From positions 1 to 28,029 of IMG/VR virus record IMGVR_UViG_3300005056_000023: DNA of 28,029 nt; one strand, given 5' to 3'. Origin of the DNA: a virus. The notes under the pieces were generated by a model. It saw only the letters and a list, made by a program, of their open reading frames with translations, did no database searches and had not been told where the DNA came from. Shown here in pieces: positions 1 to 28,029 of the stretch; within the stretch, counting starts at the first letter, position 1; every line of letters starts with the position of its first letter. The position numbers and the translations under genes were made by a program.

Positions 1-1
1 A

Positions 2-1429
2 GCCTCTCTTGATGGACTTGAAGGCGGTGTTGCAGGTCAGTCCAATTGGGAACACAAGCTTTGGAATTTAACGTTAGTAAAAAATGTTCAAAACAACACT
101 CTTGAGCCCAAATACTATTATCAGTTAGAGCACCAAATGCTTGTTAGTGGTGGCAATCAGACAATTTTCACTTGCTCAGACGGAACCGACGAAAAGAAAG
201 TTTCGATGATTTATTCCTCTGTTCCAGAGCGCCGCAAGCAATTGATTGCAGGATGGAAATCATTCTTAAAGGATTTGGAAACGCACGAAATAAAAGCCAA
301 GCAAGAAGTTGTTGTTGCTCAGAAGGCCACGATGCCTGTTTTTACATGGGAGGTGTCCGGTACCGATATTTCGACAAATATTGCTACTTGCCTAAATCAG
401 ATTAAAGACCTTGCTGAAACTGAAATGGCGAAAAAGCTTGATAGTGATCAAGACTTTGCTGATAAAGACCAGTTAAACAAGGACGTTAAGAAGGCTAGGG
501 ATGCCCTCAAACTAACGCTTTCAAATGTAGAGGGTAAGTTCGTTAGCTTCTCAGAGTTCGCCGCAGTAGCCAAGGAAATGGACGCAGTGCTACAGAAAAT
601 GCAAAGCGCTGGTGAAAAGCAAGTCAAGCAAGCCAAGGAGGCCAAGAAGAAAGCTATTGAAGATGGCGGTTATAAGGAGCTGACCGGTTACATTCGCTCT
701 CTCAATGAGAAAATAGCCCCCATGTATCTGGCGAACATTGTTAACAACATTAACCCGGACCTCAAATCAGCAATGAAGGGTAAGCGCACGATTGAATCGC
801 TGCAAAATGCTGTTGATGCCGAAATCAGCAACGTGAAGCTGGCAGTTGATGAAGCAATGGTTCGCATAGTGCCTAACCTTGCTTATCTTCGAGCGCATGC
901 AGAGGAGTACAAATTCCTTTTTCCTGACGCTGAGCAACTTGTTAATCAAACCGAAGAATCATTTCAAGCCATTGTTAATTCTCGCATTACTGACCACAAG
1001 GCAGCCGAAACAAAGCGCCTTGAAGCCGAAGCGGAAAAAACAGCCGAAGCAGCACGCGAGAAGATTCGCAAGGAAGAAGAGAAAAAGGCAGCTGATAAAG
1101 TTAAGGCTGATGCGGCGGAAAAAGAACGGAAAGCTAGAATTGAGGCCAGTGATATTGCCTCTCAGGCTGTCAGGGAGGCAAGCGAGAAAACCGCTGAAAA
1201 GATGATTGAAATTGACCAGGCATTTGAGCCGGAAGAAGTTAAGGCGGTTATTCAGGACGCCGTTTCAACTGGTGTCGGTGTATCTGTTGGTGGCAAGCGA
1301 GTAGCGCCGGAGGATGTGTATATTGAACCGGTAACCTTTGAAGATGCCCTTGGAGCATGGCAAGAAAGACACAGTATTAGCGGGAAAGCAATCGAAGAGC
1401 TTGGATCACTTATAAACAAATACCGATAA
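2..1429 (+). CDS. YqaJ-type viral recombinase exonuclease, N-terminus missing, with long helical C-terminal extension
   Basis: Partial gene: the frame is open from base 2, so the start lies before the window. The first visible residues carry a YqaJ/lambda-exonuclease nuclease signature: Asp at visible residue 4 in S-L-D-G, then Glu17-His-Lys19 as the E-x-K motif, and a downstream YYYQLEHQ stretch (38-45) typical of the family, which digests one strand of duplex DNA for recombination. The Met at base 137 is an internal residue of that stretch and not a real start. The nuclease core seems to end near residue 95. After it comes an all-helical region (about 110-330), a Glu/Lys/Ala-rich coiled coil (about 330-405) and a short C-terminal globular part. 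Such extensions resemble DUF1351-type phage proteins, but this is only my impression. No partner annealing protein is visible; it may lie upstream. Confidence 0.8.
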   Translation, partial: ASLDGLEGGVAGQSNWEHKLWNLTLVKNVQNNTLEPKYYYQLEHQMLVSGGNQTIFTCSDGTDEKKVSMIYSSVPERRKQLIAGWKSFLKDLETHEIKAKQEVVVAQKATMPVFTWEVSGTDISTNIATCLNQIKDLAETEMAKKLDSDQDFADKDQLNKDVKKARDALKLTLSNVEGKFVSFSEFAAVAKEMDAVLQKMQSAGEKQVKQAKEAKKKAIEDGGYKELTGYIRSLNEKIAPMYLANIVNNINPDLKSAMKGKRTIESLQNAVDAEISNVKLAVDEAMVRIVPNLAYLRAHAEEYKFLFPDAEQLVNQTEESFQAIVNSRITDHKAAETKRLEAEAEKTAEAAREKIRKEEEKKAADKVKADAAEKERKARIEASDIASQAVREASEKTAEKMIEIDQAFEPEEVKAVIQDAVSTGVGVSVGGKRVAPEDVYIEPVTFEDALGAWQERHSISGKAIEELGSLINKYR

Positions 1430-1435
1430 CTAACA

Positions 1436-1451
1436 GGCGGTGAAAGCCGCC
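1436..1451 (+). other. Intercistronic hairpin with GAAA tetraloop
   Basis: GGCGG (1436-1440), TGAAAG, CCGCC (1447-1451) form a 5-bp GC stem, or 6 bp with a U-G pair, closed by a GAAA loop of the GNRA class. It lies between the exonuclease stop and the Shine-Dalgarno of the next gene. No T-run follows, so it is not a standard terminator. It may protect the upstream mRNA 3' end or mark a processing point. Confidence 0.6.
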
Positions 1452-1481
1452 AAACTCAACCAAGAAAGCCAGGGAAAGAAA

Positions 1482-2072
1482 ATGTTAATACTTCCATTTG
1501 ATACAGAAACAACGGGAAAGCCTATTTGGAAAGATCGTTCGGGAGATAAGGACCAACCACACATGGTGCAACTTGCCACCATACTTTGTGATGGTAAAAC
1601 AGGTGAAGTTGTAGAAACATATGAAGCCATCGTTAAGCCTGATGGGTGGATTATTCCACAAGAGACAATTGATATTCATGGTATTACTAATGAACAGGCA
1701 ATGGATGAAGGTGTCTCTGAACTTGAAGCTCTAGAGGGGTTTCTTGCTCTGTATGACCGTTGTGGCTTGCGAGTTGCGCACAATACAACGTTTGATAATC
1801 GCATAATCAGAATAGCATTGAAGCGCTACCTTCCTGATTTGATCCCTGATGAGGTGTGGAAAGATAGGGATCTTTATTTTTGCACGCTAATGAAGGCAAA
1901 GAAGATCATGGGCGGCAAGAAAGGTCATACCCTTGAAGAGGCCTACAATTATTTTACCGGCAACGAGCTTGAAGGCGCTCATAGTGCAATGCCTGACGCT
2001 AGGGCTTGTATGGAAATCTACTTCGCCATGAAAAAGCTGGAAGAAATCACCGAAGAAGCACCTGTTTTTTAG
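1482..2072 (+). CDS. DnaQ-like DEDDh 3'-5' exonuclease
   Basis: A 196-residue protein of the RNase T/DnaQ exonuclease superfamily, which removes nucleotides from 3' ends; in phages it is linked to proofreading or end processing. The motifs are clear. ExoI is FDTETTG (Asp7, Glu9), ExoII is AHNTTFDN (Asp105) and ExoIII is H-S-A-M-P-D (His167, Asp172), giving the complete DEDDh set. An H-G-I-T sequence at 66-69 is also typical. A GTG at 1440 in the same frame would add 14 residues but lies inside a hairpin. ATG 1482 follows AGGGAAAG at good spacing, so I chose it. It sits just after the YqaJ nuclease, consistent with a DNA metabolism operon. The exact role is inferred. Confidence 0.87.
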   Translation: MLILPFDTETTGKPIWKDRSGDKDQPHMVQLATILCDGKTGEVVETYEAIVKPDGWIIPQETIDIHGITNEQAMDEGVSELEALEGFLALYDRCGLRVAHNTTFDNRIIRIALKRYLPDLIPDEVWKDRDLYFCTLMKAKKIMGGKKGHTLEEAYNYFTGNELEGAHSAMPDARACMEIYFAMKKLEEITEEAPVF

Positions 2073-2095
2073 AAATCAGAAGCATAAACAATAAC

Positions 2096-2111
2096 GCCCA
2101 CTACGGTGGGC
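2096..2111 (+). other. Intercistronic hairpin with UACG tetraloop
   Basis: GCCCAC (2096-2101), TACG, GTGGGC (2106-2111) form a perfect 6-bp stem with a UNCG-class loop closed by C-G, one of the most stable small RNA hairpins. It lies 15 bases before the next start codon and has no T-run. It may be an mRNA stabiliser or processing site. Confidence 0.65.
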
Positions 2112-2125
2112 TATCAGGGGTCATC

Positions 2126-2581
2126 ATGAAATACGCAGCAAAGAAGCTCTTGGAAGAGTCCGGTTTTCTATTCCATAAAGGTAATGGTGGGATGATGAAT
2201 CAGCGAGTTAGGAAACTAACGGATTTTCTGGAGGCTAACTGTACCGGGATTGATGACGTCATGGAGCGGGTAAAGATCGAAACAAACAACAGCAATGTTA
2301 CCTGTTCTAAACATAAGACGGCCTTTGATTTCGAGAATTTAGGTAGCTCTTCAGGAAAATATCAGATTTGGGCGGTTATAAGGCAAGGGGAAATCAAGGT
2401 GCGAATAAGTGAAGCCAAGCATTCAGAATTATACAAAGCTATAAGTGGGCCAATAATGGACATACGCATAGAAAATTGTACTGGCATGACCGGCAAGGAA
2501 ATGGATGAAAAGCTATTCAAGTTAGAGATTGAAATTTACAACCGTATTAATAAAACGCTAAACCTAACCAAATCGAAGTAA
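2126..2581 (+). CDS. Hypothetical phage protein
   Basis: A 151-residue protein I do not recognise. The frame opens earlier (2006) inside the exonuclease gene, but ATG 2126 follows a CAGGGG Shine-Dalgarno and clears the upstream gene and hairpin. The sequence looks soluble and mixed alpha/beta, slightly basic, with no membrane segment or signal peptide. A Gly/Met-rich stretch (18-24) is followed by a helical N-terminal part, a central strand-like part around WAVIRQG, and a helical C-terminus rich in Lys and Asn. Its place after two nucleases suggests an early or accessory gene. It could be a DNA-metabolism accessory protein, but nothing in the sequence shows this. Confidence 0.6.
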   Translation: MKYAAKKLLEESGFLFHKGNGGMMNQRVRKLTDFLEANCTGIDDVMERVKIETNNSNVTCSKHKTAFDFENLGSSSGKYQIWAVIRQGEIKVRISEAKHSELYKAISGPIMDIRIENCTGMTGKEMDEKLFKLEIEIYNRINKTLNLTKSK

Positions 2582-2590
2582 TCATTAGAG

Positions 2591-2704
2591 TTGGCTGCGG
2601 TATGCGGTCGGCGTTTTCTACATGCAATTATAGGATGGCAACCCTAAGGAAATATCGGCTTGATGAGCATGGAAACGTCAATGATGGCCGCATACCGGAG
2701 CCAA
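2591..2704 (+). repeat. Long-range inverted repeat (17-base arms, 16 matches)
   Basis: The arms are TTGGCTGCGGTATGCGG (2591-2607) and CCGCATACCGGAGCCAA (2688-2704). They are reverse complements except for one position, separated by 80 bases. In RNA they would pair as a long stem over a loop that contains the start of a 26-codon ORF. The spacer 2582-2740 has no established gene. I do not recognise the element; see findings. Confidence 0.7.
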
Positions 2705-2715
2705 TTCAGCTCTGA
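2635..2715 (+). CDS. Possible 26-residue peptide inside inverted repeat
   Basis: A short ORF from ATG 2635 to TGA 2713-2715, encoding a polar peptide that ends EPIQL. It has no homologue I recognise. Its upstream TAGGA nearly touches the start codon, so the ribosome site is poor. Its last third is formed by the right arm of the inverted repeat, and its stop falls inside the 2703-2718 palindrome. It may be chance or a leader peptide. Confidence 0.25.
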   Translation: MATLRKYRLDEHGNVNDGRIPEPIQL

Positions 2716-2718
2716 ATT
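2703..2718. promoter_or_regulatory. Short palindrome, possible protein-binding site
   Basis: AATTCAG, CT, CTGAATT: two perfect 7-base arms with a 2-base centre, directly after the right arm of the larger inverted repeat and 22 bases before ATG 2741. The tight centre makes a DNA-binding dimer site more natural than an RNA hairpin. No matching copy was noticed elsewhere in the window, so operator function is speculative. Confidence 0.3.
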
Positions 2719-2740
2719 ATTAACTTAACAGGAAAATGTA

Positions 2741-3151
2741 ATGAAAAAGTTTAAAAGCCACAAAGAAGTAACCGCCACACCAATGAACCACCTTGATTAT
2801 AATGTTTATCGAGGCTGGGAATTGCCGTCAGATGAAAATGGCGAAGATGACGGTTATCTTGTCGAGTATCTTGATGGGGGTGAATCAAACCACCCTGACC
2901 ACAAAGGCTATATTTCATGGTCACCAAAGCGCCAGTTTGATGAGGGTTATACTAGAGTACTTCCCGATTATCAGCAGCGTGTTGTTGATGAAATGAATGA
3001 ATTGGCTGATAAGACCAATAAACTCATGGCTTTTTTGAAAAGCGAAAAGTCTCAAGAGCTTGCTGCCGAAGATTTCAAACTTATGAAAGATCAGTGGATT
3101 GCTATGGGTTCTTATGTCTTTATCCTAAGTTCTCGAATCGATAGATTTTAG
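2741..3151 (+). CDS. Small phage accessory protein with crAss001_48-related C-terminal domain
   Basis: A 136-residue protein with two parts. Residues about 10-70 carry a pattern frequent in phage small proteins: YRGWELP, an acidic turn, GYLVEYLDGG, then GYISWSPK. Residues about 75-136 form a helical hairpin starting YQQRVVDEMNELADK and ending SSRIDRF, the pattern of domains annotated as crAss001_48-related. Neither half has an established biochemical role that I can name. The start follows AGGAAAATGTA at short spacing. It lies between the inverted-repeat spacer and the lysis genes. Such accessory genes often serve host takeover or counter-defence, but that is a guess here. Confidence 0.65.
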   Translation: MKKFKSHKEVTATPMNHLDYNVYRGWELPSDENGEDDGYLVEYLDGGESNHPDHKGYISWSPKRQFDEGYTRVLPDYQQRVVDEMNELADKTNKLMAFLKSEKSQELAAEDFKLMKDQWIAMGSYVFILSSRIDRF

Positions 3152-3153
3152 TC

Positions 3154-3360
3154 ATGGGTTGGGCAATAAAGGTGTCGTTCATCCCAGAAATGGCGCCACC
3201 TTACGCTAAGCCTCTGGAATATATCGTAAAAACAGAGCATTACGGTATTGCACACAAAACAGCCAAAAAACGGCTTATACTCAAAGGCATTGACCCTAGC
3301 CAATACAAGAGCGTTGTAATGGCGGAAATTTTGATATTAGAGGCGGAAGACGATGGGTAA
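3154..3360 (+). CDS. Hypothetical small basic protein
   Basis: A 68-residue protein starting two bases after the previous stop and overlapping the endolysin start by 8 bases (endolysin ATG at 3353), so translation is probably coupled on both sides. No clear Shine-Dalgarno precedes ATG 3154. The middle is Lys/His-rich, with KTAKKRLILKGID resembling a helix-turn segment, and the C-terminus is acidic. No membrane segment or signal is seen. I do not recognise the family; its position suggests co-expression with lysis genes. Confidence 0.6.
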   Translation: MGWAIKVSFIPEMAPPYAKPLEYIVKTEHYGIAHKTAKKRLILKGIDPSQYKSVVMAEILILEAEDDG

Positions 3361-3787
3361 TCTAACTACGAACATATCAAGACATGAGCTGGAATGTAAT
3401 TGTGGTGAATGCGACGTTAACATTCAGGACCACGAGCCAATAATTCAAGTTGTTCAGAATGTGTGTGATGTTTTTGCGGAGATTTTTGGCGTAAAAAAAG
3501 TTGTCTTGATTATTACTAGTCCCGCTCGGTGTTACGAGTACAACCGGATACCGGTAGCCGAGGGCGGGCCAGGGAGTGACGACCAAAGCCAGCACCCTCG
3601 CTGTAACGCCATAGATTTCATAATCCTTGTTAATGGCAAGCAGGTAAACCCGGAAAGGATTCATGCCTATCTTTGCACTCGACACCCCCATAAATATGGA
3701 TTTGGTCTGTATAAGGGCAAGGGTAAAAGTAAGGGTTTCAATCATGCCGATACTCGTGCCGCTGAAGCAAGATGGGTTGCTTCGTGA
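3353..3787 (+). CDS. Endolysin, peptidase M15 family
   Basis: A 144-residue protein matching the Peptidase_M15_3/M15A pattern: a Zn peptidase that cuts the peptide stem or cross-links of peptidoglycan. SRHELECNCGEC (9-20) is the usual N-terminal signature. SQHPRCNAID (79-88) supplies His81 and Asp88, and FNHADTR (129-135) supplies His131, together the expected metal ligands. The protein ends at RW near residue 141, as this family usually does. There is no signal peptide, so it needs the holin encoded immediately downstream (16-base overlap). One oddity is that the usual Gly of the S-x-H-x-x-G-x-A-x-D motif is Cys84. Confidence 0.88.
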   Translation: MGNLTTNISRHELECNCGECDVNIQDHEPIIQVVQNVCDVFAEIFGVKKVVLIITSPARCYEYNRIPVAEGGPGSDDQSQHPRCNAIDFIILVNGKQVNPERIHAYLCTRHPHKYGFGLYKGKGKSKGFNHADTRAAEARWVAS

Positions 3788-4356
3788 GCTGGGCGAAGGT
3801 TGGGAACTTTCTAAAAAGCTCACTTCCCATTTTGGGAACTGCTATAGGAGGTCCGGCAGGTGGTATAGCTGGCAAGTTGATATCGGTTGCCCTTGGTACT
3901 GATGGCAGCCCCGAATCAGCTCTCAAGGTGCTGCAACAGGATCCTGATGCAATACTGAAATACAAGCTGGCAGAACTTGAGACTAATCGTGACGTGGTTG
4001 TTGCTAGCTATGAAGCTCAACAAGCAATAATTGAAACTGTTAACCAGACAATTCGCAGCGAGCATAATTCACATGACCCATTTGTTAGGCGTTGGCGCCC
4101 ATTCTACGGCTATGCTATCGCAATATCGTGGTTTATCCAGATGACCGGATTTACCATCATGTTTGTTTACGTCGCTATAACTGAACCAAAATCCTTGGCG
4201 GCACTTGTACAACAATTCGCAGTATTGTCAGGATCATTACTGACTCTTTGGGGTGTTGCCTTGGCTGTTTTGGGGGTGAGCGTTCACAAAAGAAGTCAGG
4301 ACAAACAACAAAACCTTGAATCTAATGGTTTCTTTAATAAACTGATGGGTAAGTAA
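3772..4356 (+). CDS. Holin of the 3TM (GTA holin) type
   Basis: A 194-residue protein with a Gly/Ala-rich hydrophobic N-terminal segment (about 17-42), an amphipathic helical middle, then D-P-F-V-R-R-W-R-P at 102-110 and two strong membrane helices (about 112-136 and 143-170). The W-R-P motif before the helix pair is characteristic of the 3TM holin family first described for gene transfer agents. It would form lesions in the inner membrane and release the endolysin encoded just upstream. ATG 3772 has a weak ribosome site; GTG 3784 is a possible alternative. The tail (171-194) is polar and Lys/Gln-rich. Confidence 0.82.
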   Translation: MGCFVSWAKVGNFLKSSLPILGTAIGGPAGGIAGKLISVALGTDGSPESALKVLQQDPDAILKYKLAELETNRDVVVASYEAQQAIIETVNQTIRSEHNSHDPFVRRWRPFYGYAIAISWFIQMTGFTIMFVYVAITEPKSLAALVQQFAVLSGSLLTLWGVALAVLGVSVHKRSQDKQQNLESNGFFNKLMGK

Positions 4357-4377
4357 CGCAATCACTAAGGAAAAATC

Positions 4378-4548
4378 ATGCCTCAGCTAGCCAAATCAAA
4401 TGGAACACCAAAAAGCGCAAAAACAGACAAAGAGAAAGACGAGGAGGAGCGCAAGCGAAAAGCTGCACAAAAGAAAAAACAGGCGCAAGCAGCGAAGAAA
4501 CGCAAAATCATTCGAGCGGCTAAAAATAGGAAAAAATTAGGTAAATAA
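4378..4548 (+). CDS. Very basic 56-residue protein
   Basis: ATG 4378 follows AAGGAAAAATC, a good Shine-Dalgarno, and the TAA overlaps the next ATG (TAATG). The 56 residues are dominated by Lys, Arg, Ala, Gln and Glu and contain no aromatic residue. The C-terminal half forms one long basic helix in repeated K-K-x pattern. The composition suits nucleic-acid or membrane-surface binding. It resembles small histone-like peptides in composition only. It lies between the holin and a multi-pass membrane protein, so a role in lysis or membrane association is possible. Confidence 0.65.
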   Translation: MPQLAKSNGTPKSAKTDKEKDEEERKRKAAQKKKQAQAAKKRKIIRAAKNRKKLGK

Positions 4549-5009
4549 TGGACATTATGATTTTCTTATTAATCGTTCTTGTCTTCATTTTCCATTCTGA
4601 TGAAGTAAATAAGAAAGCCATATTTTTGTATGGTGTTGTATTCGCTATGGTTTTCCCTTTTCATGAATACCTAGAGCCAACACCATATATATTTCTAATA
4701 AACATAGTGAGCGAAGTGGCGCTTTGTTACCTGATAGTAATGAGGTGCAAAAAAGCGACGCTATTAATAGTCCTTCTAGTCCTAACCGAGTTCGCTTTAT
4801 CTTTGTGTAACGGTTTTCTGTATTTGTCTTATAATTACCTTGGGGATACTGTGTATAAAAAAGCGTTAACAATGACTGATATTGTTATCTTTTTCCAATG
4901 GTCTGTCTTATGGATTCGAGATGCTAGAACTATTAGGGTTAATGTCACAGATTTTTTTCAACGGATTGGCTCAAATATTCGCAGCCATGGAAATACTACT
5001 GTCTCCTGA
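4548..5009 (+). CDS. Multi-pass membrane protein, unknown
   Basis: A 153-residue protein with four or five hydrophobic segments (about 3-15, 24-38, 46-65, 70-95 and 109-123) joined by short polar loops, and a soluble C-terminal tail with several Arg. It will sit in the inner membrane. It starts on the stop of the basic 56-residue gene and overlaps the next membrane gene by up to 89 bases. The sequence does not match a holin family I know, and five helices would be unusual for one. Superinfection exclusion, lysis control or host membrane remodelling are all possible. Codon use is more AT-rich than the structural genes, hinting at separate origin. Confidence 0.65.
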   Translation: MDIMIFLLIVLVFIFHSDEVNKKAIFLYGVVFAMVFPFHEYLEPTPYIFLINIVSEVALCYLIVMRCKKATLLIVLLVLTEFALSLCNGFLYLSYNYLGDTVYKKALTMTDIVIFFQWSVLWIRDARTIRVNVTDFFQRIGSNIRSHGNTTVS

Positions 5010-5166
5010 TATTATGTTAATATTAAGCGGAATTATTAGCGTAGGTCGGTTGGCTTTCTACATGACAAAGAAACTAGTTCATAAAATCATTGAAGAATCA
5101 AAAGCTGAACATAAGCCTAAGCTACCGAGCAGTAACGGTATAGACCGAAGGAAAAAGGGTAAATAA
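4921..5166 (+). CDS. Small membrane protein, unknown
   Basis: An 81-residue protein from ATG 4921. The frame opens earlier at a TTG (4882) with no ribosome site. ATG 4942, preceded by TTAGGG, and ATG 4987 are alternatives. It has an N-terminal hydrophobic stretch and a second around LSPDIMLILSGIISV, then a basic cytoplasmic-type tail ending RRKKGK. Two helices plus a charged C-terminus is a holin- or antiholin-like layout, but no family signature is seen. Its start lies well inside the upstream membrane gene, and its TAA overlaps the next ATG (TAATG). Confidence 0.5.
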   Translation: MLELLGLMSQIFFNGLAQIFAAMEILLSPDIMLILSGIISVGRLAFYMTKKLVHKIIEESKAEHKPKLPSSNGIDRRKKGK

Positions 5167-5384
5167 TGGCAAATGAAGCCACAAATGCAGCTATAAGTCT
5201 TATTGATGGCAAAACAATAGCTGGGGGCGGAGTTGCTGGTGGGAGTTACATTATCGAGTTAATGGAATGGGGGGAGATTGTCGGCGAAATGCTCCCACAC
5301 CTTGTTATGTTCGCAACTTTTGTTTACGTCTGCCTTGGTATACGTAATAGAATCCAAGATCACAAAAACAATTCAAAACATTGA
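5166..5384 (+). CDS. Small single-helix membrane protein, possible second holin
   Basis: A 72-residue protein. Residues 18-30 are Gly-rich and weakly hydrophobic (TIAGGGVAGGSY), followed by an acidic amphipathic stretch. One clear membrane helix spans about 43-59, and the tail (60-72) is basic with RNRIQDH. Short proteins with one or two helices and a basic tail are common as phage class II/III holins. Together with the 3TM holin upstream this would be a two-holin arrangement. No diagnostic motif was recognised, so the function is inferred from size and place. Confidence 0.55.
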   Translation: MANEATNAAISLIDGKTIAGGGVAGGSYIIELMEWGEIVGEMLPHLVMFATFVYVCLGIRNRIQDHKNNSKH

Positions 5385-5395
5385 GCAGGTGATAT

Positions 5396-5803
5396 ATGGC
5401 TAACGCTATTTATGATTTAGGACGGGCTGCGTTTGGCAACGCCGAAATTGACTGGCTAGGCGATACAATAAAGGCCATTTTAGTTGATGCTGCAGATTAT
5501 ACCGTCAATTTAGCGACCGATAACGACCTTGCTGACATTCCCGCGGGTGCTCGTGTAGCGACTTCTTCAGCGCTAACTTCCAAGACGAACGTTGCCGGTG
5601 TCATGGATGCCGACGATGTTACCTGGAGTTCTGTAACTGGTGATCAGTCTGAGGCTGTTGTTATTTATTTGGATAGCGGAGTAGAAGCCACTTCCCTGCT
5701 GATTGCGTATATCGACAGTGCAACAAACTTACCAGTAACGCCAAACGGCGGTGATATCACTGTTGCTTGGGATAACGGCGCAAACAAGATCTTCAAGCTA
5801 TAG
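5396..5803 (+). CDS. Conserved phage structural-type protein
   Basis: A 135-residue protein of a type often found among tail or virion accessory genes in diverse phages. It starts NAIYDLGR, continues with D-W-L-G-D-T-I-K-A-I-L-V and D-Y-T-V-N-L-A-T, and ends P-N-G-G-D-I-T-V-A-W-D-N-G-A-N-K-I-F-K-L. The pattern is beta-rich and soluble, with no signal or membrane segment. A Shine-Dalgarno AGGTGA precedes the ATG. No enzymatic role is known to me. It heads a group of beta-rich proteins (to 8247), which suggests a virion surface or fibre-associated module. Confidence 0.65.
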   Translation: MANAIYDLGRAAFGNAEIDWLGDTIKAILVDAADYTVNLATDNDLADIPAGARVATSSALTSKTNVAGVMDADDVTWSSVTGDQSEAVVIYLDSGVEATSLLIAYIDSATNLPVTPNGGDITVAWDNGANKIFKL

Positions 5804-5811
5804 GTGCAATT

Positions 5812-5982
5812 ATGTGGGAATCATTCAAGTTCATGCTGAAAATCAGCAAGCTAGAAAGAATCGAGCGCAAAAAACAAAAATTAACGCGTAAACGGCAAGC
5901 TATTTCATCCAAGCAAAAAGCTCTTGTTGTGGAATATGAAGCTTTAAAAATTGAATGTGATAAAGCCTCAACCGTCAAATAA
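5812..5982 (+). CDS. Small coiled-coil protein, 56 residues
   Basis: ATG 5812 lies 8 bases after the previous stop, with TAGGTG upstream as ribosome site. The product is Lys/Glu/Arg-rich and helical from about residue 8 to 52 with heptad-like spacing, so a short coiled coil is likely. It contains a single Cys near the C-terminus. I do not recognise the family. The tight spacing on both sides supports a real gene. Confidence 0.5.
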   Translation: MWESFKFMLKISKLERIERKKQKLTRKRQAISSKQKALVVEYEALKIECDKASTVK

Positions 5983-5997
5983 CTAGTTGGTTTTTAA

Positions 5998-6537
5998 ATG
6001 GCTGTCGAATTTTTAGTTAAAGCAAGAGCGCGGAAAATATATAACAAGGGCGCTATAGGTCAGACCGTAAAAGAGTCCCCGGCAGTATGGGGAGGGAAAG
6101 AACGGCTGCCTGACTTTCTGATATTTCGCGTTTCTGATGCAACAAAAGCTGATATTGATAAATACAATCGCATTTGGGTGGAAGAGTTCACGGTAACCGA
6201 AGAGGATACCTATTTTTTCGTGCGACACACTGAGCAGAATAAGGCTAATCGGCCAACATTAACTCAGGCCAAGCGCAACAGATTTAAAAATAACCTCAAA
6301 TCTCTAGGTGTAACCTCCGATGACGTCACTATTTCGGGCGGCGGCGTTAGAATCGCTAAGGTTATCCCTCTGCAATGGCTTAACTCCGTAGTCAATGACA
6401 CTCTCAGGGTTTCTCACAAGCACAGGCAATATCACATCCGAACTAACGGAATAGATAATCTCGTAGCTCAAGGCAATGATTTGGTTGAAATGACGTTAGC
6501 CCAGTTCGAATCTAATCTTGTGGACGGGTTCGATTAA
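5998..6537 (+). CDS. Hypothetical phage protein, probably structural
   Basis: A 179-residue soluble protein, rich in Arg/Lys in the first 40 residues, with W-V-E-E-F-T-V-T-E-E-D-T-Y-F-F-V near 60-75 and a Gly-rich V-T-I-S-G-G-G-V-R turn near 109-117. No signal, membrane helix or recognised catalytic motif. The ribosome site is weak. Its TAA overlaps the ATG of the 483-residue beta-helix protein (TAATG), so the two are probably translated together; it could be a partner, adaptor or assembly factor for that protein. Confidence 0.6.
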   Translation: MAVEFLVKARARKIYNKGAIGQTVKESPAVWGGKERLPDFLIFRVSDATKADIDKYNRIWVEEFTVTEEDTYFFVRHTEQNKANRPTLTQAKRNRFKNNLKSLGVTSDDVTISGGGVRIAKVIPLQWLNSVVNDTLRVSHKHRQYHIRTNGIDNLVAQGNDLVEMTLAQFESNLVDGFD

Positions 6538-7988
6538 TGGCGGCCATTAGCGTACAGGAGGATGGGGGTGGTGATTACACTTCCTGGGAAGCTGCTGTAG
6601 AGAATGCTTCAACAGCTGACGGCGATGTAATAACGATATCAGAAACCTGGAACGCAACTACCGGGGCCGAAGATACACAAATAACGGTCGCTGACGCTTT
6701 GACCATGCAGGCTACAGGCAGCTCCAAACACATTGGTCGGCCCTGGTCTTCAGGTGAAACGACTTTCAGGCATAGAAATAGCTCATCAGGTCATTCAATC
6801 ACGATAACAGACACTGGCTCAGTAACATTCATTGGCCTTGATATTCAAAACGAGTCGACTGGAACATCGGATGAGGTATTCAGGAATAACGTAGCAAATA
6901 CATTTTTAGCGCAAAATTGTTTATTAGGGTTTGATTCACGAAATTCTGAGCAAGATATTTTTTATACTGAAGCGGCAAATGACACTACTTTCGAGCAGTG
7001 CCATTTCTATAACGTACTCCGCGGCGTTGTTGACATGACCGGGTCAGCTAGCGGCACTATCAACATGAACAGCAACACTGCTTATGATATCGGCTTTTCA
7101 GACTCACAGACAAGCAGATCAGGGCTCATAGGAAAAAACACTAGCGGAACAGTAACGGTCAATATGTACAATAATATTGTGCATATGAACAGCGCCAGCT
7201 ATCCAGTATGCACAAACAGCACAACGGCAAATACCACGGCGAATATTGAACGGTTAATAACGAATAGTACAGTCGCTCCAATGGCGAACGTGCCAGCGAC
7301 AGCTAACTACGCTGATAATGTCGAAGATGCAGTAATCAATGATACGGATTCTTCCGGTAATTACATATTATTAGACACAACCACAAGCCCGTATGATTTA
7401 AGGCTATTCGATAACGCCACGAATAACGCAGCCCAAGACGTGCACGCGACGGCTACCGCGGCTAATCTGACAATACCATCTACTGATATCGTTGGAACAA
7501 GCAGGCCACAGAATACCAATTTTGATCTGGGCGCGTTTGAGATAGACGCTGGTGGTGGCACCACTCTTTCACCCACCGGAATTGCCTCTTTAGAGGCGTT
7601 TGGTACTGCCGTAATATCTACGGGTGGCGTTACAGTTTCGCCAACATCCATTTCATCATTGGAAGCTTTTGGTACCGCTACCATAACTGTTGGGGGTGTA
7701 ACACTAAGCCCGAGCTCCATAAATTCCCTGGAGGCATTCGGCACTGCAACAATTACAACCGGAATAGTTCAACTCCAGCCATCAGCCATACCATCAGCCG
7801 AAGCATTTGGAACCCCTGTAATTACCGTAGGGGCTGTTATACTTCAACCTAACGGGATAGTGTCCGGGGAAGCTTTCGGCGTTGCTGTCATAACTGGAGG
7901 AACTCCACCAGCTATATTGGATGGTTTAACGAGAGAATTAACCTTTGATTTGACGGTATCACTAACAAGAGACGCAACAGGGGCTTAA
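6537..7988 (+). CDS. Beta-helix virion/fibre-type protein with five C-terminal 23-residue repeats
   Basis: A 483-residue Ser/Thr/Asn/Ala-rich protein. The first ~335 residues begin with I-S-V-Q-E-D-G-G-G-D-Y-T-S-W-E-A-A, the usual opening of a right-handed parallel beta-helix of pectate-lyase type, and continue in short strand repeats such as GSVTFIGLDIQN. The N-terminal part closes with N-F-D-L-G-A-F-E, a frequent ending of such folds. After a Gly-rich linker come five 23-residue repeats with core S-L-E-A-F-G-T-A (bases 7566-7901), then a short tail. It is likely an extended virion appendage, adhesin or polysaccharide-binding protein. There is no signal peptide. No catalytic residues can be assigned. 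Confidence 0.7.
   Translation: MAAISVQEDGGGDYTSWEAAVENASTADGDVITISETWNATTGAEDTQITVADALTMQATGSSKHIGRPWSSGETTFRHRNSSSGHSITITDTGSVTFIGLDIQNESTGTSDEVFRNNVANTFLAQNCLLGFDSRNSEQDIFYTEAANDTTFEQCHFYNVLRGVVDMTGSASGTINMNSNTAYDIGFSDSQTSRSGLIGKNTSGTVTVNMYNNIVHMNSASYPVCTNSTTANTTANIERLITNSTVAPMANVPATANYADNVEDAVINDTDSSGNYILLDTTTSPYDLRLFDNATNNAAQDVHATATAANLTIPSTDIVGTSRPQNTNFDLGAFEIDAGGGTTLSPTGIASLEAFGTAVISTGGVTVSPTSISSLEAFGTATITVGGVTLSPSSINSLEAFGTATITTGIVQLQPSAIPSAEAFGTPVITVGAVILQPNGIVSGEAFGVAVITGGTPPAILDGLTRELTFDLTVSLTRDATGA
7566..7901 (+). repeat. Five in-frame 69-base repeats (23 residues each)
   Basis: Unit starts fall at exactly 7566, 7635, 7704, 7773 and 7842; the last unit is about 20 residues long. 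Each reads L/V-S/Q-P, two or three variable residues, I, a variable residue, S, L/A/G, then E-A-F-G, two or three variable residues, V/T-I-T/S. The spacing is exact while codons differ between units, so the repeat is old at DNA level and kept at protein level. Confidence 0.85.
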
Positions 7989-7989
7989 A

Positions 7990-8247
7990 ATGGCAACGAA
8001 AAAAGTATTAACATTTACCGCTGATGAGGCCCAAATAGCCAGCATCGGAAGACCTTCGAACGTTGTTATTGAAGGCAACTTTGGTGGCGGAACAGTTACC
8101 CATACAGTGACCGGAACAGTGACACCAATCAGAACACCAGCTACAGCAGCAGACACCTATCAATGCCTTGCTTATGTGACCACCTTTACGCTATCCGGCT
8201 CAACAACCCCCAACTTATCAATAACGATAGAACCAGTGAGAGACTAA
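7990..8247 (+). CDS. Small beta-rich structural-type protein
   Basis: An 85-residue Thr/Val/Gly-rich protein starting one base after the stop of the beta-helix gene, with AGGGGC upstream as ribosome site. The pattern of alternating Val/Thr strands and GGGTVTHTVTGTVTP suggests a small beta-sandwich, as in decoration or fibre-tip proteins. One Cys only and no membrane segment. I do not recognise a family. Coupling to the previous gene suggests that it acts with it. Confidence 0.6.
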   Translation: MATKKVLTFTADEAQIASIGRPSNVVIEGNFGGGTVTHTVTGTVTPIRTPATAADTYQCLAYVTTFTLSGSTTPNLSITIEPVRD

Positions 8248-8276
8248 TTGCATTATGATTAATAGCCCTCTATGGT
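8248..8276 (+). promoter_or_regulatory. Weak sigma70-like promoter candidate
   Basis: TTGCAT (8248-8253) and TATGGT (8271-8276) are separated by 17 bases, four of six matches at each box. It lies in the gap before the packaging genes. The match is modest for an AT-rich genome and would occur by chance now and then. Confidence 0.25.
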
Positions 8277-8413
8277 TAAAACGTTCCTTACTGGTTTGGA
8301 ACTACCCGACTAGACAAAGATTTCTCCCTGGAGGTGGTCCCCGTCTGGCAATGACCGTCATTCGTGGCGGTTTTTGTCGTTTTGGGTATCCAGTGTTAAG
8401 GTTTATGCTATGA
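8255..8413 (+). CDS. Possible 52-residue peptide in spacer
   Basis: An ORF from ATG 8255 to TGA 8411-8413, overlapping the next start. The product is Arg/Leu/Gly-rich with R-Q-R-F-L-P-G-G-G-P-R-L in the middle. No good Shine-Dalgarno is seen, and the ORF runs straight through the terminator hairpin at 8354-8375, which argues against it. The order W-L-K-R followed by a Pro/Gly-rich middle does not match any family I know. Confidence 0.3.
   Translation: MINSPLWLKRSLLVWNYPTRQRFLPGGGPRLAMTVIRGGFCRFGYPVLRFML
8354..8375 (+). terminator. Rho-independent terminator
   Basis: ACCGTC (8354-8359) pairs with GGCGGT (8366-8371) with one G-U pair, a six-base loop, and a run of five T that includes the last stem base. 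It separates the beta-helix gene group from the packaging genes. Confidence 0.6.
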
Positions 8414-8679
8414 CTGACGTAATAAACGAAATAATTGATCAAGCAATAAGCGCTCTGGTAAATGATTCGCCAGAGAAAAGCGCGGAATCTCTTGAAGAGT
8501 TAGCCCATGTTTTTGCCAGAGGCGGCCAGCCACTTCAAAGCTTTCTAAATATGCGAACATACATCATCACTCAAGCATCTGAGCAAACAAGCGCCCTCTT
8601 CATTCAGGAGAAGGTAAAGGTTCAGGAGCAAATACTAAGGGAAAAACGCAATGCCAGTCGAAAAATCATCATCCACTAA
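8410..8679 (+). CDS. Hypothetical small helical protein
   Basis: An 89-residue protein. The frame opens at 8374, but ATG 8410 follows TTAAGG about 10 bases upstream, and the earlier stretch lies in the terminator tail. The product is largely helical and mixed-charge (DVINEIIDQAIS, then S-A-E-S-L-E-E-L-A-H-V-F-A-R). Its end overlaps the next gene by 29 bases. It heads the packaging block. I do not recognise a family, and it may be an assembly or regulatory factor. Confidence 0.55.
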   Translation: MTDVINEIIDQAISALVNDSPEKSAESLEELAHVFARGGQPLQSFLNMRTYIITQASEQTSALFIQEKVKVQEQILREKRNASRKIIIH

Positions 8680-9109
8680 GAAGACAAACAAAGTAACCAA
8701 GGCCCCCAGTTCGGACCCAATGAAAGGCCCAGCCAAGGAGGCAAGCACAAAGACTTTTACAATCCCACCTGAAACAGAAAAGCTAGTGGATCTTAATGCT
8801 GAAATTGATTGTGCTGATGAGAATGGTGTTGTTGATCACACGGATTTACTAGCCATTCCTGATCCTATCAAACGGCCTGATTCACCCCTTGTTGCTGATG
8901 AAGAGCCTGAACTCGTTGATGTAAGCACTGAAGATAAGCGCAGGATACTAGATCTTGAATGTCAAGTGGCTGAGCTTAATGCTGGAGTGAGCGTCTTAAT
9001 GGATGCAATCTCAAAGTTCGCGGTATTATCAGGGCATGGTAATCACCTGAAAGGATTTGGCATAAAGCGATGGGAACCCGGCCAAAGAGACATGACAAAA
9101 TTTGGTTAA
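8651..9109 (+). CDS. Hypothetical acidic protein upstream of terminase
   Basis: A 152-residue protein. The first ~35 residues are Lys/Ser/Pro/Thr-rich and look disordered, 40-90 are acidic (EIDCADENG, ADEEPELVDV), and 93-125 form a helix that could be a coiled coil (RRILDLECQVAELNAGV). AAGGGAAAAACGCA precedes the ATG. It overlaps the preceding gene by 29 bases. Disordered plus coiled-coil layout is seen in some assembly proteins. No recognised domain. Confidence 0.6.
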   Translation: MPVEKSSSTKKTNKVTKAPSSDPMKGPAKEASTKTFTIPPETEKLVDLNAEIDCADENGVVDHTDLLAIPDPIKRPDSPLVADEEPELVDVSTEDKRRILDLECQVAELNAGVSVLMDAISKFAVLSGHGNHLKGFGIKRWEPGQRDMTKFG

Positions 9110-9141
9110 TCACCATATAAGCTACCCGAAAGGATACTAGC

Positions 9142-9186
9142 ATGATTAGATTAAAAAACAGCCACTTGATTGGTGAACGTAAGTGA
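9142..9186 (+). CDS. Possible 14-residue leader peptide
   Basis: ATG 9142 lies behind a good AAAGGA Shine-Dalgarno and runs 14 codons to TGA 9184-9186, which overlaps the GTG start (9183) of the putative small terminase as GTGA. The GTG has an in-frame TAA directly before it, so it cannot be extended. The short ORF may bring ribosomes to a weak start. Confidence 0.4.
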   Translation: MIRLKNSHLIGERK

Positions 9187-9530
9187 CTGATTCCAAAGGG
9201 AAATCCAAAGATAGCATTCGTGTAAAGGCAGTAAAGGCAGCTACACATGATGCTATGCGCGCTAAAATGTCATTTCACAAAGCAATCAAAGCCATTGGTG
9301 ATGCTGAACAATTTCTCGTTGATGCCATCAATAAAACAGAAACCCAAGATGAAAAAGGATTGTCCAATGCAAAGATTGGAGCTATCCGAACACTCATTGA
9401 TTCCAAGTGGAAACGAATAGATAAACTCTTGCCAAGCCTTAAAGCCGTTGAATTATCTGGTGATATCGGAATTCGTAACGTTGTTAGGATTGTTCACTTG
9501 GATGGGGAGCAGGGTGAAGATGATGAATAA
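9183..9530 (+). CDS. Putative terminase small subunit
   Basis: A 115-residue protein with GTG start, fixed by the in-frame stop just upstream. It is helical and basic at the N-terminus, with N-A-K-I-G-A-I-R-T-L-I-D-S-K-W-K-R-I-D-K-L-L-P-S-L-K near 72-97 and an acidic C-terminus. Small terminase or DNA maturase A subunits have this kind of helical bundle; they recognise phage DNA ends and load the large subunit. The call rests mainly on its place immediately before the large terminase and on the general look, not on a clear signature. It could instead be an unrelated packaging accessory protein. Confidence 0.55.
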   Translation: MTDSKGKSKDSIRVKAVKAATHDAMRAKMSFHKAIKAIGDAEQFLVDAINKTETQDEKGLSNAKIGAIRTLIDSKWKRIDKLLPSLKAVELSGDIGIRNVVRIVHLDGEQGEDDE

Positions 9531-9583
9531 GGTCTTAATTTTCTTTCTTTGTAGGGGTTTAACTACTCTGATTATGTCTAAAA

Positions 9584-11050
9584 ATGCCAGTAACTGAGTA
9601 CCGCACAAAGGCCCAAGGAAAGGTTCTTAGAGCGTACAAGGATTGCTGGGAAAGAGTTCCTGCCATTATGGGCCCATTGGGCTCTGGTAAAACTGTTGAG
9701 AGCTGTCAAAAGCTCTTTGCTGCTATGTGCAATCAGAAGCCTAACGCTGATGATATTCGGCCCAGTCGTTTTGTTGCTGTGCGAAACACTTACCCGGACC
9801 TAACTTCCACCACTATCAAAGATTGGAAAGAGCTGTATCTTCAATTGGGGCGTTATGTAGGTGGGGGGTTAGAGCCTCCTACCCACCACTTAGATTTTGA
9901 CCTTGAAGACGGAACCACTGTTAACAGTGAATTAATCTTCTTGGCGCTAGATAGACCTGATGCGGTTAAGAAGCTGCGCGGGTATCAGGTAACAGGTTTT
10001 TGGCTCAATGAGATGAAAGAGCTATCTAAGGCCGTTGTTGATATGGCTGACTTGAGACACGGCCGTTACCCATCAATGGCTGCTGGTAGAGTCAAACCTA
10101 CTTGGCACGGAATGATAGGAGACACCAACGCACCTGATGAAGATCATTGGTATTACGAGCTAGCCGAAGAAACCAAGCCAAAAGGATGGGTTTTCCATAA
10201 GCAGCCTGGGGGCGTACTCTGCGCCGGTGATGATGAGACTTTTGTACTCAATCCAAAGGCTGAGAACTTAGGGAATCTTCCTGATGGTTACTATGAAAAG
10301 GGCATGGAGGGCAAGAAGTACGATTGGATCAAGGTCAATCTAGCCAATGAGTATGGTTTTGTGGCTGATGGTAAGCCAGTTTATGAGGAATACGTTGATT
10401 CTGTTCACTGCCTAAAACAGGAATACGTACCAAACCCAGCCTATCCCATCATATTGGGGGTGGATTTTGGAAGAACGCCGGCATGTGCCTTCCTCCAATT
10501 TATACCGGGGATTGGTCGCTATGTTGGATTTGACGAGTTTGTCACTGAAGATATGAGCGCGGCTTTGTTTGCACCACAACTAAAGATCTACATTGCTCAA
10601 AACTATCCCAATTTCAAGATATCAAGAAGTGGAGGCGACCCATCTGGTGACAGTGGCGGTCAGGCTACTGAGGAAACACCGTTCTCGATATTGCGGGCCC
10701 ACGGTATCAAGATGGTATTCCCTACCGCGACCAATGACCCTCTAATCAGGAGAGCATCAATCATCAACCCAATGACTCGACTTTGTATGGATGGCAAGCC
10801 AGCATTCATGATCAGCCCCAAGGCTAAACAATGGCGCAAGGGTTTGATGGGTGGTTTCTGCTACAAGAGGATTCAGGTTGTTGGTGATGACAAGTTTCAT
10901 GATCAGCCAGATAAGAACAAATATTCGCATATCTGTGAAGCTGGAGAATATGGATTACAGCAAGCAGGCGAAGGAATAGCGGTAATAACACCTAGCAACG
11001 ATACATGGACGGCACCTGTTACGGCTGCTGAATGGTCGCCCTTTGATTGA
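9584..11050 (+). CDS. Terminase large subunit
   Basis: A 488-residue packaging motor of the terminase superfamily, T7-type virion context. Residues 30-37 (GPLGSGKT) are the Walker A loop. FWLNEMKE (139-146) is the Walker B region with catalytic Glu143. G-V-D-F-G-R (292-297) begins the RNase H-like nuclease domain with Asp294 as first metal ligand. S-G-G-D-P-S-G downstream gives a further acidic residue, and D-Q-P-D-K-N-K-Y-S-H near the end is the usual C-terminal motif. The protein pumps DNA into the prohead and cuts it. ATG 9584 has no good ribosome site; a GTAGGGG lies over 25 bases away. Length is normal for the family. Confidence 0.93.
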   Translation: MPVTEYRTKAQGKVLRAYKDCWERVPAIMGPLGSGKTVESCQKLFAAMCNQKPNADDIRPSRFVAVRNTYPDLTSTTIKDWKELYLQLGRYVGGGLEPPTHHLDFDLEDGTTVNSELIFLALDRPDAVKKLRGYQVTGFWLNEMKELSKAVVDMADLRHGRYPSMAAGRVKPTWHGMIGDTNAPDEDHWYYELAEETKPKGWVFHKQPGGVLCAGDDETFVLNPKAENLGNLPDGYYEKGMEGKKYDWIKVNLANEYGFVADGKPVYEEYVDSVHCLKQEYVPNPAYPIILGVDFGRTPACAFLQFIPGIGRYVGFDEFVTEDMSAALFAPQLKIYIAQNYPNFKISRSGGDPSGDSGGQATEETPFSILRAHGIKMVFPTATNDPLIRRASIINPMTRLCMDGKPAFMISPKAKQWRKGLMGGFCYKRIQVVGDDKFHDQPDKNKYSHICEAGEYGLQQAGEGIAVITPSNDTWTAPVTAAEWSPFD

Positions 11051-11438
11051 GTCAGAATGCAACATTCGTGTGTGGCATGTGGTGTTTTGCAAAGCAACAA
11101 TTAACCATTGGCTTCTGGATAGGCTAAAATATGGGCATGTGTACGCAATGCGCCTTAGTCCTGGCAAGCAGTATTGGACGGTAATCGATCCAACCACCAG
11201 CTGCATTGATGCCACAACGGTTCCTATAGAGCTATACTCAAACCCAATGGACTACAAAGAAACAGCGCTTAAATCGGTTCGTGTTATAGTGAAACCAAAG
11301 GAAATAAGCCGTTTTTCTGCTGGTGTTGATGTTTTTAGCTGCGTTTCAGTGGTCAAGCACTTGTTAGGCATATCGAGCAGGCGCATATTGACACCTAATC
11401 AGTTGTTGAAATATTTGGAGCAAAACAAACATGGCTGA
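11043..11438 (+). CDS. Conserved phage protein with Cys/His motifs (possible papain-like fold)
   Basis: A 131-residue frame beginning with TTG at 11043 inside the terminase end, or possibly with one of the GTG codons at 11070 or soon after. The preserved parts are K-Y-G-H-V-Y-A-M-R (about 30-38), a hydrophobic middle, then V-F-S-C-V-S-V-V-K-H-L-L-G-I (about 97-110) and I-L-T-P-N-Q-L-L-K-Y-L. This arrangement recurs in small proteins next to podovirus terminases. A His in a G-H-V turn with a later Cys at a helix start would fit a permuted NlpC/P60 or papain-like fold, so a protease or amidase role is conceivable. The catalytic claim is inference. Confidence 0.6.
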   Translation: MIESECNIRVWHVVFCKATINHWLLDRLKYGHVYAMRLSPGKQYWTVIDPTTSCIDATTVPIELYSNPMDYKETALKSVRVIVKPKEISRFSAGVDVFSCVSVVKHLLGISSRRILTPNQLLKYLEQNKHG

Positions 11439-11721
11439 ACAATTAACTAAAGTTACGAGCGCTGTAGAGAAAACTAATCCAATTTTCGGGGCCGTTAAGA
11501 AATCAGGGGGCAGCTTCCTAAGTGATGCTTTTGAAAGTACCGCTGAGTTTGCCAAATCAGATAGAGAAAGAATAAAAAAGCAAGAGGCGCAATTTGCGAG
11601 TGAGCAACAGCAAGTGGCGGCGGAGTCATTTAAACCGAAATCAGCAAAAGCGGTAAAGTCTAGAAGGGCGTCTGCTGCTAAATCAAATCGGTCAGAATCA
11701 CTTCTGACAAGGAAGGTATAA
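11431..11721 (+). CDS. Small basic virion-associated protein, unknown
   Basis: A 96-residue protein overlapping the previous stop by 8 bases and ending in TAATG with the next gene. The N-terminal part has a Gly-rich turn (K-K-S-G-G-S-F-L), the middle is a charged helix with many Gln and Glu (KKQEAQFASEQQQVAAE), and the C-terminal third is Lys/Arg/Ser/Ala-rich and probably disordered. It lies between terminase and portal, where several phages encode small assembly proteins. No family was recognised. Confidence 0.6.
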   Translation: MAEQLTKVTSAVEKTNPIFGAVKKSGGSFLSDAFESTAEFAKSDRERIKKQEAQFASEQQQVAAESFKPKSAKAVKSRRASAAKSNRSESLLTRKV

Positions 11722-11936
11722 TGGGCGACATACTTGACCAAGGCGCAAAGGATAGGGCGCGTAAAAGCGCAGATCTTCAGCAGAGACAGCTTGAAGCGCA
11801 GAAAAAAAAGGAAGATCTAGCGGCTGCTGAGTCAGAAGACGAAACAGCGAGACGAAAAGCAACAGCAAAAGGAACGGGGGCTCGCAGTAGCTTGCTAGTA
11901 ACCAGCCCAACCGGCCTTTCCAAAACTTTGGGGTAG
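11721..11936 (+). CDS. Small pre-portal protein with S-P-T-G-L motif
   Basis: A 71-residue protein with a charged coiled-coil helix from about 8 to 48 (Arg/Gln/Lys/Glu) and a short C-terminal motif G-A-R-S-S-L-L-V-T-S-P-T-G-L-S-K-T-L-G. Similar short proteins with this tail occur just upstream of portal genes in T7-type virion clusters; I know of no established role. Its ATG overlaps the previous stop (TAATG), and the portal follows after 3 bases. Confidence 0.65.
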   Translation: MGDILDQGAKDRARKSADLQQRQLEAQKKKEDLAAAESEDETARRKATAKGTGARSSLLVTSPTGLSKTLG

Positions 11937-11939
11937 AAT

Positions 11940-13478
11940 ATGGCTTTCTCTGATTTAGGTGGCATTAATCAGCTGTTAAAGCGATTCAAAGCCGCTCAAA
12001 CCGAATATGAATTATTCCGCTCTATTCATCAAGAAGCGTATGACTTCACAGCACCTCAGCGGGAAACATTCCGCTTTCGCTCTCCAGGGCAAGAAAAGAA
12101 CCGGCACGTTTACGACTCAACAGCAACAGAAGGCACGGTTACCCATGTAGGGCGCATCAAGTCTGCCACCATGCCCAGCTGGAAAGAGTGGTTCAAGTTT
12201 ACCGCGGGCTCAATTGTTCCAGAGGATCAAATTGCAGCAGTTAACAAAGACCTTGAAGCAGGCACAAAGACATTCTTTAACGCGTTGAATCATTCGAATT
12301 TTGATACCGAGATAGATCCCTCGCTAACTGATTGGACTGTTGGAACCGGTGCCATCATCATGGATTCAGGGGAGCTTTCAGGGCGCGACCTGTTCCGATT
12401 CACCAATGTGCCATTGGCTGAGCTGTACCCTGAGAAGGCAGTTAAAGGCCGTGTTCGTTCAGGGTGGAGAAAGCAAAAGTTGCCGGTTGGCCACATAAAA
12501 CAGCTTTGGCCTAAAGCCAAGTTGACAGATAAACTTGTCAAGATGATCGCAAAGAATCCCGAAACTGAGATTGACGTTCTCAATGGTTACCTTTTCAACA
12601 CGAAGGATAAGCTTTATTACAATGTCGTTATTCGTGAGAGCGAAAAACATATTTTATTCGAGCAATCATTTAACACTCAGCGACTTATCATCTTTCGGGC
12701 TGATGTAATACCTGGCGAAACGTTTGGACGTGGCCCATCAATCAGGCTGTTGCCTGATATACGCTCACTAAACAAGATTGTTGAGTTTGATTTGAGGGCC
12801 TTGGCTCTTAATGTTGGCGGCATTTTCACGGGGGTTAATGATGGAATTTTTAATCCAAACACTGTCAGGCTTGCCCCGCAAACTATTATCCCTGTTGCTA
12901 GCAATAGCACTACGAACCCTACTCTTGCTAGCGTTTTTTCTGGTGGTAATGCTGCTGATGTTGAAGTTCGCGTTAAGGATCTGCGAGAGCGAATAGATAA
13001 GGCGTATTTTGCCAACCCTATGGGTGATATATCCGACTCCGTTAGAACGCTTGGCGAACAAATGGCACGATTACAGGACATGCTTAAACAGCGTGGTGCA
13101 TCATTAGGCCGTCTTCGCTCTGAGCTCATCGATCGCATTGCTGAAACTGGCGTGGATATTCTTCAGGAGCTTGGCAAATTCCCAAAAATTAAGGTTGATG
13201 GCGAACAGGTAACCCTTAAGCACACAAGCCCATTAGCACAAGCTGAAGACTTGGATGATTTTGAAGCAATCCAAACATGGGCTAGCGCCAATATTGCTAT
13301 AGTTGGACCAGAGGTATTCATGGGAACCGCCAAGGTTGAAGACTTCCCCAAGGTAACGGCAAGACAGCTTGGCATACCAGCTGATCTAATTAGATCTGAT
13401 GCAGAGCGTAAGCTTATCGGTGAGGCGGCAGCACAAGCAGCGCAAAGCCAGTTGGGAGGTCAGCCAAGTGAAGGGTAA
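11940..13478 (+). CDS. Portal (head-to-tail connector) protein
   Basis: A 512-residue protein of the T7 gp8-type head-tail connector family (Pfam Head-tail_con). Recognisable parts are Y-D-F-T-A-P-Q-R near 29-36, Y-D-S-T-A-T-E-G near 58-65, the strand-rich wing in the middle, and the helical region R-T-L-G-E-Q-M-A-R-L-Q-D-M-L-K-Q-R-G-A-S-L-G near 361-382, typical of the stem and crown. It forms the dodecameric ring at the capsid vertex through which terminase loads DNA and to which the tail attaches. It starts after TTGGGGTAG at good spacing. Length is normal for the family. The C-terminal tail is Ala/Gln-rich. Confidence 0.92.
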   Translation: MAFSDLGGINQLLKRFKAAQTEYELFRSIHQEAYDFTAPQRETFRFRSPGQEKNRHVYDSTATEGTVTHVGRIKSATMPSWKEWFKFTAGSIVPEDQIAAVNKDLEAGTKTFFNALNHSNFDTEIDPSLTDWTVGTGAIIMDSGELSGRDLFRFTNVPLAELYPEKAVKGRVRSGWRKQKLPVGHIKQLWPKAKLTDKLVKMIAKNPETEIDVLNGYLFNTKDKLYYNVVIRESEKHILFEQSFNTQRLIIFRADVIPGETFGRGPSIRLLPDIRSLNKIVEFDLRALALNVGGIFTGVNDGIFNPNTVRLAPQTIIPVASNSTTNPTLASVFSGGNAADVEVRVKDLRERIDKAYFANPMGDISDSVRTLGEQMARLQDMLKQRGASLGRLRSELIDRIAETGVDILQELGKFPKIKVDGEQVTLKHTSPLAQAEDLDDFEAIQTWASANIAIVGPEVFMGTAKVEDFPKVTARQLGIPADLIRSDAERKLIGEAAAQAAQSQLGGQPSEG

Positions 13479-13734
13479 TCATTTTGACCAGCTAGGCGCT
13501 ACACCAGAGTATTCCGATGAAATGAAGGCTCAGTTTGATAAGCGTGATGAGCTTATTCACCGAGTTTTTGAGCAATCAGAAGCCGGAAGGGATTTGCTTA
13601 TAATGTGGCAGGACGCGCTAATCATGACGCCAACCGCTCAGCCTGGTGATGACCTGCTAACAGTTGGACTGAACGAAGGTAAGAAAAGCTTTATTCGCAA
13701 CATAATCACAACAATCAGAAAGGTAGAGACATGA
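13468..13734 (+). CDS. Bbp19-like small protein
   Basis: An 88-residue protein. The frame is open from 13399, but GTG 13468 follows a strong GGGAGGT 8 bases upstream and overlaps the portal stop, so I chose it. The core H-R-V-F-E-Q-S-E-A-G-R-D-L-L and F-I-R-N-I-I-T-T-I-R resembles the short helical family named after Bordetella phage Bbp19, usually found between portal and scaffold or capsid genes in podoviruses. The function is not established. Its stop TGA overlaps the scaffold ATG (ATGA). Confidence 0.65.
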   Translation: MKGNHFDQLGATPEYSDEMKAQFDKRDELIHRVFEQSEAGRDLLIMWQDALIMTPTAQPGDDLLTVGLNEGKKSFIRNIITTIRKVET

Positions 13735-14528
13735 CAGATGAAACCACGATCACAGATGAATCTTTGCTTAGCCAAGCGACGGATGGCGCGACGCCGCCAG
13801 CGTCGGGAGATGCGCCAAATCCAGAGGGAAGCGCTCCACCAGCAGAAGGATCCAGACACGAGTTCGTCCTTGACAAATACCGAGCAGAAGGAAGAACAGA
13901 AGATCAAGCCTTAGCAGAGCAGGCCAAAGGTTATGGTGAGCTTCAGACTAAGTTTGGCTCGTTCACTGGCTCACCTGAAGCCTACGAGGTCAATCTCTCT
14001 GATGATATTGTGGAAAAAGGCATAGAGATTAATTCAGAAGACCCGCTATTGGTTCGTGCAATGGAGTTTGCCAAAGCATCCAATATGAGTCAGGAAGGAT
14101 TTAACCAAATGGTTAACCTTCACGTTGAAAACCAACTGGCTGAGCAGCAGGCTCTTACCGAGAATAAAGACAGCGAATTCAAAGGCTTAGGCAGTAATGC
14201 GCAAAGCAGAATCGATTCTGTCAACTCGTTTATTAGCGCTAATTTTGACGCTGAAACCGTATCTGCAATACAGGGCATGGCAAACAGTGCTGAGAGTATC
14301 ACAGCAATTGAAGCTCTTATTGCTAAAGGTAGAACCGCACCTATTGACGGCGAAGGCGCTGAAGGTGACGCTATTGGTGTTACAGCTGATGACATTAAAG
14401 CAATGCAGTTTGAGACGGATGATAACGGAAACCGCCGCATTCATACCGATAAAGCTTTTGCTGCTGAGTTCAGGAAAAAACAGGCTCTACTATATGGCTC
14501 CGACCCCTTCCGACAGCAGATAGGTTGA
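13731..14528 (+). CDS. Capsid assembly scaffolding protein
   Basis: A 265-residue acidic protein. The first ~40 residues are Ser/Pro/Ala/Gly-rich and disordered, followed by F-V-L-D-K-Y-R-A-E-G-R-T near 45-56 and Y-G-E-L-Q-T-K-F-G near 68-76. A long Glu/Gln-rich helical middle comes next, and the basic C-terminal region ends near F-R-Q-Q-I-G. Length, charge, disorder and position right before the capsid gene fit T7 gp9-type scaffold, which guides prohead assembly and is then removed. The C-terminal basic helix would contact the capsid protein. No sign of a fused protease. Confidence 0.8.
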   Translation: MTDETTITDESLLSQATDGATPPASGDAPNPEGSAPPAEGSRHEFVLDKYRAEGRTEDQALAEQAKGYGELQTKFGSFTGSPEAYEVNLSDDIVEKGIEINSEDPLLVRAMEFAKASNMSQEGFNQMVNLHVENQLAEQQALTENKDSEFKGLGSNAQSRIDSVNSFISANFDAETVSAIQGMANSAESITAIEALIAKGRTAPIDGEGAEGDAIGVTADDIKAMQFETDDNGNRRIHTDKAFAAEFRKKQALLYGSDPFRQQIG

Positions 14529-14584
14529 ATTTGCACAGAAATCAAACTATTATCTAAACATATCCCACCGATACCCTCATTGAG

Positions 14585-14633
14585 GCCGGAAAAAAAGGAT
14601 GATCTTTGTTCTACGATCAAACCATTTTCCGGC
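14585..14633 (+). other. Nested inverted repeat before the capsid gene
   Basis: Outer arms GCCGGAAAA (14585-14593) and TTTTCCGGC (14625-14633) are perfect over 9 bases. Inner arms TGATC (14600-14604) and GATCA (14615-14619) sit inside with a 10-base loop. No T-run follows on either strand, so a terminator is unlikely. A double-stranded RNA of this kind suits an RNase III processing site or a regulatory stem. In T7 the corresponding gap holds the strong capsid promoter. Confidence 0.65.
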
Positions 14634-14677
14634 ACCTTGATCTAGAGCCATACTAGATACTCAAAGAGGGACATAAA

Positions 14678-15541
14678 ATGTCTAAGTTTCTAACAAACGC
14701 AGCCGTTATCGAGTTTGACAGTGAAGTCAAGCACGAGTACCAAGGCTCAGGTAAGCTACGTAATACTATTTCCATTCGAACCGGCGTTGTTGGTGAATCT
14801 TATAAGTTCACACGCATGGGTAAAGGCGTAGCCAACCAGAAAGCAAGTCAAGCCGACGTTACACCAATGGATATCAGCCATGATCGTCAAACGGCTAATA
14901 TGGCCAACTGGCTTGCCCCTGAATACACCGATATCTTCGACCAGGCAGAAGTCAACTTTGAAGAGAAGCAGGAATTGGCGCAAACAATCGCCAAAGCCAT
15001 TTCTCGACGAGAAGACCAAATCATCATTGATGCAATTGCCGCTATCTCTTTTGTTTCCACAAACGATGAAGATGCAGATACAGGCAGAGTCTTTGATGAT
15101 TCAGCCACAACCAACTTCACGCTTGATCTAGTTCGAAAGGCCGCCGGTCATTTGGACGATATTGAATCAGATGAAGATAACCGTCACATTGTTTTACGCG
15201 CCTTGGCTCTTCAAAAGTTGCTAGAGGATCCTGAAGTTACGAGCTCTGATTTTGCAACAGTGAAAGCTCTGGTGAATGGAACTTTGGATTCCTACATGGG
15301 GTTTAAATTCCACAAGATCGGTACTCGTGCCGAGGGTGGATTACCTGGCGCTGTCAATGACCGTACAGCCTTTGCATACCATAAAACGGCTGTTGGTATC
15401 GCTATTGGTATCGACATGAAAACAACCATTGATTGGATTGCTCAGAAAACATCATGGTTAGCTAACGGCATGTTCAAGGCTGGCGCTGTAGTTCGCGAGC
15501 CTCAAGGCATCGTTAAAATGCAGTATGACGAAGCCGTATAA
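14678..15541 (+). CDS. Major capsid protein
   Basis: A 287-residue protein. It starts SKFLTNAAVIEFDSEVKH, then R-T-G-V-V-G-E-S-Y-K-F and a helical stretch around Q-E-L-A-Q-T-I-A-K-A-I-S-R-R-E-D near 99-114, then strand-rich segments towards V-V-R-E-P-Q-G-I-V-K-M-Q-Y-D. This matches the capsid type of short-tailed phages with HK97-like fold. A strong Shine-Dalgarno (GAGGGACATAAA) precedes the ATG. It lies directly after the scaffold and between a structured spacer and a terminator, which fits very high expression. The mature shell would be icosahedral. Confidence 0.85.
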   Translation: MSKFLTNAAVIEFDSEVKHEYQGSGKLRNTISIRTGVVGESYKFTRMGKGVANQKASQADVTPMDISHDRQTANMANWLAPEYTDIFDQAEVNFEEKQELAQTIAKAISRREDQIIIDAIAAISFVSTNDEDADTGRVFDDSATTNFTLDLVRKAAGHLDDIESDEDNRHIVLRALALQKLLEDPEVTSSDFATVKALVNGTLDSYMGFKFHKIGTRAEGGLPGAVNDRTAFAYHKTAVGIAIGIDMKTTIDWIAQKTSWLANGMFKAGAVVREPQGIVKMQYDEAV

Positions 15542-15554
15542 TCTCGGTTGATTT

Positions 15555-15575
15555 GGGGGTGAAAGCCCCTTTTTT
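15555..15575 (+). terminator. Terminator after the capsid gene, GAAA tetraloop
   Basis: GGGGT (15556-15560), GAAA, GCCCC (15565-15569) form a 5-bp stem with GNRA loop followed by six T (15570-15575). It lies 14 bases after the capsid stop. The following genes still have ribosome sites, so read-through is expected, as at the T7 terminator after gene 10. Confidence 0.85.
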
Positions 15576-15599
15576 ACAAATAAATTTGGAGAATATATC

Positions 15600-15875
15600 A
15601 TGGCTTTTTTAGCAACTGCATTTGTGCCAATGAGTAGCATGGCGAACAGCAATGCTCCACGGCACTTTAGTTACACAACCCCAGATTCCAAGGCCACAGT
15701 TGTGGCTTCTGGTTATTTCGATGCTGCAGCACTCACGCTAGGCTTGAAACAGGGGGATATAATCTGGTCAGTTGATGCTAATGGCGGAACGGAAACGTTC
15801 ACAACCATTTTCATTGATGCGGTCAGTGGCGCTGGCGTGGTCACGGTTTTGAGTACAGTTCAAATACTGGCTTAA
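15600..15875 (+). CDS. Small decoration-like protein
   Basis: A 91-residue beta-rich protein after the capsid terminator, with TGGAGA as ribosome site. Residues about 17-58 carry N-A-P-R-H-F-S-Y-T-T-P-D-S-K-A, then S-G-Y-F-D, then Q-G-D-I-I-W-S-V. This module also begins the next, longer gene. Such short proteins after the capsid gene in podoviruses are often head decoration or fibre-base proteins. No membrane segment or signal. It lies between two terminators, which may give a level of expression between capsid and fibre. Confidence 0.65.
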   Translation: MAFLATAFVPMSSMANSNAPRHFSYTTPDSKATVVASGYFDAAALTLGLKQGDIIWSVDANGGTETFTTIFIDAVSGAGVVTVLSTVQILA

Positions 15876-15895
15876 TTTGTAGTGACTAAGAAAAT

Positions 15896-15924
15896 AATAA
15901 AGGCGGCTGATGTCGCCTTTATTT
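15896..15924 (+). terminator. Second terminator, 10-bp stem
   Basis: AATAAAGGCG (15896-15905) and CGCCTTTATT (15914-15923) are perfect reverse complements with an 8-base loop. The T-rich right arm gives a usable T stretch on the + strand, and the A-rich left arm gives one on the - strand. It ends 15 bases before the next start codon. Confidence 0.75.
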
Positions 15925-15938
15925 CGAAGGAGTGAACA

Positions 15939-17330
15939 ATGTCATTTAATCAAGCGGCATTCGCAAGCGTTGGAGCCCATTCATCCAACACCCCCAAAAT
16001 CTACTCATATCAATCTAACGACACTTTAGCCCAGGTTACTGCAGACAACTATTTCATAGATAAGCGATTCCAACTATCTGATGGTGATTGGATTTTTGCC
16101 GTGTTATCTGATGACCGGGTATTTCTGCAGGTTCAGGCTGACAGCTCAACCGCACTGAATAACGTTGGCGGGGTATTTGCAGAAACTGTAAAGGTTATCA
16201 ACAGCAAATCGCAACTACCCTCCCCATCCGGTGGCGTTATAGTGCTGGACGGCAATATAAATTACGAGCTTGGGAAAGATTTATCTCTTGGCACCGATGA
16301 GCTTGACGTAAGCGCGGGAAATATTTCATGGACAAGTAAGAACCTGGCCGGACCTAAACTGACTTATACCGGTTCAGGCACGATGTTTACTGGCGTCGAC
16401 GCACAATTTACAGCCAAAGACGCTAGATTTGGATGCCCCAACGGTCAGGCTTTTGACTTTTCTGACGTTGCTAGCCCAGGATCAAGCATTATATTGCTTG
16501 ATACTATCCAGATTGATGATTGTGGAACCTTTGGCGTTTTTGATGACTTATTGTCAATTGTCATTGCTGACTCAAATTCACTGAATTGTGACCAAGGGGC
16601 TTTATTAAAAGGCACCAATTGGCTTATTCAGTCGTTTATAAAATTTGCACTTGTATCGACTCAGGCAACATTCAAGGGTATTGATTTTGGAACGGCGGAA
16701 ACGCCAAACGTCGAGATAGCAAACTTGTTTTTTGCTGGTCCTTCAGGTGCTATTGGTGTTACCGGCGCAACAAATAGCGCCAATATAGCGACAGATGGAA
16801 TCGGAACGTTTAGAGATTCTAACTTTGTCGGTGATATTACCGAAACCACCAACATCACTCCTGATGACATTAGATGGGCATTCGATCTAAATAGTGGGCT
16901 GGCTGACACTATGCCTGACGCCATGGTTTCATTGCAGGGTAACGCGGTGGAGACGGTTATCGCTAGCGCTGGCGTAGCTGTTCAGATACCAGGAACATGG
17001 GTGGTTGAAAGGCAATCGCTATTCATTGCTCTAACGGACGGTTCTATTCAATATAAAGGGGAGAGACCATTAACAACCCCTATTGATTTCGTGACCACAG
17101 AAAAGTCAGCAAGCGGAACCAATAAAGATACAACTACATATGTAGCACTGAATGGGTCAATAATTACAAACAGCGGAAGATCAAACGAAGTGGGGCAGAA
17201 CAATCCACAACCAAACGCAGGAATATGGCAACTAACATTAGTTAAAGACGATATTTTAACATTGTGGCACGCCAACAACACAGATACAGTCAATCTCGTG
17301 GTCGTTGATGGAATAAGTAGAGTTCGTTAA
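15939..17330 (+). CDS. Head-fibre-type virion protein
   Basis: A 463-residue protein. Residues 1-60 repeat the module of the small upstream gene (SYQSNDTLAQV, N-Y-F, D-G-D-W-I-F). Residues about 75-330 are a repeated-strand domain with short Gly/Asp turns, probably a beta-helix or trimeric stack (F-T-A-K-D-A-R-F-G, then A-F-D-F-S-D-V-A). From about 335 a compact C-terminal knob begins V-E-T-V-I-A-S-A-G-V-A-V-Q-I-P-G-T-W and runs to the end. The strong AAGGAGTG ribosome site suggests good translation. It probably decorates the head and binds a cell-surface target. No catalytic residues assigned. Confidence 0.65.
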   Translation: MSFNQAAFASVGAHSSNTPKIYSYQSNDTLAQVTADNYFIDKRFQLSDGDWIFAVLSDDRVFLQVQADSSTALNNVGGVFAETVKVINSKSQLPSPSGGVIVLDGNINYELGKDLSLGTDELDVSAGNISWTSKNLAGPKLTYTGSGTMFTGVDAQFTAKDARFGCPNGQAFDFSDVASPGSSIILLDTIQIDDCGTFGVFDDLLSIVIADSNSLNCDQGALLKGTNWLIQSFIKFALVSTQATFKGIDFGTAETPNVEIANLFFAGPSGAIGVTGATNSANIATDGIGTFRDSNFVGDITETTNITPDDIRWAFDLNSGLADTMPDAMVSLQGNAVETVIASAGVAVQIPGTWVVERQSLFIALTDGSIQYKGERPLTTPIDFVTTEKSASGTNKDTTTYVALNGSIITNSGRSNEVGQNNPQPNAGIWQLTLVKDDILTLWHANNTDTVNLVVVDGISRVR

Positions 17331-17341
17331 TAGGTGAAAAA

Positions 17342-17557
17342 ATGGAATATGCTGAACTAGAAAATCTCGTAAGAAAAATGATGGCTTTGCAATGTACTTG
17401 TGTCGCCAAACAAAAGGATTTCAAGAAGAGAGAGCTTTTTGACTTAATGGAGCAATCACAAGGCGAGGCTCTAGGCATTGGTAAGTGCATATCATTGCTT
17501 GGTGAGATATATCCAGAAGAAATAAAAACGATAACTCACTGCGAAGAAGTAAGTTAA
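17342..17557 (+). CDS. Hypothetical small protein with C-x-C motif
   Basis: A 71-residue protein with AGGTGA ribosome site, 11 bases after the fibre gene and 12 bases before tail tubular A. It is helical and acidic, with Leu/Met-rich ends. It has Cys at 18 and 20 (Q-C-T-C-V), Cys49 and a late Cys67, so metal binding is possible. I do not recognise a family. It could be a tail-assembly chaperone, but this is only from position. Confidence 0.55.
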   Translation: MEYAELENLVRKMMALQCTCVAKQKDFKKRELFDLMEQSQGEALGIGKCISLLGEIYPEEIKTITHCEEVS

Positions 17558-17569
17558 AGGGGTTTAATT

Positions 17570-18148
17570 ATGGCAAACAGCGAAATTGACATAGCATCCA
17601 ACGCCCTTATATTAATCGGTGACGAGCCAATCAGTAGCTTCACTGATCCGGGCGCCGGGGCTACCGCTGCTGCCAATTTATACCAAGGAATAAAAGAGGC
17701 TGTATTGTCAGCATACCCATGGCCTTGGGCGCTAAAAGAGCAGTCACTTTCCAGGCTGTCAGCAGAGCCCGACAGTAGAGTCAACTTCAAGTACCAATTT
17801 CAAAAGCCAACTGATTACCTGAGAATTTGGCAAGTTATGCCCCATCATTATTACGAAGAGGTTGGTAGCCTTATTTACTCGAATGAACCAGCGCTATTCA
17901 TGCGTTATATTTTTGATGCACCTGAGACAATAATGACGCCTGGTTTCGTAAAAGCGCTTGAGTATCAGCTTGCCTCTGAATTTGCAATGCCTGTGACTGA
18001 GGATGAAAAGAAAGCGGCGTTTTATGAAAAAAAGGCAATCAGGCAAATAGCAATTGCATCGAACATTGATAGCCAGGGACACCCGCAAAAATCAATTGTG
18101 GATAGTCCATTTATTGACGCTAGAAGCAGCGGAAGCGGGAGGTTTTAA
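17570..18148 (+). CDS. Tail tubular protein A (gp11-type adaptor)
   Basis: A 192-residue protein with the T7 gp11 pattern: I-A-S-N-A-L-I-L-I-G-D-E-P-I near 8-21, then A-A-N-L-Y near 34-38 and L-S-A-Y-P-W-P-W-A near 46-54. This last motif is diagnostic for the family, which forms the ring that binds the portal and carries the nozzle. A Shine-Dalgarno AAAGGGG precedes the ATG. The C-terminal helix region and Ser/Gly-rich end are usual. It is followed after two bases by tail tubular B. Confidence 0.88.
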   Translation: MANSEIDIASNALILIGDEPISSFTDPGAGATAAANLYQGIKEAVLSAYPWPWALKEQSLSRLSAEPDSRVNFKYQFQKPTDYLRIWQVMPHHYYEEVGSLIYSNEPALFMRYIFDAPETIMTPGFVKALEYQLASEFAMPVTEDEKKAAFYEKKAIRQIAIASNIDSQGHPQKSIVDSPFIDARSSGSGRF

Positions 18149-18150
18149 AA

Positions 18151-20208
18151 GTGGGACTTTGGACTGCACAAACATCTTTCACTCGCGGCGAGCTAGATCC
18201 CAAGCTTGCTGGCAGAACTGACCTTGAGAGCTACTATAAAGGCGCTTTTGAACTAACTAATGTACTTTCTATACCGCAAGGTGGGGCGCAAAAACGACCA
18301 GGCATGGAGCACTTGGGCGATGCCATCAATGATGGTCGGTTGGAGAATTTCAGCTTTAACGTTGAGCAAAACTATTTGTTGGTATTCTCTGCCTTGCGTA
18401 TGGAAATATACAAATCTGGAGTTTTACAAACCAACATCAATGGATCTGGCAATGATTATTTGGTTACAACGCTAACCCTTTCCCAGATTCAAACGATGGA
18501 TTATATCCAGTCAGCAGACACGATAATAATCACACATGAAGATGTTGAAACGCAGATAATACAAAGAACCTCTGATACTAGTTGGACAATTGCGGCTGTC
18601 ACCTTTGTCAATATTCCTCAATTTGATTTTGATGACGGGTCAAGCCCAACGCCAGTGGATGAGGTTCAGCGAATAATCCTTCTAAATATTGAGCAGGGTG
18701 CAACAATAAGGCTTGGGCTGGAAGGCATACTGACTGAAGCTTTTAGTTATGAAGGCTCGAATTCCGAAATGGCCACGTCAATACAGGAACAAATCCAGGC
18801 TTTGCCAAACACTGCCGCAACTGGAGTATCAGTTGTGGTGTTAGGTGGAGGCAGCGAATTAAATGCCACTTTCGATGTCACTTTTTCGGGTGCGTCCGCT
18901 AAAGATTGGCGACTTTTGACAGGGCTTGTTGTTCAAGGTGATGTAGGGGCTGATGGATCCATAAACTCATCCAGAACAGCGACAGGAACATCAAGAAAAG
19001 AAGATACGTGGAGTAGCGCTCGTGGCTGGCCTAGAACAGCGACTTTTCACGAGTCACGACTTTGGTTCGGTGGCTCCAAATCTAGACCGTCCACGGTTTG
19101 GGGTAGCAATGTAAATCAGCTGTTCAACTTTGATGCAGGACGCTCGCTTGATGATCAAGCAATTGAGGCAACATTATCAACTGATCAAGTTAACGCAATC
19201 AATGGGATTATATCGAATCGCACGCTACAGGTGTTTACCTCTGGAGCTGAGTTTTATGTGCCAGCATCACCTATTACCCCCGAAAATATAGCGGTCAAGG
19301 CGCAAACAAACCTAGGCTCAAAGAGATTGCGTCCGATAGTCCTTGAGGGAACCACGATATTTATGCAAAGAACTGGAAAAGCTTTGTTTCAGTTCCAATT
19401 TATCGATGCTTTCCAGTCAAATGAATCAAGAAGCGTATCAATACTTGCGCCCCATTTAATTAATGATCCCGTTCAGATGGCTATTAGGAAAGGCGCTGCC
19501 ACTTCTGACGCGAACTATTTGTATTTAGTGGGTGACGATGGAAAGCTTACCGTTTTTAACTCCAACGCAATAGAGGGCGTGCAGGCATTTACAAGATGGG
19601 AGAATGACGGCTTTATAGTATCGGTTTCAGTGGTTGACGATCAGGTTTATACACTTACAAAACGAACAATAAACAGCGTTATTGTTTATCATATAGAGCG
19701 TGAAAACCTTAACCTTTTCATGGACTCGGGTGTGTATGACGCCTCGTTCACTGGCACTGTCTTTACGGGTCTTGGTCATTTAGAGGGAGAAACCGTTGAG
19801 CTTAAGATAAATGGAGCGGTTCAATCTGACAAAGTGGTTTCTAGCGGTCAAATAACAGTTAGTGACGATTCGTTGACCAATGCTATAGTTGAAGTGGGGC
19901 TTAGTTTTAGACCCAGGATAGAAACAATGCCCTGGAACATAAATCTCGAAAATGGGCCAACAGCTGCACAGAAAAAAAGAATACTTAGGGTGGCGGTACA
20001 TTTGTTTGAATCGAACGGCGTTGAGGTCAATGGAGCATTGTTGGCTGATAAAACCATAGGTCAGGATCAATTTGACTCGCCGTCACCACAAACAGGGTTT
20101 AAGAGAATATTCGGCCTTGGTTGGAGCTTAGAGGCTTCGGTTGTAATCACTCAGGCAACACCCATGCCATTCACGATTTTGTCACTTTTGATGGAGGTGA
20201 AAACATAA
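18151..20208 (+). CDS. Tail tubular protein B (gp12-type nozzle)
   Basis: A 685-residue protein with GTG start, preceded by GGGAGG at 7 bases. The start is typical of the family: F-T-R-G-E-L-D-P-K-L-A-G-R-T-D, then Y-Y-K-G-A, then N-V-L-S-I-P-Q-G-G-A-Q-K-R-P-G. Downstream W-P-R-T-A-T-F-H-E-S-R-L-W-F-G-G and the beta-propeller-like strands also match. It builds the tubular nozzle of the short tail. There is no lytic domain in it. Confidence 0.9.
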   Translation: MGLWTAQTSFTRGELDPKLAGRTDLESYYKGAFELTNVLSIPQGGAQKRPGMEHLGDAINDGRLENFSFNVEQNYLLVFSALRMEIYKSGVLQTNINGSGNDYLVTTLTLSQIQTMDYIQSADTIIITHEDVETQIIQRTSDTSWTIAAVTFVNIPQFDFDDGSSPTPVDEVQRIILLNIEQGATIRLGLEGILTEAFSYEGSNSEMATSIQEQIQALPNTAATGVSVVVLGGGSELNATFDVTFSGASAKDWRLLTGLVVQGDVGADGSINSSRTATGTSRKEDTWSSARGWPRTATFHESRLWFGGSKSRPSTVWGSNVNQLFNFDAGRSLDDQAIEATLSTDQVNAINGIISNRTLQVFTSGAEFYVPASPITPENIAVKAQTNLGSKRLRPIVLEGTTIFMQRTGKALFQFQFIDAFQSNESRSVSILAPHLINDPVQMAIRKGAATSDANYLYLVGDDGKLTVFNSNAIEGVQAFTRWENDGFIVSVSVVDDQVYTLTKRTINSVIVYHIERENLNLFMDSGVYDASFTGTVFTGLGHLEGETVELKINGAVQSDKVVSSGQITVSDDSLTNAIVEVGLSFRPRIETMPWNINLENGPTAAQKKRILRVAVHLFESNGVEVNGALLADKTIGQDQFDSPSPQTGFKRIFGLGWSLEASVVITQATPMPFTILSLLMEVKT

Positions 20209-20209
20209 C

Positions 20210-20617
20210 ATGGCAGCCGCATTACCATTAATCTTAGCTGGTGGGTCGACGCTACTTAGCGCCTCACAGCAGGCCAGCGCCGGTCAAATTGCTCAACTTG
20301 AATCAAACGTCAAGTCAAAGCAGATAGAAACCGCCGCGGCACAAAGGGAAGCTGACAGAAAAGCCGGATTAGCTGAAGCAGCAGCAAGCCAGGTTTCAGC
20401 AGCTGGCGCTTCTGGCATTCAATTTGAAGGCTCGCCATTATCCATACTGGAAGAAGATATTCGCAAAGAAGAACAGGCTTCTCAGCGCGACATATTCCAA
20501 GCGAGAATAGGGGCGCAAGCAGAGCAGGCGCGTGGATCTGTTGCCCGTAGGATTGCCACTGGTAAAGCTCTCACAGGGCTACTTCAGTCTGGTCAGAAAT
20601 TTGCGGGGATTGTTTAA
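20210..20617 (+). CDS. Internal virion/ejection protein, gp14-type
   Basis: A 135-residue Ala/Gln/Glu-rich protein with a short hydrophobic N-terminus (LPLILAGGSTLL), then one long helix with I-E-T-A-A-A-Q-R-E-A-D-R-K-A and a conserved turn S-G-I-Q-F-E-G-S-P-L-S-I-L-E-E. This pattern is seen for the gp14-like core protein of T7-type phages, which is ejected first and anchors in the outer membrane. TGGAGGTGA is the ribosome site. The TAATG junction couples it to the next ejection gene. Confidence 0.75.
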   Translation: MAAALPLILAGGSTLLSASQQASAGQIAQLESNVKSKQIETAAAQREADRKAGLAEAAASQVSAAGASGIQFEGSPLSILEEDIRKEEQASQRDIFQARIGAQAEQARGSVARRIATGKALTGLLQSGQKFAGIV

Positions 20618-22692
20618 TGGCTAAGCGATTTACAGCAACTACGCAACTCGGAACGCCAAACCTAGGAACAGGCGCGGCCTCTGGTCTTATGGCGCTCGGT
20701 GATAAATTTGCGCAGTTTGGACAACAACAACTGCAGCAAGCAGAGCAGGAAGTCATTGAAAAGGCTACGGAATTAGGGAGGGCGGCTTTCACTGAAGGCG
20801 AAGCACCGGAATTTCAAGAAGAGCACTTTATCGGTGGCGTCAAGTCACAAGCTTTCAATAAAGGATTAAAGCACTCATATTTGTCTTCACTTTCCAATGA
20901 TCTGCGTCAAGATTTAGCAGGCGCCGAAAGAGACAGTCCTGATAATGTAATGGAATTCGACACCAAAACTGTTGGCTTACGAGCAGCCCTTGAATCTGAA
21001 GTTGATCCATTGGTTCGTCTTGATGTTCTGCAGGGGTTTGATGAACAAACAACGATGGCGCGAATTCGCATACAAAATAAACAGGCCGTTAGAATTAGAG
21101 GTGAACAGGTAGCCAATGCCAATGGCGAGCTATCCACTATCTCAGATAGCGCCCAAAGTCATGCCAGGGAAGGCGACCTTAGAAACTCTGCTGTTGATAT
21201 TCAGTCATATAACGAGAGTATTGACGCTGCCGTTGAAGCTGAGATATTCGACGTTTCAACTGCTGTAGCAATGAAGTCTAGTAATTCCCAATCAGTTCAG
21301 GAGCAACGCTTCATTGGTGACATAGAGCGGAGCGCTGACGTTGACGGGTTCCCGGTAGCATTTCAGGCCATTGAAGATTTACCACAGGCACCCCCAAATG
21401 ATGACTTTACCCAAAAAGAGTGGGATACCTTCAAGGGCCAAGCCACCACAGCATTGACCAAAAAACAGACTTTAGCGATTAAGTCAGAATCTGAACAATC
21501 TATAAAATTATCCCGTGAGATTTCCGACATTCAAATTCAAGCCCGAACCGGTACAGGGAACCCTGAAGCCATTGTTAAGCGGGTAGAGCAGTTATTTGAA
21601 TCTGGTGATGTGACGGAGCAGGAAAGAACCTCAATTTTCACCAATTTAATTAACAAGGAAAAGTCAGCTAGAAAGCAAGCTACTGATTTAAGTGGTGTTG
21701 CCAAGAGACTTGCGGGAAATGACGCCATTGTCCTTGATGATAAATCGGTCAACAAATACTACTCTGATATCCTTATGCCTTCACTAGAGGGGGTTTCAAG
21801 CATAGAGCAGGACGTTCAAAAAGCTCATTTTGTAGACAGAATGAAGCGAGTCCCTTCGGCCTTAAAAGCTGAGGTTATGACATTCCTTCAGTCAGAAAAC
21901 AGGGATTTGATAGTACGGGGCTCTCAGCTTATTGATCGATTTGACAATACCCCGGGGCTTTCAGAGAGAGAATTTAGCAATACAGAGCGCGCATTTGCTG
22001 AGCAGGTCGTTAGTTTGTCGGCAAACATGGAGCCAGAACAGGCAGTCACCTTGGCTCGACAGCTAACGGATCCAACCAACAAAGCTCGGATTGAATCAAG
22101 GACCACCGAATTAGCCGAAGACAAAAAAGGGTTTCGCCCTGTTGATTATCGTGACGTGGTAGACGATCACTTTGACCCAATTTTTGGATCCACAAGGGTT
22201 GGTGATATTGCTGGCGATCAGTTGGCGAAAGAATACGGCGATCAATACGAGGCTCTTTTTAAATCAGGCATGAGCAAAGAGGCGGCAAATGAAAAGTCTC
22301 TGCAGCTTATTGGGCGCAATTGGGCTGTTTCTGAGGTTACCAATAGGGCGATGAAATACCCTCCAGACCAGTATTATATGGTTAATGGTAGCGTTGATTA
22401 TATTCGCCCTCAGCTAGCCCGTGAAATCAACGAGCAAGGCGCTTTCCCTGAAGAGATACCAGAAGACAGAATGTTTCTACAGGCCACTGAGGACACAGCC
22501 AGGAGTGCCACGGGTGGCAAGCCCGCTTACAGAGTTGTGATCCTTGATGATGATGGAACTATTGCCCCGTTTTTTGGTGGTCTATGGTTTCCAAATCAAC
22601 AGGAAGAACTTAACCGAATTGAAGCCGAGAACAAAAAGCTGTTCGAAAAGCGTGCTAAAACTCCAGAGCCATTTGCTAGAAAGGGTAATTAA
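20617..22692 (+). CDS. Internal virion/ejection protein, gp15-type
   Basis: A 691-residue, mostly helical, Glu/Gln/Ala-rich protein without membrane segments. It starts A-K-R-F-T-A-T-T-Q-L-G and has many short helices (F-A-Q-F-G-Q-Q-Q-L-Q-Q-A-E-Q), as in gp15-like proteins that form the tube across the periplasm. A beta-rich C-terminal part near 600-660 carries D-Q-Y-Y-M-V-N-G-S-V. No transglycosylase motif is apparent. It overlaps its neighbours by one base on each side (TAATG), which fits stoichiometric synthesis of the ejection complex. The call is by position, size and composition. Confidence 0.7.
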   Translation: MAKRFTATTQLGTPNLGTGAASGLMALGDKFAQFGQQQLQQAEQEVIEKATELGRAAFTEGEAPEFQEEHFIGGVKSQAFNKGLKHSYLSSLSNDLRQDLAGAERDSPDNVMEFDTKTVGLRAALESEVDPLVRLDVLQGFDEQTTMARIRIQNKQAVRIRGEQVANANGELSTISDSAQSHAREGDLRNSAVDIQSYNESIDAAVEAEIFDVSTAVAMKSSNSQSVQEQRFIGDIERSADVDGFPVAFQAIEDLPQAPPNDDFTQKEWDTFKGQATTALTKKQTLAIKSESEQSIKLSREISDIQIQARTGTGNPEAIVKRVEQLFESGDVTEQERTSIFTNLINKEKSARKQATDLSGVAKRLAGNDAIVLDDKSVNKYYSDILMPSLEGVSSIEQDVQKAHFVDRMKRVPSALKAEVMTFLQSENRDLIVRGSQLIDRFDNTPGLSEREFSNTERAFAEQVVSLSANMEPEQAVTLARQLTDPTNKARIESRTTELAEDKKGFRPVDYRDVVDDHFDPIFGSTRVGDIAGDQLAKEYGDQYEALFKSGMSKEAANEKSLQLIGRNWAVSEVTNRAMKYPPDQYYMVNGSVDYIRPQLAREINEQGAFPEEIPEDRMFLQATEDTARSATGGKPAYRVVILDDDGTIAPFFGGLWFPNQQEELNRIEAENKKLFEKRAKTPEPFARKGN

Positions 22693-25600
22693 TGCCATTC
22701 ATTGAAGACAAAAGCGTAGGATTTCTTGAAAGGGCTCAAGGGCTTGACGAAATTGACGTTGAAGAGCGCCCAGTATCATTCAGTGAAGAGTTGACCGCGG
22801 CTTATCGCCTAGAAAATACGCTTGGTTCATTCATTGCTAAGGATCCCAATCTACCCACGGCAATGAAAACCACTGATTTTGATGCATGGTCTCAGCTGAC
22901 TGATGACGAAAAGCTCAACAAGAATTTTGTCGAGGCTGCAGTGGGCGTAGAAAACGAGCTAGAGCTAAATGCCGTTAGAAATCAAATGGATAGAGAGAAC
23001 CGCGACCGCTCAACGTTGAAAAATTCCTATTTGGCCCCGTTCCTGATGGGGGTGAGTGATCCAATCAACTTTATCCCAACTGGTGGCGTTGCTTATAAGA
23101 CCTATAAAACAGGCGGATCCATTCTCAGAAACGCTGTTGCAACTAGTTCTGTTGCCGCCGGCACAACTGCATTAACTGAGGCGGCATTACATCAAACCCA
23201 AATGACGCGAACAATGGGTGAGTCTGCAGCTAATATAACCGCAGCCGTATTCCTTGGTGGAATTCTTGGCGCTGCACCTGGAGCAATAGAAAAACTCATT
23301 CTCAAAACAGGCCGAAAGCCGCAAGAGGTATTTGATGAAATTGACCTTGTTATGGATCCTGAGAAAGCCATTGCTGACGGTGGTAATCCTACTATGTTTG
23401 ATCGCTCCATTGGTGCCGCTGAAGTTAATAACGACGCCAAAGTTCGCGGGAAGTTGGCCAGAGCCGCAACCAAGTTTATTGGTTTTGATCCCTGGTCAGC
23501 AACTGCCACTTCTGACGCAAAGGCAACTCGATCTGCCGTCAATTCCTTGGCTGAGTCCCCGCTCGACATGGATAGGCCCCTTGGTCAAGCTGTTGAAACC
23601 GCCATAAAGCTGCATGATGGGAAATTTTTTGATGCTGTTGACGGACACATGAACACCTTCAAGGCCTACAAAGAAGGCGGAGGTGAGTTGACCCGTAGAG
23701 AATTTGGCGAAGCTGTTGGGAAGGCTGTTAGAAATGGCTCTGATGACCCACACATTCAAGGCGCTGCTGATTCTTGGAACACAAAATTATACGAGCCCTT
23801 GAAGAAGGATTTCGTTGAAGTTGGGCTTTTGCCTGCTGATGTCGATGTAAAAACGGCCGCTGGATACTTAAACAGAATCTGGAGTAAGCCAAAGGTTGCT
23901 GGTAATTTGTCCAGCTTTGTTGAGAAAACCAAGGGCTGGCTTGATGAGCAAAACACAAAAAAGCTAGCTGTACAGTCTGATGTTGAAAGGCTCAGCACCT
24001 CAATGATGGAGAGCCAAACCAAAGCCCGATCATTAAGAGGGCAGCTTGATAGCAAAAATGCACAAATAACCAAAGCAAGCAAACAGTTAGAAGAGGTTCA
24101 AAGGGCTGAAAAGGCCAGCATACAACGAGCCTTTAAGACCAAAGACAAAGGTATTACCGGAAAAGAAGGTCGACGCAAAGAATTATCAATAGCAGAATCC
24201 AGGCAGCGTACACGATCAAATGAGCTGCAAGATAGGATTTCAGGGTTAAAGCATTCCATCGATGAATTGGAAACAAGAATTTCCAAACTAGATGAAGATG
24301 CCCTTGCCAGAGTTAATGACCTTGAAGTTGCCGTTGCTGATTGGCCCGGTAAGTCAGGAAACAAGGTTCGTGCAGCAATTCGAAGCCGTGACAGCGTATT
24401 GGCAAGCAAAGCAAGCAAAGAGCTTTTGGCCGCTGTTAGAAAGCTAAACAATATCGATATCGATGCGATTGATACAGAGTCATTGGCCATGGAGATAGCT
24501 GGACGCATTATGGGAACCCCTGATGGGCGATTGCCATATGATTACAAGATAGGGGAAAACTCGTCTGGTGGTGTCAGTAACAACCTATCAGGACCATTCC
24601 AAAAGCGCTCTTTTGCTATTCCTGATGAGCTAATGGAGGAGTTTTTAGAAAATGATATTGAGGTTTTAGGGGCTCGATACATTAAAAGCACTGCGCCAGA
24701 TTTGGAGCTCATGCGTCGATATGATGATGTTGAAATGAAATCAGAACTCAAGGATATTGAACAAGAATGGCTTAAGCGCATCAAGGATGAGCCTGATTCT
24801 AAGAAAGCGCTGAAACTCGAGAAACAGAAAGACAAGGATATAAAGAACATTTCAGCTATGAGAGACCGCCTTAGAGGCACTTTTGGTCAAGTTGATCATA
24901 CAAATCCTTGGGTACGGGCCGCTCGAGTCGCCAGGGATCTTAACTACATGCGTTTATTGGGCGGTGTTGTGGCTTCCTCGTTCTCTGATGTGGCGAGAAT
25001 TGTTGCAGCAGAAGGAATACAGAACACATTCAAAAACGCCTTGGTTCCAATGGTCACCAAAATGGGAACTTTCAAAATTGCAGCTCACGAGGCCAAGCTT
25101 TGGGGTGTCGGTACTGATTCGCTAATGGGTGGTAGAGCTGAGATATTGGCTGATGTGGCTGATTATGCCGCTGGCGGAAACGCCTTTGAGCGTGGCGTTA
25201 GATCAGCAGCAACAAAGTTTTCAAGCATCAACCTGATGAACCAGTGGACGGGTGGTATGAAACAGCTTCACGCCGTAGCCATGCAAACCCGGATTATTCC
25301 AGAGCTGAGAGCCGGAAAGATTGACCGCCGATTGAATCAGCTTGGAATTGATGATGCTAACGCCAAAAATATTGCCTTAGAACTGAAGAATCACGCCGAA
25401 GAAATAGACGGTGTTTGGATAGCGAATGCTCGAGCATGGGAAAACCAAGAGCTAGCAATGATGTGGGCTGGAGCGGTGCGCAAAGAATCTGACCGAGTAA
25501 TCATTATACCAGGACAAGAGAAGCCGCTGTTCATGTCAACCGAATTAGGCAAGACGATTGGCCAGTTCAAAACTTTCATGTTTTCAGCAACACAAAGGAT

Positions 25601-26066
25601 ATTACTTTCAACGCTCCAGCAGCAAGATAGCCATTATATTCAAGGCGTCATGAGCATGCTAAGCCTTGGAATGATGACCTATGCATTTAAGCAATGGGAT
25701 GCAGGGCGGGAACTTTCAGATGACCCAGCCGTTTGGATTGCTGAAGGCATAGACCGCTCTGGCATGATTGGCATACTGATGGAGGCTAATAACACCATTG
25801 AGAAGGTTTCACAGAATAGCATGGGCATTAGGCCGCTATTAGGTATAAACGCTCCAGCGTCACGCTACGCATCCAGAAGCATATTAGATTCAATGGCGGG
25901 GCCAACGTTTGGATTAATGGGAACGGTTGCGCAAGTTGCTGGCGGAATATCAGGTGAGCGCGAATGGGATAAATCGGATACAAGAGCTTTGAGGCGTTTG
26001 CTACCTGGGCAAAATCTGTCAATACTTAGGCAAGGATTAGACAAAATAGAAGAGGCTGCACGATGA
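22692..26066 (+). CDS. Large internal virion/ejection protein, gp16-type
   Basis: A 1124-residue protein. Residues about 118-200 are hydrophobic and Ala/Gly-rich (VATSSVAAGTTAL, ITAAVFLGGILGAA). A long charged coiled coil spans about 412-547. The C-terminal part has amphipathic helices, with I-G-Q-F-K-T-F-M-F-S-A-T-Q-R near 956-969, as seen in gp16-like ejection proteins that cross the inner membrane and help pull DNA in. T7 gp16 carries an N-terminal transglycosylase; I see no such motif here. It is the longest gene in the window and follows the gp14- and gp15-type genes in the usual order. Confidence 0.78.
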   Translation: MPFIEDKSVGFLERAQGLDEIDVEERPVSFSEELTAAYRLENTLGSFIAKDPNLPTAMKTTDFDAWSQLTDDEKLNKNFVEAAVGVENELELNAVRNQMDRENRDRSTLKNSYLAPFLMGVSDPINFIPTGGVAYKTYKTGGSILRNAVATSSVAAGTTALTEAALHQTQMTRTMGESAANITAAVFLGGILGAAPGAIEKLILKTGRKPQEVFDEIDLVMDPEKAIADGGNPTMFDRSIGAAEVNNDAKVRGKLARAATKFIGFDPWSATATSDAKATRSAVNSLAESPLDMDRPLGQAVETAIKLHDGKFFDAVDGHMNTFKAYKEGGGELTRREFGEAVGKAVRNGSDDPHIQGAADSWNTKLYEPLKKDFVEVGLLPADVDVKTAAGYLNRIWSKPKVAGNLSSFVEKTKGWLDEQNTKKLAVQSDVERLSTSMMESQTKARSLRGQLDSKNAQITKASKQLEEVQRAEKASIQRAFKTKDKGITGKEGRRKELSIAESRQRTRSNELQDRISGLKHSIDELETRISKLDEDALARVNDLEVAVADWPGKSGNKVRAAIRSRDSVLASKASKELLAAVRKLNNIDIDAIDTESLAMEIAGRIMGTPDGRLPYDYKIGENSSGGVSNNLSGPFQKRSFAIPDELMEEFLENDIEVLGARYIKSTAPDLELMRRYDDVEMKSELKDIEQEWLKRIKDEPDSKKALKLEKQKDKDIKNISAMRDRLRGTFGQVDHTNPWVRAARVARDLNYMRLLGGVVASSFSDVARIVAAEGIQNTFKNALVPMVTKMGTFKIAAHEAKLWGVGTDSLMGGRAEILADVADYAAGGNAFERGVRSAATKFSSINLMNQWTGGMKQLHAVAMQTRIIPELRAGKIDRRLNQLGIDDANAKNIALELKNHAEEIDGVWIANARAWENQELAMMWAGAVRKESDRVIIIPGQEKPLFMSTELGKTIGQFKTFMFSATQRILLSTLQQQDSHYIQGVMSMLSLGMMTYAFKQWDAGRELSDDPAVWIAEGIDRSGMIGILMEANNTIEKVSQNSMGIRPLLGINAPASRYASRSILDSMAGPTFGLMGTVAQVAGGISGEREWDKSDTRALRRLLPGQNLSILRQGLDKIEEAAR

Positions 26067-28029
26067 CTGTAACTGTTAACGATTCAAGAAATGAATATAC
26101 TGCTTCGGCAGCTCAAACAGTGTTCAACCACACTTTTAGAATTTATACGGCTAACGATTTAAACGTATACATCACCCCGGCAGGCCAAGAATGCTCTGAT
26201 TCTGATCTAACGACTGATTACGTTGTCAACACTGCCACCATTAATGATCCTGCAGGCGGATTTATTACGCTAAATGTTGGCGCGACTGCTGGCGACTTGG
26301 TAACAATCAACTCAGCAATCACCCAAAACAGGACAACGGACTACCAAACGAACGGTGATTTTATACCGGAAACGGTTAACGCCGATTTTGATAGAGTTGT
26401 TTCTCTTGTTAAGCAGTTGGAAACGAACATTGGCAGAGCACCAAAATTCTCAGAATGTCAGCAACAATCTTCTGACTTGTCATTGTCGCAACCAGAGGCA
26501 TTAAAATTAATTAGATATAATGCCGCCGCTGATGGCTTTGACAATGTAAATATTAGCGAAATTGATTCCAGTTTAATCGTTGCGCAAGACATATTGCTGC
26601 AAAGATCCTCGCTTTCTGCTGCGAAGGCTGATGATTCTTTGTCTGGGAATATAGGTGGGTCAGTCTCCACATTGGGCTATGACTCAGCAGGTGACGGTGG
26701 GGCTGGATTATATGAGATTGTAGCGGCAGGCACAGGCACAGAGGATGGAGGAAACTTTGTTAACTCTGACTCTGCTGGATTATTCCAATTAAGGCTTATC
26801 GCCACAGAAACAAATGTAATGCAATGGGGCGCAGTCAATAACGGTGGGGCATCTGATGACGCTTCGATTGTTGCGGCTGTTGCGTCAATCACCACAAATC
26901 AAGGTGGTGAGATTGTATTTCCTCAAAGTGTTTTTAAATACACAACTGATTTACAGCTTAGCCAAAACGGAATTAGGCTTAGAGGCCATTGCTGGAGGAG
27001 GACAATTCTTTGGTATGCGGGGACCGTTGACGCTTTAACGATCAACAACCCTGCGTGTGAGGTTGATCACATGCACATTACTTCTCTTGATCCAGCTACA
27101 TCAAACCATCTGGTGGGCGATAACGCTGGCACCGGAACGGGTACGGTTGGAATCAAGCTTAAACACGTTGATTCACACATTCATCATTGTACAATTTCAT
27201 ATTTTAATGACGCAACAAAATTCGCCAATGCAATTGAGACTGATGGCGGTGTTTGTTTCAGTAATACGATTGATAAATGCTATATTCGATATTGCTGGGG
27301 TGGAATATCGCTAGAAGATACAGTTACCGATACCACTGTTTCGCATTGCAGCATACTTGATTGTGAAAAATTCGGTATATCTCAAGGGTACGATTGGAGC
27401 GCCGCCGCACAGACTTCTTTTACGGGTGATAACGTAAGAATCTGGGCAAACCTTATAAACAACGTGAACAAAAACAAATCTCCTGGTGGTGGGGTTGGTG
27501 ATGGTTTTGGTATCACGATAAGGCGCGGGTCAACAATAGATATTCGCGGCAATTATCTTGAAGATTATGACGCAGCCGTTGGCTCAACTGCCTATGGAAT
27601 ACATCTCGATGGTATTACGGATGGATCGTTTTTATTGGAAGTAGAAATTAATGGGAACAATGCCATATCTAATACAGTAGAGACTACTTTTAGTCTATTT
27701 TTAGAAAACTGCTGGTATGGTGGAGGACGCGGGAATCACTTTGCTGGTGGTACTGGCTCAGTCACTCAGCAATCAACCTCTAGATGGTTTGATTTTGGCG
27801 TCAACTTCTTCACTGGTTCACCTGCTACTCCATATGTATTAAACGGTGTTCATTCGTTTGCATGGGATCCAGTAAACGCCAAATGGTTAGGAAGTACAGA
27901 TGCACGTAAAGAGCTAGCCTTTGATGTTAAGTTCTTAGATAGACACTGGGATGATGTAAAGACATTTGCAGATCTTGATCAAACCCCAAATGTGTCTGGT
28001 GGCAATCGTTTCAATACTTTCACTAATGC
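26063..28029 (+). CDS. Tail fibre/tailspike with beta-helix domain, C-terminus missing
   Basis: Partial gene open to the window end (655 codons visible). It starts with ATG overlapping the previous TGA (ATGA), after GAAGAGG. The first ~125 residues match the T7-type tail fibre N-terminal attachment domain: A-A-Q-T-V-F-N-H-T-F-R-I-Y, D-L-N-V-Y-I-T-P-A-G-Q-E, R-T-T-D-Y-Q-T-N-G-D-F. A helical linker follows, then from about residue 250 M-Q-W-G-A-V-N-N-G-G-A-S-D-D-A opens a pectate-lyase-like right-handed beta-helix that runs to about 600. Such spikes usually bind and cut capsule or O-antigen. No catalytic residues could be assigned. Confidence 0.85.
   Translation, partial: MTVTVNDSRNEYTASAAQTVFNHTFRIYTANDLNVYITPAGQECSDSDLTTDYVVNTATINDPAGGFITLNVGATAGDLVTINSAITQNRTTDYQTNGDFIPETVNADFDRVVSLVKQLETNIGRAPKFSECQQQSSDLSLSQPEALKLIRYNAAADGFDNVNISEIDSSLIVAQDILLQRSSLSAAKADDSLSGNIGGSVSTLGYDSAGDGGAGLYEIVAAGTGTEDGGNFVNSDSAGLFQLRLIATETNVMQWGAVNNGGASDDASIVAAVASITTNQGGEIVFPQSVFKYTTDLQLSQNGIRLRGHCWRRTILWYAGTVDALTINNPACEVDHMHITSLDPATSNHLVGDNAGTGTGTVGIKLKHVDSHIHHCTISYFNDATKFANAIETDGGVCFSNTIDKCYIRYCWGGISLEDTVTDTTVSHCSILDCEKFGISQGYDWSAAAQTSFTGDNVRIWANLINNVNKNKSPGGGVGDGFGITIRRGSTIDIRGNYLEDYDAAVGSTAYGIHLDGITDGSFLLEVEINGNNAISNTVETTFSLFLENCWYGGGRGNHFAGGTGSVTQQSTSRWFDFGVNFFTGSPATPYVLNGVHSFAWDPVNAKWLGSTDARKELAFDVKFLDRHWDDVKTFADLDQTPNVSGGNRFNTFTN

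Follow-up and report, generated by a model that had tools for sequence, protein, structure and literature searches.

REP-like intergenic hairpins, which stabilise the 3' ends of messages in bacterial operons, are stable hairpins that directly follow a stop codon. The same placement is found at the locus described here, a gap between two accessory (moron) genes in a 28,029-nt window (the whole stretch of DNA that was analysed) of a podovirus-like phage; unlike REP-like elements, however, the window hairpin is not repeated in its genome. Leader-peptide attenuators of the hisL and pheM type have a short ORF overlapping one hairpin arm, and so does this gap, but it has no ribosome-binding site for that ORF, no regulatory codon run and no downstream U-tract terminator. 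RNase III sites are a known kind of element in the transcripts of phages lambda, T7 and T3 (PMC5371410). The window hairpin resembles those of the T7 early region, lambda and T3: it is long, imperfect and intergenic, lies on the coding strand, forms about two helical turns in the predicted fold, and is placed between a stop codon and the next ribosome-binding site. It differs from them in being a single hairpin and not a series, and in belonging to a different phage type. A sequence-only reading of this DNA had called the symmetry of the gap unexplained by known elements, which was too strong, long intergenic hairpins being known in phage mRNAs.

A long hairpin fills the gap between two accessory genes

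The gap and its flanks contain the following features:
2126-2581, + strand: upstream accessory gene for a protein of 151 aa, without significant relatives
2576-2726, + strand: whole gapped imperfect palindrome, ~150 bp, gapped alignment score 45
2588-2607, + strand: left arm of the core hairpin, 18/20 complementary to the right arm
2608-2679, + strand: inner helices and apical loop, with predicted pairs 2610-2617/2672-2679 and 2621-2625/2667-2671 (fold and pair probabilities)
2635-2715, + strand: mini-ORF, 26 codons, probably not a gene
2688-2707, + strand: right arm of the core hairpin
2703-2718, no strand assigned: 7+2+7 palindrome AATTCAG-CT-CTGAATT, which in part forms the outer right arm of the long hairpin
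2729-2733, + strand: ACAGGAAAATGTAATG, Shine-Dalgarno region for the following gene, not included in the hairpin
2741-3151, + strand: downstream accessory gene for a protein of 136 aa; its N-terminal domain occurs joined to Tad2-like domains in other phages, and its C-terminal domain is crAss001_48-related (PF21825)

The 17-base arms described by the sequence-only reading were found exactly so, 2591-2607 and 2688-2704 being complementary at 16 of 17 positions across an 80-base spacer, and they can be extended to 20 nt on each side (2588-2607/2688-2707, 18 of 20 paired). A gapped alignment of the left half of the gap to the reverse complement of the right half matched ~50 nt (2576-~2625 vs ~2667-2726, score 45), with small insertions and deletions in the arms. 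The resulting palindrome begins at the last codon of ORF 2126-2581 and stops just short of the next gene's ribosome-binding site. By this alignment, the several symmetries first noticed in the gap are real but make up one structure, not three: the intergenic symmetry between the two accessory genes is a real, unusually long hairpin. The 7+7 palindrome reported over the stop codon of the mini-ORF is likewise present, and overlaps the TGA at 2713-2715, but it is mostly the outer right arm and not a separate element. Alone, it folds weakly (-2.6 kcal/mol for 2700-2725), and 2710-2726 are able to pair with 2576-2590, a 5-nt bulge separating the outer from the core helices in the gapped alignment.

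The predicted RNA fold of the gap reaches -60.1 kcal/mol, where shuffled sequences average -39.4 (z of -5.2), the strongest fold among the window's intergenic gaps. By prediction, the core helix at 2592-2609/2686-2703 is almost certain to form (pair probabilities of at least 0.9), and 2588-2609/2686-2707 are predicted to form 21 pairs with one mismatch, about two helical turns. A fold that includes the outer helix (2576-2590/2710-2726) is predicted at -58.9 kcal/mol, vs -60.1 kcal/mol for the unconstrained minimum, so that the outer helix may or may not form. The palindrome leaves the ribosome-binding site of the 2741 gene free.

Within the 28-kb window, this is the only 16/17 inverted repeat with a spacer of at most 150 bases. 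Such a repeat was present in 7 of 1000 Markov-simulated 28-kb windows, and a gapped palindrome score of at least 45 was reached in ~5 of 758 simulated windows. In other phage loci, 7 repeats of the 16/17 type were counted in ~495 kb, 3 of which are one palindromic contig end in L020. The inverted repeat is thus beyond chance expectation, uncommon though not extraordinary, and its exact placement from stop codon to ribosome-binding site adds weight to the case against chance. The L020 contig end (1-250) is itself a perfect long palindrome, probably an assembly artefact.

Relatives of the locus and searches for further copies

All assigned genes around the hairpin lie on the + strand. The fragment has genes for RecE-like and DnaQ-like exonucleases, for lysis (an M15 endolysin and a holin) and for a terminase, a head-tail adaptor, a major head protein and the tail; the terminase shares 52% identity with that of Burkholderia phage BcepC6B. 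The contig sits in a metagenome-assembled genome labelled Rhodobacteraceae, a bin label that need not be the host.

Only one close syntenic relative was found (L030; terminase 90% identical), which aligns with the window up to 2118 and then again from 3165. Between these positions, L030 has an SSB-like gene in place of ORF 2126-2581, as read from the translations, and ORF 2741-3151 is absent; no comparable hairpin was found at the corresponding site of L030. In both the window and L030, ACAGGAAAATGTAATG forms the ribosome-binding site/start region of the next gene. Because L030 keeps the outer neighbours, differs between them and does without the hairpin, the hairpin belongs to a variable, exchanged accessory block. 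The sequence-only reading had held that relatives with the same neighbours but neither pairing nor ORF would speak against a functional element; L030 does keep the outer neighbours without either, but it is also without both flanking genes, and the comparison therefore bears on that point only in part.

No Rfam covariance-model match at gathering score was found anywhere in the window, and at a relaxed threshold nothing appeared in the hairpin. Nucleotide searches of phages and plasmids gave no related hairpin, and no further copy was found in the phage's own metagenome bin, nor any hairpin of this kind in 296 genomes of the bin's family and 398 of its phylum. A covariance model made from the single hairpin sequence, run against 51 sources and 299 genomes, had no hit but its own sequence; it scores the + strand at 145.9 bits vs 32.8 bits for the - strand, a difference that is no evidence of strand since the + strand was the model's own input. 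The paired-arm pattern had 3 matches in viral contigs, with unrelated flanks, and these were judged to be chance. The covariance and paired-arm searches suggested earlier as a way to relatives thus yielded no related hairpin. An integron attC site was also considered, and rejected by eye, its core motifs facing the wrong way.

Possible functions of the hairpin

We propose, with a probability of about 0.42, that the hairpin is a cis-acting element of the RNase III-type processing or 3'-end stabilising kind in a polycistronic phage mRNA. The gap between the two accessory genes would then appear as one long imperfect hairpin in a + strand polycistronic transcript, folding once the gap is transcribed. 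It would present about two turns of double-stranded RNA to RNase III, or block 3'-to-5' exonucleases, and the upstream message would thereby be uncoupled from that of the 2741 gene. The inverted repeat, its improbability, its exact fit to the gap and its predicted stability come from the sequence itself; we infer that the gap is transcribed and the hairpin folded in vivo, that the message is cleaved or protected, and that expression is affected. The predicted pairing provides the helix of about two turns in a transcript that is expected of an RNase III site, and because the sequence rules for such sites are loose, any two-turn helix qualifies. Against the processing or stabilising role, we count these loose rules, that no second natural copy was found in which covariation would show, and that the nearest syntenic relative, L030, does without the hairpin. 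If functional, a hairpin between messages illustrates one way for a phage to accommodate a newly gained accessory gene in an operon; the hairpin alone is a single unsupported instance and leaves the general picture unchanged. A bolder version, in which an undescribed phage regulatory RNA of ~150 nt travels with the accessory genes and controls the downstream counter-defence-type gene, appears very improbable.

The hairpin might instead be a scar of recombination or insertion, an inverted duplication or MITE-like hairpin that arrived with the accessory block and has no present function. This would suit a surrounding block that is wholly different from that of L030, with the SSB-like gene there instead, and the small indels in the arms, as in a decaying palindrome. 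Nevertheless, we consider a scar unlikely: the hairpin is single-copy in the window, the bin and the sampled genomes, with no other copy in the phage, the 296 family and 398 phylum genomes, plasmids or other phages; no target-site duplication was seen by eye; and the ends are tidy, between stop codon and ribosome-binding site. That the symmetry arose by chance or under weak selection, is functionless and was picked because the reader sought symmetry is also rather improbable. About 0.7% of random windows as large as this one hold an equally good repeat, and the other phage loci have their 7 in ~495 kb, but chance would also have to account for the two additional in-register helices, the filling of the whole gap and the fold z close to -5. 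A site acting at the DNA level (a protein-bound operator or other dyad, or a cruciform) finds some support in the 7+7 dyad just upstream of the ribosome-binding site. It is doubtful all the same, with no promoter-like site in the gap, an 80-base spacer that is long for an operator, and neither the dyad nor the arms having a second copy in the window.

Two further readings concern the RNA itself. A trans-acting small RNA would profit from the compact, stable fold, and 21 nt of the loop (2646-2666) are identical or nearly so to the coding sequence of sigma-factor region 2 in some bacteria (L063; L060). This likeness, however, lies in sense orientation on the transcribed strand, and with an E-value of ~5e-4 per genome over the 398 genomes searched it is explicable by chance and was set aside; the gap also has no promoter and no U-tract terminator for a separate RNA, and we regard a small RNA as very unlikely. 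Least credible is an attenuator controlled by translation of the mini-ORF, which we hardly believe. The 26-codon ORF said to contain the right arm exists, covering the loop as well as that arm, and an in-frame ATG at 2602, inside the left arm, lengthens it to 37 codons, but its length is at chance level: when the gap is shuffled at constant composition, 24% of the resulting sequences contain an ATG ORF of at least 26 codons. On reading the sequence, no Shine-Dalgarno sequence was found at a workable distance from the ATG at 2602 or that at 2635, so that a translated leader is not apparent, and searches of phages, viral contigs and genomes for relatives of the peptide matched only the window's own contig. 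On these grounds the mini-ORF was rejected as a gene, and the small gene within the hairpin looks accidental. There is also no terminator with a proper U-tract to control: what comes after the long hairpin is AGCTCTGAATTATTAAC, with no T run, so that the hairpin does not have the form of an intrinsic terminator. Only a weak sub-hairpin at 2590-2612 (-12.5 kcal/mol for 2588-2622) is terminator-like, being followed by GTTTTC, and it could compete with the long fold; because it precedes the right arm, however, the long fold would form too late to prevent it. Among the roles offered by the sequence-only reading (regulatory RNA, mini-ORF attenuator or operator), a structured RNA or operator-type element is thus supported by statistics and position, and the attenuator is not.

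The downstream protein family and other hairpins

The protein encoded at 2741-3151 has an N-terminal domain of ~70 residues in common with those encoded at L007 4974-5486 and L043 167-655. In L007 and L043 its fusion partner is a Tad2-like domain (PF11195, Thoeris anti-defence), and in the window it is the crAss001_48-related domain. The three proteins form a domain-swapping accessory family that may be tied to counter-defence. In L007, a different long hairpin lies just before the Tad2-like fusion gene (upstream of 4992). Kin of the window hairpin were sought before other genes of the downstream family, and the strong folds seen at L007, L043, L011 and L006 are all unlike it, those of L043 being plain terminators.

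Other folds were seen within the window. A strong fold (z about -4) that includes a CCGGAAAA / TTTTCCGG stem is also predicted for the gap preceding the major head protein gene (14529-14677). The predicted local folding energy is lowest, at -59.8 kcal/mol for 150 nt, around the place where the endolysin and holin genes overlap (3711-3910). Upstream of ORF 2126, a small hairpin at 2096-2111 (GCCCAC-TACG-GTGGGC) is terminator-like on the minus strand, and it is kept in L030 as GCCCGC-TGCG-GTGGGC despite the different gene that follows.
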